This document shows positions 1-64,000 of a stretch of DNA of 64,000 bases, piece after piece. A model generated the notes under the pieces. It ran no database searches and had not been told where the DNA came from. It saw only the letters and a list, made by a program, of their open reading frames with translations. Each line of letters begins with the position of its first letter. Position 1 is the stretch's first letter. Origin of the DNA: Phycisphaerales bacterium (GTDB lineage Bacteria > Planctomycetota > Phycisphaerae > Phycisphaerales > SM1A02); NCBI GenBank assembly GCA_029242715.1, contig JAQWTL010000007.1:372001-436000 (forward strand). The letters run 5' to 3'. Both the position numbers and the translations under genes were made by a program.

Positions 1-358
1 TGCCGGTTTCAAGATGGCCCGTCATCTTCCCGGTGAAACCTCGGATCCGGACACCATGGATCGAACGCCTCGTGAAGACGAGGAATCGAGTTTTCTGGAA
101 TATGCCAAGCAACATCTCCCGAGCATCATCGGAGAGATCACCGATCTGAAGATCTGTCTGTACACCAATACTCCCGACAAGCATTTCATCATCGATCATC
201 ACCCGGAACATGACCATGTGTTCATTGCTGCTGGGTTCAGTGGGCACGGCTTCAAGTTTCAGCCAATTGTCGGCAGGATTCTGGCTGATCTTGCAATCGA
301 TGGGTGCACTGGACATCCCATTGAATTTCTCAGCATGGATCGATTCAAGACAGGCTGA
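1..358 (+). CDS. Monomeric sarcosine oxidase / N-methyltryptophan oxidase-like FAD enzyme, 3' part
   Basis: Only the last ~118 codons are present; the reading frame is open at the left edge (frame beginning at base 2). The C-terminal segment KICLYTNTPDKHFIID, followed by HPEH and AAGFSGHGFKF, is the hallmark of the MSOX/SolA family of FAD-dependent amine oxidases. The Cys in KICLYT aligns with the residue that carries covalent FAD in monomeric sarcosine oxidase. These enzymes oxidise N-methyl amino acids to an aldehyde, hydrogen peroxide and the free amino acid; the exact substrate cannot be set from this tail. The stop codon (356-358) directly abuts the stop of the convergent arnD gene at 359. 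Family confident, substrate not. Confidence 0.85.
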   Translation, partial: AGFKMARHLPGETSDPDTMDRTPREDEESSFLEYAKQHLPSIIGEITDLKICLYTNTPDKHFIIDHHPEHDHVFIAAGFSGHGFKFQPIVGRILADLAIDGCTGHPIEFLSMDRFKTG

Positions 359-1246
359 TCAGCCTTCGTCCCCGACGACAGCAACCCATCCTTCACGTCC
401 ATCAACATGCCCCTGCAAGATGGGGCGTCTTGGCAGCTCCCCGCTGTCCCCGACCATCTGGCCAAGCGGGACAATCGTGCGACCCATCTCCATGGCTCGA
501 TCCAGAAACTCCTCGAACATGTCCGCCTTGGACATTCCCTCAGCCTCTGCATGGATCGTGAGAACCTCATCATGATCAGGTCGCATCGAATCAAGCATGA
601 AACTGTTGTACTGCTGATCGGAAATCTGGCCCGCAACCTCATCCCAGGTCGGCAGAGTCACGGGCACCTGTGGTTGTTCAAGACAGGTTCCGTTGATCAA
701 TGGGAGAAATGGGCCACAACGGCCTCGGCAATCGCTGTTGTATTGAAATGGAAATGACGACTTGATCTCCAGGACATCATTTGTGCATCGCCAGCCAGCT
801 GAAGCAGAACAGGACGGCGTCTTGCCGATGATTTCGGCCAGCAATTCAAAAGCAGATTGAGTTTCTCCTGCCAGGGCCGTGGCCCCCATGCGTTCCACGG
901 CAACCTGCCAACGATGGTGGTCCCAGGCATGGACTCCGATTTCATGGCCAGCATCAGCCGTTTCACGAATCACCGCTGAGAGCTTCTGGCCGATACGGGG
1001 ACCCGGCCAGATTGTTCCACGCAGCAGGATGTCCCAGCCATAAAGACTGCCTGCCCGTGTCCGCATCATCTTGCGAAGAAAAGTTGGCTTCAGAAGTCTG
1101 AAAAGATGCCGGCCCATGTTGTCGGGCCCCATCGTGAAGAAGAAGCTTGCCTGAAGCCCACGGGATTCCAGGATGTGACACAGCCGCGGCACGCCATGTC
1201 GCGTGCCCCGAAAGGTGTCTACATCAATTCGAAGTCCCAAACGCAT
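359..1246 (-). CDS. arnD: 4-deoxy-4-formamido-L-arabinose-phosphoundecaprenol deformylase
   Basis: A NodB-type polysaccharide deacetylase of 295 aa, close to E. coli ArnD (296). The N-terminus GLRIDVDTFRGTR holds the metal-binding Asp-Val-Asp, followed by ASFFF and GPDNMGRH, which are characteristic of ArnD rather than general chitin deacetylases; HEIGVHAWDHHRW supplies further metal-binding His residues. It removes the formyl group from undecaprenyl-phosphate-L-Ara4FN at the membrane, the last cytoplasmic step before flipping. ATG at 1246 fits the usual ArnD start; a TTG at 1261 would overlap the arnA stop (TTGA) and add five residues. It is the last gene of the arn block and ends one base from the stop of the convergent oxidase gene. 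Confidence 0.93.
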   Translation of the reverse strand: MRLGLRIDVDTFRGTRHGVPRLCHILESRGLQASFFFTMGPDNMGRHLFRLLKPTFLRKMMRTRAGSLYGWDILLRGTIWPGPRIGQKLSAVIRETADAGHEIGVHAWDHHRWQVAVERMGATALAGETQSAFELLAEIIGKTPSCSASAGWRCTNDVLEIKSSFPFQYNSDCRGRCGPFLPLINGTCLEQPQVPVTLPTWDEVAGQISDQQYNSFMLDSMRPDHDEVLTIHAEAEGMSKADMFEEFLDRAMEMGRTIVPLGQMVGDSGELPRRPILQGHVDGREGWVAVVGDEG

Positions 1247-1257
1247 GGGCACAGGAC

Positions 1258-3267
1258 TCAACGGCTTGCCGCCGTCTCCGCTTCATAGGTCTCGATCCCA
1301 TGCTGGACCGCCCAGTCTCGAAGGAACCAGTCCAGTGTCCTGGCAACCGAATCACGTGTCTTGACCTGTGGACGCCATCCGACATATCGAAGGGCATTTC
1401 GGATACTGGGACGACGATGTTGGACATCCTCGTAGCCCTTCCCGTAATAGGAACGACTCTCGATCTCCTTGAAACCTGCAAACGGTGGGAAATGCGATCG
1501 TAATGGATGGGACTCGAACTCTTCGACCAGCATCTCTGCCAGTTCACGAATGCTCGCCTCGTTATCCGGGTTGCCGACATTGATGATCTTGCCGTTGCAT
1601 CGATCATCTTCGTTCTCGATGATTCTGAAGAGGCAATCAACGCCCTCATCAACTTCCGTGAAGCACCGCTTCTGCTGACCACCGTCAACAAGAAGGATCG
1701 GAGTGCCTTCCACGAGATTGAGAATCAACTGCGTGATCGCGCGGGATGATCCGATGCGAGCGGAATCAAGAGTATCCAGTCTCGGGCCAATCCAGTTGAA
1801 TGGCCTGAAGAGTGTGAACTTGAGATTCTCATGCTGGCCGTAGGCCCAGATGACTCGATCCAGCAACTGCTTGGAGCATGAATAGATCCAACGCTGCCTG
1901 TTGATCGGTCCGGTTACCAGAGTGGATGTGTCCTCGTCGAAATAGTCGTCCTTGCACATGCCATAGACCTCGGAGGTCGATGGGAAGATGATCCGCCGGC
2001 CATACCGGACACAGTCCCGAACGATTCGAAGGTTCTCCTCGAAGTCCAGCTGGAAAACGCGAAGCGGATTACGTGTGTACTCGATGGGCGTGGCAATCGC
2101 GACCAATGGCAGAATGACATCGCACTTCCGAATGTGATACTCGATCCATTCGCGGTTGATCGAGATATCGCCTTCGACGAAATGGAAGTCCGGATGCTCG
2201 ACGATGCCGCCGAGATTATCTGATCGCAGATCCATTCCATGCACTTCATATCGACCCGTTGCCAGAAGTCGCTCACACAGGTGGCTACCTATGAATCCAT
2301 TGACTCCGAGTACGAGAACGGATGTTCGGCGGCCAGGCTTGCGGCGTTCCAGAGCGGTGAACCGCATGCCTGGAACGACGTTGAGGTCCTGGGCGACCTG
2401 GGAGCCGCTTGCATAGACGCCATCATCCGTCTGCGCGTAATCGATCTGAACCGATTCCGCTCCACAGGAGACAATCAGAGGATCGTTGCTGATGACCGTG
2501 CCTGGAACCTCATGGGAATCCGCACTGACCGTTGTCTTCCAGACTCTGACCCGACGATCGCCAACCTGACCGATGGCCCCTGGGTATGGCCGGGTAACTG
2601 CACGCACGAGGTTGTGTACGCCTTCAGCTGACATGGACCAGTCAATACGGCCGTCCTCCGGTGTACGCCGGGGATAGATCGTCGCTTCTGATTCGTCCTG
2701 CGGGGTTCGCTCTGCCTTGCCGTCTTGGATCAAGGGAAGTGTTTCATCCAGCAATTTGCTGGCGGCATCCTTGACCTTGCCCATCAATGTCAGAGCAGTT
2801 TCCTCTGTATCGATTGCAATCCGTTGTTGACTGACAATGTCGCCGGCATCCGGCTTGGTTGTCATGTGGTGCAACGTGACACCCGTCTCCTGCTCTCCAT
2901 TCACCAGGACCCAGTTTACGGGCGCCCTGCCGCGATAAGAAGGCAGCAATGAGCCGTGCAGGTTGTAGCAGCCTCCAGCAAAGAGGTCGAGCACATCCTG
3001 GTTGACGAGCTTTCTGTAATAGAAGGAGAACAGAGTGTCTGCGCCCATGGCACGGAGACGCTCAATCCAGATGGGATGATTCAGATCTTCCGGCGCATGC
3101 ACCGGAATCCCGGCTTCTGCCGCCCACTCTGCTACTGAACCGAACCAGATAGCCTCCCCAGGGTCATCCCTGTGAGTGAATACAGCAACGATGTCGATGC
3201 CGGCGCGACGCATCGCTTCCAGCCCGGCAACTCCAATATCGTGGTAAGCAAGTACGACTGCCTTCAT
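1258..3267 (-). CDS. arnA: Bifunctional UDP-glucuronate decarboxylase / UDP-Ara4N formyltransferase
   Basis: 669 aa, the full two-domain length (E. coli 660). Residues 1-~300 are the formyltransferase, with the catalytic triad at the same positions as E. coli ArnA: N102 and H104 in [14 protein letters not shown] and D140 in KPDAGD. Residues ~315-660 are the SDR-type decarboxylase, with GVNGFIGSH for NAD binding, the TSEVYG Ser/Glu pair, YSCSK (Tyr/Lys) and the C-terminal RRPSIRN Arg. It oxidatively decarboxylates UDP-GlcA to the 4-keto pentose and N-formylates UDP-L-Ara4N. The start ATG overlaps the arnC stop as ATGA, and its stop overlaps the candidate TTG start of arnD. Both activities look intact. 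Confidence 0.96.
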
Positions 3268-4265
3268 GAATGAACGAGCCTCCGCTCCGTGTTCTCCGAC
3301 ATGGAGATTTCCGTGGTGCCTGCCAGAACCGTATGGTCATGGACCGAATCAACAAAATACCGTGGCCGACCCCGAACGTCATTATGAACCCGGGAAAGAT
3401 ATTCCCCAAGAAGCCCCATGGCGACGAACTGTACGCCCATGAGGAAGAACAAGACTGAAAACAGCGTGAAGACTCCCGAAACCGCCCACTCGGGCCCCAT
3501 CACCAGCCTCAGAATGAGAAGGACGCCACCAAAGGCGACGCTGAGCGCCGAGATGATAACGCCGACCCAGGTCAGCAGGCGAAGCGGGAAGGTGGTCATG
3601 CACGTCAAAAGATCGAACTGCAGATTGATCAGTCTCATGAATCCGTATTTTGATCTCCCTGCAGACCGCTCTGCATGGGAAACCTCGATCTCAGAAGTTC
3701 GTTTGGCAAAGGAATTGGCCAGAACCGGGATGAACGTGCTCCGCTCACGACACTGCAGCATCGCATTCACGATGGAGCGGCGGTAGGCACGAAGCATGCA
3801 TCCGTAATCGTGCATCATCACGCCGGTGGTTTTTTTCACCATGTAGTTGATCATGCCTGATGCGAACCTTCGGAAGAAGCTGTCCTGACGATCCATTCGA
3901 ATGGTGCCGACAACATCATTGCCACGATCAATCTCATCAAGGAGCTTCGGGATTTCCTCTGGAGGATTCTGCAGATCAGCATCAAGCGTCACGATGATGT
4001 CGCCCTTGGCATGGGAAAATCCACAGATGATCGCGTTGTGCTGGCCATAGTTTCGATTCAGGATGATGGCCTTGATGTGATCGGGATTTGAAGCTGCTGC
4101 CTCGACCAGTCGATCGGATGAGCCATCACGGCTGCCGTCGTCCACCAGGACCAATTCCCAGTCTCTGTCGAGCTTGTCACCGACCTCGCGACAGCGATTG
4201 ACGAGTTCATCAATGTTGTCCAGTTCGTTGTAGACAGGTATGACGATTGAGACACTGTTACTCAT
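3264..4265 (-). CDS. arnC: Undecaprenyl-phosphate 4-deoxy-4-formamido-L-arabinose transferase
   Basis: A GT2 family glycosyltransferase of 333 aa (E. coli ArnC 322). [13 protein letters not shown] begins the GT-A fold; LVDDGS and [13 protein letters not shown] carry the nucleotide-sugar and metal-binding Asp residues; ~GRSKYGF precedes two C-terminal membrane helices (about residues 232-300). It transfers L-Ara4FN from UDP to undecaprenyl phosphate on the cytoplasmic face. The ATG at 4265 overlaps the arnB stop (ATGA), so I prefer it to an upstream in-frame start that would run 11 codons into arnB. Its own stop overlaps the arnA start in the same way. Position between arnB and arnA separates it from general dolichol-phosphate mannosyltransferase-like enzymes. 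Confidence 0.94.
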
Positions 4266-5458
4266 GCTGTCGCCCCCTGAGGCTGGTTCATCTTGCATGC
4301 AGTACGAATTCCATTCAGAACTCGCTCAACATCTGCGTCGGTCATGTCTGGGAACAATGGGATGGAACAGATTCGATCCGTATTCCATTCAGTATCGCCC
4401 AGTTTGCAGGATCCATTTGCTTGATCTCGATACCAGCGATGGGTGTGCGCTGCACGGAAGTGCAGGCCCGTCCCGATCCCCTGCTCTTTCAATGATGCCA
4501 TGAACTGGTCTCGGTCAAGACCGGCTTCTTCTTCAATGATGCGGACGACAAACAGATGCCATGCATGGCGGTGATCCCAGGAGGGAACTGTCAGAGGCTT
4601 GATGCCCTTGATATCCGCAAGCCCCTTGAGATACCGGTTTGCAATCTGTGTACGTCGCTCGATGAAGGAATCCAGTCTCTTCAACTGCGAGACGCCCAGT
4701 GTCGCATTCATGTCCGGAAGGTTGTATTTGAAACCTGGTGACTGCACCTCGACCTGTGGCGATCGGCCCTGCTGGTTTCGATCCCAGGCCTCGGCAGCAA
4801 GTCCATGGAAACGCATGCGACGGATCTCGTTGGCAAGATCGGTGTCGCCAGTAACAAAGATGCCGCCTTCACCCGAAGTGACATTCTTGATGGGGTGCAA
4901 TGAGAAGATTGCGTGCCCCGTGTTTCCGATCTCGCTGCCGGCATGATTGGTTCCGATCGCATGAGCGGCATCCTCGATCAGAGGAACACCAGCATCATCA
5001 GCAACAGCCCTGATGCCATTCAGGTCACAAGGGGCGCCCGCAAAGTGAACGGGGATGATGGCTTTGGTGCGATCGGTCATGGCAGCGGAGATGGATTCGG
5101 GTGAGACCAGCAACGTGTCACGGTCGACATCAACGAAAACAGGCTTGGCTCCCAGCAGGCTGATCATGTTGGGAGTCGACACCCATGTCATCGATGGTGT
5201 GATGACCTCATCACCAGGCCCGATGCCCAGAGCATGCAGTGCCAGATGCATGGCAGCAGTCCCTGAGGTCACTGCAACGGCAGCCTTGGCTCCCGTACGG
5301 TCACAGATGGCCTGTTCCAACTCGGCACATGATGGCCCAGTCGTAATCCAACCACTCGTGAGGGTACGTGTCACGGCCGCCACATCCGAATCGTCGATGG
5401 AGGGGCGACAGAAGGGCAGGAAATCGCCTGCCGCAGCCTGGTTGTTTGATCGAGTCAT
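4262..5458 (-). CDS. arnB: UDP-4-amino-4-deoxy-L-arabinose--oxoglutarate aminotransferase
   Basis: A DegT/DnrJ/EryC1-type PLP aminotransferase of 398 aa (E. coli ArnB 379). SGWITTGPSCAELE, VTSGTAAMHLAL, ITPSMTWVST and FVDVDRDTL follow ArnB closely, and K191 in HPIKNVTSGEGG is the Schiff-base lysine. It converts the 4-keto pentose made by ArnA to UDP-L-Ara4N using glutamate. The last ~20 residues extend past the usual C-terminus. It is the first enzyme gene of arnBCAD and lies 38 bases behind the stop of the membrane protein gene at 5497-6672, so the two are probably cotranscribed. No promoter is obvious in that gap. Confidence 0.94.
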   Translation of the reverse strand: MTRSNNQAAAGDFLPFCRPSIDDSDVAAVTRTLTSGWITTGPSCAELEQAICDRTGAKAAVAVTSGTAAMHLALHALGIGPGDEVITPSMTWVSTPNMISLLGAKPVFVDVDRDTLLVSPESISAAMTDRTKAIIPVHFAGAPCDLNGIRAVADDAGVPLIEDAAHAIGTNHAGSEIGNTGHAIFSLHPIKNVTSGEGGIFVTGDTDLANEIRRMRFHGLAAEAWDRNQQGRSPQVEVQSPGFKYNLPDMNATLGVSQLKRLDSFIERRTQIANRYLKGLADIKGIKPLTVPSWDHRHAWHLFVVRIIEEEAGLDRDQFMASLKEQGIGTGLHFRAAHTHRWYRDQANGSCKLGDTEWNTDRICSIPLFPDMTDADVERVLNGIRTACKMNQPQGATA

Positions 5459-5496
5459 GACACACGTATCGTACCCGAATCGGGCCCCAAATCCCT

Positions 5497-6672
5497 CTAT
5501 GAACCGGGGTTGACCACTTCCACGCCCCCCTCATGACGCTCTGGGTGGAGGTGGATGTCGCCTCGAAGGAGCATCAACGCTCCAAGCAGGCTCCAGGTGA
5601 GTTCATAGCCTCGGTAGATCAGCAACATCCCAATCACCTGGTTGGGTGTCGCCAAGCCTGGTATTGCGAGGAGCAGAATTCCCAGACCTTCCATCACACC
5701 CAAGCCCTGCCAGGACATCGGGACGGCTGCTGCAAGAAAGAGGATCGGCATGACCGCCAGGATGACCCCGGGATCGTGAGTGATCCCAAGTGAAACACCT
5801 GCCAGAGTTGCAGCCGTTGCCAGGAGGATCTGCACGATGACCGACACCATCGTGGCACCCGCCACCGAGACCTTGTGAGCCCCGTAGGCATGAGTTGCCT
5901 CCTCGGTTCGAACGATCAGGCCCTCACCAAACAGTCGCTTCAACCGATCCAGGCCGAGCCAGCTGCGAAGCCCCACTGAGAAGTAGAGCCAGGCAAAAAT
6001 CCCGACTGTGGCAATTGCAACCCACGCCCAGATTCCGATCGTGAAAGCCACCGAGCCACTTGTCGCCAGAACGCCTGCAACAGCAGCCAGAACGAGCAGT
6101 CCCAGGAGACCGGTGATGCGGTCGAAAACAACACTCATCACAGCCGTGACCCGATCATCGCTCCGCTTGGCGACATACCAGGCCTTGACGACATCGCCGC
6201 CCTCGGTTCCAGGCAAACAGAAGTTGAAGAAGGCCCCGACAAACACCAATCGAAGTGTTTTCCACCAACTCACTGTCAAGCCCCGGCACCGCATCAGGAT
6301 CCACCAGCGAGTGGCCTGCAGGGGATAAACCCCCGCCAGGGGGATCAGGCCGAGCAACAACAAGCTCAGACTCGCCTGACCAAACAGCGTGAAGATGCCG
6401 GGGCGATACCACTCAAGCGGTACCTCGGCGACTGACACGGGTGAACTTAAAGGAAGGCAACTGATCCGGCCTGGTTCATCAGGCACGGGTTCCACCGACG
6501 TCACTACGTACTCACGCGGGTTTTCAGAAATGATTCCAGCAAGCCCTGGCTCGCCAGCCGGAATCCGGATGGTGTCTTGCCAGTTAATCGCCCAGAGAAC
6601 GATTGCCACACCGGCAATGATCAAGAGCAGTCGAAGAATTCGCAGGAGCGTGCGGGACATCGGCGAGGGCAT
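5497..6672 (-). CDS. PF03706-type (YbhN/AglD-like) multi-spanning membrane protein, possible lipid-linked sugar flippase
   Basis: 391 aa with about eight hydrophobic segments and the family signature NFCLPGTEGGDVVKAWYVAK followed by SVVFDRITGLLGL. PF03706 includes the lysyl-phosphatidylglycerol synthase membrane domain and proteins suspected of moving lipid-linked intermediates. There is no C-terminal aminoacyl-transferase domain, so it is not a full MprF. A non-membrane stretch of about 60 residues between the first and second helices is longer than I expect for the family. Its position directly ahead of arnB suggests export or handling of Und-P-L-Ara4N, in place of ArnE/ArnF; that role is inference. 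ATG 6672 is taken as start; ATG 6660 is also possible. Confidence 0.8.
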   Translation of the reverse strand: MPSPMSRTLLRILRLLLIIAGVAIVLWAINWQDTIRIPAGEPGLAGIISENPREYVVTSVEPVPDEPGRISCLPLSSPVSVAEVPLEWYRPGIFTLFGQASLSLLLLGLIPLAGVYPLQATRWWILMRCRGLTVSWWKTLRLVFVGAFFNFCLPGTEGGDVVKAWYVAKRSDDRVTAVMSVVFDRITGLLGLLVLAAVAGVLATSGSVAFTIGIWAWVAIATVGIFAWLYFSVGLRSWLGLDRLKRLFGEGLIVRTEEATHAYGAHKVSVAGATMVSVIVQILLATAATLAGVSLGITHDPGVILAVMPILFLAAAVPMSWQGLGVMEGLGILLLAIPGLATPNQVIGMLLIYRGYELTWSLLGALMLLRGDIHLHPERHEGGVEVVNPGS

Positions 6673-6754
6673 GTTAGGCCCCCAGCGGGTATCCCTGCAT
6701 CAGGAAAGTCCAGCCGAGATCCCGCTTCCGTCTTTTAGATCGCTCAGATGACTT

Positions 6755-9058
6755 TCAGGGCGTCTTGTCCGCATCTGCCTTGCGAGTTTCAGCATTCACC
6801 ATCGCTTCGATTTCCTGAACCATGTAATCGAATGCAGGCAAGTCACTTGGGGGTATCGTCGAACGTCTTCTCTCAAGATCTGCAAGCAGAACAGGTAACT
6901 GCTGTGGCGGGAACTGCTTCACCTGTGCAAGCGCCTGCTCGACCTTGGCAGCATCCTCTACAGACAGGCTTGAGAGCTCAACATGCGATCGCTCGGGCAG
7001 TACAAGCTCTGATCCATCTGGCTCCCAGGTGGGGATGCCCGCCAGAGCAAGATTGCCTCTTGATCGAATCTGTGCAGTGGACTGGGCAACGGTCTCGCCA
7101 ACAGGTTCTGCCTTGCCACCAAGATGCTTTGCCAGGAACTCCTCGGTAATGGCATTGAACGCCATCATGTTCTCTGGCCGATCCATTCCATGACCTTCAT
7201 CCGGGAACACGATGTACGTCACCGGAAGATCTCTCGCTTGCATCGCCTCGACAATCTGGTTGCTCTCTGAAATCTTCACACGAGGGTCATTTGCACCTTG
7301 TGCAATGATCAGTGGTCGCTGAATCTGATCAACATGTGTCAGAGGGGAGATGCTGTCCAGGTATTCCGGATCATCAAGGCTTCCAACACGAGTCTCGAAC
7401 ATGCTGATGATCGGCTCCCAGTACGGAGGGATGGTCTGCATCAGTGTGGCAACATGGGATGGACCGACAATGTCCACTCCAGCGGCGTACAACTCTGGAT
7501 CGCGAGTCAACCCCGCAAGCGTTGCATAGCCGCCATAGGAGCCGCCCATGATCACAATGCGATCTTCCTCAGCGATGTCATTGTCAATGGCCCATTTCGT
7601 GGCGTCCACGAGATCATCCTGCATCTTGCCGTACCACTCTCGGTTTCCAGCGTTGATGAAGCCCTTGCCGAAACCAGTTGATCCGCGGAAATTCGGACTC
7701 AGAACGGCATAGCCACGATTCGCCAGCCATTGATGCATCGGGTTGTAACCCCAGCGATCACGCGCCCAGGGACCGCCGTGAACAAGCAGCACCATGGGTG
7801 TTGCGGCATCCGCACCGGCAGGCCGAGTGAGGAATGAGGGCATGACAAGGCCGTCACGTGTCGGGATCTCGACAGGCGTCATCTTGACCAGTTCATAGTT
7901 CTCGAGATCCGACCTGTGAGAAAACAGATAGGTGCCTTCCTCGGCATCGCGATCCCACAGCCAGTAACGGACAGGACCATCATCCTGCATGAATACGACA
8001 ACCCAGGTTTTATCATCCGCCGTTCGGCTGGTGATGTTGATGTCCCCATCGTCGAGCTTGCGCAGTGCGGCAAGATCCGATTCGATCGAAGGATCGAGTG
8101 GGATCCATTTGGATCGCAGATATTCAACCGTAGCCGCCTGCGGCTCATGTGTCAGAGGATTCATGACCACGCCCGTTACATCGGCCTGGTCTGAAGCAAA
8201 CAGAACGCGAGGCTGACTTGCCCCATCAAGCGTTGCAGGCATTTCGACCAGTGCCGCCTTGTCACGGCCCCGTGAATCCAGTGCGAAGATCTTGTCGCCA
8301 GCTGCATTGAAGCCCATTGGCTGCGTTGTGAGCGAGTCTTCCATTTCAACCTTCATGAAGTCATGCCACTCGCCATCCTCGATGGACTGGTACTTCGCAC
8401 CGCCATCAGGCGTCATCTCGACCCGGCCTCGCACGTTCCAGCTTTTGTCAAAGAGGTACGCCGCGTACTCGCCTTCATTTTCCTGGAGGAGTGTCCGTAC
8501 ACCGGTCCTCATGTTCACGATGTAGTAGTCATGAAGTCTTGGATCACGATCGTTGATTGCAATGATCAATTCATCCGGACGATCGCGATGACTGTCAACA
8601 ACTCTGGCGTTCACGTTGTCAATTGGCGTCAGATCATTGATCGCAAGATCATTGATTCCAACAGCGTAGACATGCGTGTTTTCATCTCCATTCCCGTCAC
8701 GACCAAAGAGAATCTGATCGTTGTTCCAGGACCACGAAAAACCACCAAGCGGTCGGTCGGTGTAACTGGTGATTGGGCGGGCATCACCTTCGCCGACTGG
8801 CTTCACCCAGATATTGAGCACACCTTCATGTGGTGCCAGGTAGGCGATGTTCTTGCCATCCGGGCTCAATTGGACACTGACTTTTTCAGGGTTGCCGAAG
8901 AGAACATCCCGTGGGATCAACTGCTGAGCTGCCGTCTCGCCAGAGCTTGCAACAGGCTTCTGGTCGTTCTTGGCGGTTTCCTCAACGCCAATGACCATTG
9001 ATGAAAGACTCAATACAGCAGCAATGGACAGGTTTGTAATGATGGATTGTTGATGCAC
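6755..9058 (-). CDS. Secreted S9 family (prolyl oligopeptidase-type) serine peptidase
   Basis: 767 aa. The start is set by a GTG at 9058 with AGGAG six bases upstream; it opens with a Sec-type signal peptide (about residues 1-24). Residues ~50-380 form a WD40/TolB-like propeller. The C-terminal alpha/beta hydrolase has the triad S507 (GGSYGG), D591 (GANDPR) and H623 (DEGHG), with GGPW as the oxyanion loop. The arrangement fits acylaminoacyl-peptidase/dipeptidyl peptidase-like S9 enzymes that cleave short peptides in the periplasm or outside. An extension of roughly 115 residues follows the catalytic domain, starting near residue 650, rich in charged helices and unlike the family core. It stands alone between chaA and the arn block. 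Confidence 0.9.
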   Translation of the reverse strand: MHQQSIITNLSIAAVLSLSSMVIGVEETAKNDQKPVASSGETAAQQLIPRDVLFGNPEKVSVQLSPDGKNIAYLAPHEGVLNIWVKPVGEGDARPITSYTDRPLGGFSWSWNNDQILFGRDGNGDENTHVYAVGINDLAINDLTPIDNVNARVVDSHRDRPDELIIAINDRDPRLHDYYIVNMRTGVRTLLQENEGEYAAYLFDKSWNVRGRVEMTPDGGAKYQSIEDGEWHDFMKVEMEDSLTTQPMGFNAAGDKIFALDSRGRDKAALVEMPATLDGASQPRVLFASDQADVTGVVMNPLTHEPQAATVEYLRSKWIPLDPSIESDLAALRKLDDGDINITSRTADDKTWVVVFMQDDGPVRYWLWDRDAEEGTYLFSHRSDLENYELVKMTPVEIPTRDGLVMPSFLTRPAGADAATPMVLLVHGGPWARDRWGYNPMHQWLANRGYAVLSPNFRGSTGFGKGFINAGNREWYGKMQDDLVDATKWAIDNDIAEEDRIVIMGGSYGGYATLAGLTRDPELYAAGVDIVGPSHVATLMQTIPPYWEPIISMFETRVGSLDDPEYLDSISPLTHVDQIQRPLIIAQGANDPRVKISESNQIVEAMQARDLPVTYIVFPDEGHGMDRPENMMAFNAITEEFLAKHLGGKAEPVGETVAQSTAQIRSRGNLALAGIPTWEPDGSELVLPERSHVELSSLSVEDAAKVEQALAQVKQFPPQQLPVLLADLERRRSTIPPSDLPAFDYMVQEIEAMVNAETRKADADKTP

Positions 9059-9191
9059 GGCATGCTCCTCTTGTTTCCAGCCCGGCATTATGACAGATTC
9101 AGAGCAGGTATTCCCGGTTGCAACCTGCAGCAATCGCCTGCAGGCGGGATGACCTGAGTTACATGCATTAAAGAGCAGTCGCCGCGGTTTT

Positions 9192-10286
9192 TCAATCGAA
9201 GATCAATACGATCCAGGCGGCAAAGACCAGTAGATGGACGAATCCCTGCATCATGTTGGTGCGACCGCCCTGGAAATTGATCACACAAAGTGCGAGGGTC
9301 AGGCAGAGCAGGATCGTGTCAACCAGATCCAGTCCGAGTTGGATTGGCTCGCCGGTGATGAGGCCAATCGCGAGAACCGCCGGAATCGTCAGACCAATGG
9401 TCGCCAGGCCGGAGCCCAGGCTGATATTCATGACTCTTTGAATCTTGTTGGCCCGTGCCGCTGCCAGAGCCGCGAGGCCTTCTGGTGAAAGAACCAGAAC
9501 AGCAACGACGACACCGCCGAGTGCCATGGGCAAACCAGATTCATCCAGACCGTACTGGAGTACGACAGCGATCTTCTTGGCAAGCAGGACGATCGGAATC
9601 ATGGTCAACAACAGCATGATTCCGTGATAAAGGGCGCTCCCTTCCAGGATCCCTGCATGTGATTCCTCTTCCTCGGACTCCTCGTGAACGAAGTATTCCT
9701 TGTAGGAAGAGGCCTGCAGTCCCAGGAAGACACCATAGATTCCGAATGCTGTCACTGTCAGGAATATGGCGAGCAGTGGTGAATGCGAGGCATCTCGGGT
9801 GGATGTCGTCCAGGTCGGAAGTATCAGCCCAAGAACGGACAACACCAATAGCAGTGAGATATACGAACCAGCGCTTCGCAGGTTGAAATACTGTTCGCGG
9901 TGAAAGATTCCTCCGATCAGCAGACACCCTCCGATCAGTCCGTTCAAGACAAGCATGAGAACCGCGAACATCGTGTCTCGGGCAAGTGTCGGGTTGTCCG
10001 AGCCGACAATCATGACCGAGGCGATCATGGCGACTTCGATACAGATCACCGAGAGCGTCAGAATCAAGGTTCCGTATGGTTCTCCAAACTTGTGTGCCAG
10101 CCATTCGGCATGACGGACAACGGAGAAAGACGACATCAGAATGATCACGAACAGCCAGCCGAATACCAGGCCGCCTCGGATCGGAGTGAAAGGCTGAGCC
10201 AGCAAATCGCTGCCCATCACCATGAAAATCACGAGTGTGATGATCGAGCACATTAGCGCGTATTCGTATTTAAAGAACTTCGACAA
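9192..10286 (-). CDS. chaA: Calcium/proton antiporter, ChaA family
   Basis: 364 aa with about eleven hydrophobic segments. The first conserved repeat GEPYGTLILTLSVICIEVAMI carries the acidic residue essential in the CaCA superfamily, and the second is in LSPEGLAALAAARANKIQRVMN-type sequence near residues 263-285. A short acidic cytoplasmic loop (HEESEEEES) separates the halves. It would export Ca2+ or Na+ in exchange for protons across the inner membrane. The start is a TTG at 10286 preceded by a GGAAGGACGAGG stretch; no ATG fits the first helix better. The gene is 33 bases downstream of the propeller gene at 10320-11492 and probably in the same transcript. Confidence 0.88.
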   Translation of the reverse strand: MSKFFKYEYALMCSIITLVIFMVMGSDLLAQPFTPIRGGLVFGWLFVIILMSSFSVVRHAEWLAHKFGEPYGTLILTLSVICIEVAMIASVMIVGSDNPTLARDTMFAVLMLVLNGLIGGCLLIGGIFHREQYFNLRSAGSYISLLLVLSVLGLILPTWTTSTRDASHSPLLAIFLTVTAFGIYGVFLGLQASSYKEYFVHEESEEEESHAGILEGSALYHGIMLLLTMIPIVLLAKKIAVVLQYGLDESGLPMALGGVVVAVLVLSPEGLAALAAARANKIQRVMNISLGSGLATIGLTIPAVLAIGLITGEPIQLGLDLVDTILLCLTLALCVINFQGGRTNMMQGFVHLLVFAAWIVLIFD

Positions 10287-10319
10287 TGCCTCGTCCTTCC
10301 TTACACATGCGACACCTGA

Positions 10320-11492
10320 TCAATGATGCGATTCGACTTCTACTTCCTGCCTAGGTACAGCGAAGAAAACCTCAGGGTCCTCGGGGAACTCTGAAATACA
10401 TAATTGGCTGCTGCCGTCAGCACGCTGGCTCGTCCAGATCATCAAATCGGATTCTGCATCAAATGCAGGAAGTCCGTCAAAGCCATCTGCGGTGGTCACC
10501 CTCGCCGTCCGCGTTCCATAGCGTGCGGGCCGCCCGGTCGCAGGATCGCCTGGGTCCGCATCCACAATGAACACTTCGTAGTTGTGATGCCCTGCTTCAC
10601 TGGTTGAATAGACGAGGTAACGACCATTCGAATGCCAGAAAGGCGCCCAGTTCACATGCTCGTTATGCGTTACCTGAAACTCTCGTTCCAGTCCCGTGAT
10701 GGTCCCTGCTTCATTGAACTCGAGCTCGCCGACAAACAATTGCAGATAATCGTCCTTGTTTCGATCCGATCGGTAGCAGATGCGTTTGCCATCCGGTGAG
10801 AAAAAAGGGCCCCCATCGTAGCCGGGAGCTGCCAGAATTCGATTCGATGCGCCTGTCTCGAGATCCTTGACGAAGATGTCGCCATCACCTGATTCCATGG
10901 ATGTGTAGAGGAGATGGCGACCATCAGGGCTGATTGAACATTCAGCCTGGTATGCCTTCTCGTCTCCCTCGAGATATCTCAGTGCAGGCGGAACCGAGGC
11001 ATCCGTTCTGGCTTCAACGACACGAAACTCATCCGTGTCCACTTCGCAAATGCGCATCTCTGGCGGAAAATCCCAACGATAGTCCCGCTTGCCTCTCTGG
11101 TATCCAGGAGTATCGCCAGCAGTTGGCGCTTCGATCGTGGAGGCGAAGATCACGCGATTCTGTGTTAATGGATGGAACCAGCCACACGTATTGGATGAGC
11201 CCTCGGGACTCAATCGCTGAATATTTTCGAGGGACCAACGGGGTGATTCATCGCCTTGAACCAGTTCAGCGAGATACATGCTGTAGTACTGATCGGGAGA
11301 TGCGCCTTCTTCAGGTGTTGGAATCGCCTGGAAGACAATCTTCTTTCCATCAGGCGAGATATAGGACTCACCCGCTTTAACAAACTGCTTGGAGTTCGTC
11401 AGCATGACGACCTCCTTCAACGGAGTTGCGCTACTCGTCTGCTCCGATGAAGACAAAAAACTGCAGATCAAGATGAGAGCAATATTCAACAT
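10320..11492 (-). CDS. Secreted TolB-like beta-propeller (PD40) protein
   Basis: 390 aa with a signal peptide (about residues 1-22 from ATG 11492). Repeats of the SPDGK/FSPDGKRICYRSDRN type, at least five by eye, mark PD40 (WD40-like) blades. No catalytic domain follows, so it is probably a binding or scaffold propeller in the periplasm. A TTG at 11507 would add five residues; ATG gives the cleaner signal peptide. It lies 63 bases downstream of the PhoD-like gene and 33 bases ahead of chaA, all on the same strand. The propeller is not TolB itself: there is no N-terminal TolB domain and no tol/pal genes are near. Partner unknown. Confidence 0.75.
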   Translation of the reverse strand: MLNIALILICSFLSSSEQTSSATPLKEVVMLTNSKQFVKAGESYISPDGKKIVFQAIPTPEEGASPDQYYSMYLAELVQGDESPRWSLENIQRLSPEGSSNTCGWFHPLTQNRVIFASTIEAPTAGDTPGYQRGKRDYRWDFPPEMRICEVDTDEFRVVEARTDASVPPALRYLEGDEKAYQAECSISPDGRHLLYTSMESGDGDIFVKDLETGASNRILAAPGYDGGPFFSPDGKRICYRSDRNKDDYLQLFVGELEFNEAGTITGLEREFQVTHNEHVNWAPFWHSNGRYLVYSTSEAGHHNYEVFIVDADPGDPATGRPARYGTRTARVTTADGFDGLPAFDAESDLMIWTSQRADGSSQLCISEFPEDPEVFFAVPRQEVEVESHH

Positions 11493-11555
11493 GGCATGTC
11501 TCGACAAATAGTGTGTACCGAGCCGTACTGTTCCTGGCGGATCATGCTATCGCGA

Positions 11556-14267
11556 TCAGGAGGATCCTGGATCGTAATGGAGAGTCGGAACAGTGCCTTT
11601 CTGGGAAACGCCAAGTTCTGTCCTCAGCAATGTCCACTCCTGGCCATCCAGAGATGCCTCCAGATTCCAGGAACGCTCGTCGCCCTGGCCGGGGCTGCTC
11701 ACAAATACCCGGCCTCCACCAGCCGGAAGCCTCCTGGCCTGTACGACCTCTCCGGTCTCCTGTTGCTTGAGTCGAATCAATGGCTCGATGTCGGCCCCAC
11801 ATGAAACATCAACAAGTGGCAGGCCGCCCTTTCCATAGTTTTCCACGACATCAAAGACAACAGGCCAGCCAGGGTACTGCTCGGAATCAGGTGCGCCCGG
11901 CAGTGTCCAGCGAGGCCAGCATTCCATCACGATCCTGCGTTCAGGTCTCTGGAATCGAACAAGCCCCCAGCCCGGCATCCTCTCATACAAGTTCGTTGGC
12001 TCATGGCCATTCTGAACGGGGTTGGCAACAGCACGAACAGTCATGCGATTACCAAACCCATCCTTGTAATCACCGGTGTAGGGCGGCTGGCCCGCAGTGT
12101 GATTTCCTCCAGGCGTTGGTGGAAACCAGCGACGCGGCCATGTATTGGATATGGCTGGGACACAAAAAGCCCAGCCTGCATCCTCATATTCATCAATCCC
12201 ATAGTGAACTGTTGATCCAAGATGCTGATCACCACATACGTGAATGGCTCCGGCTGTTCGCATGGCACGCAAAGCGCGATTTCGACCTGACTGAGGCCAG
12301 CCATTGGAATCGCCATCGGCAATGATTCGATATCCCTCCGGGTATTCCCCTGGCTTGGGGACTGGGAGACCTGGAATGACTCCTCCAGATTCAGCACCTT
12401 CTGGCAATGTCGCCACATTGCAAAAGAGCGTCTGGGACAACACGGCCTTTGCCCAGTCATCTTCATCCCAGTCAATGGCCCACTGTTCCAGAAATTCTTC
12501 CTGTCGAGGTCCTAGAAGTTCAGCACCCTCCACATCTGATTGTGTCACAGGATCAAATCCTGGTGCCTGAGGCCAGCCATTTTTAAAACGACCTTCTGGC
12601 ACCGCGACAGAGGGTGATGATTTGAACATGCGATCCGCAATGATCGCATATGAAATGCCGCCCCAATCCAAATCGGTGAAGTAGACGCTGATGCCCTGTT
12701 CGATCGGAGCAGGATCAACCGGATCCGGCAGATGGCTGACTTGCGTTCGGTGTATCGCATTCACGACTCTAGGAGGCTTCTTGTATCCCCCGCTGTCCTG
12801 CGCACTGAACTCATCGGTCTTCTGAGCTTTGCGCCCGTTCGCGCCCCAGATGTTTCCGTGATAGACATCATGATCATCTGGAATTGTGATGGTCGGCCGT
12901 GTCCGAGTGATATCTCTGAAAGACCAGCAGAAGCGATACCACTTGTAGAGATAATCAAGCAGGGACTTGTCGACGCTGCGTGCATCTACTGGCGTGAGAT
13001 CACCTTCATAGATCTGATCGCCTGCAAAGAAAAGGAGATCCGGATCATGAGCATCGATCCCGGCCACTGTCTCAAGATGCGGCATCCACAAGCCGTCGTG
13101 ATTCCACTTCAAGCCGCCGGTATAGACCTTCTGGCAATTCATGGCTGCCAGAATTGTTTCGTCTCCGTCTGGCTCGGCTCGAATAACGCCTGTGTAGCGA
13201 TCCAACCAGGGCTCTGCACCTTCACGTTGTTTTTCCTGATAAACGATGCGATATGGAAAAGCCTCCGCAGCATCCCATGGCTCGACACGAAACTCGATCG
13301 TAGCGCTATCCTGATCCAGCATCCCACTTGCGACTTCATGCCACTGCTTGTCTTTCTTCACTTCCAACGTGGCTCTCTGCTCGTCATCTGGTCCCAGTGG
13401 AGGCATCTGAGCGGTCATCTTGAGAACACCGTCATCAACCGTATACATGGAACTGAGTACCGGACCGAAAGAACGTTCTGGATCAAATCGAATGGCATCC
13501 CCCATGGTCAGGAGATTCTGAAATGCGAAGCCACGTCCACGGGATGATGGACCGCCATGTGAAACAAGGGCAATCCCGCCATCCAGGTAACGAGCGGGAA
13601 GATCATTGACTTCCGCTCGGGATAATTCCACTCCCGTTTCGGGATCAATCGCCTTGGCGAGCATCGTGTTTCCATCAATGTCGACCACTAGACGAATACT
13701 TCGATCAGGTTGAGTGCCCAGACCATTTCCCGAACGAGTCTGTGGTTCCAGAAGCGGCATCTGGTTGAGTTCGACGGCCTTGTTGATTGACCAGCTTCCT
13801 GGAATCTTTCCGCTCTTGTCAAAGCGTCGAATTGCCACGATGCCATCGCCATCAACAACAGCAAGCAAACCGCCGTCTTCAGCAGGATGATGATGAACCT
13901 GTGCAGTCAAACGGTGATCAATCGATGAGCTGCCCGCGCCAAGGAGAAAGCCCGCAAAGGCATTGGCGGATGCCTTCTTGCCCGCATCTGCTGGTTCGAG
14001 GTCCACCTGCAACATCAGGCCATTCCTGCCTTCAGCCAGGTATCGGGTGATCCAGTGTGCCGTACGCACTGGCAGGTTCGGACGAGCCTCAAGGCAAATG
14101 AGTCTGCCGTCCTCAACTTGCCAGTCCTGCAACCTGTTGGCCCACCAGTCACGTCCGATCCAGGTTCGGTCAGGCGTCACTTCGAATGTGTCCGACATGA
14201 TCACTTCGCCGCGAAGGGAAGACGTCATGGCAAGCATGCTCAACAGAACGGCAAGAAGGCAAGGCAT
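11556..14267 (-). CDS. Secreted PhoD-like phosphatase/phosphodiesterase
   Basis: 903 aa with a signal peptide (about 1-20). Residues ~25-255 look like a concanavalin/laminin G-type beta sandwich, and residues ~270-365 like an immunoglobulin-like domain. The metallophosphatase core carries FAGDQIYEG (about 414-422), the IPDDHDVYHGN metal site (about 462-472) and CGDQHLGSTVHYG near the C-terminal third. PhoD enzymes are Ca/Fe-dependent phosphodiesterases and phosphomonoesterases that release phosphate outside the cytoplasm. A GGGAGAG stretch precedes the ATG. It is the first of a run of same-strand genes reaching to chaA. Whether the phosphate regulon in this window controls it cannot be read from the sequence. 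Confidence 0.86.
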   Translation of the reverse strand: MPCLLAVLLSMLAMTSSLRGEVIMSDTFEVTPDRTWIGRDWWANRLQDWQVEDGRLICLEARPNLPVRTAHWITRYLAEGRNGLMLQVDLEPADAGKKASANAFAGFLLGAGSSSIDHRLTAQVHHHPAEDGGLLAVVDGDGIVAIRRFDKSGKIPGSWSINKAVELNQMPLLEPQTRSGNGLGTQPDRSIRLVVDIDGNTMLAKAIDPETGVELSRAEVNDLPARYLDGGIALVSHGGPSSRGRGFAFQNLLTMGDAIRFDPERSFGPVLSSMYTVDDGVLKMTAQMPPLGPDDEQRATLEVKKDKQWHEVASGMLDQDSATIEFRVEPWDAAEAFPYRIVYQEKQREGAEPWLDRYTGVIRAEPDGDETILAAMNCQKVYTGGLKWNHDGLWMPHLETVAGIDAHDPDLLFFAGDQIYEGDLTPVDARSVDKSLLDYLYKWYRFCWSFRDITRTRPTITIPDDHDVYHGNIWGANGRKAQKTDEFSAQDSGGYKKPPRVVNAIHRTQVSHLPDPVDPAPIEQGISVYFTDLDWGGISYAIIADRMFKSSPSVAVPEGRFKNGWPQAPGFDPVTQSDVEGAELLGPRQEEFLEQWAIDWDEDDWAKAVLSQTLFCNVATLPEGAESGGVIPGLPVPKPGEYPEGYRIIADGDSNGWPQSGRNRALRAMRTAGAIHVCGDQHLGSTVHYGIDEYEDAGWAFCVPAISNTWPRRWFPPTPGGNHTAGQPPYTGDYKDGFGNRMTVRAVANPVQNGHEPTNLYERMPGWGLVRFQRPERRIVMECWPRWTLPGAPDSEQYPGWPVVFDVVENYGKGGLPLVDVSCGADIEPLIRLKQQETGEVVQARRLPAGGGRVFVSSPGQGDERSWNLEASLDGQEWTLLRTELGVSQKGTVPTLHYDPGSS

Positions 14268-14290
14268 CTGTTTCTCTCCCTAACGTGAAA

Positions 14291-14893
14291 TCATGTCGGC
14301 AATGGTTTTCGCAACGCCATTGTCACACCGATTCCAATGACAACCAGCGAAGCCGACCACACCCAGTACGCCGGCCCGAAAAGATGAGGGTCCTTTCCCC
14401 ATCCAAGCACAAGCACCGCTCCGATGATCGCAACGGAAACTGAAATCCAGGATAAAGAGACCAGGACCCATCGAATTCTCCGCAACCATGCTCGTTGAGC
14501 AAGCAACGTAATCAAGCCAATAGCCAGGCCAAGATTAGCTGCCCAGGACCATGCGACCCAGTACAGAAATATCTTGCCAATGCCATTGGATTTGTCCAGG
14601 CCTCCAATTCCCAGAAGGCCGGTAGAAGCCATCACACCATCCATCGGTGTGGGGCCTGTTGTCATGCGAGGTGTTCCGATTCCCAGAAGACTCATTCCCC
14701 CTACCGGCTGAATCAACTGGCTCGAAGAGATGGGCATTTTTGGATAGTCCTTGACAAGAAAGCGATACGAAACTTCCGCAGCCTCCCATCCCTGGACACG
14801 TCTTCCATCTACTTCAACAACTGGAATGGTTGATGCCACACCAATCAGCACCAGTCCAATCAGGATCAGAAGTATGGGACGTTGCGAGGGCAT
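14291..14893 (-). CDS. Membrane protein of unknown function
   Basis: 200 aa with four likely membrane helices: one near the N-terminus (residues ~7-25) and three in the C-terminal half (about 108-195). The intervening ~80 residues, rich in Gly, Met and Pro, would lie outside the cytoplasm. I recognise no family. The ATG at 14893 shares one base with the stop of the preceding alarmone hydrolase gene (TGATG), so translation is probably coupled. A TTG one codon upstream is possible. It ends 23 bases before the PhoD-like gene start on the same strand, which could make a longer transcript. Confidence 0.65.
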   Translation of the reverse strand: MPSQRPILLILIGLVLIGVASTIPVVEVDGRRVQGWEAAEVSYRFLVKDYPKMPISSSQLIQPVGGMSLLGIGTPRMTTGPTPMDGVMASTGLLGIGGLDKSNGIGKIFLYWVAWSWAANLGLAIGLITLLAQRAWLRRIRWVLVSLSWISVSVAIIGAVLVLGWGKDPHLFGPAYWVWSASLVVIGIGVTMALRKPLPT

Positions 14894-15426
14894 CAATCAG
14901 GCACACGTGCAACTGATATGACTTCGACAAGTTCTTCCAGCGTGGTCCTCAGATTCCTGATGACCTTCTTGTCATCCTTTGACGTGATTTCCAGAGCCCA
15001 GTTGGCTGCATGCAGTCGCTTCTTGCCCGGCTTCTGCTGATTGACAATGGATGCTGTGAGATTATCCACCTGATCAGCAAGCTTGATTGCGCGCCCCTGC
15101 CACGGCCCATCTTCAAGTTGCTTCTTGTAGGACGGTTCCCGAACAGGTTCCGGGAGGCGATGATCCTTGCTCATGGCCGCAACCCAGTCTGCCACATCAC
15201 TGCCGAATTCGTCTGAAATGTCGTCATGATCCGCAGGTGTATCTTCAATGACATCGTGAAGATAGCCCGCAGCAACGAGGTCATCCTCCGCGCCCGCTCT
15301 CGCAAGAATCGTTGCAACCCGAGCCGGATGCTGAAAATAGGGCGTACCGTCTTTTCGCACCTGACCATCATGGAGACTTGCCGCCAGAGACGCTGCATTC
15401 ACTACGGTGTTCCAGCTCGTAATCAT
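14893..15426 (-). CDS. Small HD-domain alarmone hydrolase (MESH1/RelA-SpoT hydrolase-like)
   Basis: 177 aa, the size of single-domain small alarmone hydrolases. The HD motif is present: H33 in YFQHP, H57-D58 and E61-D62 in LHDVIEDT, and KLADQVDN near residue 118. These correspond to the Mn-binding and catalytic residues of the SpoT hydrolase domain. No synthetase, TGS or ACT domain is attached. It would degrade (p)ppGpp or a related 3'-phosphorylated nucleotide in the cytoplasm. It is divergent from the DUF4396 gene with a 49-base gap and is translationally coupled to the membrane protein at 14291-14893. Nucleotide specificity is inferred from the family. Confidence 0.8.
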   Translation of the reverse strand: MITSWNTVVNAASLAASLHDGQVRKDGTPYFQHPARVATILARAGAEDDLVAAGYLHDVIEDTPADHDDISDEFGSDVADWVAAMSKDHRLPEPVREPSYKKQLEDGPWQGRAIKLADQVDNLTASIVNQQKPGKKRLHAANWALEITSKDDKKVIRNLRTTLEELVEVISVARVPD

Positions 15427-15475
15427 GTCGCCTATCCTACTGACTGATCACCGCATCAGTCGGCAGGAGGCCAGC

Positions 15476-16375
15476 ATGTTCGAAGGCATCATGATTGTTT
15501 GGTTTCTTTTAACAGGGCTTTCGCTGATTTTTGCAATCTATGACCTGGCCTCCAATACGCCAGTGAGCTGGGTGCAGAAGCTGGCATGGATACTGGTCAT
15601 TGCATACACCGGCCCCATCGGACTGTTCGTGTTTCTTATGGCCTGCAGAAGCCCGGGGCCCGGCCTGCATGACGTCTTCACAAAGGCGACCTGGAAACAA
15701 GGAGTGAACAGCGAGATGCATTGCCTCGCAGGCGATGCCACCGGCATCATCATCTGCGCCGTGATCCTGTCCTTCTTCGCGCTCTCGCCCGGGATCGATC
15801 TGGTGCTTGAATACGCTACGGCCTGGATCGTTGGCCTCTTCATCTTCCAGGCGTTGATGATGCTTGACATGTTTGACAACAACTACATGAAAGCTGTTCG
15901 CCGAACTGTCTTTGTTGAAACCGTATCCATGAACATGGTGATGGTAGGAATGATTCCGGTCATGGTTGTTCTTCTTCATGAATTCCCTGAAAGCGATGAC
16001 CCGGGTCACGCATCCTTCTGGTTCCGCATGAGCATGGGTGCTGTTGTTGGCGGATTGACTGGATTCCCGATCAACTGGTGGCTTGTATCCAAAGGTCTGA
16101 AGCATGGCTGCATGACCATTCCCGAAAAAGGCCAGGACAAGTCATCGGAGAATGCCATGCATGACCATTCCGAACATGAGATGAAAGATCATGAGCACAT
16201 GAATCACGAAGACATGGACCATGACATGAACATGTCTGGGGACATGGCAGGTTGTCATGGCATGAATATGCCAACCCTGCCTGGATTGCAGCAGGCAGCA
16301 TGGATCATTGGAACCTTTGTCCTGCTTGGGATCGCTGTATGGATCACGATCCTCTTTGCACCAATCACGTTCTGA
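15476..16375 (+). CDS. DUF4396 membrane protein with Met/His-rich loop
   Basis: 299 aa. The start is fixed by AGGAGG five bases before the ATG at 15476. About seven hydrophobic segments are visible; the segment MHCLAGDATGII and the closing helices resemble the DUF4396 family, which is often found near copper and heavy-metal genes. Residues ~228-264 form a cytoplasmic or periplasmic loop packed with His, Met and Asp (DHEHMNHEDMDHDMNM and CHGMNM), a pattern typical of Cu(I)/Ni binding. A metal-handling role is likely but inferred. It is divergent from the alarmone hydrolase gene and its stop lies 12 bases from the stop of the convergent HD-GYP gene. Confidence 0.72.
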   Translation: MFEGIMIVWFLLTGLSLIFAIYDLASNTPVSWVQKLAWILVIAYTGPIGLFVFLMACRSPGPGLHDVFTKATWKQGVNSEMHCLAGDATGIIICAVILSFFALSPGIDLVLEYATAWIVGLFIFQALMMLDMFDNNYMKAVRRTVFVETVSMNMVMVGMIPVMVVLLHEFPESDDPGHASFWFRMSMGAVVGGLTGFPINWWLVSKGLKHGCMTIPEKGQDKSSENAMHDHSEHEMKDHEHMNHEDMDHDMNMSGDMAGCHGMNMPTLPGLQQAAWIIGTFVLLGIAVWITILFAPITF

Positions 16376-16387
16376 TCAGTTGCGAAC

Positions 16388-18151
16388 CTAGGGCGTGCTC
16401 CACTTGTGGCGAATCGCCTGGATCGTCTCGATTCGATCGATGAAGATCTCAACAAGCTCAGGATCAAAGTGCGATCCTGCCTCTTCCTGAAGAAGCGAAA
16501 GAATTCGTTCATCTGGCCAGGCTTCCTTGTAGGAACGTGTTGAGCCCAACGCGTCAAACACATCCGCTATGGCAACAATTCTGGCAAACAGTGGAATCTG
16601 GTCGCCCGAGCGGCCTGCCTTGATGGGTATCGTTGGAAAGACAAGGTAGCCATGGCTGTCTCGATCCAGCACCTGCGATCCTGGGTACCCCTTGCCATCC
16701 CAGCGTTCATGGTGACCACGAACAACTTCAGCCGCCGCCTCGTCATAACCGGAAAGCAATTCATCGAAGAGCGTGTCATCGACCATGGTGTGGCCCTGCA
16801 TGACTGCGAATTCACCATCAGTCAACTTGCCGGGCTTCTTGAGGATCGTGTCGGGTATCGCCACCTTGCCCACATCATGCAACATGGCTGCAATGCGCAA
16901 GCGATCACGCTCGCGCTCTCGCTCTTCCAACGGGATTCCATGGCGCTCCGCCCATTCGGAATAGACCACAAGGGCATACTCGGCAACACGGTTTGCATGC
17001 GCACCGGTTTCAGAAGGATCTCGCAATTCTGCCATGCGGATCATTCGGAGAATCATTGAACGCGTGAGTTGCGCATTCTGCATCGATATCGAAGCCATCG
17101 AGGCGAATTGTCTTACGGCATTCTCATCATCGTCATTGAAGGAGGCCCGAGATGTTCCATCTGGATGCTTGGGATTGATCAACTGGAGTACACCGATGAC
17201 CTGCCCGGTAATTCCAGTCAATGGTGCCGCAAGTACCGACCGGGTCCTGTATCCATAGGACTCATCGAATTTCGAATTGAATGTGAAAGGTGCATCCTTG
17301 CTGATCGAATACACGTCCTCGATGTTGATGAGTTCATTTTCCAATGTGACCCAACCCACGATGCTCGTCAGATCGATGGGAATGTTGGCCGCTGATTGAC
17401 GAAGCTGGTCCAGGAGTACGGGATCCGGGTAGGAATCGTTTTGCGCGTGTGTCAGGCGAATTTCATCAGTGTCCACAAGAAAACTGCCGCCGGCATCTGC
17501 TCCCAGGATCCGTCGAGCTTCTGTAAGAAGCCTTTCCATGAGGATGTCGATGTCCTGGATCCTGGCCAACTCGTTTCCAAGCATTGCGATGGCACGCAAT
17601 CGATCTCGTTGTTCGCTGACATCCGATTCCAGCGAGATGTTCAGCGCCTGGAGATTTCGATTCGCTTCATCAAGTGCAACGGCCTGTCTTTGAAGACGAT
17701 CCGCCATTTTCTTCAAGGCCTGCTCCGCTACGGCCTTGGCGGCAAGCGCTCTGATGCGAGCAATGAGCTCGAGTCTGTCTGGCATCTTGACCAGAAAATC
17801 ACTGGCACCACGTTCGAAGGCCTCCACCTTCCTGTGTACATCCGATTCACTGCTGAGAATGATGATCGGAATATCCTCAGTTGCTTCATCTGCTCGAATC
17901 CTGCGAGTCAGTTCCAGCCCATCAATCCCGGGCATCACCAGGTCAATGATCAACACTGTTGGCAGCGTTGATCTGATTCGTTCAAAGGCTTCAATTGGAT
18001 CAAGAATGGGTTCAATCGTGATGTCTGGATCATCAGACAGCATGCGGCGAACAGCCTCGCCCACGATTGGTTGATCGTCCACAAGGATCACATGAATCAG
18101 CCCGTGACCTGAAGGCTTGTTTTCATCCGTGTGTGTCACTGCCGCCGTCAT
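16388..18151 (-). CDS. Response regulator with GAF and HD-GYP domains (cyclic di-GMP phosphodiesterase)
   Basis: 587 aa. The receiver domain (about 18-135) has D25/D26, phospho-acceptor D70 in LIIDLVMPG and K121. A coiled coil (about 135-185) leads to a GAF domain (about 195-370). The HD-GYP domain (about 380-580) has MLHDVGKVAIPD and HHERWDGKGYP, the full metal-binding and GYP signature, so hydrolysis of cyclic di-GMP is expected. The ATG at 18151 overlaps the stop of the GH63-like gene as ATGA. That fixes the start and suggests translational coupling with a carbohydrate enzyme, which is unusual. No cognate histidine kinase is adjacent. Confidence 0.9.
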   Translation of the reverse strand: MTAAVTHTDENKPSGHGLIHVILVDDQPIVGEAVRRMLSDDPDITIEPILDPIEAFERIRSTLPTVLIIDLVMPGIDGLELTRRIRADEATEDIPIIILSSESDVHRKVEAFERGASDFLVKMPDRLELIARIRALAAKAVAEQALKKMADRLQRQAVALDEANRNLQALNISLESDVSEQRDRLRAIAMLGNELARIQDIDILMERLLTEARRILGADAGGSFLVDTDEIRLTHAQNDSYPDPVLLDQLRQSAANIPIDLTSIVGWVTLENELINIEDVYSISKDAPFTFNSKFDESYGYRTRSVLAAPLTGITGQVIGVLQLINPKHPDGTSRASFNDDDENAVRQFASMASISMQNAQLTRSMILRMIRMAELRDPSETGAHANRVAEYALVVYSEWAERHGIPLEERERERDRLRIAAMLHDVGKVAIPDTILKKPGKLTDGEFAVMQGHTMVDDTLFDELLSGYDEAAAEVVRGHHERWDGKGYPGSQVLDRDSHGYLVFPTIPIKAGRSGDQIPLFARIVAIADVFDALGSTRSYKEAWPDERILSLLQEEAGSHFDPELVEIFIDRIETIQAIRHKWSTP

Positions 18152-20778
18152 GTGCCGTCCTTCCGAGGCAGGCACAGCTTCGCGACAAGTGAAGTCCAGC
18201 CCGTCTGATGAGAAGCCCCGCATCCTCGTCCATTATCACCATGGAAATATTCATGGAACTGGATCTTGTCACGGAATAATGGATTCGTCTGGAACATCTC
18301 TCGATCGCCGTTGAAAGGACGACGTTTATTTTCATCAATCGTGAACAAGCGAACCAGTCGACGGCGGAGTTCATCGGCAACCTGCCCAAGAGTCATCATG
18401 TTGCCCGAGCCGGTTGGGCATTCCACCTTGAAATCATCCCCGTAGAAGTACTGGAACTTCTGAAGTGATTCAATGATGAGGAAGTTCACAGGGAACCAGA
18501 TTGGGCCACGCCAGTTTGAGTTGCCGCCAAACAACGAACTCCCTGATTCTCCAGGCATGTACTTGACCTCAAGGTTCGTACTTCCGTGTTTGAATTCGTA
18601 GGGATTCTCCAGGTGATACTTGGAAAGCGCGCGAATTCCATAAGGCGACAAGAACTCCTCGGGATCCAGCATCCTTCGAAGAATGGCCTTGAGACGGTGT
18701 GCGCGAAGCATCGCAAGCAGCCTGCGATCTTCCTGGCCTGGCTCATGCCATCGGGAGATGAGGTTGGCCAGCTCCGGGCGCTTCTCATATATCCATTTCG
18801 CCCTCTTTGTGAATGCAGGCAAAGAAGTCAATGTTGAATCATGAATGACCTCAACTGCAAACAAAGGAATCAACCCCACCATCGAGCGGACACGCAACGG
18901 TTCGGATGATCCATTTGGAAGCCTCAGCACGTCATAATAGAACTCATCCTGCTCGTCCCAGAGCCCGGTGGAATCCCCGCCGAAATTGTTCATGGCATGG
19001 ACGATGCGCAGGAAATGCTCAAAGAACTTCGTTGCAATATCCTGGTAGGCGGGACGATGCTTGGCCAGTTCCATGGCGATACGAAGCAGATTCAGGCTGT
19101 ACATCGCCATCCAGCTCGTACCATCTGCCTGAACAAGATGGCCACCTGTCGGAAGGGGTGAACTGCGGTCAAAGACCCCGATATTGTCGAGGCCCAGGAA
19201 ACCACCTTCGAAGACGTTGTGGCCGTCATCATCTTTTTGATTGACCCACCAGGTGAAGTTCAACATCAACTTGTGGAACACCGCTTCAAGAAACTCCAGA
19301 TCACCCTCATCACCACGTCTGCGACGGTCAATGGTGAACACTCGCCACGCCGCCCATGCATGCACAGGCGGGTTGGCATCCTGGAATGACCATTCATAAG
19401 CAGGCAGCTGTCCATTGGGATGCATGTACCACTCACGTGTGAACAGCCTGAGCTCCTTCTTGGCCATCTCGGGGTCGACATCGACCATGGTCACACAGTG
19501 AAATGCAAGATCCCAGGCTGCGAACCATGGGTATTCCCATGAGTCGGGCATCATGAGAATGTCACTGCTGTTGAAATGCCGCCAGTGACTGTTCCGTCCC
19601 TGGAGCCTGGATGCTGGAGGCTTGGGTTGAAGTGGATCTCCATCAAGCCACTCGAAAACGTCGTAGTCGTAGTACTGCTTTGTCCACAGCATGCCTGAAA
19701 TCGCCATGCGATGAATAGGCTTCCACTCGTCATGCTCCATGCCCTTTTCATAATCGGCATGGAATCTGTCATTCTCAGAACGCCTTGCTTCGACGATGTC
19801 ATCGAAGTCATGAAATGCGTCATCTGATGAGAACCGGCCAAAGCGAACACGAAAGACCTTCGAACTGCCGCCGGGTATTTCACTGCGAACATGGCCGGCA
19901 AGTTTGCTGCCAATCTTGTTGGGGTTTACAGCTTCGTGGTGGCCCCCGACCACGTATTCGTGAATACCGTCCTTGAACCAACCCTCTGCAGACTCGTCCC
20001 ATTCTGTCCGTGGATTGGTTTCATTCTCACAGAAGAGCATGTCGTCTGGATTCTCGATCATCCAGAGCCAGCCCTCGAAGTCCTGATGTTGAAGCTCGAC
20101 GAGACCTGGCCCGATCAGATTCAACCTTGGTTTTTCCTCGCCGGACTTCCAAGACCATTTGTTTCGAAACCAGACATGAGGCAGTACATCAATGACCGAG
20201 GCGTCTTTCGCGCGATTGTGAACCTCTATCCGCATCAGGATGTCTTCGGTACTCGCCTTTGCATACTCGATGCTGACATCAAAAAATCTGTTGTCTTCGA
20301 ATACTCCGGTATCGGCCAACTCGTACTCCCGGTCATTTGGGCCACGACGAGCGTTTTCTTCAACCAGTTGTTCGTAGGGGTAGGCCGTCTGCGGATAGAT
20401 GTAGGACATCCGCTGGTATGCGTGACTTGGGACGGCATCCTCGTGGTAGTACAACTCCTTGACGTCCTCACCATGATTGCCCTGCGAGTTGGTGAGACCA
20501 AAGAGCCGTTCCTTCAGGATGGAATCCTTTCCATTCCAGACCGCAAGTGACAGGCACACTCGACAATGGCGATCCGTGAAACCAGCCAGCCCATCCTCAC
20601 CCCAACGGTAGGCCCTCCGTCGCGCCTCATCATGGGTAAAAGAATCCCATGCTGAACCGTCCGGGCTGTAATCCTCCCGGACCGTTCCCCATTGCCTGTC
20701 GGATAGATACGGTCCCCACATCCGCCAGGGGCAGGTGTTGACATCATCCGTGAGTTGAATGGTCTCGAGTTCTGGCAT
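18148..20778 (-). CDS. GH63-like glycoside hydrolase (MGH-type glucosidase)
   Basis: 876 aa from the ATG at 20778. The opening WGPYLSDRQWGTVREDYS and the later SEYPWFAAWD-type stretch, WDEQDEFYYDVLRLP and SNWRGPIWFPVNFLI match the (alpha/alpha)6-barrel proteins annotated as GH63 or mannosylglycerate hydrolase-like. Members cleave alpha-glucosides; some act on glucosylglycerate or mannosylglycerate, which serve as osmolytes. No signal peptide is seen, so it acts in the cytoplasm. A TTG at 20799 would add seven residues. It lies 93 bases behind purU and overlaps the HD-GYP gene downstream. Family confident, substrate open. Confidence 0.85.
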   Translation of the reverse strand: MPELETIQLTDDVNTCPWRMWGPYLSDRQWGTVREDYSPDGSAWDSFTHDEARRRAYRWGEDGLAGFTDRHCRVCLSLAVWNGKDSILKERLFGLTNSQGNHGEDVKELYYHEDAVPSHAYQRMSYIYPQTAYPYEQLVEENARRGPNDREYELADTGVFEDNRFFDVSIEYAKASTEDILMRIEVHNRAKDASVIDVLPHVWFRNKWSWKSGEEKPRLNLIGPGLVELQHQDFEGWLWMIENPDDMLFCENETNPRTEWDESAEGWFKDGIHEYVVGGHHEAVNPNKIGSKLAGHVRSEIPGGSSKVFRVRFGRFSSDDAFHDFDDIVEARRSENDRFHADYEKGMEHDEWKPIHRMAISGMLWTKQYYDYDVFEWLDGDPLQPKPPASRLQGRNSHWRHFNSSDILMMPDSWEYPWFAAWDLAFHCVTMVDVDPEMAKKELRLFTREWYMHPNGQLPAYEWSFQDANPPVHAWAAWRVFTIDRRRRGDEGDLEFLEAVFHKLMLNFTWWVNQKDDDGHNVFEGGFLGLDNIGVFDRSSPLPTGGHLVQADGTSWMAMYSLNLLRIAMELAKHRPAYQDIATKFFEHFLRIVHAMNNFGGDSTGLWDEQDEFYYDVLRLPNGSSEPLRVRSMVGLIPLFAVEVIHDSTLTSLPAFTKRAKWIYEKRPELANLISRWHEPGQEDRRLLAMLRAHRLKAILRRMLDPEEFLSPYGIRALSKYHLENPYEFKHGSTNLEVKYMPGESGSSLFGGNSNWRGPIWFPVNFLIIESLQKFQYFYGDDFKVECPTGSGNMMTLGQVADELRRRLVRLFTIDENKRRPFNGDREMFQTNPLFRDKIQFHEYFHGDNGRGCGASHQTGWTSLVAKLCLPRKDGT

Positions 20779-20871
20779 CTTGTTTCTGGAACTAGCCAAT
20801 GTGAGAATCCTGCAACGTGGGAATCTGGCAACTCAAAGTACAGGGATTTACCCGAAGGTGGATCACATACA

Positions 20872-21741
20872 TCAATCAAACACGATTGCCCGGCCATCAT
20901 GGACGACGATCCGGTCCTCCAGGTGCCAACGCACTGCGCGGGCCAGGACTGTCCGCTCAATATCACTTCCCTTGCGCTCCATGTCCGTGACCGAGTCGCG
21001 ATGGCTGACCCGGATGACACCCTGCTCGATGATGGGTCCCGCGTCCAGTTCAGCGGTTGCGTAATGAGCGGTTGCTCCAACCAGCTTTACACCTTTGACA
21101 TGCGCCTGGTGATATGGACGCCCTCCGGCAAAGGCAGGAAGAAAGGAGTGATGAATGTTGATGATCCTGCTTTCATACTGACTGATGAATTTGGGACTGA
21201 GGACCCTCATGTAACGAGCAAGCACGACCAGATCAATGTCGTGAGCCGACAGGAGTGAAATCTGGCCGGCTTCGGCATCTTCATCCACCGAGCCCTGAAC
21301 AGGAACGTGATGAAATGGAACTCCAAATCGATCAGCAACTTCCTCAAGATCCTTGTGATTCGAAATGATCAGAGGAATACGGCATTGCAGTGCTCCATCA
21401 CGCTGAAGGAGCAGGAGATCATGAAGACAGTGATCCTGCCTTGATACGAAAATGGCAACCCGACGTGGAGACTGTTGCCATCGAATCCGCCATGTCATCT
21501 CAAATTCCGCTGCCGTTTCATCGATCGCTTCCTGCACAGCCTCGGGTTCAGGCGAATCATGAGGCCACGAAACATGGATCCTTTGCAAGAATGTGCGACT
21601 CGATACGTCCGTATGCTGGGAAGCATCAAGGATATTGCCGCCCACCTCGTGCAAAGCACCAGCAAGCTTGGCCACGATGCCCGGCTGATCTGGACAGGAC
21701 ACAAGGATGACAGCCTGGACGGGGGTATCGGCGTTTGACAT
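20872..21741 (-). CDS. purU: Formyltetrahydrofolate deformylase
   Basis: 289 aa, full length. An N-terminal ACT domain (about 8-85; SCPDQPGIVAKLAG) is followed by a formyltransferase-fold domain with VVLARYMRVLSP, INIHHSFLPAF, GRPYHQA, VGATAHY and LDAGPII; the Asn-His-Asp hydrolytic residues are in place. It converts 10-formyl-THF to THF and formate, balancing one-carbon units. The ATG at 21741 has a 49-base gap behind the methyltransferase gene. PurU rather than PurN is supported by the ACT domain. Confidence 0.95.
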   Translation of the reverse strand: MSNADTPVQAVILVSCPDQPGIVAKLAGALHEVGGNILDASQHTDVSSRTFLQRIHVSWPHDSPEPEAVQEAIDETAAEFEMTWRIRWQQSPRRVAIFVSRQDHCLHDLLLLQRDGALQCRIPLIISNHKDLEEVADRFGVPFHHVPVQGSVDEDAEAGQISLLSAHDIDLVVLARYMRVLSPKFISQYESRIINIHHSFLPAFAGGRPYHQAHVKGVKLVGATAHYATAELDAGPIIEQGVIRVSHRDSVTDMERKGSDIERTVLARAVRWHLEDRIVVHDGRAIVFD

Positions 21742-21790
21742 AGCGGGATGATACGGAGCCGTTCTTAAAGCCGCTCAAGGAGGCTGCAAA

Positions 21791-22543
21791 TCAACCGTGA
21801 ACATGGCCCAGCCGCATGCTGACCGGGCAGATGGTTGTTCGTGTTGTCGCTGGGTCGCCCCAGGCTTCCCTCAAATCAGCCTCGATCAACGCGATAGGTT
21901 TCTCCCCTGTGCGTTTTCGATAGGCCTCAGCCGCTGACCACGTTCCCAAGTAGCCAAGTAAATGGTCCAATGTCCACTCGAGGACAATGTTGGGTGGATT
22001 GATGTCAATTTCCGTAAATGGAAAGGGCAGTGTCGTATAGCCAGCATCGACATGGGATCGCCTTGGGTCCCAATACCCCTTGAGGATGTCTTTATACAAA
22101 TGACTGGTCACCGCATCGATACTTGGCTCGATTAGACAGCGGTCATAACACCAAAGAGCAACGATAGCATTCTGGTTTCCAACTCGGCGAGCCTCTCTTG
22201 CGAAAGCTGTCATGTCGAACCAGTGAGCGGCCTGAGCTGATGCAATCAGATCCACTGTCTCTGCCGCTAGTGGAGATGATTCAGCCCGGCCAACACTGAA
22301 GCGTACACCTGGACAGTTGGAAGCCTTCTCAATTGCCGATGGCGCCGGATCAGTCGCCTCAACTCGCTTGAAGCGACTTGCCAATCCAGTTGTCGCCTGG
22401 CCACTGCCGCAACCAATCTCCCAAGCAAGATCCCGACTCGTGCAGCATGCCGCAACTTGATCGAACAAAGTCTCGGGGTAATGAGGACGGAACGATGCAT
22501 AGCCGTCGGCAACGCGATCAAAGGCATCTTCAATTCCAGACAT
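21791..22543 (-). CDS. Class I SAM-dependent methyltransferase
   Basis: 250 aa. WEIGCGSGQATTGLA is motif I for S-adenosylmethionine binding, VEATDPAPSAI gives the acidic ribose-binding residue, and VDLIASAQAAHWFD is the conserved post-II region of the UbiE/Tam-like group. The pattern resembles trans-aconitate or small-molecule methyltransferases; the substrate cannot be assigned. The ATG at 22543 lies five bases after the stop of the HAD phosphatase gene with a GGTGGAG stretch before it, which argues against the longer in-frame start inside that gene. It belongs to the MFS-gph-methyltransferase run. Confidence 0.82.
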   Translation of the reverse strand: MSGIEDAFDRVADGYASFRPHYPETLFDQVAACCTSRDLAWEIGCGSGQATTGLASRFKRVEATDPAPSAIEKASNCPGVRFSVGRAESSPLAAETVDLIASAQAAHWFDMTAFAREARRVGNQNAIVALWCYDRCLIEPSIDAVTSHLYKDILKGYWDPRRSHVDAGYTTLPFPFTEIDINPPNIVLEWTLDHLLGYLGTWSAAEAYRKRTGEKPIALIEADLREAWGDPATTRTTICPVSMRLGHVHG

Positions 22544-22548
22544 GACAT

Positions 22549-23223
22549 TCACTCCACCGACTGGATCCAATGAAGGAAAGAACCCAATTCATCAAATACC
22601 TTATCCGGAGGCGGAATAGTGTCGGCAATATCGTGTCCATGGTTGTAGCCCAGCCGCACACCTATGAATACGGCACCAGCGGCACGAGCTGCCAGCGAAT
22701 CAACATCGGAGTCCCCAACCATCCAGGCCGTACTGGCATGACATTCATGCATGGCTTTCAGCAGCATCGAAGGGTCGGGTTTGCGAGCATGACCCTCCCG
22801 CTCACCCAGAACGACATCCATGGGAAGACGATCCGCCCAGGACTCCATCAGGTGAATGGCATGGCGTTCAGGTTTATTGGTGGCTACTGCCGTCTTGATA
22901 CCTCGTTCTCGAAGACATGCGATCAGCTCTTCGCCGTGTTCGAAGATACGGGTTTTCTCCAGACAGCAGTCCGCGTAATGATTCTGGAAACGCCCGTAGG
23001 CATCCGCTGCCAGATCTTCATCCACTCTCCCATCAATCGAACCCGACAACGCACGGTGCACCAGTATCCGGCTGCCATCGCCCACCCAGTTGCGAACGGA
23101 CTCCGGTGCCACGACATCTCGACCAAGCTCCGACAACATTCGATTCAAGGCTGTTGCAAGATCCGGTACGGAATCGATCAACGTGCCATCAAGATCAAAG
23201 ATGACGAGGTCTGGAAGTTTCAT
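22549..23223 (-). CDS. gph: HAD-family phosphatase, phosphoglycolate phosphatase-like
   Basis: 224 aa. The HAD motifs are complete: I, FDLDGTLID (nucleophile D10, D12); II, AVATNKP; III, the Lys in HARKPDP; IV, MVGDSDVD. A helical cap between motif I and II is of the Gph/PgmB type. It most likely removes phosphate from 2-phosphoglycolate, but small HAD enzymes are promiscuous. The ATG overlaps the stop of the MFS gene as ATGA. The gene symbol is a best guess at family level. Confidence 0.8.
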   Translation of the reverse strand: MKLPDLVIFDLDGTLIDSVPDLATALNRMLSELGRDVVAPESVRNWVGDGSRILVHRALSGSIDGRVDEDLAADAYGRFQNHYADCCLEKTRIFEHGEELIACLRERGIKTAVATNKPERHAIHLMESWADRLPMDVVLGEREGHARKPDPSMLLKAMHECHASTAWMVGDSDVDSLAARAAGAVFIGVRLGYNHGHDIADTIPPPDKVFDELGSFLHWIQSVE

Positions 23224-24518
23224 GCGGCCTCAATGTCCTGGATGGAACTGAAGGACTCCGCCCGGGAACCGCGCCGAAGCCTGGGCAACAAGAAGAACAG
23301 CCATGTTGTCACGATCACCATGAGACACCCAGAAATCAGGAACCAGACCGGTGGCAATGCTCCGATCCACGCGCTGAGTACCCAATAGGTGACTGCCGAG
23401 ATGCTCATGGCGAGATACGTCATGAAATTGGCAGTACCAACACACCTGGCTCGAAATCCTGGCTCAGGCAGGTGCTGCAGCAAGGCCAGAATTGGAACTA
23501 CGAATACTCCTGATGACAGCCCAGTGATGAAAAGAACCACCAGAACGCCGACATAATCCAGTTTGAACAGCCCGAGGATGAAGAAACAGATGCCCATCAT
23601 GAGAGCGCCGGCCGGTACGAAGATCGAGCGTATCGAATGGCCTGATCCAATCCCGACGACGGCTCCGCCAATGGCGATTCCCAGCGTAGCGGCACCAAGA
23701 AGGCTTCCCGCCTGGCCATCAGAAAGATCGAGCGCACCCTTGTCCTTGTAATGAGGAACGATGTTGAGGATCAGTGAACCGACGGCATAAAAAAGGCACC
23801 AGGCCGTTGTGGCTGCTGCAAGATCCGTTCCCTTCATCGCTTTGAGTGTTCGCCAATACGTCTTGAATCCATTCAGGGACATCTTGAGTTCCGGCTTGGC
23901 CGGAGGTTGATGCGGAAGAAACAAGCTTGATATCAATCCGATGATGGCAACGCACACCATGATGAGGCCGACAAACAAAGGACCAGAGATTCCAATGAGT
24001 TCTCCGGCATCCATGAGATAGCCTGCCACAGCGATCCCCGCCACGATGCTGGCATTGGTCAGGAGACTCATGACACCATTGGCTCGACTCAACATCCTGG
24101 AATCAACCAGCTCAGGTACTGATCCATACTTTGCTGGTGAAAAGAATGCGCTTTGCGATGCAAGAAGTATCAGAAAGACACAGGCAATCGGAAGACTCTG
24201 TATCGCCATTCCTCCGACCACACCAAAGGTCAGAAACAGCTCTGCAATTCGACTTCCAACAATGATCTGCCGCTTTGAATATCGATCTGCAAGAAGCCCG
24301 GTAAAGCCAAGCAGAACCACAAACGGCGCATAAAGCATGAATGTAATGGGTCCGGTTCCGCCTTCACCGAGTTGACCGGCCCAGATTCCATTGCCGACTA
24401 CGGCCAGCAGCAGCATCCCTCGATAGACATTGTCGTTGATGGCCCCACATGTCAATGTTGCCATCAAGGCAATAAAGCCGCGATTTGCAATCCCGGTCGT
24501 GTTGTGATGGCTATCCAT
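23220..24518 (-). CDS. MFS transporter (LplT-like)
   Basis: 432 aa from ATG 24518, with about eleven to twelve hydrophobic helices. FIALMATLTCGAINDNVYRGMLL and LLGFTGLLADRYSKRQII match the LplT/lysophospholipid-transporter branch of MFS proteins, in which the transporter is often fused or linked to acyltransferases. A longer in-frame start at 24854 is rejected because those 112 residues run through the divergent malic enzyme gene and show no family features. The stop overlaps the gph start. The 132-base gap to maeA should hold both promoters, but I can point to no convincing boxes. Substrate is inferred only at family level. Confidence 0.78.
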   Translation of the reverse strand: MDSHHNTTGIANRGFIALMATLTCGAINDNVYRGMLLLAVVGNGIWAGQLGEGGTGPITFMLYAPFVVLLGFTGLLADRYSKRQIIVGSRIAELFLTFGVVGGMAIQSLPIACVFLILLASQSAFFSPAKYGSVPELVDSRMLSRANGVMSLLTNASIVAGIAVAGYLMDAGELIGISGPLFVGLIMVCVAIIGLISSLFLPHQPPAKPELKMSLNGFKTYWRTLKAMKGTDLAAATTAWCLFYAVGSLILNIVPHYKDKGALDLSDGQAGSLLGAATLGIAIGGAVVGIGSGHSIRSIFVPAGALMMGICFFILGLFKLDYVGVLVVLFITGLSSGVFVVPILALLQHLPEPGFRARCVGTANFMTYLAMSISAVTYWVLSAWIGALPPVWFLISGCLMVIVTTWLFFLLPRLRRGSRAESFSSIQDIEAA

Positions 24519-24650
24519 GTCACAGGATCGTATCGAAAGTGAGACCTTGACGTATGGGCGACTTCGGACGATGCTGTCGCGGAATACCGGGTCATGTATC
24601 GCCCTGTTTTTCTGAAGCCCAGACTGCAACCTTGGAAATGAAATCAGATC

Positions 24651-26285
24651 ATGAATAACGAACAGGCCTTCCATCTGCTGCGAAATCCTTTGAAGAACAA
24701 GGGCTCGGCTTTCAGTGAAAAGGAGCGCGCCAAGAATGGACTGGAAGGCCTTCTTCCGGCTGCAGTCGAGACCTTGGATCAACGTGTTGCACGTGCAGCC
24801 GCCCAATGTGATGCATGCCCGGATGATCTGGCACGCTACGTCTTCCTGGCACATATTCAGGATGTCGATGAAACGCTCTACTTTGCATTGCTTGTCTCAA
24901 AACCAGACAAGTACATGCCATTGGTGTACACCCCTACTGTTGGTGATGCCTGCCTTCAGTTTGATCGGATTTTCCGTTCGACCCGAGGCCTCTACCTTCC
25001 GATCACCTGCAAAGGTCGATTGGAAGAACTCATCAAGAATTGGAATGAAACCGATATCCGTTTCATCGTCGTAACTGATGGTTCCAGAATTCTCGGGCTT
25101 GGTGACCTTGGCGCGAATGGCATGGGCATCCCGATTGGAAAACTTGCGCTCTACTCCGCTGCCGCTGGCGTCCCTCCGCAGTTCACACTCCCGATCATGC
25201 TTGATGTCGGAACTGACAACGAGGAATACCTGAAGGACCCCTTCTACCTGGGCCTGAAGCAGAACCGGCCGGATAACGACACCTACTACGAATTTGTTGA
25301 TGAATTCACAACAGCAATCCAGAAGATCTACCCGGGATGCTGCATCCAGTTCGAGGATTTCAACATCCACCATGCCGAGCCGTTGCTGGAGAAATACCAC
25401 GATGAATTCTGCATGTTCAATGATGACATCCAGGGAACAGCTGGCGTGGCAACCGCAGGTCTCTATACCGCCTGCAGAGCCAAGAAGGAGAAGATGAGTG
25501 ATCAACGGATCCTCTTCCTTGGTGCCGGATCAGCAGGATGTGGAATCGGCGATTTGATCTCCCAGGCCATGCAGGCCGAAGGGCTCGATAAGGCGACCGC
25601 CTTCTCCCAAATCCGGATGTTCGATATCGATGGCCTGGTTACCAAGTCCAGGATCGATTCACTGGAGCCTTTCCAACGACCCTTTGCTGCAGATCATGAG
25701 CCAAGCAAGGACTTCGTTGCCATCATCAAGAGTTTCAAGCCTACGGCAATCATCGGTGTGTCTACCGTGCATGGTGCTTTCAATGATGATGTGCTCAAGG
25801 CGATGTCAGAGATCAATGATCGCCCGATCATCTTCCCCTACTCGAATCCAACGAGTCACAGTGAGTGCACTGCCGAGGAAGCCTACGCTGGCACCAATGA
25901 CAAGGTGCTCTTTGCCAGCGGAAGTCCGTTCCCACCCTTGAAGGTCAATGGCAAGGAAATCGAACCTTCACAGGGCAACAACGTCTACATCTTCCCGGCC
26001 ATGGGCCTGGCTGTTTATGCAACGAAGGCCAAACGTGTTACTGAGAAGATGTTCCTGACAGCGGCACAAGCCCTGGCAGAGACCCTCACGGAACAAGAAC
26101 TCAACAGCGGCCTCCTGTATCCCCCACGTGACCGTATCCGTGAGGTCTCTGGCCACGTGGCATCGAAAGTAGCCGAAGCCATCTTCGATGAAGGCCATGC
26201 AACTGTGGATCGACCGTCCTCGATGCCTGACTTCATCAAGGAACACACCTACATTCCCAGCTATGCACCTCACAAGATTTCCTAG
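24651..26285 (+). CDS. maeA: NAD-dependent malic enzyme
   Basis: 544 aa, the length of the large (MaeA/eukaryotic-type) malic enzymes. LLVSKPDKYMPLVYTPTVGDAC and STRGLYLPI form the signature N-terminal domain; the catalytic Lys/Asp region is FEDFNIHHAEPLLEKY with NDDIQGTA; and LFLGAGSAGCGIG is the dinucleotide-binding loop. It decarboxylates L-malate to pyruvate with NAD. The AUG follows a GGAAATGAAATC stretch. A strong hairpin terminator follows at 26323-26347, so the gene is probably monocistronic. It is divergent from the MFS transporter. Confidence 0.95.
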   Translation: MNNEQAFHLLRNPLKNKGSAFSEKERAKNGLEGLLPAAVETLDQRVARAAAQCDACPDDLARYVFLAHIQDVDETLYFALLVSKPDKYMPLVYTPTVGDACLQFDRIFRSTRGLYLPITCKGRLEELIKNWNETDIRFIVVTDGSRILGLGDLGANGMGIPIGKLALYSAAAGVPPQFTLPIMLDVGTDNEEYLKDPFYLGLKQNRPDNDTYYEFVDEFTTAIQKIYPGCCIQFEDFNIHHAEPLLEKYHDEFCMFNDDIQGTAGVATAGLYTACRAKKEKMSDQRILFLGAGSAGCGIGDLISQAMQAEGLDKATAFSQIRMFDIDGLVTKSRIDSLEPFQRPFAADHEPSKDFVAIIKSFKPTAIIGVSTVHGAFNDDVLKAMSEINDRPIIFPYSNPTSHSECTAEEAYAGTNDKVLFASGSPFPPLKVNGKEIEPSQGNNVYIFPAMGLAVYATKAKRVTEKMFLTAAQALAETLTEQELNSGLLYPPRDRIREVSGHVASKVAEAIFDEGHATVDRPSSMPDFIKEHTYIPSYAPHKIS

Positions 26286-26322
26286 AAGAATCCTTGACCG
26301 GCATCGCTTCCAGACTCCATTC

Positions 26323-26347
26323 AGGCCCCCTTCGGGGGCCTTTCTCT
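26323..26347 (+). terminator. Rho-independent terminator of maeA
   Basis: AGGCCCCC (26323-26330) pairs with GGGGGCCT (26334-26341) around a TTC loop and is followed by a TTTCTCTT tract. It begins 38 bases after the maeA stop and is the clearest intrinsic terminator in the window. Confidence 0.88.
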
Positions 26348-26408
26348 TGTGGCTTTCTGGAGTGGCCTGCTAGCCACCTTGACCCGGCTTCGGGATACTG
26401 TCCAGACC

Positions 26409-27920
26409 ATGGATGGCTTTCTCCAACTGGTTTCGGTCGGCGGCTCCCAATCGGTTCACCACAAGCTGGTTCCGCCTGGGCAGCTCCTGCTGGGTCGTAG
26501 TCGAGATTGTGACATCACCGTCCAGTCGCCTCAGATATCACGCCAACATGCACAATTGTTCTGGGAACCGAATGAACTTGCTTGGTCTCTGGTTGATCTG
26601 GGATCCCGTTCAGGAACTCACCTGAATGGTGAACGCATCCCGTCAGGTCGTCCATGCCTGATTCGTAAGGGTGACAGGATCGGACTGCCTGATCTGACCC
26701 TTCAGGTCCGAGATGGCTCAGATGCCTCGACCATCATGGAATCAATTCGCCGGCTTCGGGTGACCGAGGATGTACAGCCTGACACATCCATCGATTTCAC
26801 GCCAGTTGAACTTGCCGAAGATCTCGACAGCAACCGTCTTGCAACCCTCCTTACGTTCAGCAAGGACATCCATGATGCACCTGATGAACGTCGCTTGTTC
26901 GATGCCATTCTTCAGGGTGTTACAAGCGGAACATGTCTTGATAATGCGGCAGTTGTTTCCTGTATCGGTGATGAAGGCGACATCGACATGCATGCTGCCA
27001 CCGGGGAACTGGCAACGGCAACATCGGATCGCTTCAGCCGTACGCTTCTTCGATCCGCCACCAGTGGCACGCCTGGCAGATACCTGGCGTCCGGAGGCTC
27101 GGGTGCCGAAAGCCTTGTCAGTCTTCCTGTACAGGCTGCAGGCTGTGCGCCACTCATGGCAAGGGACACCGCCATTGCCTGCCTGTATGTAGACGGAACC
27201 GATCCAAAGGTTCCCGATGAGCAGCTCAGGAGAGATCTTGATTTCGTAATTGCCCTGGCACAACTCGCATCCGTAGCCATGTCGAATCTGGCACGATCAG
27301 ATCTGGAGCGGAGATTTGCTGAATCACGAAGCCGGCTCTTTGAAGGAACCGTTCGAGCCATGGCTGCAGCCATTGACGCCAAGGATCCTTATACACGTGG
27401 TCATTCAGACCGGGTTTCCTGGTTGTCCGGTGAGTTGGCAAAGGCGTTGGGGCGTGATGAACAAGGCATTGAAGCTGCACGTGTATGCGGGCAGGTTCAT
27501 GACGTCGGCAAGATCGGTGTTCCAGAAACCGTGCTGATAAAGCCCGGCAGACTGACGGATGAAGAGTTTGGTCTCATCAAGGAACATCCTGCGATCGGCT
27601 ATCGCATCCTGCAAGACATTCCAGGAATGCGGGATCTGCTCGGCGGAGTTCGACATCACCATGAACGATGGGATGGTGGCGGCTACCCGGATGGACTGGC
27701 TGGAGAGTCCATCCCTGACCTTGGTCGCCTGGTCGCCGTTGCAGATACCTTCGACGCCATGAGATCAGCCCGTGCCTATCGCGCCGGCCGTCCCGTCGAA
27801 GAGGTCCTGGAGGAAATCAAGCGGTGTTCCGGAAGCCAGTTTGATCCGGTCATGGCAGAGGCCTTCTTGAAGATCGACCTGGCCACCTACGAATCAATGC
27901 TTGCCTCCGAACTGGATTAG
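26409..27920 (+). CDS. FHA-GAF-HD-GYP signalling protein
   Basis: 503 aa. Residues ~8-98 are an FHA domain, with LLGRSRDCDI, SRQHAQL and LGSRSGTHLNG as the phosphothreonine-binding loops. Residues ~130-300 form a GAF-like domain. The HD-GYP domain (about 310-490) has QVHDVGKIGVPE and HHHERWDGGGYPDG, with all metal ligands present. It should hydrolyse cyclic di-GMP, gated by binding to a phosphorylated partner. The ATG at 26409 gives a proper FHA start; a GTG at 26349 would lie inside the maeA terminator. Its stop overlaps the stop of the convergent FHA-protease gene by four bases. Confidence 0.88.
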   Translation: MDGFLQLVSVGGSQSVHHKLVPPGQLLLGRSRDCDITVQSPQISRQHAQLFWEPNELAWSLVDLGSRSGTHLNGERIPSGRPCLIRKGDRIGLPDLTLQVRDGSDASTIMESIRRLRVTEDVQPDTSIDFTPVELAEDLDSNRLATLLTFSKDIHDAPDERRLFDAILQGVTSGTCLDNAAVVSCIGDEGDIDMHAATGELATATSDRFSRTLLRSATSGTPGRYLASGGSGAESLVSLPVQAAGCAPLMARDTAIACLYVDGTDPKVPDEQLRRDLDFVIALAQLASVAMSNLARSDLERRFAESRSRLFEGTVRAMAAAIDAKDPYTRGHSDRVSWLSGELAKALGRDEQGIEAARVCGQVHDVGKIGVPETVLIKPGRLTDEEFGLIKEHPAIGYRILQDIPGMRDLLGGVRHHHERWDGGGYPDGLAGESIPDLGRLVAVADTFDAMRSARAYRAGRPVEEVLEEIKRCSGSQFDPVMAEAFLKIDLATYESMLASELD

Positions 27921-30205
27921 CTCGGATCGTTTGACTTCGAAGCCCGGTACAGAAAGAGGCGGTACGGGACGCCTGTCCTGCTTGCAGTCAACTGTGCGAC
28001 TATTGATTGCTCCTGGCTTGTCTCAACAGCAACGAATGGATACCAGTCTGGTTGCGCATCCTCGCCAATGACTTCGCCCTTGGAATCACGAATGGACAGA
28101 TTGATATTTTCCTGATCCATGCAGATGGCAATGATGAACCAATGGCCGGTACCGTCCAGCGTTACTTCCTTGAGGGCTTCGCCTCCATCATCCTTGGCCG
28201 TCATCTCGCCACTCCACTGGCGAACAAGATCGCCCTTGACGTAATGGCTGTCACTGCGTTGGAGATCTCTGAGCCATCGCCGCATCGCGGCCTGTGCAAC
28301 GGAGTCTGGAGTTGATTTGGAAATAGTGGCTTCTCTGAGGTCATAGCCCAGAGTTCCTGTTGGCTCGGTAGCTCCGAGCTGTGCCTTGATCTTGCCGGCT
28401 TTTTCAACACGGAAGGCGATTGCCTTGAGATTCGGTTTGATGTCCATGACATCAACAATTCGAATGTCACTGGTACCTTGTTCGATGTGAACACCAACTG
28501 TTCCATCACCCTCAACAGCAAGCAGATAGTCCTTCCCTGCCTGCACCTGCATCTCGACTTCCTTGCCGTAGATGGCTGCGCCAAGTGAATCGCCTGCTCC
28601 CATTGCAAGTGGATTGATGTTGAGAGAATCGAGTGGAAAGAGCTCGGACGCGACCGACTCTGATCCTGTCACGATCTCATCATTTGATCTTGTTGCAACC
28701 ATCGCTTCCCAGCCCGCAATGAGATCTTCCATCTCCGGGGCTCGATTCTGAAGACGACCGGACTCGTAGAACCGGACGATTCTGTTGTTCCATTGGTTGG
28801 TGCGAGCTTCCTGAATCTGATCTAGATCCGTCGAGTGCATTTCCTCAAGAAGTGTAGAGCGTTGTGCAAAATTCACACTCGCTGCACTGGGGATCCGCTT
28901 GCCCCCCACAACAATGAAATTCACTGCACTCAGTAATCCAACGACTTCACCTCTGGCATTTATCAGCGGGCTGCCACTGGCGCCGCCTGTTGCTGGAAGC
29001 GAGTGCTGAATCAACAGGCCGTCGCCGGGCTCTGCTGGTGCATTGAAGTAGTCGGTAATGGAGGTAATGCGACCGACCTGCGTCTGAGGAACTGGCGAGG
29101 TGATGTTGACTCCACCAAGGGCCATGTTCTCGATCGGGAATCCGACGTAGCCAACTGGATCACCTGCCTGCAGTTCTACCTGGCGTGAACTGTCAGCAAT
29201 CAAGAGTGGTGCGCCGATATCGGCATTCTCGTCGACGTAGATGATTCCAACGTCTGCCGCCATGCCCGCTGAACGAACCGGATCTGATTCCTTGGCCGCA
29301 TTGATCTGTATCGGTACGTAGTCCTGCCATAACCCCGCAAAGGAATCGTAGCCCGGATGAATAAAGACATCCCTGGCCACAAACTCACTCTTGCCGTCAC
29401 TGCCTCGAAGGATGACCGATTCGCCTTCCTTCAGAACATTGAAACGTTCTGCTACATGTGCATTGGTCGCCAACTGCCCCGGTGCCATCACCCAGGCCGT
29501 TCCAAACGGTTGCTCAATGCCATCTTTATCCTGGAGGACCACTAGATAAGTCGACTGTTTTGCCTTGTCCAGCGCAGTGGGCAGGTCCGCACCCATCAGG
29601 GTCATGTCCTCTGATAGCCCTCCAACAGTTCCTGCAAGTGTTTCTACCGACTCGGAATTCCTGGCCTGGCCTGCCTCGATTTCATCGACATCGCTTTCGA
29701 CCATGAAGTAGATAGCGCCTCCGATGATGATAATTGCAATTGATAGCACCACAGCCAGAAGAGCAGCCTGGCTACTCTGTCGAGCTTCAGTAGCAATTGC
29801 CTGCACGTCAACTTCATCTGCTGCGCCTGCTGCACGTCTGTGAAGGCTCTTGGCATCAATGTCCTGTGGAAGTGTGGCCGCCAGATTTGCAGATCGATCC
29901 ACAGTCAGTCGAAGATGTGGACCTCCTGGCCCAATCTGAACAACACATTGCTTTGGAAGGGCCTGAACCGTCTCCATCAGTTCTCCGTCAATTGAGACGC
30001 GACGGTCAGCAGCCATTTCCATGTAATAGTTGCCACGAACTCGAGCTATCGAACAATGTTCACGGCCGACCGTTCGTTCATCCGGGGGAATGACAACCTG
30101 ACAACGATCAGGATCGCGACCAATCGCGATATGCTCGACGTCATCAGCGAAGTCCATCACCTTGCCGGCCAGGTCTCCATCCACAAACTCGATCTTGAGT
30201 GGCAT
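27917..30205 (-). CDS. FHA-transmembrane-trypsin-like serine protease
   Basis: 762 aa. An N-terminal cytoplasmic FHA domain (about 5-105; IGRDPD and VGREHCSI) is followed by one membrane helix (about 147-169) and an extracytoplasmic chymotrypsin-fold domain (about 212-440) with H250 (ATNAHV), D318 (ADVGIIYV) and S410 (GGASGSPL). The last ~300 residues are of unknown fold, with beta-rich sequence. There is no PDZ domain, unlike DegP. The layout suggests that phosphorylation inside the cell is linked to proteolysis outside it. ATG 30205 follows AAAGGAAG; a longer start at 30283 has no support. Confidence 0.83.
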   Translation of the reverse strand: MPLKIEFVDGDLAGKVMDFADDVEHIAIGRDPDRCQVVIPPDERTVGREHCSIARVRGNYYMEMAADRRVSIDGELMETVQALPKQCVVQIGPGGPHLRLTVDRSANLAATLPQDIDAKSLHRRAAGAADEVDVQAIATEARQSSQAALLAVVLSIAIIIIGGAIYFMVESDVDEIEAGQARNSESVETLAGTVGGLSEDMTLMGADLPTALDKAKQSTYLVVLQDKDGIEQPFGTAWVMAPGQLATNAHVAERFNVLKEGESVILRGSDGKSEFVARDVFIHPGYDSFAGLWQDYVPIQINAAKESDPVRSAGMAADVGIIYVDENADIGAPLLIADSSRQVELQAGDPVGYVGFPIENMALGGVNITSPVPQTQVGRITSITDYFNAPAEPGDGLLIQHSLPATGGASGSPLINARGEVVGLLSAVNFIVVGGKRIPSAASVNFAQRSTLLEEMHSTDLDQIQEARTNQWNNRIVRFYESGRLQNRAPEMEDLIAGWEAMVATRSNDEIVTGSESVASELFPLDSLNINPLAMGAGDSLGAAIYGKEVEMQVQAGKDYLLAVEGDGTVGVHIEQGTSDIRIVDVMDIKPNLKAIAFRVEKAGKIKAQLGATEPTGTLGYDLREATISKSTPDSVAQAAMRRWLRDLQRSDSHYVKGDLVRQWSGEMTAKDDGGEALKEVTLDGTGHWFIIAICMDQENINLSIRDSKGEVIGEDAQPDWYPFVAVETSQEQSIVAQLTASRTGVPYRLFLYRASKSNDPS

Positions 30206-30844
30206 GCTTGCTTCCTTTCCCCGAATCGACCTCATGAGGCCCCCCAGGCTCACCCTGCATGGTAACGGCGTCGTGGCATCCATCCAGTATCCATGGATAC
30301 CAGCCCCACACAGGAAGACTGCTGTGAGAATCTACTTGGGCTTGAGGCTGCTCAGGATCTCGCCCGCTTCCTCTTAAAAATTGCTTTTTTCAGGGGCCGG
30401 CAGGACCAACATGACCGTCATAGCCCGCAAGAAATGGCTTTCCTGCACCTATGTGGATTATGGATCCTCAGCAGCATTCCTCTTGGTAGCGATCCGGGTT
30501 CCATCCTGCAGTTTCTGGGAGAAGCCGGAGAGGAGCGGCCGCCGGCCAGTGATCGCCGGGGAGGCCTTCTCAAGGAGATGCCCAGATCCAGATATCTCTG
30601 GTTCTCAAGGAAAGAAATCTACGAACCGAAGGCCGGCCACTGACTATTCCTCTCTCCATGTGATGAAAACATGCATTGATACGATGCCAGCAGACTGGTA
30701 TCGAATCGGGCGCCCTGGATTTCAATGGATCAGTCATTGTTCCACGCGTCCTCCAATATGCGGGCGCTCCGAGTGGATTTGACCCGGTGATCACAGCGTT
30801 TGGTTGTGCCTTGAAGATGATTGGCAAGGGAAGTTGCTGAACCC
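30206..30844. other. Gene-poor region with no supportable coding sequence
   Basis: About 640 bases without a recognisable gene. It contains several open frames of 85-133 codons, none matching a family or preceded by a good ribosome site. A GC-rich self-complementary segment lies at 30519-30571: eight base pairs with one bulge, and an inner CGGC/GCCG stem. A short plus-strand frame, 30676-30840 (TTG start, about 54 codons), has plausible amino-acid composition and ends four bases before the next gene. The part near 30206-30300 should hold the promoter of the FHA-protease gene. I checked by eye for RNase P, tmRNA and SRP RNA signature sequences and found none. Confidence 0.5.
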
Positions 30845-31237
30845 ATGAGCGAGAATCCGGAAATCGTAGCGCTCAAGCCCGCCTTCTCCGTGGATTACGG
30901 AAGGGCCCGTGACTTGCTTGATGGCGCATCACTCCTGGTCGGAGCTCATGATTCCGGCGGACCGGTCGCAGGACTTGGACTGGCCGGCTATGTCATGGAT
31001 GGCAGTATCAACCTGCGGTCACTGTATGTGTCTGCTGCCAGAGAAGATGAAGCACGGTCGCTTCTAGATCATCACGGAGTCATTCTGGCTGGGGGAGATA
31101 CCGTGATTGACATATCCGAACTGAATTGTCCGTCATGCGGGGCGGTATTGCCTCGGGAACGAAATGCCGGGCAAGATGGTCATTGTGATGGATGTGACAT
31201 GCAGTTCACGTGGATTGATGTGACTGCTGAGGGATAG
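30845..31237 (+). CDS. Small DUF2007-like protein with C-terminal zinc ribbon
   Basis: 130 aa. Residues ~12-88 resemble the DUF2007 (putative signal-transducing) fold, in which two short repeats of DYGRARDLLDGA and EDEARSLL type pack together. Residues 95-117 hold CPSCG and CDGCD, giving four Cys ligands for one zinc ion. No catalytic residues are evident; binding of protein or nucleic acid is possible but not shown. The ATG at 30845 is chosen over an in-frame TTG-type start upstream at 30821. The tRNA-Leu gene lies on the opposite strand 43 bases downstream. Confidence 0.65.
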   Translation: MSENPEIVALKPAFSVDYGRARDLLDGASLLVGAHDSGGPVAGLGLAGYVMDGSINLRSLYVSAAREDEARSLLDHHGVILAGGDTVIDISELNCPSCGAVLPRERNAGQDGHCDGCDMQFTWIDVTAEG

Positions 31238-31280
31238 AAAAGGTGGCCTGTCGGAGAGAATCCGTGACGCCATCCTGTAA

Positions 31281-31365
31281 TGGGCCCGGTGGGACTCGAA
31301 CCCACACTTCCTTAACGGAAAACGGATTTTAAGTCCGTCGCGTCTGCCAATTCCGCCACGGGCCC
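31281..31365 (-). tRNA. tRNA-Leu (UAA)
   Basis: 85 nt, reading on the minus strand. The acceptor stem GGGCCCG pairs with CGGGCCC and the discriminator is A. The anticodon stem/loop ACGGA-CTTAAAA-TCCGT gives anticodon UAA (31329-31331). A long variable arm (about 15 nt), as expected for a class II tRNA, and the T arm GGGTTCGAGTCCC are intact. CCA is not encoded. Confidence 0.97.
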
Positions 31366-31451
31366 GTCGCAGTGTACCCATCAGGGCCTCACCTCAGCAG
31401 CAAAGCCCCTTACCATGGTGTGTCACACTACTTGAGCGGGAGCCATAAGAC

Positions 31452-32732
31452 ATGATCCGAATCGTCCTCAACACAATCCTGATTGCAGCATGCACCCTGT
31501 TGAACGCAGCAGAAGTCCAAGCTAATCCCCTACAGGCTCCAGAAGCCACGGCTCCACAACTCTCCTCTGCTGCCCAGGCGGTGATGGATCGAGTAAACGC
31601 CCACTACAAGTCCATTCCCGGGGCCGATGTCACGTGCGAGATGACATATGACATGGGCAGCCTCCCGTTGTTACCGGGCATGGATGAACAAAATCGTTCC
31701 AGGATTGAGATCGTAAAGCCCAACCTGTTCAAGATAGATGGCATGGGTCCGATCTCCCAGCAGAGCAATGGAACCTACCTCTGGGAATACAGCAGCGAAA
31801 CCAAGGCGTATTCACGTCAAGAGGCTCCCAAGGCCATGGCGCAGGTTTCAGAATCCGCATACATGTCTTCCTTGGTCGCCGGACTCGCCACGAGTGCATT
31901 CACGGGTGAGTTCGACAAGTCAATGCTGTTCGCTGACGCAAGCACCATTGACGCCATGCCTGGAAAACAGCCAGACATCATGGAACTTGTTATCAAGATT
32001 GACGAGCCCAATGCACCCGGTCCCGTACCAACCTTGTATATCGGTGTGCCCACCAAAGGACCTGCCTGGCTTCAATACGTTCGTATGGAAATGCCGGATA
32101 CGCCCGAGGCTGCACCGCCCGGTCCTGAATCAATCACCTTCAAAATGCCGCAATGGAAAGTACTGGATGCCAAGGCCTCTGATTTCGACTGGTCGCCACC
32201 GGAAGGCTGGAAGAAGGTTGATAACTTGATGGATCACCTGCTTGAAAGCATGGGTGGCGCCCCAAGGTCGGGTGAAGGCCCTCCCTCTGAACAGGTTGGA
32301 AAACCGGCCCCGGACTTCACCTTGAAGAGCCTTGAAGGGCAGACAGTTTCCCTGGCTTCACTCAAGGGCAAGATTGTGATTCTTGATTTCTGGGCGACCT
32401 GGTGCGGCCCGTGCCGCAAAGGGCTCCCGGTGTTGATGGATATCGCCAAGGAACGAGCTGATGACGGTGTCATACTCTGGTCCGTGGACATGGGAGAGCC
32501 GGCCAATAAAGTCAAAGCCTTCCTTGAGCAATCAAAGTGGGATCTTCCGGTCCTGATGGACACCAAGGGAGAAGTCGCCCGGAAGTACGGTGTCGGCGGC
32601 ATCCCGCATACCGTTGTCATCGGGCCTGACGGCAAGGTCCTTGGTGTGGAAATAGGCTTCGGTGGTGCGGGAATGACTCGTAAGAGTATTGGTGCCTACA
32701 TCGACAAGGCGCTCAGTCAAGCAGGTTCATGA
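31452..32732 (+). CDS. Exported TlpA-like thioredoxin-fold protein with LolA/DUF2092-like N-terminal domain
   Basis: 426 aa with a signal peptide (about 1-24). Residues ~40-255 resemble the LolA/DUF2092-type beta fold, seen as [14 protein letters not shown] and [14 protein letters not shown]. Residues ~282-422 are a TlpA/AhpC-type thioredoxin domain with W317-C318-G-P-C321 and a cis-Pro in GGIPHT. The redox pair would reduce or rearrange disulfides in the periplasm; the N-terminal half may bind a lipid or lipoprotein. A GGGAG stretch precedes the ATG. It leads the four-gene run with the sulfatase, S41-type peptidase and lipoprotein. Confidence 0.82.
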
Positions 32733-32745
32733 GACGGAGATAATC

Positions 32746-34089
32746 ATGATCCTCAGCATCTGCCTGCTTCTGTGCACACTTGCTGCTCCCGCTGATACCG
32801 CGTCACCCAGTCCGGACGTTGTCATGATTGTCGTTGATGACATGGCCTGGGCAGATCCAGGCTTCATGCCAGGGGGCGCACTTGATACGCCCCACATGGA
32901 TGCCCTTGCACAACGCGGCATGGTATTCACGCAGGCAACCAGCAATGGTCCGAACTGCGCGCCCAGCAGAGCCTGCATGATCACTGGCCAATGGTCGCCC
33001 CGACATGGGATTCACACTGTTGGCAGTGCGAAACGCGGTAAGGCACAAAATCGGCGGATGGAACCTCCGAAGAATGGACTCTGGCTGAAACCTGCTGCCC
33101 GGACAATGGCTGAACATCTGGGTGAAGCAGGCTACCGGACTGGACACGCCGGCAAGTGGCATCTTGGAAAGGATCCGAAAGATCAGGGATTTGACTTTAA
33201 TGTCGGCGGAAACAAGGCGGGACATCCCAAGTCGTATTTCAGCCCCTATAGAAATGATGATCTGGTGGATGGTCCAGCAGGCGAGTCACTGACCGATCGG
33301 TTGACAGATGAAGCCATTGGTTTTCTTGACGCCGAAGATGAACGCCCCGCCTTCCTGCACATGTCCTATTACGCAGTACACACACCACTTCAGGCAACTG
33401 AGGAAGAAATTGCCGCACTTCGCAGCAATCATCCGGAATGGGACAAGCGGCAAGCCACCTATGCCGCCATGGTTCAGCGTGTCGATCGAAACATTGGCCG
33501 ACTACTTGAACATGTTGATGAGAATGATGTCGTCATATTCTGCTCGGATAATGGTGGTCAGCCACATATCGGAAACATCTCGCCGCTGAGAGGCTCGAAG
33601 GGGATGCTCTATGAAGGTGGCATACGCGTACCTTTGGTCATTGCCGGCCCTGGCACTTCCGCGGGCCAGAGTGATCTTCCCGTAACCCTCCTGGATCTTG
33701 CCCCTACCGTCTATGACATGGTTGATGTGTCCTACGAGCACGATTCACTGGATGGCGACAGCCTTGTTCCCGTGCTTTCTGGACAAGATCATTCACTTGA
33801 ATCACGATCTCATTACTGGCATTTCCCCGCCTACCTTGAAGCTGGTGGCAAGTCTGGACCGTGGAGAACAACACCTGCAGGCGCGATACGGCATGGTCGT
33901 TGGAAACTGATCGAATATTTTGAAGATGGACGGCTGGAGCTTTACGACCTCGAGACTGATCCTGGTGAATCACGGAATCAAGCAGATGACGAACCGGCTG
34001 TTCGTGACCGGCTCCATGAACTGCTTCGTGATTGGAGACAATCCGTGAATGCGCCGATGCCTACGCCATTACCCATCGATCCCCAATGA
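32746..34089 (+). CDS. Secreted Cys-type sulfatase
   Basis: 447 aa with a signal peptide (about 1-18). D31-D32 (IVVDDM) bind calcium, and C71-A-P-S-R with TG nine residues on is the signature converted to formylglycine. HAGKWHLG and FCSDNGG supply further active-site residues. It should remove sulfate esters, probably from sulfated polysaccharides, outside the cytoplasm. GGAG precedes ATG 32746, which is 13 bases after the TlpA-like gene stop, and this excludes the longer start at 32689. Its last codons overlap the S41-type gene as ATGA. No formylglycine-generating enzyme is in the window. Confidence 0.9.
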   Translation: MILSICLLLCTLAAPADTASPSPDVVMIVVDDMAWADPGFMPGGALDTPHMDALAQRGMVFTQATSNGPNCAPSRACMITGQWSPRHGIHTVGSAKRGKAQNRRMEPPKNGLWLKPAARTMAEHLGEAGYRTGHAGKWHLGKDPKDQGFDFNVGGNKAGHPKSYFSPYRNDDLVDGPAGESLTDRLTDEAIGFLDAEDERPAFLHMSYYAVHTPLQATEEEIAALRSNHPEWDKRQATYAAMVQRVDRNIGRLLEHVDENDVVIFCSDNGGQPHIGNISPLRGSKGMLYEGGIRVPLVIAGPGTSAGQSDLPVTLLDLAPTVYDMVDVSYEHDSLDGDSLVPVLSGQDHSLESRSHYWHFPAYLEAGGKSGPWRTTPAGAIRHGRWKLIEYFEDGRLELYDLETDPGESRNQADDEPAVRDRLHELLRDWRQSVNAPMPTPLPIDPQ

Positions 34090-35498
34090 GGCTGACAAGG
34101 ACCATTCTGGCCCTGACTCTGGCAGTCCTGCCAAGCTGCCGCTCCTACGATCCCGATGTATTTGACGCCAGGCTTCGCTCAGCAACCTTCGAGACCTATC
34201 ACGAAGCCATCGTGGATTCCTACCCGGACCTGGACAGGGTCGGGCTGGATTCCCAGTCAATTCGTGACCGTTGGGAGATTGCGGTTGTCGATGCTGAATC
34301 GGCAACAGAGTACTACCACGCACTTGGCGAGATGTGCGCGACTCTGGATGATCCCCATCTTCGTTTAACTCCTAACTACAAGCTCTGGACACAGGCAGAC
34401 GGACCTCTGGGCGCAACTGATATCCGAATTGCAATGGTGAACGGTCGTCCTGTCCTTTGGAATCAATACCATGACCACATCCTGTCGCTTGAAGGGAAAA
34501 CACTCGATGAAGTCCTTCCACGCGACAAGAACTGCAATGGCTGGCAAGTGGTTTCCTTCGATGGCATCCGGCCTGACAAGGACATCATCGCTGATGTGAT
34601 CAATATCGGCCCGCATGGAACAGTCATTGAAATACAGCTTTCGTCGCCAGACGGACCCAATGATTGGATCATGAAACGTAAACGTGGCCTGGAAGTCGAA
34701 ATCGACTTCGATGGCGACATGGACGATCAGCACATTGGTACCTCGTTGTACTCGGATGCCATCAAGAGTTCCCTTGAAGCGGTCAATGAACGCGGTTTGG
34801 TCGCAGAAGTGTTTGATACGCATGATGGGGAGTATCTGTTTGCCTGGCGAATAGACGACATGGGAGGAATCATCTGGAAGACGATGAGAACCTTGCCCAA
34901 CCGTGCAGATGTGGAACCGCTGGAGTGCGACCTGGCAGAAGCAGCCAGAATCCTTGAAGGAACCCGTTGCACGCTGCTGGATTTTCGATTTCAGGGTGGA
35001 GGCAATGGCGTTGGCTTCACAGCGATGATGGAAAGTCTCCTGTCATCGGAAGTTGAACTGGTCACTGAACGAGAGTGGTTGTTCTTCCGTATGGTCGGTT
35101 TGCATAAATTCAAGAAGAGCCCTTCGATCATTCGTGGCCCCGTCATCATTCTCGTGAATGAATACACCGCCAGCTTCGGTGAATGGATGACCTCTCTGAT
35201 ACGACGAGAACGCGATGCGACAGTGATTGGCACAAAGACCAGCGGATGTGAGTACTGCGTCATTGATATTGAAGCGCCAGATGGATCGAGCCTCCGATTC
35301 GGAGGGCGTCCATACAATCGAACCGATGGAATACCGGCGTTCCAGTCCGTGGGCCTTCTCCCTGACCAGTTGGTCACAACTGATCCGGAAGATCTGAAAG
35401 ACGGATCCATCGCCGATGCCCTGGTGAAGGCACATGAACGACAGACCCTGGCCGCATGGAGCCTGCTGGAACAATTATGCAGCGAAGATACGCCATAG
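34086..35498 (+). CDS. S41-type (C-terminal processing/tricorn-like) peptidase, probable lipoprotein
   Basis: 470 aa. The N-terminus has a signal peptide ending in a lipobox-like LPSC (C18). Residues ~285-440 carry the S41 core: LVNEYTASFGEW with nucleophile S363, and GTKTSG with general-base candidate K384, 21 residues later. The middle region could be PDZ-like but is not clear. The ATG overlaps the sulfatase stop (ATGA), fixing the start and implying coupling. S41 peptidases degrade or trim proteins in the envelope. Family assignment is good; the substrate is unknown. Confidence 0.78.
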   Translation: MRLTRTILALTLAVLPSCRSYDPDVFDARLRSATFETYHEAIVDSYPDLDRVGLDSQSIRDRWEIAVVDAESATEYYHALGEMCATLDDPHLRLTPNYKLWTQADGPLGATDIRIAMVNGRPVLWNQYHDHILSLEGKTLDEVLPRDKNCNGWQVVSFDGIRPDKDIIADVINIGPHGTVIEIQLSSPDGPNDWIMKRKRGLEVEIDFDGDMDDQHIGTSLYSDAIKSSLEAVNERGLVAEVFDTHDGEYLFAWRIDDMGGIIWKTMRTLPNRADVEPLECDLAEAARILEGTRCTLLDFRFQGGGNGVGFTAMMESLLSSEVELVTEREWLFFRMVGLHKFKKSPSIIRGPVIILVNEYTASFGEWMTSLIRRERDATVIGTKTSGCEYCVIDIEAPDGSSLRFGGRPYNRTDGIPAFQSVGLLPDQLVTTDPEDLKDGSIADALVKAHERQTLAAWSLLEQLCSEDTP

Positions 35499-35998
35499 CA
35501 CTCGCCTGCTTGCTGGCAGCAGCAGCCCTCGGACCATCCCTCTCCGGTTGCGAGGATGACAATCCATATTTTGATTCCACCAACTGGAACATGAACCGGA
35601 CAGTGGAACAACTCGCTGACATTCTGCGATCCGAGAATGCGATTCTGCTGGAGAAATCACCGGGAAGTCCCTTGTCTGAATCGGATCGTCTTGAACTGTG
35701 GGCCCTGGTTCTTGATGAATGTGAATTTGGATTTGAAATCTGGGTAAGGCTTCGCCGAAACCACCGCCTGGTTCGACCGTTCTGTGAAACCTTGTCCATG
35801 GACATTGTTCCGCTTCTCGCCCAGCGGGATTCCATTGAACTGATCAAGCAGGAAAGCATGCCTGGCTTGCTTTCGTTGATTGCACCCAACAACGAATCTT
35901 TTCTGGAATTCAGAGGACGGTTCAATGCTTACAGCGCTGCTGCATTACAGGATCGCTGCGGCAGCCCCTCTGGTTACCGCCAGAGATCCTGGCCCTGA
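35477..35998 (+). CDS. Lipoprotein of unknown function
   Basis: 173 aa. The ATG at 35477 lies 22 bases inside the end of the S41-type gene. The N-terminal signal ends in LSGC (C25), a good lipobox, followed by EDDN, so membrane anchoring is expected. The rest is mostly helical with no motif I recognise. It closes the four-gene run, and its stop lies ten bases from the stop of the convergent toroid gene. Coding status is supported by the lipobox and by position. Confidence 0.65.
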   Translation: MQRRYAIALACLLAAAALGPSLSGCEDDNPYFDSTNWNMNRTVEQLADILRSENAILLEKSPGSPLSESDRLELWALVLDECEFGFEIWVRLRRNHRLVRPFCETLSMDIVPLLAQRDSIELIKQESMPGLLSLIAPNNESFLEFRGRFNAYSAAALQDRCGSPSGYRQRSWP

Positions 35999-36008
35999 AC
36001 CGGCTGAA

Positions 36009-37058
36009 CTAACGAGGTTCGCCAATGGGATCTTTTGATGTTTCTGCAGGCGATGATCTGTGGCGATTCGGACGAGGCGCCGCTGATCTCAGCGCCATGC
36101 TCGCCATGTTCGTCGCTGCTTCAGACAGATAATGCTTTGTGTCTTTGCGTTGTGACCGGCTGAACCAACGGCCACTTTCTCGTTGATTTGATTTCAACCA
36201 GGCTGTCGCCTTCAACGTGGCGTCGGAATCACCTGCTCCTGATCGAGACAAGACCCAGATGGCAAAGGCTGTCGGATAGGCTTCGCTTTCCTGTAATTGT
36301 TCTGTCCCATCGTGGCGATTCCAGTCACCCAGAGAAGCCATGCACCATCCGCCATCCTCTTGTTGAGCTCCGAGCAGTGCATCGCGATATGCAGAAAGCA
36401 TTTCAACAGGAAGATCGACTCCCCCCTCGGCATGAGCCCACAAGAGCATGCCCTTCTGATGAAGGTTCTCTGGAGGGTTGTTCTTCAACCATTCGCGAAG
36501 CGATCGACTGGCGGCCTTGACCGAATCCCGCTCACGATATTCCCTGGGCGCTCGACCAAGCGTCAACGCCATGAGTGTGACGCCAAAATGATGGTCGCTC
36601 TCATAGGGTGGCCAGTTGCAGGCAAGCCAATCGGGCCAATGGCCGGACTCATCCTGGAGCGAAATCGCGTGATCCAGTAGGCGTTGGACCTCGGGCGTGA
36701 ATGTTCCGAATCGGACACTGTCGCCAAGTGCCAGGAAACAAGCCGTGGCAACCATGCCCTCCACAGCTCCATACTGTCCCTTGGGCTCAAGTTCCTCTGA
36801 AATGTATCGGTTGGCATATTGGAGCGCAAACACTCTTGCCTCCTGCCAGGGTTTACCCGCTGGCTCCATGGCACCGGACAACAGATACAGGCCGTTGGTA
36901 TGACATGACACACAGTTATATGTCTGCGTCCATCGATCAGATGCCTGCGCCAGGTAGCGATCCGCAGCCTCAAGTGAATATTCGGATCGAATGGGTTCTT
37001 CTGTGCCTGGGCTCCCCAGGCATGCCAAGCCAGCCAGCACTGCAATCCATGAACCCAT
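36009..37058 (-). CDS. Exported alpha/alpha-toroid (squalene-hopene cyclase/prenyltransferase-like) protein with heme c motif
   Basis: 349 aa with a signal peptide (about 1-15). C49-V-S-C52-H53 is a CxxCH heme c attachment site, with NGLYLL after it. Residues ~60-335 contain helical repeats with QW-like turns (LQDESGHWPDW, QQEDGGWCMAS and QRESGRWFSR), as in squalene-hopene cyclases and related toroids. The catalytic DxDD of the cyclases is not seen, so cyclase activity is doubtful. The ATG at 37058 touches the stop of the sulfatase gene (GTGATG), so the two are coupled. An electron-transfer or heme-binding role is inference. Confidence 0.7.
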   Translation of the reverse strand: MGSWIAVLAGLACLGSPGTEEPIRSEYSLEAADRYLAQASDRWTQTYNCVSCHTNGLYLLSGAMEPAGKPWQEARVFALQYANRYISEELEPKGQYGAVEGMVATACFLALGDSVRFGTFTPEVQRLLDHAISLQDESGHWPDWLACNWPPYESDHHFGVTLMALTLGRAPREYRERDSVKAASRSLREWLKNNPPENLHQKGMLLWAHAEGGVDLPVEMLSAYRDALLGAQQEDGGWCMASLGDWNRHDGTEQLQESEAYPTAFAIWVLSRSGAGDSDATLKATAWLKSNQRESGRWFSRSQRKDTKHYLSEAATNMASMALRSAAPRPNRHRSSPAETSKDPIGEPR

Positions 37059-38554
37059 CACGAAGCCTGCTCACCTTTCTTTTCAACCTCGATCTTGTAA
37101 TCGATCGTTGGCAAAGGGAACACCTCTGATGGCTCGTGGTACTCACTCATCAACTCAGCCATTCGGGTAACGACCTCGGGATGCTTGGAAGCAACATTGG
37201 TCTTCTCGCCTGGATCTGATTGAAGGTCATACAACTCGATGGCCATGTTCCCCTTCTTCAAACCTGTACGAACCGCTTTCCATCGACCATCACGAAGCGC
37301 CTGCTTGGAACCAATCTCCCAGTACATCAGGCCACGTGGGGACTGATCCTGGCCCTTCAAGGTAGGCAGCATCGAATAACCGTCACAATTCACCGGCTCA
37401 GCACCTGCAACTTCCGCAAGAGTCGGCAGGATGTCCTGAAAGCCACTGATGTAATCGGTTTTTGTACCCGGCGCAACATGGCCAGGCCACCGAACCACCA
37501 TGGGCACCCGAACGCCGCCTTCATACAGCGATCCTTTCAAACCACGCAGATGCGCTGTGCTCTCGAAGAAGTCGTAATCAACACCTCCTGCATAGGTTGT
37601 GCCGTTATCGCTTGAGACGATCACAATGGTGTCGTCAGCCAGCCCCTGCTTGTCCAACTCGTCCAGCAATGCGCCGATCTCGTCATCCAGACGAGTAATC
37701 ATTGCGGCATAGGCAGCACGAGGTCGAGGGTGTGGGAGATAGGCTTTCTGCCCGAGGTAGTGCTCCTGATCCCATTCATGTGGATAGGCATGAATGTCTT
37801 CCCAGGGCGCCTGCAACGCAACATGAGGAATCGGGCTTGCGTAATAGAGGAAGAAGGGCTCGTCTGAATGATCCCTGATGAACTGCACTGCTTCATCACG
37901 CATCAGATCCGGAGCGTAGTCCTTCCGGTCATAACGGGATCGATACTCATCTTCTGAATCAAGCGGTGCCTTGATCTTCTGGTGAGCCCGGTAGTACTCC
38001 CCATCATTGATGACGTGCTTCTCCTGATTCCGCCATAGATGGGAAGGGTAATAGTTGTGCGCTTTTCGCTGACAGAGATAGCCATAGAAATGGTCGAATC
38101 CCTGGTTGTTTGGATGCCCGACTGTTTCCGGCCCCCCAAGTCCCCACTTGCCGACACAGGCCGTTGCGTATCCCTGATCTTTCAGGACCTCGGCAATCGT
38201 GATTTCTTCTTCCGGCAGAGGATATTGGCCCTCTGGTTCATCCTCTCCCCAGCCGCCGTTCTCCCAGTTGTTGCGAACAACCGCGTGCCCCGTGTGCTTG
38301 CCTGTCAAGAGAACGCATCGTGATGGTGCACAAACAGTGCTACCGGAGTAGTGCTGTGTGAACAACATCCCCTGCTCTGCAAGGCGATCAATATTGGGGG
38401 TCTGGATCTTGTCCTGACCGTAGCAGCCAACCTCGCCCCACCCAAGATCATCCGCCAGGATGTAGACGATGTTGGGCTGTCCCTTTGTGGAGCCCGTGGA
38501 AGGCAGGGCTCCTTCCTGAGCCAGCATGGAAACAATTATGAGTAGATAAAACAT
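37058..38554 (-). CDS. Secreted Cys-type arylsulfatase
   Basis: 498 aa with a short signal peptide (about 1-12). D35-D36 in YILADDLGWG and C75-A-P-S-R with TGKHTGH make the formylglycine signature; GKWGLGG and IVSSDNGTTYAG give the remaining metal and substrate residues. Length and order match the arylsulfatase A group. It hydrolyses sulfate esters outside the cytoplasm after formylglycine maturation by an enzyme not encoded here. It is divergent from the LhgO-like gene with a 57-base gap and coupled to the toroid gene downstream. Confidence 0.9.
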   Translation of the reverse strand: MFYLLIIVSMLAQEGALPSTGSTKGQPNIVYILADDLGWGEVGCYGQDKIQTPNIDRLAEQGMLFTQHYSGSTVCAPSRCVLLTGKHTGHAVVRNNWENGGWGEDEPEGQYPLPEEEITIAEVLKDQGYATACVGKWGLGGPETVGHPNNQGFDHFYGYLCQRKAHNYYPSHLWRNQEKHVINDGEYYRAHQKIKAPLDSEDEYRSRYDRKDYAPDLMRDEAVQFIRDHSDEPFFLYYASPIPHVALQAPWEDIHAYPHEWDQEHYLGQKAYLPHPRPRAAYAAMITRLDDEIGALLDELDKQGLADDTIVIVSSDNGTTYAGGVDYDFFESTAHLRGLKGSLYEGGVRVPMVVRWPGHVAPGTKTDYISGFQDILPTLAEVAGAEPVNCDGYSMLPTLKGQDQSPRGLMYWEIGSKQALRDGRWKAVRTGLKKGNMAIELYDLQSDPGEKTNVASKHPEVVTRMAELMSEYHEPSEVFPLPTIDYKIEVEKKGEQAS

Positions 38555-38611
38555 TTCTGAAGTCTACTCTCGGGAACTACTGACGAGGGCCCGTTCCCGT
38601 ACGCTTTTGGA

Positions 38612-39811
38612 ATGGCGACTCGAATAGTCATCATTGGAGCAGGAATCATCGGGCTGGCTACTGCACGAGCGGTGGCCAGACGTTTGCCTGATGCCCACAT
38701 CACCATCCTGGAGAAGTCGGAGAAAATCGCTGCCCACCAGAGTGGTCATAATTCCGGCGTCCTTCATTCTGGAATCTACTACACACCTGGATCCATGCGA
38801 GCAAAGACCTGCCACGCCGGACTTCAGATGATGGAGTCTTATTGTGATGAGAATCGCATTCCCTGGAAACGATGCGGCAAGGTCATTGTCGCCACCAGGG
38901 AGGATGAGTTGCCCCGGCTTGAAATGCTTCACAAGCGTGGCCTTGAGAATGGTGTTCCGTGTTCAAAGATCACGCCATCCGAGATCAAGGAGCATGAACC
39001 ACATGTTCGTGGCATCGCCGGCCTTCATGTGGAAAGTACTGGAATAGTTGATTACGTAGCTGTCTGCCAATCGCTTGCTTCAGAAACGAGCCGGCATGGA
39101 AAAATACTGCTGAACCAGCAAGTCAAGAAGATTGAATCACACGGCAATCACGCAACCGTGACGACTGGTGATGATGACTTTGAAGCCGATCTTGTCATCG
39201 CATGTTGTGGACTGCAGGCAGACCGAATGGCTCGCCTGTCTGGAGCAGCAACCTCCGTACGAATTCTTCCTTTCCGAGGCGAGTACTGGAAGCTTCGCCC
39301 GGCTGCTGCCGCAATGGTCCGCGGACTGATCTATCCCGTTCCAGATCCTGCCATGCCATTCCTCGGAGTTCACTTCACACGAACGATTCATGATGAAGTG
39401 GAAGCAGGACCCAGCGCTGTGCCAGCATTGTCGCGAGAAGGATATCGGTGGCGTGACATCAGTTTCATGGATACCGCAGAAGCCGCGTTTTCACTTCGCA
39501 GTTGGAAACTGGCTGCGCGGTGGTGGAAGAATGGTGCCAGTGAAATTCATCGTTCACTGTCAAAGAAACACGCACTTCGTTCCATGAGGCATCTACTGCC
39601 GAATCTTGGACTTGATGATATTGAACGATCACCGGCTGGCGTCAGAGCCCAGGCTGTTGATGCGGCAGGCAATCTTGTGGATGACTTCCTCATAAAGATG
39701 GATGGCTCCGTTGTTCATGTGCTCAACGCACCCTCCCCGGCAGCCACCGCGTCCCTCGCCATCGCGGATCTCATTGCGGATCAAGCCTTGTGTCAGTCTG
39801 AAACCCGCTAA
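38612..39811 (+). CDS. lhgO: L-2-hydroxyglutarate dehydrogenase/oxidase-like FAD enzyme
   Basis: 399 aa. IVIIGAGIIGLATARAV is the FAD-binding loop; HQSGHNSGVLHSGIYYTPGS and EHEPHVRGIAGLHVESTGIVDY are close to LhgO (YgaF). PFRGEYWKL and the C-terminal ~SPAGVRAQ complete the DAO-type fold. It oxidises L-2-hydroxyglutarate to 2-oxoglutarate and passes electrons to oxygen or the quinone pool, repairing a dead-end by-product of central metabolism. It stands alone on the plus strand between a divergent sulfatase gene and the dockerin gene. Confidence 0.88.
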   Translation: MATRIVIIGAGIIGLATARAVARRLPDAHITILEKSEKIAAHQSGHNSGVLHSGIYYTPGSMRAKTCHAGLQMMESYCDENRIPWKRCGKVIVATREDELPRLEMLHKRGLENGVPCSKITPSEIKEHEPHVRGIAGLHVESTGIVDYVAVCQSLASETSRHGKILLNQQVKKIESHGNHATVTTGDDDFEADLVIACCGLQADRMARLSGAATSVRILPFRGEYWKLRPAAAAMVRGLIYPVPDPAMPFLGVHFTRTIHDEVEAGPSAVPALSREGYRWRDISFMDTAEAAFSLRSWKLAARWWKNGASEIHRSLSKKHALRSMRHLLPNLGLDDIERSPAGVRAQAVDAAGNLVDDFLIKMDGSVVHVLNAPSPAATASLAIADLIADQALCQSETR

Positions 39812-39901
39812 TCCCAAAGACAATTCTTTCTTGCACCCTGTATTTGGGTTACCTTGAGTAATTGCCCGATCTTGATGGGTTGCCAGGGAGAGAGAATCAA
39901 C

Positions 39902-41944
39902 ATGAGCCATCGAACTGTGTTGCAGAATGCCTGCCTTGGATTTGGCGTGAGTATTGCGATCTTGTCGCCTGGTCTGGCTGGTGAGAACGAGATCGGGCCG
40001 GACGTCGTTGGTTTTTATATCGCCGACTCAATCAACTACCTGGGTTCCGTTGATGGAACTGGTGGCTATGCGTTTGGTACGACATCCTGCAACTATGGCG
40101 ACATGGAAGCTGACTGGTATGGCGGCACCAATAACACGCCCATGATTGCGCAAAATGCCTACCGGCTGAAGAATGGTCGCTTTGAACAGATTGGTACAAG
40201 CTGGCTCAAGCACTCTTTCTGTGCGCTCAGTGAAGGCGGCTGTGGAGATTGCCAGGCCACCGATTGCAATACACTCGGGATTGGTTGCGCTGATACCTAT
40301 GGCGCGGGCCTCAATACAAATCCGAGTGGGCCCCGATCCGACATCAATGCATTCACCGGTTATTACGATTACCCCTTCTCGATCAGCCCGAGTGGCCCAG
40401 CGGCTATCCGAGGCAATCTCTGCATTGCCAATGATGATGTGGACCCTGCTCTGAACGAAGGCGCTCGTTACTTCTTCGAGGGGTACTACGTCTGCACTGA
40501 TGAAGCCCCCTGGGGAACGCAGTTCAATAATGGTTCCTGGCGAGAAATCGAATTTGATGGCATATCCAGCCTTACTGCGATTGGCAGCACCAATGTCGCG
40601 CAGCGAGCCATCGATGTGTGGCAGCAGATTGATCCCTCCGTCACCTTGAGTGAGGTGATGGTCCCGGAGGACGGGATGGTCGTGGTTGGTTCCAAGGTCA
40701 CTGAACTGTCAAATGGAATATTTCGTTATGAATACGCCGTCTACAACGTGAACTGTGATCAGTCTGTCGGTGGCGTATCCATTGACATGCCTGCGGGTGT
40801 AGAACCAACCAACGTCGGCTTCCATGATGTTGATTACCACAGTGGTGAATCATGGGACAGTACGGACTGGACTCCGCAATCCAGCACGGGTCTGCTTCGC
40901 TGGTCAACTACCCCTTATGGCCAGAATCCCATGGCCAATGCCATTCGATGGCATTCACTCTACAACTTCCGCTTCGATCTTCCCGTGCCACCAGTTGATG
41001 GTGAACTTACACTTGAGCTGTTCAAGCCTGGTGCCGTTTCTGCAATCCAGGTAGCAGGCCCGGTTCCTGGTGGCGATCCGGTCGATCCTTGTGATCTGCC
41101 ATTGCCCTACTGTCCTGTTGATATTGATGGCTCATCAACCGTGGATGTTTCAGATGTCCTGCTTGTCATCGAGGCATATCTGGACTGCGGCGATGGAACA
41201 TATCGCCCCGCTGCGGATGTCAATGGTGATTGCTGCGTGAATGTGAACGACATCCTTGAGATCATTGAATCCTGGGGTCTGGAGTGCGTGAAACCGGGCG
41301 CCTGCTGCCTGTTCTCCGGCGACTGTGTCCAGGCCACACCAGCATCCTGTGAACAATCAGGCGGATCCTTCAGTGGACCTGGCATGCCCTGCTTTGATGT
41401 CTCCTGCCCTGTCCCGGGTGCGTGTTGTCTCAACGAGACCGAATGCGTGGTCGAACACGAGGATGATTGTGAACTTCAGAACGGTGAATTCAGAGGCTAT
41501 GGCACAGATTGTGACACTATCGACTGTTCACAGTCTGAATACAACGATGACTGCGAAGAAGCCTGGCTGATTGGTTCTGGAAGTACTGATTTCTCCACCA
41601 TGAATGCGACAACGGATGGTGAAGCCCACGAAGGATGTGAGTTCGACGGCCAGACCTACAACGATATCTGGTTCCGCTATAGCGCCAATTGCTCAGGTCT
41701 ACTGACAGTCAGCACATGCAATATTGCAAGTTATGACAGCGATCTTGTCGTCTATGAAGGCTGGAATTGTGACAGCCTTGCACTGCTTGGCTGCAATGAC
41801 GACGGGCCTGGCTGCGAAGGGTACACGTCATATCTGGAGCTGGATGTCACAACTGGCCAGCAGATCATGATCCGAGTTGGTGGATGGAATGAGGGAGATG
41901 CCGGCACAGGAACCCTTCAGGTCGAATGCGAATCAAATGATTAG
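39902..41944 (+). CDS. Secreted multidomain protein with dockerin-like and Cys-rich GACC repeats
   Basis: 680 aa with a signal peptide (about 1-27). Residues ~28-395 form a Cys-containing domain I cannot name. Residues ~405-450 hold two dockerin type I-like calcium loops, DIDGSSTVDVSDV and DVNGDCCVNVNDI. Two Cys-rich repeats starting PGACC follow (about 465-545), then a PPC-like beta sandwich (about 546-678; NDIWFRYS and SYDSDLVVYEG). The combination is typical of large secreted proteins in Phycisphaerae. No catalytic residues are seen; adhesion or surface display is plausible. The ATG at 39902 has a GGGAGAGAG stretch upstream. Confidence 0.8.
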   Translation: MSHRTVLQNACLGFGVSIAILSPGLAGENEIGPDVVGFYIADSINYLGSVDGTGGYAFGTTSCNYGDMEADWYGGTNNTPMIAQNAYRLKNGRFEQIGTSWLKHSFCALSEGGCGDCQATDCNTLGIGCADTYGAGLNTNPSGPRSDINAFTGYYDYPFSISPSGPAAIRGNLCIANDDVDPALNEGARYFFEGYYVCTDEAPWGTQFNNGSWREIEFDGISSLTAIGSTNVAQRAIDVWQQIDPSVTLSEVMVPEDGMVVVGSKVTELSNGIFRYEYAVYNVNCDQSVGGVSIDMPAGVEPTNVGFHDVDYHSGESWDSTDWTPQSSTGLLRWSTTPYGQNPMANAIRWHSLYNFRFDLPVPPVDGELTLELFKPGAVSAIQVAGPVPGGDPVDPCDLPLPYCPVDIDGSSTVDVSDVLLVIEAYLDCGDGTYRPAADVNGDCCVNVNDILEIIESWGLECVKPGACCLFSGDCVQATPASCEQSGGSFSGPGMPCFDVSCPVPGACCLNETECVVEHEDDCELQNGEFRGYGTDCDTIDCSQSEYNDDCEEAWLIGSGSTDFSTMNATTDGEAHEGCEFDGQTYNDIWFRYSANCSGLLTVSTCNIASYDSDLVVYEGWNCDSLALLGCNDDGPGCEGYTSYLELDVTTGQQIMIRVGGWNEGDAGTGTLQVECESND

Positions 41945-41974
41945 TCCGACCGGCTGAGAAACCAGCATCCAGAT

Positions 41975-42274
41975 TTATTCCGAGCTGGACACTTCGTCCT
42001 TGATCAGGCCAGTGGAGTCCAGTGCGCCCTGAAGCCAGCGGACACCTTGAACCAGGGCCACGATGAAACCGATCCATACGATCCATGCCAGCCAATCGGG
42101 AAAAATGCGAGCCAGGATCGTAGCCACAATTGCTACTGCAACCACTCCAATGGTGTAGGACCACAGCGTGGCTCGCTGTTGTTCCGTATGACACTTGCGG
42201 AGATCCTGCGTCATGCCCAGGAGCACCGCACCGATTCCAATCATCACAAGCAGGATTCCCAGCAAAGGTCCCAT
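41975..42274 (-). CDS. Small two- to three-helix membrane protein
   Basis: 99 aa with about three hydrophobic segments (about 3-22, 38-57 and 62-82) and a charged linker containing HTEQQRA. GGAG lies five bases before ATG 42274, which I prefer to the GTG two codons upstream. I recognise no family. It lies between two plus-strand secreted-protein genes, and its stop is 30 bases from the stop of the dockerin gene. The good ribosome site and helix pattern support it as real. Confidence 0.6.
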   Translation of the reverse strand: MGPLLGILLVMIGIGAVLLGMTQDLRKCHTEQQRATLWSYTIGVVAVAIVATILARIFPDWLAWIVWIGFIVALVQGVRWLQGALDSTGLIKDEVSSSE

Positions 42275-42363
42275 GGCCACTCCAATTTCAGGCCCAGGTG
42301 ATTACTGGCCATGAGCATAACCCACCAACCACCCGATAGCATGCACCTTGGAGGAAGCCGCTC

Positions 42364-44823
42364 ATGCTGATTACCCTGCTTCTGCATACGTGCCTTGCTG
42401 TTACATCTGACCCAGTAGTGCTTTCCGAACCGATCTGCATCGATTCGACAGGCTCTCGATGGAGGAGACCTGTCCACACTGATGCACTTGAACACGAGCT
42501 CGTGACAGGCCGATGGGCCACCCCTGCAGCAGGAGACAAGGTGACCCGCAGTGATGGAACCGAGTTGCTTTGGAGAGAAATGACGGAACAGGATGGGAAC
42601 GGGCCACGGGGTGGTTACGTGCTCTATACATTCGAGTCCGATGATGGCTATCCCGCCATCCTGGATGCCCGCGGTCATTCACTTGCCTATGTCAACGGTG
42701 AACCTCGAGGCGGTGATGTCTACAACCGCGGCGCTCTCCGCATGCCATTCATGGTTCGTGAAGGCCGCAACGAGTTGTTGTTCCGGACTGGAAGAGGACC
42801 GCTTGCACCAAAGGTTCGATCCGCGGCCGTCATCGGCCAGGAAGAAATGAGCCAACCCAACGAGCGTGTTGCTTTCATTGGCCGCCAGGACCAGACTCTG
42901 CCTGACCTTGTCGAAGGCGAACCAGTGGATGTCCTTGGAGGGGTTCTGGTCTACAACGTCAATCAAGATGCCAGGCGAGGGCTCGTGATGGAGGCGGTTG
43001 TTGATGAGGACATCACCCGTTCCGAACTTGATCCCATTCAGCCGCTCTCGTTCCTGAAAGTACCTTTTCGAATCCAGTCATCCCAGCCTGCAACAGGTGA
43101 TGCGATGACCGTTACGCTTCGCCTCAGAGATGATGATGGAATCCTGGATGAAGAACAGATCACGTTGAAGGTCAAGAAGACCAATGATCTTCATCGGCGC
43201 ACATTTCAAAGTGACATAGATGGAAGCGTTCAGTACTACGCTGTTCGGCCAGCAAGCTCCGTTGAAGAAAATCTTCCTGGAATCGCGTTGTCCTTACACG
43301 GCGCTTCTGTGGAAGCTCAAAGACAAGCGTCGTGTTACCGCCCTCGAGAGTGGGTACATGTGGTGGCTCCTACGAATCGGCGGCCCTTCGGGTTTGACTG
43401 GGAGCACTGGGGCAGGCTTGATGCGATGGAAGTTCTGGAAGACGCCGCAAATCGTTATCCCAATGATCCTCGCCGTCGCTGGCTCACCGGACATTCAATG
43501 GGCGGACATGGAACCTGGCAACTTGGTGCCATGTTGCCTGATCAATGGTCGGCTATCGCACCAAGTGCTGGCTGGATCTCCTTCTGGTCGTATGGTGGAC
43601 CGTCTCGCTATGCCCGTGACGGCGGTGTTGAAGAGATCCTGCATCGCGCTGCCAATCCAAGTGACACGCTGCTGATGAAAGAGAACCTGGACCAGCTGGG
43701 AATCTACATTCTGCATGGTGATGCAGACACGAACGTTCCTGTTGATCAGGCCCGCCAAATGCGGCGTGTCCTGGCTGACTTCCATTCAGACTGGGCGTAT
43801 TACGAACAACCCGGTGCAGGCCACTGGTGGGGTGATCAATGCATGGATTGGCCCGCACTGTTTGCCTTTCTTCGCGATCATCGGCTTCCCTCTTCGGAGG
43901 ATGTTGATCAAATCCGCTTCACGACAGTGGATCCTGGAAGTTCCTCGGAAAGCAACTGGGTTCGAATAGAAGCTCAGCAAGTCGCTTTGGAACCGAGCCG
44001 CGTGGATCTCGCGCTCGACGAATCGTCCAATGCCCTGTCTGGAACAACGACAAATGTATCCAGGCTTTCGTTTGATCCGATCATCATTGCTTCTGATTCT
44101 GAATCGATCGACATCACGCTTGATGATTCAAACATGACGGTGACACGCCCGGCGAAAAACGAACGAATTCATCTGGCCCGTAATGAGATCGGCTGGTCCC
44201 TCATCACGGAACCTTCACCCGGAATGAAAGGCCCCCACCGTTCAGGCCCTTTTCGGGATGCGTTCAACAATGATGTCCTGCTTGTCTATGGCACCCGTGG
44301 CACTCCCGAGGAAACATCACGACTTGCTGCCAGAGCGAGGCTTGATTCTGAACGGTGGTGGTACCGTGGCAATGGATACATGCCATTTGTCCCGGATACC
44401 GATTTCGATCCCACAGCCGAATTGGATCGAAACATCGTCCTCTACGGCAATGCAGACACCAATGCTCACTGGAATACTCTGCTCCCAGAGAGTCCGATCA
44501 CCATTCGTCGAAACGAGGTCGTCATCGGCAATGAGGTCTACCAGGGAGATGACCTGGCAGCCCTCTTCATCAGGCCTCGGCCAAGAAGCGATCTGGCAAG
44601 TGTTGGTGTGATCTCCGGAAGTGGACAGGCAGGAGAACGGCTGACGGATCAGTTGCCGGTGTTCTTTGCAGGAGTCGGTTGGCCTGATTGGATGGTTCTG
44701 GATTCCAGCACACTGCAGCAGGGAACCGATGGCATAATCGGAACGGGTTTCTTCGCTGAAGATTGGTCCTTTGATGAATCCCAATCCGCTTTCAATGCTC
44801 CTGGAAAATCCCTGAGACACTAA
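42364..44823 (+). CDS. Secreted alpha/beta-hydrolase (esterase/peptidase-like) with large N- and C-terminal domains
   Basis: 819 aa with a short signal sequence (about 1-12). Residues ~85-155 resemble a PA14 or carbohydrate-binding-like beta domain. The hydrolase (about 285-505) has S378 in GHSMGGHGT, D453 or D455 in HGDADTNVPV, and H487 in GAGHWWG; the fold resembles PHB depolymerase/feruloyl-esterase-type enzymes. The last ~310 residues form a beta-rich domain I cannot name. Substrate is unknown. GGAGGA lies about ten bases before the ATG. Confidence 0.8.
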   Translation: MLITLLLHTCLAVTSDPVVLSEPICIDSTGSRWRRPVHTDALEHELVTGRWATPAAGDKVTRSDGTELLWREMTEQDGNGPRGGYVLYTFESDDGYPAILDARGHSLAYVNGEPRGGDVYNRGALRMPFMVREGRNELLFRTGRGPLAPKVRSAAVIGQEEMSQPNERVAFIGRQDQTLPDLVEGEPVDVLGGVLVYNVNQDARRGLVMEAVVDEDITRSELDPIQPLSFLKVPFRIQSSQPATGDAMTVTLRLRDDDGILDEEQITLKVKKTNDLHRRTFQSDIDGSVQYYAVRPASSVEENLPGIALSLHGASVEAQRQASCYRPREWVHVVAPTNRRPFGFDWEHWGRLDAMEVLEDAANRYPNDPRRRWLTGHSMGGHGTWQLGAMLPDQWSAIAPSAGWISFWSYGGPSRYARDGGVEEILHRAANPSDTLLMKENLDQLGIYILHGDADTNVPVDQARQMRRVLADFHSDWAYYEQPGAGHWWGDQCMDWPALFAFLRDHRLPSSEDVDQIRFTTVDPGSSSESNWVRIEAQQVALEPSRVDLALDESSNALSGTTTNVSRLSFDPIIIASDSESIDITLDDSNMTVTRPAKNERIHLARNEIGWSLITEPSPGMKGPHRSGPFRDAFNNDVLLVYGTRGTPEETSRLAARARLDSERWWYRGNGYMPFVPDTDFDPTAELDRNIVLYGNADTNAHWNTLLPESPITIRRNEVVIGNEVYQGDDLAALFIRPRPRSDLASVGVISGSGQAGERLTDQLPVFFAGVGWPDWMVLDSSTLQQGTDGIIGTGFFAEDWSFDESQSAFNAPGKSLRH

Positions 44824-44870
44824 TTGCTGGCCAAGCCTGTACGATTCACATCAACCTGCAACGGAGATTC

Positions 44871-46469
44871 ATGATGCGCGGAATCAGCCTTATTCTCTCA
44901 CTGGGTCTCATACTGTTTTCTACTTTATGCCTTGTCCTTGGTGCCATGCACTCATGGCTGTGGTTCTGGGGCCTCGTTCCCAGTGGAGTGCTTGCAGGCA
45001 TTGCCATCTGGGATCACTTCCAATCGCGGCACAGCATCCTGAGAAACTATCCACTGCTCGGGCACCTGCGATACCTTGCAGAAAGCATCCGACCCGAAAT
45101 CGTCCAGTACTTCGTTGAACAGGATGAACAAGGAAGGCCATTCACACGTGTTGAGCGGTCTGCTGTATACGAACGTTCAAAGAATCAAGAGGATGTGAAG
45201 CCATTCGGTACACAACTGGATGTCTATAACGACGAGTATGAATTTCTTGCACACTCGATTGTTCCTCGCCCCTTGTCCAAAGATCCGTTTCGCCTCACTA
45301 TTGGAGGGGAACAATGCTCAAAGCCCTACTCTTCGTCTGTGTTGAACATCTCCGCGATGAGCTTCGGGGCACTTAGCCCCAATGCATTGCTCGCATTGAA
45401 CCAGGCAGCCAAAAGAGGCAACTTCTATCACGACACAGGTGAAGGGGGGATCAGCCCCTATCACATCAAACCGGGTGGTGATCTCGTCTGGGAACTTGGA
45501 ACGGGCTACTTCGGATGCCGAACCGAGGATGGCAGATTTGATCCAGACAAGTATGAGGAGCAGGCAAATCGTGATCAGGTCAAGATGATCGAGATCAAGG
45601 TGTCTCAAGGCGCCAAGGCCGGCCATGGTGGTGTGTTACCCGGATCTAAAGTCGATGAAGAAATCGCGAAGACCCGCGGTATCCCCGTCGGAAAGGATTG
45701 CATTTCGCCTGCCTATCACAGCGCCTTCACCACCCCGGTTGAACTCCTTCAATTTATCGAAGTTCTGAGGAACAGGAGTGGTGGAAAGCCAACTGGCTTC
45801 AAGCTCTGCATCGGTCAACCTTCAGAGTTTCTTGCCATCTGCAAAGCTATTCTGGAGATAGGCATCGTTCCTGATTTCATCGTGGTGGATGGTGGTGAAG
45901 GTGGAACGGGCGCCGGTCCAATCGAGTTCTTGAATCACATGGGATGCCCACTGACAGAAGGCCTGCTCTTTGTTCACAATGCCCTGGTTGGCTGCAATCT
46001 ACGAGACAAGATCAAGATTGGATGCAGTGCAAAGATCACAAACGCCTTTGGTATTGCTAGCCGCATGGCCATTGGGGCTGATTGGTGCAACGCAGCAAGA
46101 GCGTTCATGTTCTCGGTAGGTTGCATTCAGGCCCAGCGATGCCATACCAACACGTGTCCTGTAGGCGTAGCGACCCAGGATGCACGCCTCTTTCGGGGTC
46201 TGGTTGTCGAAGACAAGGCTGATCGCGCCTATCATTACCATCGCAACACGATTGATGCACTTGCCGAAGTTGTCGCAGCAGCAGGACTGGATCACCCCAG
46301 TGAATTCACACCCAGCCAGGTTCTTCGCAGATGCAGTCCGACTGTGGTCAGAAACTACTCCGAGATCTATGAATTCCTTCATCCAGGGGAACTGGTCCAG
46401 GGCGGCGGCAATGTCCTGTGGCAGAAATACTGGGATGGCGCAAACGCGTCGACATTTGCTGTCACTTGA
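44871..46469 (+). CDS. Stand-alone FMN-binding glutamate synthase-domain protein with N-terminal membrane helices
   Basis: 532 aa. Two hydrophobic segments (about 5-26 and 28-45) precede a glutamate synthase central/FMN domain (about 85-500): MSFGALSPNALLALN, GEGGISPYH, KVSQGAKAGHGGVLPG, VDGGEGGTGAGP and CHTNTCPVGVATQD (the iron-sulfur region). No glutaminase domain is present, so it is not a full GltB. Such proteins are thought to bind FMN and a Fe-S cluster; the reaction is not established. GGAG is five bases before ATG 44871. sodN starts 32 bases downstream. Confidence 0.85.
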   Translation: MMRGISLILSLGLILFSTLCLVLGAMHSWLWFWGLVPSGVLAGIAIWDHFQSRHSILRNYPLLGHLRYLAESIRPEIVQYFVEQDEQGRPFTRVERSAVYERSKNQEDVKPFGTQLDVYNDEYEFLAHSIVPRPLSKDPFRLTIGGEQCSKPYSSSVLNISAMSFGALSPNALLALNQAAKRGNFYHDTGEGGISPYHIKPGGDLVWELGTGYFGCRTEDGRFDPDKYEEQANRDQVKMIEIKVSQGAKAGHGGVLPGSKVDEEIAKTRGIPVGKDCISPAYHSAFTTPVELLQFIEVLRNRSGGKPTGFKLCIGQPSEFLAICKAILEIGIVPDFIVVDGGEGGTGAGPIEFLNHMGCPLTEGLLFVHNALVGCNLRDKIKIGCSAKITNAFGIASRMAIGADWCNAARAFMFSVGCIQAQRCHTNTCPVGVATQDARLFRGLVVEDKADRAYHYHRNTIDALAEVVAAAGLDHPSEFTPSQVLRRCSPTVVRNYSEIYEFLHPGELVQGGGNVLWQKYWDGANASTFAVT

Positions 46470-46501
46470 ACTTCCAAATGAAAGAACTGAAAGGCCTGCT
46501 C

Positions 46502-47011
46502 ATGACTCGTCAAATTGCCATCATCGTCACTCTCTCAATGATTGCGGGCGCCTGGATCGCCTTGAGCATGCCGACTGCTAACGCACACTGCCAGATGCCA
46601 TGCGGAATCTACGATGATCCGGCACGGATCGCCGGCCTGAAAGAAGATGCCGCAACCATCCGGAAAGCCGTTACCTCACTGAGAAACATGATGGAGCCGC
46701 ATGACCATGCTCATGGTGAGGATCATGAACATGCTGATGACATGACCCAGTTCAATCAGGGCACTCGTTGGATCATGACGAAGGACCAGCATGCCCAGGC
46801 GATCCAGGATGTCGTTTCCTACTACTTTCTCACTCAGCGTGTAAAAGCTGTGCCCACAGGCAAAGAGGGGCATGAGACATACATCGCTCAACTGGCAGGA
46901 TTTCATCGCATTCTGGTTGCCGCAATGAAATGCAAGCAAACAGCCGATCTCGCCATGGTCGATGAACTGGATGCGGCGATCGCAGCCGTTGCTGGCTGGT
47001 ACACGGACTAG
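46502..47011 (+). CDS. sodN: Nickel superoxide dismutase with export signal
   Basis: 169 aa. A signal peptide (1-28, ending TANA) precedes H29-C30-Q-M-P-C34-G-I-Y, the nickel hook motif HCxxPCGxY. Cleavage after A28 would leave H29 as residue 1, which is required because the His amine and side chain bind nickel. The rest is a helical bundle of the NiSOD type. Residues 66-77 (PHDHAHGEDHEH) form a His/Asp-rich loop that is absent from the well-known Streptomyces protein. An AAAGG stretch precedes ATG 46502; longer starts fall in the previous gene. Its stop overlaps the arsC stop by four bases. Confidence 0.95.
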   Translation: MTRQIAIIVTLSMIAGAWIALSMPTANAHCQMPCGIYDDPARIAGLKEDAATIRKAVTSLRNMMEPHDHAHGEDHEHADDMTQFNQGTRWIMTKDQHAQAIQDVVSYYFLTQRVKAVPTGKEGHETYIAQLAGFHRILVAAMKCKQTADLAMVDELDAAIAAVAGWYTD

Positions 47012-47439
47012 ATATCAGGAGCGCCGGCGACAAGCCATGCGTCGATCTTCGCGGCAATCTTGTCGCGAATGAGTCTGAACGCCTTCCGCTTGTCCTCCAG
47101 TGATCCGCCACTTGTGGCCGGATCATCAAATGGCCAGGAGAGAACCTGTTCTCCAGCAACAAGCGGACAGTTCTCTGCTGCAGAGCTGCATACTGCGATG
47201 GTCAATGAAACAGGGCCTTCTTGAAGAACCTCCTGAACACTTTTTGACCACAGTCCATTCGTGCTGATCTGAATGTCCTCCAGCACTTCTATGGCAAGTG
47301 GGTGCACGGTGGATGGATGTGTTCCGGCACTGCAGGAATCCATTTCTTTACCGATACGATCTCGAAGGATCGCTTCAGCCAATTGACTGCGAGCACTGTT
47401 GGCGGTGCAGAGGAAGAGGATCCGATTCGTACATGTCAT
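47008..47439 (-). CDS. arsC: Thioredoxin-coupled arsenate reductase (ArsC, low-molecular-weight phosphatase fold)
   Basis: 143 aa. C11-T-A-N-S-A-R-S is the phosphate-binding P-loop, and C84 with C91 (VCSSAAENCP) match the relay Cys pair of the thioredoxin-coupled ArsC (C82/C89 in S. aureus). PFDDPA carries the general-acid Asp region. It reduces arsenate to arsenite in the cytoplasm; phosphatase activity is possible. The ATG overlaps the phoU stop (ATGA), so it belongs to the phosphate block. No arsenite exporter gene is next to it. Confidence 0.85.
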   Translation of the reverse strand: MTCTNRILFLCTANSARSQLAEAILRDRIGKEMDSCSAGTHPSTVHPLAIEVLEDIQISTNGLWSKSVQEVLQEGPVSLTIAVCSSAAENCPLVAGEQVLSWPFDDPATSGGSLEDKRKAFRLIRDKIAAKIDAWLVAGAPDI

Positions 47440-48146
47440 CCTGCGGATGCCGTGCCCTTGGTGGAACCACTATTGCTGGCCTTGGGCTTCCGGAAATCGA
47501 GGTCCTCGATCCGGCCAAAGACGGCGGTTGCGACATTCGCCAGGTGCGAGGCTACTCGCTTGTAATGGCGGGAAAGCAATGAATAGGCCACAGCAGCATG
47601 CGTCTCGACCGTACGGCGGTCACGAAGCAATGTCTCCTCGACAGCATCGCACTCCCCGCGAATCCTGTCCGCTGCCTTGATCGCCGACTTCGCTTGCTTC
47701 GTACTGGAGTCACCGAATGCATTGATGACATCATCGAACAAGCAGACAACCTGCTTCCGGATGTCCTCCAGTGGCTGATGATAGCGCCCGATTTCATAGT
47801 CGCCTTCATAGTACTGGCCGACCTCAAAGACATTCTTGCAGTAATCCCCGATGCGTTCGGCATCCTTGGCAATGCTCATGAGCGCCAGGCATCCAGGAAT
47901 GTCAGCAACGGGATTCACACTCAGGTGTGTCAGAATGTTGGCCCGGATCGAACGCAGAAGGGTGTTGATCTCCTGGTCCTTGGTGTAAAGAGGATCTCGA
48001 ACCACATCCCCTTCCTTCTTCCCGCGAAGGACATCATTAGCCTCGCCAAACATCCATTGCGCTGCGGTCAGCATCTCTCGAAACTGAGAGAAGGCCTCAT
48101 CAAGCTTGTTGTCTGTCTTCAAGGCCGCAATAAGTTGGCCGAGCAT
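47436..48146 (-). CDS. phoU: PhoU-domain phosphate regulator
   Basis: 236 aa of two three-helix PhoU bundles. AKDAERIGDYCKNVFEV and SRHYKRVASHLANVATAVFG are the two metal-binding E/DxxxD-type motifs. PhoU damps phosphate uptake and PhoR signalling. AAGGAG lies eight bases before the ATG at 48146. It sits between the Na/Pi cotransporter gene and arsC on the same strand. Confidence 0.88.
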   Translation of the reverse strand: MLGQLIAALKTDNKLDEAFSQFREMLTAAQWMFGEANDVLRGKKEGDVVRDPLYTKDQEINTLLRSIRANILTHLSVNPVADIPGCLALMSIAKDAERIGDYCKNVFEVGQYYEGDYEIGRYHQPLEDIRKQVVCLFDDVINAFGDSSTKQAKSAIKAADRIRGECDAVEETLLRDRRTVETHAAVAYSLLSRHYKRVASHLANVATAVFGRIEDLDFRKPKASNSGSTKGTASAG

Positions 48147-48190
48147 CGTCGTTTCTCCTTGGAAGCCCGTTGGTCATCGGGCACCGTGAG

Positions 48191-49363
48191 TCAATCGCTG
48201 TAGAAGAATACCTCTGTGACAACCAGGCCCACGATCGGAATGATCACAAATATGGTCAACAGAAAGAAGAGTGCGTAGCGAGGTGCGCGAGAAGCAATTC
48301 CGCTGTACCACTTCGCCAATCGAATAGGGATGATCTTGAGTGGGTACCAGATCCCATTGTCAAAGATATTGAAGAGGACATGGGAAACAGCAACAGTCAC
48401 TGCCCCTGCCGTTGGATTAGCTGTCGCCGCAATGACGCCTGTGACAGTAGTCCCGATGTTGCAACCCAGCATGAAGGGGAAGACCCGTCGCAATTTGACG
48501 ACACCGGCCCCAGCGATAGGCACCATGAGACTGGTAGTCACGGAGCTGGACTGCACCGCTACTGTTGAACTGATGCCTGAAATCCAGGCAAAGAAATCGT
48601 TCCTGAAAATCACCTTGCTGAAGAGACCTTCGAGTCGCTGCAGTAATGCGCCCTTGAGATTGCTGACCAGGCCAAGCAGTGAGACAAACAGAATTCCCAG
48701 GCCGATGACTGCAACCGATACGCCCAGTACCGTCACGCTTTCGGTCACATAGCCCACCATGTCATTGATGAAGGTGACAACAGGCTTCGTGATCACCTTG
48801 ATCGGGCTTGTCGGCTTCTCTCCTGGATCCAGGCCAAGGAGTTCCGTGATCCACATTGAAACTCGCATGAGCAATCCATGCCCATTGCTTCCCGGCAATG
48901 ATCGTGATGCCCATTCAAGCGGGAACAGAATCAGGACTGTGAGCAGATTTGGAATCGCGTGCATCAGGGCAGTTGCGTATGCACGACGAAATTGGCGCCG
49001 AATCTTCATGGTTCCAAGTGAAACAATCAGACCGGTAATGCTTGTGCCGATATTGGCACCCATGACCGCGAAGATTGCAGTTCCAACACTGAGTTCGCCT
49101 GCAGCAACCAAGGTAATGATCAGTGATGTTGTGAACGAGGAACTTTGAACAATGGACGTGATGAGAACAGAGGCAAACAAGGCAACAAGTGGATTGTCGC
49201 CCTGAGCCATCGCATTGGCGATCCAGTCAGTCGACTTCCCGATCGACTTCAATCCAGAACCCATGACATTGATGGCACAGAGGAAGAAATAAAGCGAAAC
49301 AACCGCAAACAGGCCATGAACCCAGAAAGGCTTGCTCTTTGGTTGTCCGATTCTTTTTGACAT
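48191..49363 (-). CDS. Na+/phosphate cotransporter family protein
   Basis: 390 aa with about nine hydrophobic segments. The twofold inverted QSSS motifs, TSIVQSSSFTTSLI and TVAVQSSSVTTSLM, with GANIGTSITG and GCNIGTTVTG after each, are diagnostic of the NptA/PNaS family. It imports phosphate with sodium across the inner membrane. The ATG at 49363 is preferred; a TTG one codon upstream is possible. It follows phoR by 66 bases and precedes phoU by 44. No PhoU domain is fused to its C-terminus, unlike many bacterial homologues; here it is a separate gene. Confidence 0.92.
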   Translation of the reverse strand: MSKRIGQPKSKPFWVHGLFAVVSLYFFLCAINVMGSGLKSIGKSTDWIANAMAQGDNPLVALFASVLITSIVQSSSFTTSLIITLVAAGELSVGTAIFAVMGANIGTSITGLIVSLGTMKIRRQFRRAYATALMHAIPNLLTVLILFPLEWASRSLPGSNGHGLLMRVSMWITELLGLDPGEKPTSPIKVITKPVVTFINDMVGYVTESVTVLGVSVAVIGLGILFVSLLGLVSNLKGALLQRLEGLFSKVIFRNDFFAWISGISSTVAVQSSSVTTSLMVPIAGAGVVKLRRVFPFMLGCNIGTTVTGVIAATANPTAGAVTVAVSHVLFNIFDNGIWYPLKIIPIRLAKWYSGIASRAPRYALFFLLTIFVIIPIVGLVVTEVFFYSD

Positions 49364-49429
49364 CAATAACCCGTGCTACTGGAAGTTTGCCCCTGAAGGG
49401 GCTGGCACGGGAATGAGACCAGATGCGTC

Positions 49430-51232
49430 TCAGGATTTGATTGGCAAAGCGTTAAGATTGTGTTGAGAAGTGCCTGGCAGCACCATTGTGAACACAGAGC
49501 CTTCGCCAGGAGTGCTTTCAACATCAACCGACCCCCCGTGGGCCAGCACGATGTGCTTGACAATTGCCAGCCCCAGCCCTGTACCACCAACCTCGCGGCT
49601 GCGGCCTCGATCAACTCGATAGAACCGTTCAAACAGGCGGTGGCGAACGTTTTCCTCGATTCCAGGCCCCTCATCAGTCACAGCAATATGGAGCAAGGAC
49701 TCCCTGGACCATGCTGAAAGTCGCACAGTAGAACTCGGGGGGCCATACCGAATCGCATTGACCACAAGGTTGCTGATGGCCTGCTCCAGCAGCTGCAGGC
49801 TGCCGTGGCAGGCGAGCGGTTCGTCACATTCGACTTCGAGAACGATTTCCCGGTTCGCCGCCTCATCACTGCATGATCGAACGACATTATCCAGTAACTC
49901 ATGAACCGCAAGCACGTCACGCTCCGGAAGATGTGAGCCATCTGGATCTTCCAGGCGAGAAAGGGCCAGTAGATCCTCGATGATCGATGAAAGCCGTACT
50001 GCATTCCTCGAAACGATGTCTATGTATCGCAACCGCTTGGCATTGTCCTGTTCGTCAAGAAGCAACTCGGTATACCCCTGGATCGCGGTGATCGGGGTTC
50101 TGAGCTCATGGGAGACATTGGATACGAAATCCGTACGCATGGCCTCGAGTTGCCGCATGCGTGTCACATCATCAAGCACCAGCACAGTGCCTACCTGTTG
50201 GCCATCATCATCGTGAATGGGCTCGCTTTGGACCACGACCTGCCGACCTTCGAGTGAATCAAGCGTCATCTCACATGTTCCGTGCCCACCCGAATTCGAA
50301 GCAGAACAGGCAAATTCGATCAGGCCCGCATCAATTCCGAGCTTGTCCAATGGCCTGCCTCGAATGTCAAGATCATCAAGCGCCAAGATGCGGGAAGCGG
50401 CTGGATTCATGCTGATCACATGCCCGTCAAGACCCATGGCGATCACACCCGTGGTCATTGCAAAGAGAATGCCCTGCATCTCACTTTGTTGGACCGACAA
50501 TTGACGAATTCGCTCACCCTGGTCCTCGGCCATTCGATCCAGTGATCCACCCAGGGCTGCCAGGACACCGGGCAATTTGTCACCCACTCGAAAATCGAAA
50601 TCACCTGCAGCGAGCCTTTCTGCGCCATCACTGAGCCGCCGGACATCTCGGTCGACATCGCGAGAAATGAGTCCGACCGCAATGAGAGTGACCAGCAGCA
50701 ATGCTGCCAGAACAGTCGTGATTGTCCAGATGATCGGCATGACCTGGGCTTGTGCAAGATCGCTTCGCATCGATGCCCGGATGACCGATGGTTGGCCATT
50801 CACCGTGAGCCGTCTTGCGACATAGGTCATGCCTTCACCAAGGGTTTCACTGAAGCGTGTCTGCACCGAAAAGCCGGAAGCGACAGCGTCCTTGACTTCA
50901 GTTCGGTTCTCGTGGCTCTCCATCTGCTCTGGATTCGAATCGCTGTCCCATCGCACGCGACCAGATGTCCCGATCAGTGTCAGTCTGATGTCGGGGGAGA
51001 TGTCATGCCATTCCTGAAGAATTGCCTGTGATTCTTCGGGGTCGGATTGGATCAAGATCTTGAGATGGTCGGTGTATCGGGAAAGGACATCTTCAACCCT
51101 CGATTGGTTGAAACCCTCAACAACTGTGATTGAAATCCAGGCCACGACAACAGAAGCAATGATCTGTACTGCCACGATCGGGAGCCCCAGCCGCCATATG
51201 AGCGATCTGCGGGAATCTGATCGTGTGGTCAT
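49430..51232 (-). CDS. phoR: PhoR-type sensor histidine kinase
   Basis: 600 aa. Two helices (about 13-35 and 167-190) flank a periplasmic sensor domain of about 130 residues. HAMP (about 190-245), a PAS domain (about 250-360), HisKA with phospho-acceptor H375 (SNVSHELRTP) and HATPase_c with GTGLGLAIVKH follow. It phosphorylates PhoB when phosphate is low. The ATG overlaps the phoB stop (ATGA). The sizeable periplasmic domain is longer than that of enterobacterial PhoR, which has almost none. Confidence 0.92.
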   Translation of the reverse strand: MTTRSDSRRSLIWRLGLPIVAVQIIASVVVAWISITVVEGFNQSRVEDVLSRYTDHLKILIQSDPEESQAILQEWHDISPDIRLTLIGTSGRVRWDSDSNPEQMESHENRTEVKDAVASGFSVQTRFSETLGEGMTYVARRLTVNGQPSVIRASMRSDLAQAQVMPIIWTITTVLAALLLVTLIAVGLISRDVDRDVRRLSDGAERLAAGDFDFRVGDKLPGVLAALGGSLDRMAEDQGERIRQLSVQQSEMQGILFAMTTGVIAMGLDGHVISMNPAASRILALDDLDIRGRPLDKLGIDAGLIEFACSASNSGGHGTCEMTLDSLEGRQVVVQSEPIHDDDGQQVGTVLVLDDVTRMRQLEAMRTDFVSNVSHELRTPITAIQGYTELLLDEQDNAKRLRYIDIVSRNAVRLSSIIEDLLALSRLEDPDGSHLPERDVLAVHELLDNVVRSCSDEAANREIVLEVECDEPLACHGSLQLLEQAISNLVVNAIRYGPPSSTVRLSAWSRESLLHIAVTDEGPGIEENVRHRLFERFYRVDRGRSREVGGTGLGLAIVKHIVLAHGGSVDVESTPGEGSVFTMVLPGTSQHNLNALPIKS

Positions 51233-51978
51233 GAGGTGATCCTGGAACTCTCTTCCATTCGGTAGCCCACCCCTCGAATCGTTTCAATGAGTTCACCCGC
51301 CGACCCCAGCTTGCGCCTGAGTGACGTGATGTGGACATCGACTGTTCGGTTGGACATGACTACGCGTGAACCGTGCGTGGCCTCAATGATCTGTTCACGA
51401 GTTCGAACGAAACCGGGACGAGTTGCAAGGAATCGCAGGATCTGGAATTCACTTCCGGTCACATTGATCGGGCTTTCATTCACCCGGACCTCGTGGCGAT
51501 CCTCATCAATCTCGATGGAACCAACTCTGGTCTGCTTCTTGGATTTCGGCTCCACTGGCCTTCCCTGTTCCAACTTCAAGGCCTTGCGGATCCTTGCCAT
51601 CAGAACCTTGGCGCTGAAAGGCTTCGTGATGTAATCCGAAGCGCCAAGTTCGAGGCCCTGGACGATATCCGACTCTTCGCCCCGAGCAGTCACCATGATG
51701 ATCGGGATCGTGTTCGTTACATCCGAACGCTGAAGCTCTCGACAGACTTCCAGCCCATCAACATCAGGAAGCATGAGATCCAGCAGAATCAGATCTGGAC
51801 GCTCCGCCTGTGCGCTGGTCAGACCAGCAAGGCCGCGGTCCTGCACATGAACGATGTAGCCAGCGTGCCGAATATGGGTGGCCAGAAGTTCAGCGATCTC
51901 CGGCTCATCCTCAATGACAAGAATCGTGGCCGTTTCGTTACTCAGCTCTTTCACCGTAGTCATCAGGGCCGTCAGCAT
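51229..51978 (-). CDS. phoB: PhoB-type response regulator (OmpR/PhoB family)
   Basis: 249 aa from ATG 51978; ATG 51963 is equally likely and would remove five residues. The receiver has D24/E23-type acidic residues in VIEDEPE, phospho-acceptor D67 in LILLDLMLPD, and the Lys in YITKPFS. A winged-helix DNA-binding domain occupies about 155-245 (EFQILRFLATRPG, VDVHITSLRRKLG and IRGVGYRM). It activates phosphate-starvation genes. It heads the block phoB-phoR-nptA-phoU-arsC. I could not identify a convincing Pho box upstream by eye. Confidence 0.92.
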   Translation of the reverse strand: MLTALMTTVKELSNETATILVIEDEPEIAELLATHIRHAGYIVHVQDRGLAGLTSAQAERPDLILLDLMLPDVDGLEVCRELQRSDVTNTIPIIMVTARGEESDIVQGLELGASDYITKPFSAKVLMARIRKALKLEQGRPVEPKSKKQTRVGSIEIDEDRHEVRVNESPINVTGSEFQILRFLATRPGFVRTREQIIEATHGSRVVMSNRTVDVHITSLRRKLGSAGELIETIRGVGYRMEESSRITS

Positions 51979-52024
51979 AATCAGCTTGATTTGCTCTTCG
52001 TGAAGAATTGGACGAGTTGTGTGC

Positions 52025-52057
52025 AAATAGAATATTGAGCCGCTGCAAAGGGCTCAA
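52025..52057 (-). terminator. Possible terminator of tRNA-Cys
   Basis: On the minus strand TTGAGCC (52057-52051) pairs with GGCTCAA (52041-52035) around a nine-base loop and is followed by TATTCTATTT. It lies 24 bases after the tRNA-Cys end and before phoB, so it would separate the two. The T tract is interrupted, so efficiency is uncertain. Confidence 0.5.
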
Positions 52058-52080
52058 ATGCTGCTATTGAGTGTGAGGAA

Positions 52081-52154
52081 AGGCCGAGGTGGGATTCGAA
52101 CCCACGAATGACGGATTTGCAATCCGTTCCCTTAGTCCACTTGGGCACTCGGCC
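52081..52154 (-). tRNA. tRNA-Cys (GCA)
   Basis: 74 nt on the minus strand. Acceptor stem GGCCGAG pairs with CTCGGCC; the discriminator base is U, as required for tRNA-Cys. Anticodon stem/loop ACGGA-TTGCAAA-TCCGT gives anticodon GCA. The T arm GTGGGTTCGAATCCCAC is intact. CCA is not encoded. Confidence 0.96.
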
Positions 52155-52270
52155 GAGGCAAGGCGGTGTACCTGCTGGCCCCAGGGAGCCAACCGGCAAC
52201 GGGGGAGGATACCCGCGCCACGACCGCCGAGCAAAGGACAAAAAGGAGGATCAGCAGGTACCCTGTCCAT

Positions 52271-53191
52271 GTGCTGAACATACCCCTCATCCTTGCTGCC
52301 CTGTGCCTGCTCCCGTCCGCCCAGGACCCCACGAGCGACCCAGCAGTTGCCGAGACACCCCCAAAGGCCCCCGTCAGGGCCCCCCTGGTTGCTGAAGGCA
52401 CGATCATCACCGACATCAAGGGAGTCATGGTGAAGGATGGCCGTAGCCCGCTCTGGCGATTCAGAGTTGAGCAGGAAACTGGTGATGCTTCTGGCATAAC
52501 TCGTGAATTCATCCTCCTGCCCTCCCATCTCCTCCAGGAAATGGAAATGAAGGCCGAGTCAATCGCTCCACAAGAAGCACATTTCAGCCTGAGTGGCGAG
52601 GTACTGAATTACGGACAAGACAACTGGCTCCTCCCCCAGCATGTCGAGTGGATCACGACTCATGCCGAACGAAACGAACCTGACCGGGTTCCGGCAGATC
52701 CGTCGAGCCCTGATGCCATTGCTGAAGTCTCCACCCCGGAACCTGATGTGAATGAAGATGCCGCCGATGAGGATTCATGGGGGGATGAAGCTCCGGATCA
52801 GCGAAACCAAGGCGATAGCATCGCTGACATCGTTGCAGGACTTCAGAGCAGTGTTGGCCCTCTCAGGCGAAGCGTAGACACAGGAGAGGCTCCAGCTCCC
52901 GTCTCTGGGCCCAGGGAAGGCCAATTGCTCGTCTCACGCAGAGGCAGACTTGGACGAGGTCCCACTGGTGCCTGGCTCTTCGTGTTGGATTCAGATGTCA
53001 CCGGGCTCTCAGACCCGTCTCTGGTCCTGCTGCCTTCACAGAAGACCGCCGAGTTGGAGGTCTATGGTGGCTACGGATGGCTCGGTCAGCCCATGCTGGT
53101 CAGCGGTGAAGTCTTCACCTACCGCGGTCGACACTTCCTCCGGCCAACAGCCTGGAAGATGGTCCGTGAGCGACCGAACCTGATCCGCTGA
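52271..53191 (+). CDS. Secreted protein of unknown function
   Basis: 306 aa if started at GTG 52271, giving a signal peptide (about 1-17, ending PSAQ). Two similar beta-rich segments (about 35-130 and 215-300) repeat the pattern GTIITDIKGV...WRFRV...ILLPSHLLQEME and GQLLVSRRGRL...WLFVLD...VLLPSQKTAELE, then a W-L-L/R-P end, which suggests an internal duplication. A Pro/Asp/Glu-rich linker (about 140-215) separates them. The start is uncertain: a good AAGGAGG (52243-52249) lies about 21 bases upstream, too far for GTG 52271. No family recognised. Its stop is four bases from the cyclophilin stop. Confidence 0.65.
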   Translation: MLNIPLILAALCLLPSAQDPTSDPAVAETPPKAPVRAPLVAEGTIITDIKGVMVKDGRSPLWRFRVEQETGDASGITREFILLPSHLLQEMEMKAESIAPQEAHFSLSGEVLNYGQDNWLLPQHVEWITTHAERNEPDRVPADPSSPDAIAEVSTPEPDVNEDAADEDSWGDEAPDQRNQGDSIADIVAGLQSSVGPLRRSVDTGEAPAPVSGPREGQLLVSRRGRLGRGPTGAWLFVLDSDVTGLSDPSLVLLPSQKTAELEVYGGYGWLGQPMLVSGEVFTYRGRHFLRPTAWKMVRERPNLIR

Positions 53192-53195
53192 CGAT

Positions 53196-53666
53196 CTATT
53201 TCATCTTGACTTCGGTCATGACGATTGGCTCAAGCGGGCAATCCTGACGGTCGGTCTCGGAACCACCTATGGCCCTCACGACCTCGATACCGCTGGTGAC
53301 CTTCCCGAAACCGGTGTATTTGCCATCAAGGTGCTGACAGTGCTCACGCCCCAGGCAGAGGAAGAACTGGCTTCCTGCCGAATTGGGATCGTTGCTACGG
53401 GCCATGGAGAGAACGCCCTCATCATGGAGACGGTCATTGAATTCGGCGTCGACTGTCCAGCCAGGACCGCCGGTGCCAGTGCCCTCGGGACAACCGCCCT
53501 GGATCACGAAACCAGGAATGATTCGATGGAAGCTCAGCCCGTCATAAAAGCCGTTTTCGGTCAGCTTCTTGAAGTTCTCGACATGTCCGGGTGCAACATC
53601 ATCCCAAAGTTCGATCGTGATCAATCCATGAGTCGTATTGATTTCCGCTTGTTGGTACTCGCTCAC
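53196..53666 (-). CDS. Cyclophilin-type peptidyl-prolyl cis-trans isomerase
   Basis: 156 aa from GTG 53666, which has AAGGAG six bases upstream; a TTG at 53702 overlapping the gatB stop is less likely. FHRIIPGFVIQGG, the catalytic Arg in FHR, MARSNDPNSAGSQFF and TGFGKV match the cyclophilin fold of the bacterial PpiB type. There is no signal peptide, so it acts in the cytoplasm. It catalyses prolyl isomerisation during protein folding. It lies immediately behind gatB and is probably cotranscribed. Confidence 0.93.
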   Translation of the reverse strand: MSEYQQAEINTTHGLITIELWDDVAPGHVENFKKLTENGFYDGLSFHRIIPGFVIQGGCPEGTGTGGPGWTVDAEFNDRLHDEGVLSMARSNDPNSAGSQFFLCLGREHCQHLDGKYTGFGKVTSGIEVVRAIGGSETDRQDCPLEPIVMTEVKMK

Positions 53667-53698
53667 TGCCTTCTCCTTGGGGGCCCTGATGGGCTGAT

Positions 53699-55222
53699 TC
53701 AATTTCGTAATCGTTCGATCAATCTTTCACGGACCATCTTGGCGTCTGCCTGGCCGCCACTGGACTTCATGACATGTCCCATGATTCGACCCATGGCCGC
53801 ATCCTTGCCCCCCGCAAAATCTTCGGCCGCCTGGGGCTGAGCCTCGACCGCCGCATCAATCCACTCATCAAGCTGTCCAGAATCACTGACCTGGAGCAGC
53901 CCATTGGATTCAGCAAGTGCTTCAGCCGACTCATCATTGCCGCATAGCAATTCGAAGAGTTGGTCGGCGGCCGTCGAGCCCAGGGCATTTTCCGACCGCA
54001 GTTTGATGACTCCGGACAACTGGTCTGCCGAAATGCCCAGTTCCTGAACTTCGACCTCTCGTTCTCTGGCAACACGAACACCAGCATTCAGCAACCACTT
54101 GGCTACCTGGACAGCTGCTTCTGCTGCATCGATATTGGATACAACCTCAGCTGCACGTTGCGCACAGGATTCGAAGAAGAAGCAGAGGTCGCGTTCATCC
54201 GTCAGGGCGGCGGCATCCTTCGCTGACAACCCGAGTTCTTCCTGGTATCGGGTCCGTCTGCTCATTGGAAGCTCTGGCAGGGTCTCACGGATACGAGACG
54301 TCCAGGCATCGTCAATCACGACAGGGAGCAGATCAGGATCAGGTAAATATCTGTAATCGTGGGCGTCTTCCTTCTCCCGCTGGAGAACCGTCACATTTTT
54401 CTGGTCATCCCAGCCTCGGGTGATCTTCATCCCCGGTCCCATTTCCCGGCCATCTTCCTTCCAGGCTTCGATCTGGCGGACAGACTCGTGCTGGATGGCG
54501 TTGAGCACGGCTTTGAATGAATTCAGGTTCTTGATCTCGACGATCGGAGTAGCCACCTGACGCCCATCATCAAGTGTGAACTCGAGGTTGACGTTCGGCT
54601 CGAATCGCATGTGCCCTTTCTGCATGATGCCCTCGGTCACCCCGAGGAACCTGCAGATGTTTCGAAGTTCTCTGCCGAAAGTCACACAATCCTCTGCACA
54701 GTCGAAGTCGGGCTCCGTCACGATTTCAAGCAATGGTGTGCCGGCGCGGTTGTAATCAACCAGTGAGCCTTCATATGGATGGCCTCCCGGAAGCTCGTGG
54801 CCCGTCTTGCCGGTGTCCTCTTCAAGGTGAGCACGTGTAATACCGATTCGACGTGTGCCACCCTCGTTCGCAGGAATATCAATGGTTCCTCCAACGCAGA
54901 GTGGCTGGTCATACTGGCTGATCTGATAGCCCTTGGGAAGATCTGGATAGAAGTAGTTCTTTCGATCCCATTTGGTGAATTCAGAGATCCGACATCCCAA
55001 TGCCAATCCGACCTGCATCGACATCTCGATTGCAGACAGGTTCAGTACGGGCAATGCTCCAGGAAGCGCCAGAACAACTGGATCACAGAGCGTGTTGGGC
55101 TTGGCCTCATACTGCGAAGGATAAGCAGCGCCTCCGGAACGAGAGAACATCTTGCTCCGCGTGGCGAGTTCCACGTGGATCTCCATGCCAATCTTCAGTT
55201 GTTTCGAAACGATCTCAGCCAT
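53699..55222 (-). CDS. gatB: Aspartyl/glutamyl-tRNA amidotransferase subunit B
   Basis: 507 aa, full length. The N-terminal amidotransferase domain has KIGMEIHVELATRSKMFS, NYFYPDLPKGYQISQ and NRAGTPLLEIVTEPDF; the middle has IEIKNLNSFKAV; and a C-terminal YqeY-like domain (about 360-505) binds tRNA. With GatA and GatC (not in this window) it converts Glu-tRNA(Gln) or Asp-tRNA(Asn) to the amides. GAGG lies five bases before the ATG. It follows the GH57 gene by 32 bases. Confidence 0.96.
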   Translation of the reverse strand: MAEIVSKQLKIGMEIHVELATRSKMFSRSGGAAYPSQYEAKPNTLCDPVVLALPGALPVLNLSAIEMSMQVGLALGCRISEFTKWDRKNYFYPDLPKGYQISQYDQPLCVGGTIDIPANEGGTRRIGITRAHLEEDTGKTGHELPGGHPYEGSLVDYNRAGTPLLEIVTEPDFDCAEDCVTFGRELRNICRFLGVTEGIMQKGHMRFEPNVNLEFTLDDGRQVATPIVEIKNLNSFKAVLNAIQHESVRQIEAWKEDGREMGPGMKITRGWDDQKNVTVLQREKEDAHDYRYLPDPDLLPVVIDDAWTSRIRETLPELPMSRRTRYQEELGLSAKDAAALTDERDLCFFFESCAQRAAEVVSNIDAAEAAVQVAKWLLNAGVRVAREREVEVQELGISADQLSGVIKLRSENALGSTAADQLFELLCGNDESAEALAESNGLLQVSDSGQLDEWIDAAVEAQPQAAEDFAGGKDAAMGRIMGHVMKSSGGQADAKMVRERLIERLRN

Positions 55223-55254
55223 GTGTCCTCAACTTCGCGCAACTACGGATCCAC

Positions 55255-56469
55255 TCAGGCTTCTCCGACCCGAGATCGTATGTTGTCCAGGACATTCATG
55301 AAGTTGATATAGGCGTCATATGGGCTGTCATAGGGAGAAAAATACTTGTGGACATCTCCATCAGCCCAGAACTTGGTGCACATGTAATACAGGTGATCCG
55401 AGGTTGTCAGCTTCCTCCAGTCCTCCAGGATGTGCTCATCCCCCTCCTGGTGCCGGTGTTTGACCGCCCCCTCCAGCCTGTAGAGCTCGATCGCAGCGTT
55501 CTCCTGCATCGCATTCCCCAGCCAGGCACTGAGATCCCGCTCCATGTCGGCCCATGAGATTGGGTCCTGTGCGTCGTAGACGCCAACCGGTGCGTTGCGA
55601 GCGAGCGCTTCACTGACCGTAACGAAGTCGTTTTCTCCTGATTGGACATCGAAGACTTTTTCGGGAAGCGCTTCCAGGAATTTGAAGATTCCGGTATCCG
55701 CCCACTGGTGCTCGCCGAATGTCTCGTAATCCATGAAGAGATTGCAGAGATAGCCGTCCCCGTTGATCTGGTTGATCCACTTTGCGAATGTCTCGGCCTT
55801 CAATGGCCATTCCGACCACTCACGGTTCCCGAAGCGAAAAGCCACGTCATCGCTGAGCTTGTAGTTCTTCAGAAGCAGTCGCAGCGGCGCATCAGGAAGA
55901 AAGTCTCCCGCTCCGGCAGGTGCATATACGTAGTTCGGTGAACGTGATCCCAAGAGACGATCCACGCCTTCACAGAGCATGCCACTGAAACGGTCCATGT
56001 CCGTCACCAGGCCTGCGATACGGTTCGAGTAGATCAGTTCTGTGTTCCGGAACACCTTCGGGTCCTGGCCGAAGAGGTTCTGTATCCGCTCCCGATGTGA
56101 ATCAACCTGTTCACGAAACTCTGCTGGAGAGAACAAGGCGGACAGGGAATGGTGTGATGTTTCCGCGACGAACTCGCAAGCCCCTGTCTCCCCGCATGCC
56201 TGCAGTGTCTCGATGACATCAGGCGCCCATTCCTCCAACTGGTCCAGGACAGTCTGCGTCAGGGCAAATGAGATTCGGAACCGGCCCTCATGCTTTCGAA
56301 TCAGATCCAGAAGCAGGCTTGTGGTCGGTCGATAGCATTTATTGGCAACCTTTTCGAGGATCTCCCGATTGGCATCATTGTCAAAATAGAACGGGTCGGT
56401 GCTGAAGACCGAATACCGTCGAAGCCTGTAGGGCTGATGGACCTGAAAATAGAAGCAAACGGAGGCCAT
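55255..56469 (-). CDS. GH57 family glycoside hydrolase (alpha-amylase-like)
   Basis: 404 aa from ATG 56469. YFQVHQPYR is the N-terminal GH57 motif, E144 in FRNTELIY the nucleophile, and D247 in LFMDYETFGEHQW the acid/base. The length fits the shorter cytoplasmic alpha-amylases. There is no signal peptide. It acts on internal alpha-1,4-glucan such as glycogen. Longer in-frame starts reach into the pyrE promoter region and are rejected. It is divergent from pyrE with a 46-base gap and probably cotranscribed with gatB. Confidence 0.92.
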   Translation of the reverse strand: MASVCFYFQVHQPYRLRRYSVFSTDPFYFDNDANREILEKVANKCYRPTTSLLLDLIRKHEGRFRISFALTQTVLDQLEEWAPDVIETLQACGETGACEFVAETSHHSLSALFSPAEFREQVDSHRERIQNLFGQDPKVFRNTELIYSNRIAGLVTDMDRFSGMLCEGVDRLLGSRSPNYVYAPAGAGDFLPDAPLRLLLKNYKLSDDVAFRFGNREWSEWPLKAETFAKWINQINGDGYLCNLFMDYETFGEHQWADTGIFKFLEALPEKVFDVQSGENDFVTVSEALARNAPVGVYDAQDPISWADMERDLSAWLGNAMQENAAIELYRLEGAVKHRHQEGDEHILEDWRKLTTSDHLYYMCTKFWADGDVHKYFSPYDSPYDAYINFMNVLDNIRSRVGEA

Positions 56470-56515
56470 TCGGAGATGGTACCAGTCCCGTGCAACCTCC
56501 ACGTGGGGCGATAGG

Positions 56516-57052
56516 ATGCCCTTCATGAAACGTGACGAGATCGCACAACGCATCGCGGAACTATCGGTCCTTCATGGAAACTTCACCTTGAGGAGCGGTC
56601 GAACCAGCACCTGGTACATCGACAAGTATCGATTCAGCACCGATCCTGAGATCCTCCTGGAACTTGGCCGCATGTTCACCGAGCGTCTTCCAGATGGTAC
56701 CCAGAGGCTTGCAGGCGCTGAACTCGGTGGGATTCCTCTGGTAACAACCACGTCCATGGCAGCGGGACTTCCATGCCTGTTCGTACGCAACCAGAAAAAA
56801 GAATACGGGACAGCCAAACGATTCGAGGGTGAGCTTCTGGAAGGTGACCGTGTGACGCTGCTTGAAGATGTGGCGACGACCGGAGGGCAGGTGCTCGAAG
56901 CTGCTCGAGATCTGGAAGCAGCTGGTGCCGACATTGCAGGCATCATCGCGACGGTTGATCGAATGGAAGGCGCGCGAGAAAACATCGAGTCAGCGGGCTA
57001 CTGGTTCGACTCGCTGTTCACTGTTCGGGAGTTGGGGATCGATCCCGGTTAA
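56516..57052 (+). CDS. pyrE: Orotate phosphoribosyltransferase
   Basis: 178 aa. LEDVATTGGQVLEAA is the PRPP-binding motif, GNFTLRSGRTSTWYIDKY is the N-terminal orotate site, and AELGGIPLV and VRNQKKEYGTAKR complete the active site. It forms orotidine monophosphate in pyrimidine synthesis. ATG 56516 is taken as start; ATG 56525 would remove three residues. Its 3' end overlaps the convergent membrane protein gene by 35 bases. No pyrimidine attenuator is evident. Confidence 0.94.
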   Translation: MPFMKRDEIAQRIAELSVLHGNFTLRSGRTSTWYIDKYRFSTDPEILLELGRMFTERLPDGTQRLAGAELGGIPLVTTTSMAAGLPCLFVRNQKKEYGTAKRFEGELLEGDRVTLLEDVATTGGQVLEAARDLEAAGADIAGIIATVDRMEGARENIESAGYWFDSLFTVRELGIDPG

Positions 57053-57980
57053 GGACCGCTTCCTGCAGGGATCGGTACCGCTCAATGGCTGATTTGAACC
57101 GTGGCCTGAGCAACAGGATTGCCAGGCCCCCCACCGGCAAAAGAACAATCAGTTCAACAGCACGATTGATCAGGTCGGCCAGGAGTCCGAGTTCAAGCGC
57201 TGCTGGAAGCGCTACCAGCATCGTCGTCAACCAACCCACAAGCCACTCTCGCAATCCGAGGCCGCCGGTGAAGAACGGGATCGCTCCTGCCAGCATTCCG
57301 ATTGATGCCAGCGCCATGCAGATATCGAAACCTACTGGTTCATTCATCAACATGAATGCGCATCTGTACCGTACCGCCATCAACAGGAGATCCAGATACT
57401 TCAAGAGAAGCACCAGCCCCGCAGTTCTGGTCAACCGGATCAGCGTGAGCCAACCAGCAACAGCCGCTGGAATCAAAGCCCATGCCCACAAGTCCCCGCC
57501 TTCCATGAGATCACGGAAAAACAGCGTGCCGGCGGTCAAACCAATGGCCACCAGGCCTGCCACCCTTGCCAGGATCATGGCACGAGCGGTTTCCATGGGC
57601 CTGATGGCATGGACGACCTGGTGATATGCGATCCGGCCCAGGAGCCCTGCCTTCAATGGAAGAAAGTTCAGCAATGCAGATCCGGCAATCAAGCCCTGCA
57701 TTTCGATCGCTGGAACCTGGTATCGAGCAAGAAGCAATTGGAACTGAAGTCCGGTGATGAATAGTGATGCCAGCATCGTGGCCACCAGGAGAACGATCAT
57801 CCCAGGGCTTGGATGGGACATCGCTTCCAGAGCGGTAGCGATCCGATCATGCTGCATGACCACCAGAACGATGGCCCCTGCCAGCATCAATACACCCACA
57901 ATCGTTGCGGTCAGCTTCAGGTAGAACCAGCGTCGCCCGCGGCTCTGAGAGTCACCGTTGCCTGAAGCCTCAGGCGTCAT
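57018..57980 (-). CDS. PF03706-like (YbhN/AglD-type) membrane protein
   Basis: 320 aa with about eight hydrophobic segments. NFLPLKAGLLGRIAYHQVVHAI, ARVAGLVAIG and PFFTGGLGLREWLVGW resemble the lysylphosphatidylglycerol synthase membrane domain group, more distantly than the arn-linked protein at 5497. No transferase domain is attached. The ATG at 57980 overlaps the stop of the TPR gene (ATGA), which rejects a longer start. Its end overlaps pyrE by 35 bases. A lipid-flipping role is inferred from the family only. Confidence 0.68.
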   Translation of the reverse strand: MTPEASGNGDSQSRGRRWFYLKLTATIVGVLMLAGAIVLVVMQHDRIATALEAMSHPSPGMIVLLVATMLASLFITGLQFQLLLARYQVPAIEMQGLIAGSALLNFLPLKAGLLGRIAYHQVVHAIRPMETARAMILARVAGLVAIGLTAGTLFFRDLMEGGDLWAWALIPAAVAGWLTLIRLTRTAGLVLLLKYLDLLLMAVRYRCAFMLMNEPVGFDICMALASIGMLAGAIPFFTGGLGLREWLVGWLTTMLVALPAALELGLLADLINRAVELIVLLPVGGLAILLLRPRFKSAIERYRSLQEAVLNRDRSPTPEQ

Positions 57981-60484
57981 CCGCCTGGCTCGCCTGAACC
58001 AGTCAGCGCTTCCAGTCTTTCGTCGCGTGCTCTTTGTGCCAGGTCTTCCATCCACTCTGCGAGATAACGGACTTCAGGAATATCTGAATTCAATGAAGTA
58101 ATTACCGCTGATTCTTCAAGCAGTGATTCCACACTACCTGCCTGGCGCGCCGCATCAAGCGAACGCATCAATTGGATCAGATGCACCGCGAGACTGTCAC
58201 TGCGTTCGGCCATTTCCCAGATCGGTTCCAGACGGGGAGAGCGTGCCATGACTGCAATCAACCATGCACGTGAAATCTGGTCCAGTCTCGGGTAGGTATC
58301 GATGATGGTGTCGACCCCCGCATTGATGACGTCATCCGGAAGTGGGTCTGCAATCAATGATCCCTTGTTGGAGGAGATGATATGAGTCATCAGGGCCATA
58401 TCGACCAGTTCCTCTTCACTGACTTTCTCGCCGGTGAGTTCATCTATCACACGATTTGCCCAGGCTTCGGTGACACGTTGCCCGTCAATCCGGATGTCGT
58501 TCACGTCTGTTTCTATTCCCATCAACCCGGGTTGATGGGATGGCTTGCCGGTGGAACTGCCTGTCAACATCATGAAGTTGAGAATGGCCGTGATGTCCAC
58601 ACTGGCCCCGTAAAGGGGATGTCGATCAACCACGGTTCCGATCCAGTAGCGACGCAAGTCAATGGTGAAAATCAGGGATTCGAACGGGAGGATCCTGAAC
58701 CGCGAGGGAATCTGCATGAGAATTCCCGGCCCTTGAGACGCCTCCGCATAGGGCACTCGGACATCACCCTGCAAGAGAAGGAGATCCTGGATCGGGCCAT
58801 CCTGATCGATTGCCAACGGCAAAGGTGTGTTGTTGCTGATCTTGACCTCGATCAGGATCGGGTCATATGGTTTGAATGAATCCTCGGTAGGTCGAAGTCG
58901 CATTGAAATTGCCAGCCGTGGATCGTTGGGTACACGGTCCAGAAGGGTCGGCAGCTCAGCAACCAGCTCATTCATCTGCATCGCTTCAGCAGATAATGGA
59001 ACTGGAACACCAAGCAAATCCTCAAGTCGATCACGAGCCCAGAGGCCTGTTGGCATGTTTCGCTGAGATTCCCAGATTGGCAGCAGAGCCATCGCAGCGT
59101 CTTGATTCTGCCCCAGCCCAATGTACGCCTCAGCGAGGCCGATCTGAGTCATCACATGCGGGGCTTTGTCCTGCTTGAAGATTTCAGCCGCCGCTGCATA
59201 GTCTCCTGCACGAAGAAGCTTCCACCCCCGGATGCGTTCCTTGGCTTGTTCGGAAAGTCCTGAAAGAGACTCGATCGTTTCCAGCTTCGTTTCCAAGATG
59301 TTCATGTCTGCATTCAGCCAGAGAAGCATCCAGTACGAATTGAGCAACCTTGCCGCCTGAGCCTGTGATTCCTCGACAGCCATGTCGGAAAGCCCGCCCT
59401 CGAAATCGACCGAGAGGATCAGATCTTCCATGGCTTCAGATTGGACAGTGCTATCGAGGCCCTGTGACAACATGACCTGGACAGCTGCCATTTGTGGGGG
59501 CAATGGTGCTTTTAACTGAGCAAGTTCGAGAGGTGATTTACTTGGGTCCTCGGATTGCGCAAGCGCCTCGTAGACGTTATTGAGCATTTCCCGTCTTGAC
59601 CCGATGGTTTCCAGGGCCTTCTCATGATTTCCCTGTCCCCACTGGGCCATCGCAAGATCCTGGTAGATCTTGTTGCCGGCCGGGGTTCCGCGAGCCTCCA
59701 ACTGATCCATCCGCATGGTGATCATGCGTTCAGCAGATTCATACGCACCCTCGGCCATCAGGTAGGCATTGAGCGTCGCAAGAATATTGTCATCCGTGAG
59801 ATCCGCTGTAAGCAGGCCAAGCAGAAGTTCAACATAGGCCACGTGATCAGCAACACGATCCCGGAGGAAACCCGTTGCAATGCCGACCGCATCTGAATAC
59901 GTCGGATCAAGTGCAATGGATTCACGAAGCCATTGGCCGAAGAGCTGGATGTCTCCACGGCGGCGGTGCAGATCCGCCATCATGAAGGCCAGTCGAGCAG
60001 ATACCTCGGGACCAAGGGTTTCCGCGGTCTTGGGTTCCAGCAACTGGTCAAGAGCTGCTATTCGGTCATCTGCCGTGTTGTATGTAAGGATTGCCGAAAG
60101 GAGTCGTTCCAGTTGAGCTTTCTTGTCGGAGGGGCTGATCCGAAGCAGGTTCCGGGTGATTTCCTCGAGGAGGTCCTCACGGTCCATGGCCAGTGACATC
60201 TCAAGCAGTTTTCGCCAGGTATCCGGATGGTCAGGATCAAGCCGAGTAGCTTCCAGATAAAGGGACAAGGCCACATTCATCCCGCCCACATTGAGATCAA
60301 CGCTAACCATGACCTCATTGGCGTATCGAACCAGAATGTTGGCCAGTCGCTGCCTCGTCTTGAGAGCACCCTCAGGGTCAGAAATGTGGCTTTCGGTGGA
60401 CTGGGCCTGGGCTGGACCGCACAGCAGCAGGCTGGCCAGCCAGAGCACGATGATGGGTCTGAAGATCGTCACGAAACTGGTCAT
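57977..60484 (-). CDS. Exported tetratricopeptide-repeat-like protein
   Basis: 835 aa with a signal peptide (about 1-29, ending AQAQ). ATG 60508 is another possible start. Residues ~35-560 are helical repeats of TPR type, clearest in YLEATRLDPDHPDTWRKLLE, WLRESIALDPTYSDAV and AAAEIFKQDKAPHVMTQIGLAEAYIGLGQNQ-like stretches. A beta-rich segment (about 560-650) follows, then helices. TPR scaffolds gather envelope protein complexes; no partner can be named. It is coupled to the PF03706-like gene by ATGA, suggesting joint function. Confidence 0.75.
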   Translation of the reverse strand: MTSFVTIFRPIIVLWLASLLLCGPAQAQSTESHISDPEGALKTRQRLANILVRYANEVMVSVDLNVGGMNVALSLYLEATRLDPDHPDTWRKLLEMSLAMDREDLLEEITRNLLRISPSDKKAQLERLLSAILTYNTADDRIAALDQLLEPKTAETLGPEVSARLAFMMADLHRRRGDIQLFGQWLRESIALDPTYSDAVGIATGFLRDRVADHVAYVELLLGLLTADLTDDNILATLNAYLMAEGAYESAERMITMRMDQLEARGTPAGNKIYQDLAMAQWGQGNHEKALETIGSRREMLNNVYEALAQSEDPSKSPLELAQLKAPLPPQMAAVQVMLSQGLDSTVQSEAMEDLILSVDFEGGLSDMAVEESQAQAARLLNSYWMLLWLNADMNILETKLETIESLSGLSEQAKERIRGWKLLRAGDYAAAAEIFKQDKAPHVMTQIGLAEAYIGLGQNQDAAMALLPIWESQRNMPTGLWARDRLEDLLGVPVPLSAEAMQMNELVAELPTLLDRVPNDPRLAISMRLRPTEDSFKPYDPILIEVKISNNTPLPLAIDQDGPIQDLLLLQGDVRVPYAEASQGPGILMQIPSRFRILPFESLIFTIDLRRYWIGTVVDRHPLYGASVDITAILNFMMLTGSSTGKPSHQPGLMGIETDVNDIRIDGQRVTEAWANRVIDELTGEKVSEEELVDMALMTHIISSNKGSLIADPLPDDVINAGVDTIIDTYPRLDQISRAWLIAVMARSPRLEPIWEMAERSDSLAVHLIQLMRSLDAARQAGSVESLLEESAVITSLNSDIPEVRYLAEWMEDLAQRARDERLEALTGSGEPGG

Positions 60485-60640
60485 GGCTACTTGGGGTGTC
60501 GCTTTCATTGAATACGGGCCCAGAGGGCTTCGAATCGGCCTGATAGTGGCTCTAAAGGCGATAGTAGGGGCCGTGGTAGCTGAGTGCCAACAGGAATGAG
60601 GATCTCGCGGCCTCGTACCTGCGTACCCTATCGGTAATCG

Positions 60641-60670
60641 TTGACAATGCACCCGTAGGATTGATACCGT
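60641..60670 (+). promoter_or_regulatory. Candidate sigma-70-type promoter for the secreted protein gene at 60763
   Basis: TTGACA (60641-60646) matches the -35 consensus exactly; TACCGT (60665-60670) follows after an 18-base spacer and keeps the first, second and last -10 positions. It lies 93 bases before ATG 60763 in the 278-base divergent gap. Sequence match only; promoter consensus in this phylum is not well defined. Confidence 0.4.
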
Positions 60671-60762
60671 CACCGATTCATTCTCGGCCAAGGCTGAGGC
60701 CCCCATGGTCCTCCTCTTGAGGATTGGAGGCTGTTCCGAATTCCCGGAGTGCTCTCTTAGTC

Positions 60763-61866
60763 ATGCTGATTCGCCACTTCCAGGTTGCAATCGTCCTTGC
60801 CTTCGCCTGCCTTCTTACAGGTCATGTGCAAGCTGTTCCAGATAAAGTCGAGCGGCTCAAGGCCGTCCTGCCCCTAGATGATGCCCAGAAGGCAATGATC
60901 AAGGAGTACGCTGGCTATTGGGTCCAGAAGCTCGAAAGTGAACAGCCAGCTGAAGTCCAGCAGGCTCGTGACAAACTGAGCCGGCCTTTCCGTTCCGTCT
61001 CGGGCGAAACTGCAAGCCGTATGTTCCGTGATATCTACAGCCAGGAAACACTTCCAACGCTCGAGAAGATTGTGGCAGGCTCCAATGCATATCGAGCCAT
61101 CAATGCCATGCAGGTGGCTGCCGCCATTGGTTCTCCTGATTCACTTTCGCTTCTGGATAACCACATCGAGCCGGATGTCGAAAAGAATCCTGAGATCAGG
61201 CTCTGGGCTGCCATCGGCATCAGTAGATGCCTGGGCGTCGACTCGATCTCTTCTGACAAAATCAAGACGAGCCTTCGAGCTCTGGTCCGAGCCGCGAAAA
61301 TTGAAACGAATCCACTGGTCCTGAGACGAGAAATGGAAACGCTCAACATGGCGATCCTGAACACTCGTTCAGACAGTGAAATCCTCCGGGATTTCGCGAT
61401 CAGTAGTGAGATCGATGTCCTGAAGACCACTCTTGACAGAGTGGAGCAAAAGAATGCACCGGTATCTCTGTTGCTGGCAGTCCAGCCCAGCCTGCTTCTT
61501 ATTCGCATGCAGTACATCAATCCCACCCTCCAGAGGCTGGTCATGGATAACGAACGTGGCAGGCAGGAGAAGGTGGCGACCTATATCGGACGTCGAGCTG
61601 CTCCCCAGATGGGCCGCATCTATGACGTCATTCTTGTAAATGAATCCGCTATTCGCGAGAATCCTGAACTGGCCGAATCCGTAGGCCAGATGCTCGATAC
61701 CAGCGAAACCATGCTGAAGCTCGTGGATTCACACGTTCGAGAGAACCAATCCGCCCCCAGTGTTGACTCTGGCCGCGAGCTTTGGACCAAGGGTAATCTC
61801 AGTGGGTTGGCTGAAAGCCGTGACAAGTGGCAGGTTGTTCTCACGAATCGCCCTTATCAGAATTGA
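60763..61866 (+). CDS. Secreted helical (HEAT-like) protein of unknown function
   Basis: 367 aa with a signal peptide (about 1-24, ending VQA). The rest is almost entirely helical, with repeat-like pairs (TLPTLEKIVAGSNAYRAINAMQ and DSLSLLDNHIEPDVEKNPEIRLWAAIGISR-type stretches) that suggest HEAT or armadillo repeats. No catalytic motif is seen. ATG 60763 gives a proper signal peptide; a TTG at 60724 would add 13 residues. It is divergent from the TPR gene and 44 bases upstream of the peptide-binding protein gene, so the last two may be cotranscribed. Confidence 0.68.
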   Translation: MLIRHFQVAIVLAFACLLTGHVQAVPDKVERLKAVLPLDDAQKAMIKEYAGYWVQKLESEQPAEVQQARDKLSRPFRSVSGETASRMFRDIYSQETLPTLEKIVAGSNAYRAINAMQVAAAIGSPDSLSLLDNHIEPDVEKNPEIRLWAAIGISRCLGVDSISSDKIKTSLRALVRAAKIETNPLVLRREMETLNMAILNTRSDSEILRDFAISSEIDVLKTTLDRVEQKNAPVSLLLAVQPSLLLIRMQYINPTLQRLVMDNERGRQEKVATYIGRRAAPQMGRIYDVILVNESAIRENPELAESVGQMLDTSETMLKLVDSHVRENQSAPSVDSGRELWTKGNLSGLAESRDKWQVVLTNRPYQN

Positions 61867-61910
61867 TCCGGTAGAAACCAAAGGGCTCCCGAGGCTACAC
61901 TTGGCTTGTC

Positions 61911-64000
61911 GTGAGTCGATTGGCGCTTCCACTTGTGTTGTTGGTACTGCTCCTGGTCGGGCTAGTCGCCATCGATGAGCCCAGGCCTCGGGCTGATCTT
62001 GTTGTCTCAGGCGAAAACGAAGTCTTTACCCTCGACCCGCAGCGAATGAGTTATCTCGCTGACATGCGACTGGCTTATGCGCTCTATGAAGGGCTGCTCC
62101 GCTGGAACACAACTGATTTCTCCCTCGAACCCGCTGCTGCTGAAAGCTGGGCGGTCAGTGACGATGGTCGAGTGCTCGAGTTTGATCTTCGAGCAGGAAG
62201 CCGATGGTCTGATGGTTCACCCGTGATGGCCGATGATTTTGCATGGTCCTGGATGCGACTGCTTCTTCCGGATACGGCAGCTGACTACTCCAATCTTTTC
62301 TTCTCGATAGAAGGCGCCAGAGAATTCTGGGACTGGCGCCAGTCCCAGCTTGATGGATTCGCCATGGATCCATGGGAACAAAAAAAACACAAGGAAAGAG
62401 TTCGAGCAGTACGTGGAATGCTCAACAGGTTTTCAGCCCTTCAGGAAGCAGATCCGCGGCCCCTTGAAATCCAATGGTTGATTACTGATCCTGAATCCCT
62501 GCATGCCGAACGAATGCTTCTTCAATCTGCACTTGATTCGGGCAGTACCGAGCGGCTGCAGGAAGCGATTGAACAGGCCCATGTTCATCGAGCCATGGTT
62601 CGTGAACTGGATGATCCTCAATCCCGGGTCGCCGAAGCACGTTGGATGTGGGATCAGGTCGAGCCGGCATATGAATCAACGGTCGGGATACGCGTCGAGG
62701 ATGATGGTCGACGTCTTGTTGTCGAGCTGGATCGACCGGTCCCCTATTTTCCGGATCTGCTGGCCTTTGCCCCCTCTTCTCCCGTTCATCGCCCAACCGT
62801 TGAAGGTTGGAAGGTTGATCCAAAGGTTCATGAGCTCATCGTGCAGAAAGGTTGGCAAGCTGTTGACCTGCCCCTGCTGGAACAGAGAGCCAACCTGGAA
62901 CTTTCAGCTGACACCGGGCGATTGATCCAATCCCACCGCTGGGCTCGACCGGATTCGCTCGTCAGCAATGGTCCGTATCAACTGGATGAATGGCGTTACA
63001 AACGAGACATGCGACTCTCGAAATCGCCGACTTACCACGACCATGAACTGGCGGGCTTCAATACCATCGAAATCCGGTCCATCCCCGATCCGAATACGGC
63101 CGTTCTGGCATTTCAGAAGGGTGAGATTGACTGGTTGACCGGCGTTGCTGCAGATTGTCGAATCGACATGCTTGAACAAATGCGTCTTTACAAGCAGACG
63201 CATGGCATCGATGCTCCTCATCTCCCAGGCATCGAACTTCCAGACGCTGGTCCAGGTCAAAGACGCAACATTCACGCCATCCCGGTGTTCGGAACTGATT
63301 TCTTTTCATTCAATTGCCGTCCCGAACTTGCTGATGGTCGACCAAATCCATTTGCGGAAGCCGCTGTTCGGCGTGGCTTTGCGATGGCGACGGACAAGGA
63401 ATCCATTGTCACCAACGTGACGAGACTCAGGGAGCCTGTGGCTTCAACTCTTGTTCCAGTCGGTTCCATACAGGGTTACGAATCACCTGCCGGATTGGAA
63501 TTTGATCCTGAAGCCGCCCGAAGAGCTCTGGCGGAAGCCGGATGGCGCGATCGGAATGATGACGGGCAACTGGAGGATCCGGAAGGTGTTCCGTTCCCTG
63601 CTGTTGAACTGCTCTACACCACTGGTTCACCGCGGTTTGCTCGAATGGCTGTCGAGTTGAGAGATCAATGGCAACGCCACCTTGGTATCCAGGTCGTACT
63701 CATCGGGCAGGACACGAAATTCTTCAAGGATGATCTCCGAAAGGGAAACTTCATGGTCGCCCGCGGTCGTTGGTATGGCGACTACGGTGATCCGACAACC
63801 TTTCTGGAACTCTGTCGTTCAACGGATGGAAACAATGACCGTGGTTTTTCTGATCCCGAAGTTGATGCCGCATTGGATGCAGCAGCCCAGGAAGCAGATG
63901 CCTCCAAACGTCTCCGGGATCTGGCCAGACTGGAAGCACGGCTCTTCCAGGAGGACATGCCGCTGATTCCCGTGTGCCAACTCGTGGATATCACGATGTA
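61911..64000 (+). CDS. Oligopeptide ABC transporter substrate-binding protein (OppA/SBP_bac_5), 5' part
   Basis: 696 codons are present and the frame is still open at the right edge. GTG 61911 begins a signal sequence (about 1-20). The SBP_bac_5 features are in order: FTLDPQRMSYLADMRLAYALYEGLLRW, SDGSPVMADDFAWSWMRLL, SNGPYQLDEWRYKRDMRL, FNTIEIRSIPDPNTAVLAFQKGEIDWL, and AAVRRGFAMATDKESIV. A charged helical stretch of about 120 residues (about 138-256) interrupts the usual first lobe. It would capture peptides in the periplasm for an Opp/Dpp-type importer, whose other genes may lie beyond the edge. Confidence 0.9.
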   Translation, partial: MSRLALPLVLLVLLLVGLVAIDEPRPRADLVVSGENEVFTLDPQRMSYLADMRLAYALYEGLLRWNTTDFSLEPAAAESWAVSDDGRVLEFDLRAGSRWSDGSPVMADDFAWSWMRLLLPDTAADYSNLFFSIEGAREFWDWRQSQLDGFAMDPWEQKKHKERVRAVRGMLNRFSALQEADPRPLEIQWLITDPESLHAERMLLQSALDSGSTERLQEAIEQAHVHRAMVRELDDPQSRVAEARWMWDQVEPAYESTVGIRVEDDGRRLVVELDRPVPYFPDLLAFAPSSPVHRPTVEGWKVDPKVHELIVQKGWQAVDLPLLEQRANLELSADTGRLIQSHRWARPDSLVSNGPYQLDEWRYKRDMRLSKSPTYHDHELAGFNTIEIRSIPDPNTAVLAFQKGEIDWLTGVAADCRIDMLEQMRLYKQTHGIDAPHLPGIELPDAGPGQRRNIHAIPVFGTDFFSFNCRPELADGRPNPFAEAAVRRGFAMATDKESIVTNVTRLREPVASTLVPVGSIQGYESPAGLEFDPEAARRALAEAGWRDRNDDGQLEDPEGVPFPAVELLYTTGSPRFARMAVELRDQWQRHLGIQVVLIGQDTKFFKDDLRKGNFMVARGRWYGDYGDPTTFLELCRSTDGNNDRGFSDPEVDAALDAAAQEADASKRLRDLARLEARLFQEDMPLIPVCQLVDITM

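Follow-up and report, generated by a model that had tools for sequence, protein, structure and literature searches.

A predicted exported class of nickel superoxide dismutases without a detected SodX in Planctomycetota and other bacteria

A nickel superoxide dismutase precursor with an export leader

The 64,000-nucleotide stretch of DNA from a marine planctomycete (Phycisphaerales) analyzed here (hereafter, the window) encodes a nickel superoxide dismutase (NiSOD; sodN, 46502..47011, + strand) whose precursor carries a predicted Sec-type signal peptide that ends exactly before the first histidine of the nickel hook. From the sequence evidence, the most likely maturation mechanism (with a probability of about 0.8) would combine export, exposure of His1 by signal peptidase and nickel binding outside the cytoplasm. 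The reading frame is open over 169 codons plus the stop and matches a single Pfam family, Sod_Ni (PF09055), with 95.2 bits (E 5.8e-27; curated cut-off, 25). Against the canonical sodN model of NCBIfam (TIGR02753), the protein scored 35.4 bits, which is below the cut-off of 90. An in-frame ATG at 46478 would add a possible longer N-region (MKELKGLL; 46478..46501, + strand) and the open reading frame tool placed the first start at a GTG (46418); the leader of congener G867 (MTRPIALLIA...) favors the ATG at 46502 as the start. A profile search identified this gene as the sole Sod_Ni match in its own genome (3.2 Mb, 46 contigs, 96.7% complete). The NiSOD with an export leader noted at this locus in the initial annotation is confirmed, at the level of sequence, by the open frame, the PF09055 match and the hydrophobic leader that ends in TANA before the hook.

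The hydrophobic leader (MTRQ...MPTANA, 28 amino acids; 46502..46585, + strand) conforms to the -1/-3 rule of signal peptidase sites and is predicted to be cut between A28 and H29 in a precursor that reads MTRQIAIIVTLSMIAGAWIALSMPTANA/HCQMPCGIYDD (slash, predicted cut). Cleavage after A28 would leave a mature chain that starts with the His of the hook HCQMPCGIY, which spans residues 1-9 of the mature protein (29-37 of the precursor; 46586..46612, + strand). We take His1, Cys2 and Cys6 to be the hook ligands, by analogy with the solved NiSODs. Six positions of the hook (H1, C2, P5, C6, G7 and Y9) are invariant in an alignment (A2) of 75 proteins, which comprises the window protein and 74 of the 80 named loci described below, 77 of those 80 having been taken as references. 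The earlier proposal that cleavage after TANA would itself expose the N-terminal His finds support in the A-N-A/H junction, the hydrophobic leader and the consensus across the class, from which we infer that a signal peptidase cleaves the precursor. The presence of a cysteine shortly after the hydrophobic segment could also suggest a lipoprotein, or the leader could persist as an uncleaved membrane anchor, but we consider both readings very improbable. The lipobox consensus calls for G, A or S before the cysteine and His occupies this position in the window protein and in all of the relatives analyzed (which were recognized by HCxxPC); the lipoprotein reading of sodN was rejected on these grounds. 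As for the uncleaved anchor, His1 could not be the N-terminus without cleavage.

An AlphaFold2 model from 75 aligned sequences shows the rest of the mature protein (46613..47008, + strand) as the four-helix bundle typical of NiSODs (helices 11-36, 50-85, 96-118 and 122-136; mean pLDDT, 91.9). The first nine Foldseek matches of the model were all NiSODs (probability 1.00; E-values 0.04-0.18). Alignment with the NiSOD structure 1q0d gave a Z score of 14.0 and an rmsd of 2.0 over 111 residues, and the first unrelated chain scored 11.9; identity to the solved NiSODs ranged from 12 to 23% in the structural alignments. Because helical bundles generally score high, the hook and the Pfam profile are the main grounds for identifying the protein as a NiSOD. 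A phmmer search of the PDB with the single window protein retrieved nothing at E 0.001, and a 22-sequence profile recovered NiSOD at E 0.011 and weaker, behind an unrelated Affimer at 0.0059. With such weak sequence matches in the PDB, the structural link to NiSOD rests on the model.

Upstream of sodN and on the same strand is a gene with a glutamate synthase domain (44871-46469). Downstream, a convergent low-molecular-weight (LMW) phosphatase or arsenate reductase (ArsC)-like gene (47008-47439, - strand) overlaps the sodN stop by four bases; beyond it are genes for PhoU and a Na/Pi cotransporter, as named by Pfam and NCBIfam. Clusters similar to the four neighbors in this order of genes (44871-49366: glutamate synthase domain, sodN, LMW phosphatase/ArsC-like, PhoU and Na/Pi cotransporter) were present at 18, 7, 11 and 11 loci, with some genomes counted twice. 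No conserved nickel-handling neighbor of sodN was evident among the 40 largest recurring neighbor clusters, for which names from Pfam and NCBIfam cover the window's own neighbors only, and the recurring clusters mostly look like lineage synteny. Clustering also grouped nine loci with an ORF near sodN that is rubrerythrin-like or ferritin-like by sequence impression only (representative, L151:4376-4882, + strand). Near sodN genes of both classes (L075, L080 and L165), there are ORFs that contain a His-rich stretch, begin with a sequence similar to MTGTTLDVLLAAAVSIAFFHTLIGVDHFLP and resemble nickel transporters by look only.

Two classes of NiSOD in Planctomycetota

Sod_Ni matches were present in 55 of 392 genomes sampled from the phylum and in 67 of 397 genomes sampled from the taxonomic class. 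At the family level, 45 of 181 genomes had a match, one of them weak (E 8.5e-4); loci were read in 30 of these genomes, and three of the other 15 were represented by earlier loci. The family loci cover all five other genomes of the genus. Overall, the analysis included approximately 145 loci, mostly from uncultured assemblies. We compared 111 Sod_Ni loci (14 cytosolic-type and 97 exported-type) and the window protein, the latter bringing the exported type to 98. Five partial matches (G035, a second place in G072, G596, G717 and G703) were left out before the counts. Two of them (G035 and G596) belong to the exported type (VFS/HCEIPCG and ADA/HCQVPCG, respectively); no hook was present in the stretch read for the other three, one of which is partly N.

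The Sod_Ni scores of these proteins were bimodal, with 14 at 146-166 bits and 98, including the window protein, at 83-130 bits. The hook reads HCD[GI]PCG and follows a hydrophilic propeptide in all 14 cytosolic-type proteins, and reads HC[QE]xPCG in all 98 exported-type proteins. Hence, residue 3 is Asp in 14/14 of the former versus Gln or Glu in 98/98 of the latter (Gln3 in the window protein); seven of the 98 have Phe rather than Tyr at residue 9. Every exported-type protein has an 11-residue segment with a mean hydropathy of at least 1.9 in the 40 residues before His1 (lowest maximum, 1.90). One cytosolic-type protein of the 14 passed this threshold, owing to residues upstream of its likely Met. 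Further, the residue preceding His1 satisfies the -1/-3 rule in 89 of the 98 exported-type proteins, the nine exceptions having F, R, W, L, I, P or T at -1. Since A-x-A or V-x-A also precedes His1 in 14/14 cytosolic-type proteins, the distinction between the two peptidases depends on the hydrophobic leader and not on this consensus alone. The recurrence of leader and cut site across 98 proteins indicates that the export signal is no peculiarity of the window gene. One of the 98 (L123, from genome G006) has the hook and Sod_Ni domain at the start of a 452-amino-acid mature chain with a long C-terminal extension; it was left out of the His counts and the tree presented below.

The two classes also separated in a tree of 192 mature sequences and 136 columns, for which rows identical over the first 136 residues had been merged (216 to 192). 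The 14 cytosolic rows, all from Planctomycetota, are on one side of a single branch (support 95/94, from a bootstrap that was not fully settled), so that one change separates the classes. The window protein is on the exported side.

SodX accompanies the cytosolic-type genes

A profile built from seven SodX sequences matched 13 of the 14 cytosolic-type loci; the remaining one (G102) is cut by a contig edge. Seven of the 13 loci are profile seeds and match by construction, so the actual test is provided by the other six and by the zeros: no match in the 97 exported-type loci, in the 80 named loci or in the window. The NCBIfam model TIGR02754 alone recovered the same 13 cytosolic-type loci, nine of them over the cut-off. 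In the phylum sample, nine of the 392 genomes had a TIGR02754 match over the cut-off, all nine among the 14 with the cytosolic type and none among the 41 exported-only genomes. Weaker matches (E up to 1e-6) were present in 47 further genomes of this sample. Four of the weaker matches (G044, G072, G100 and G249) adjoin a cytosolic-type SodN gene; six in exported-only genomes (G006, G030, G035, G051, G160 and G367) are on another contig than SodN and resemble signal peptidase I. Three genomes (G100, G169 and G191) carry both NiSOD types, and SodX adjoins the cytosolic copy. We also checked, genome-wide, a set of 24 genomes and one plasmid record that hold exported-type genes and were reached through their loci. 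Two of them (G910 and G914) carry an additional Sod_Ni gene whose high score (155-160 bits) marks it as the cytosolic kind, and it is only beside these second copies that SodX-like genes were next to SodN (50 and 75 bits, one of them exceeding the cut-off). The remaining matches in this set (20.7-29.6 bits) are on contigs other than that of SodN.

The lack of a SodX gene near sodN, noted when the window was first annotated, was borne out by the absence of any SodX-profile match within its 64 kb. Extending the search to the whole genome (96.7% complete) did not reveal a SodX either, the best TIGR02754 match being 12.4 bits (E 0.5; cut-off, 63.25), and the absence proved to be a property of the whole exported class. 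Matches to PF10502 (signal peptidase) in the same genome are confined to one LepB-like frame of 536 amino acids. This signal peptidase I gene (G000:C45:32903-34279) matches PF10502 in three separated pieces, a split that suggests large insertions. In the exported class, signal peptidase I probably replaces SodX.

A proposed route of export and maturation

We propose that the Sec machinery would take the unfolded precursor across the inner membrane, where signal peptidase I (LepB) would cut after the A-x-A type site and free His1 of the HCxxPCGxY hook as the N-terminus. In this way, the general export pathway would take over the step that SodX catalyzes in the cytosolic class. Once mature, the protein would fold as a four-helix bundle and bind nickel outside the cytoplasm via His1, Cys2 and Cys6. 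The proposal builds on the computed leader, cut-site consensus, hook, fold, class split, lack of a detected SodX and patchy His-rich elements, and would assign to the window protein its compartment, metal and activity and to its His-rich loop a role. Against this mechanism, a disulfide could link Cys2 to Cys6 in an oxidizing periplasm, and the Tyr at position 9 of the hook is replaced by Phe in seven of the 98 exported-type proteins.

The final cut could, alternatively, be made by an unlinked protease rather than by signal peptidase I, with the leader serving only for export and a propeptide being trimmed later. The nine exceptions to the -1/-3 rule would fit such a route, as would the approximately 20 further residues that separate the hydrophobic segment from His1 in the genomes read from genera g269, g10, g271 and g512. 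We nonetheless regard it as unlikely for the window protein, because a signal-peptidase consensus that ends exactly at His1 in this protein and in 88 of the 97 others would be hard to explain if another protease set the end. The exceptions and the long spacers do indicate that at least some exported members need a second trimming step. The loci with long spacers (L202-L205, L207, L118 and L178), all from the same family, have A, I or G at -1 and look like a signal peptide plus a propeptide that would require a second cut. Another group of loci (L109, L112, L117, L119, L120, L113, L238, L244 and L267) has F, R, L, W, D or V before His1, which is unfit for signal peptidase I, yet retains the hydrophobic leader; most of the unnamed ones are in one family (f37).

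Under the preferred route of export and cleavage by signal peptidase I, the NiSOD would remove superoxide outside the cytoplasm and the cytosolic Fe/Mn SOD would serve inside. The genome that contains the window encodes an Fe/Mn SOD without a leader and returned no match for a CuZn SOD; thus, the two SODs probably serve two compartments. CuZn SOD was present in 3 of 44 genomes with an exported NiSOD versus 70 of 337 without a NiSOD (Fisher p 0.025) and in 5 of 14 with the cytosolic type. These counts, which are confounded by lineage, fit the replacement of a periplasmic CuZn SOD by the exported NiSOD.

His-rich loops and tails

The window protein also contains a His-rich insertion, PHDHAHGEDHEH, of the composition type DHxHGxxHEH (46697..46732, + strand; residues 66-77 of the precursor and 38-49 of the mature protein). 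Rather than being inside the helical domain, as first annotated, the insertion fills a low-confidence, predicted disordered loop between helix 1 (11-36) and helix 2 (50-85) of the model (pLDDT 60 in block 41-50). Of the 20 more distant proteins in another alignment (A1), most have an alpha1-alpha2 loop that is approximately 12 residues shorter. With five His in 14 residues, the segment is unusual but not extreme. Segments with at least five His in 14 residues were present in 13 of 122 exported NiSODs versus 46 of 1249 recurring neighbor ORFs (Fisher p 0.0014, which is optimistic because relatives are counted as independent), and those with at least six in 11/122 versus 10/1249, a control that may include antisense frames.

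The loop was expected to recur in close relatives, which was only partly the case. Congener G867 has a stronger His loop (PHHHDHGHDHSHDHEH) and G869 a weak one (DHSH, in PQDHSHGE only), and the His cluster is absent from the loops of G866, G868 and G870; a strong loop is therefore present in one of five congeners, a weak one in another and none in three, and the loop is not conserved at this level. In the tree, the window protein groups with G867 (99/83) and both group with G869 (100/64), so that a single recent gain of the loop is the simplest reading. The loop DNA of G867 contains a 6.5-copy CATGAT array (72% matches), of which the window copy is less regular. The array points to repeat slippage as the probable origin of the loop.

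His-rich segments recur elsewhere in the exported class. C-terminal tails with at least two His in the last 15 residues are present in 60 of 122 exported NiSODs, 0 of 14 cytosolic NiSODs and 116 of 1249 recurring neighbor ORFs. In the neighboring genus g5, both of the proteins read end in His tails (for example, HDHEHDHCHDHDHEH) but lack a His loop, the reverse of the window protein, in which the loop is present and the tail absent. Segments with at least five His in 14 residues occupy 14 of the 192 rows of the tree and required 10 Fitch changes (shuffled mean, 13.7), indicating that they arose several times. A role in nickel capture is plausible for such segments.

Two readings of the loop merit consideration. 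It could be the neutral product of an expansion of CATGAY hexamers, with no role in metal binding, in a surface loop that tolerates such repeats, which we deem a serious possibility though clearly short of even odds. The confinement of the loop to the sub-clade of the window protein, G867 and G869, its absence from three congeners, an array in G867 that slippage could produce and a modeled loop whose lack of structure would tolerate expansion are all consistent with neutrality. So is the dispensability of the His-rich tail of UreE for urease maturation, as described in the accessible part of PMC7055735. This reading accounts less well for the overrepresentation of segments with six or more His in exported NiSODs, for their repeated origin and for the presence of His-rich segments at two different places in the protein, with tails in the exported but not the cytosolic class. 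Alternatively, the loop could act as a built-in metallochaperone that buffers or captures nickel (or a different divalent metal) and supplies it to the hook, in a manner comparable to the His-rich ends of HypB, SlyD and UreE; we hold this view tentatively, at slightly under even odds. Its composition and the recurrence of His-rich tails in the class argue for such a role, and a cytosolic nickel chaperone would be of no help outside the cytoplasm. Further, the His-rich regions of HypB, SlyD and UreE bind nickel (PMC7055735, accessible part). The lack of conservation among congeners argues against it, as does the position of the alpha1-alpha2 loop, which the up-down topology of the bundle would place at the end opposite the hook of the same subunit; a neighboring subunit of a hexamer could, however, be served. 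That the loop helps the enzyme at all we likewise put at just below an even chance. If it does, the loop, like the His-rich C-terminal tails of relatives, would be an optional, recently gained, low-affinity arm for collecting nickel.

The periplasmic CuZn SOD of Haemophilus is reported to have a His-rich N-terminal extension. It resembles the window protein as an exported SOD with its own His-rich, metal-collecting segment, but it is a copper/zinc enzyme with another fold and the segment is located elsewhere. HypB, SlyD and UreE share with the window protein a flexible His-rich segment (PMC7055735, accessible part). However, these are separate accessory proteins, whereas the putative element of the window protein is part of the enzyme itself.

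Distribution, known systems and significance

A query for the exported type matched at least 582 stretches of genome_contigs, of which at least 567 were confirmed. The named loci are the best 80 of these confirmed stretches; because they were picked by motif patterns, they show spread rather than frequency and are a biased test of the class split. Among the best 80 are loci from Planctomycetota, Pseudomonadota, Thermodesulfobacteriota, Verrucomicrobiota, Kiritimatiellota, Lentisphaerota (Victivallis vadensis DSM 14823), Bacteroidota, Neomarinimicrobiota, Acidobacteriota, Calditrichota and others, and the lineages in which exported-type genes recur include Gammaproteobacteria, Desulfobacterota, Verrucomicrobiota, Bacteroidota, Fusobacteriota and others. 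A hydrophobic leader (at least 1.6) is present in every one of the 80, and 75 satisfy the -1/-3 rule. Twenty-four are identical to loci already counted; in the other 56, the proportions are 56/56 and 51/56, respectively. The Fusobacteriota member, Ilyobacter polytropus, carries the gene on a 962-kb plasmid, where it is annotated as superoxide dismutase [Ni] (WP_013389192.1). This megaplasmid was the only match of a tblastn search of 72,556 plasmid records, and none was retrieved from 50,697 phage records. In IMG/VR, 17 stretches fit the pattern and none encoded a relative. Hence, there is no sign of transfer by plasmid or phage in these collections.

The homologues of I. polytropus DSM 2926, Neiella marina J221 and V. 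vadensis DSM 14823 are also of the exported type and have no SodX beside them. Their leaders end in ...FA/HCEVPCGIY, ...YS/HCQIPCGIY and ...FA/HCEIPCGIY, respectively. They belong to other phyla and, unlike the window protein, those of Neiella and Victivallis have no segment with five or more His in 14 residues; none is visible in the Ilyobacter protein. NiSOD diversity was reportedly treated by Dupont et al. in 2008. The NiSODs of Streptomyces and marine cyanobacteria (SodN with SodX; 1q0d and 1t6u) share with the window protein the HCxxPCGxY hook, the four-helix bundle, the Sod_Ni family and the need for a new N-terminal His. They differ in having a short hydrophilic propeptide instead of an export leader, a SodX, which was not found for the window protein, and D at residue 3, where the exported type has Q or E. 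Ten cyanobacteria, on the other hand, have been reported to lack sodX. In the accessible parts of the respective papers, bacterial NiSOD is treated as matured by a cognate peptidase (PMC3919588) and the cyanobacterial enzyme as cytoplasmic (PMC8346466). The ubiquitin-fused NiSOD of algae (PMC6332867, accessible part) likewise has an N-terminal partner whose removal, presumably by ubiquitin processing, could expose the hook; the partner is eukaryotic ubiquitin rather than a bacterial signal peptide. Although the hook, the family and the fold were already known, no description of a NiSOD with a signal peptide was found among the matches listed in the open literature, including the accessible parts of PMC6332867, PMC8346466, PMC10783094, PMC11636452, PMC3872050, PMC7055735, PMC4186839, PMC11729112, PMC7190382 and PMC3919588. 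This is weak evidence of absence, as subscription papers are outside this scope.

More broadly, and as a tentative proposal that we rate somewhat below an even chance, the exported proteins may constitute a second, phylum-spanning branch of NiSODs in which Sec export is the maturation step, the role of SodX falls to signal peptidase I and nickel insertion takes place outside the cytoplasm. His-rich arms that are movable, being C-terminal in many lineages and, in this genus, part of the alpha1-alpha2 loop, would have arisen repeatedly as a means of gathering nickel in a compartment where cytosolic chaperones are of no help. Should the exported class prove active, many bacteria would be expected to have sodN but no sodX and to keep a nickel SOD outside the cytoplasm. 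The class would also offer a natural setting in which NiSODs do without SodX and, with it, the means to test directly the minimum required for NiSOD maturation and nickel loading.
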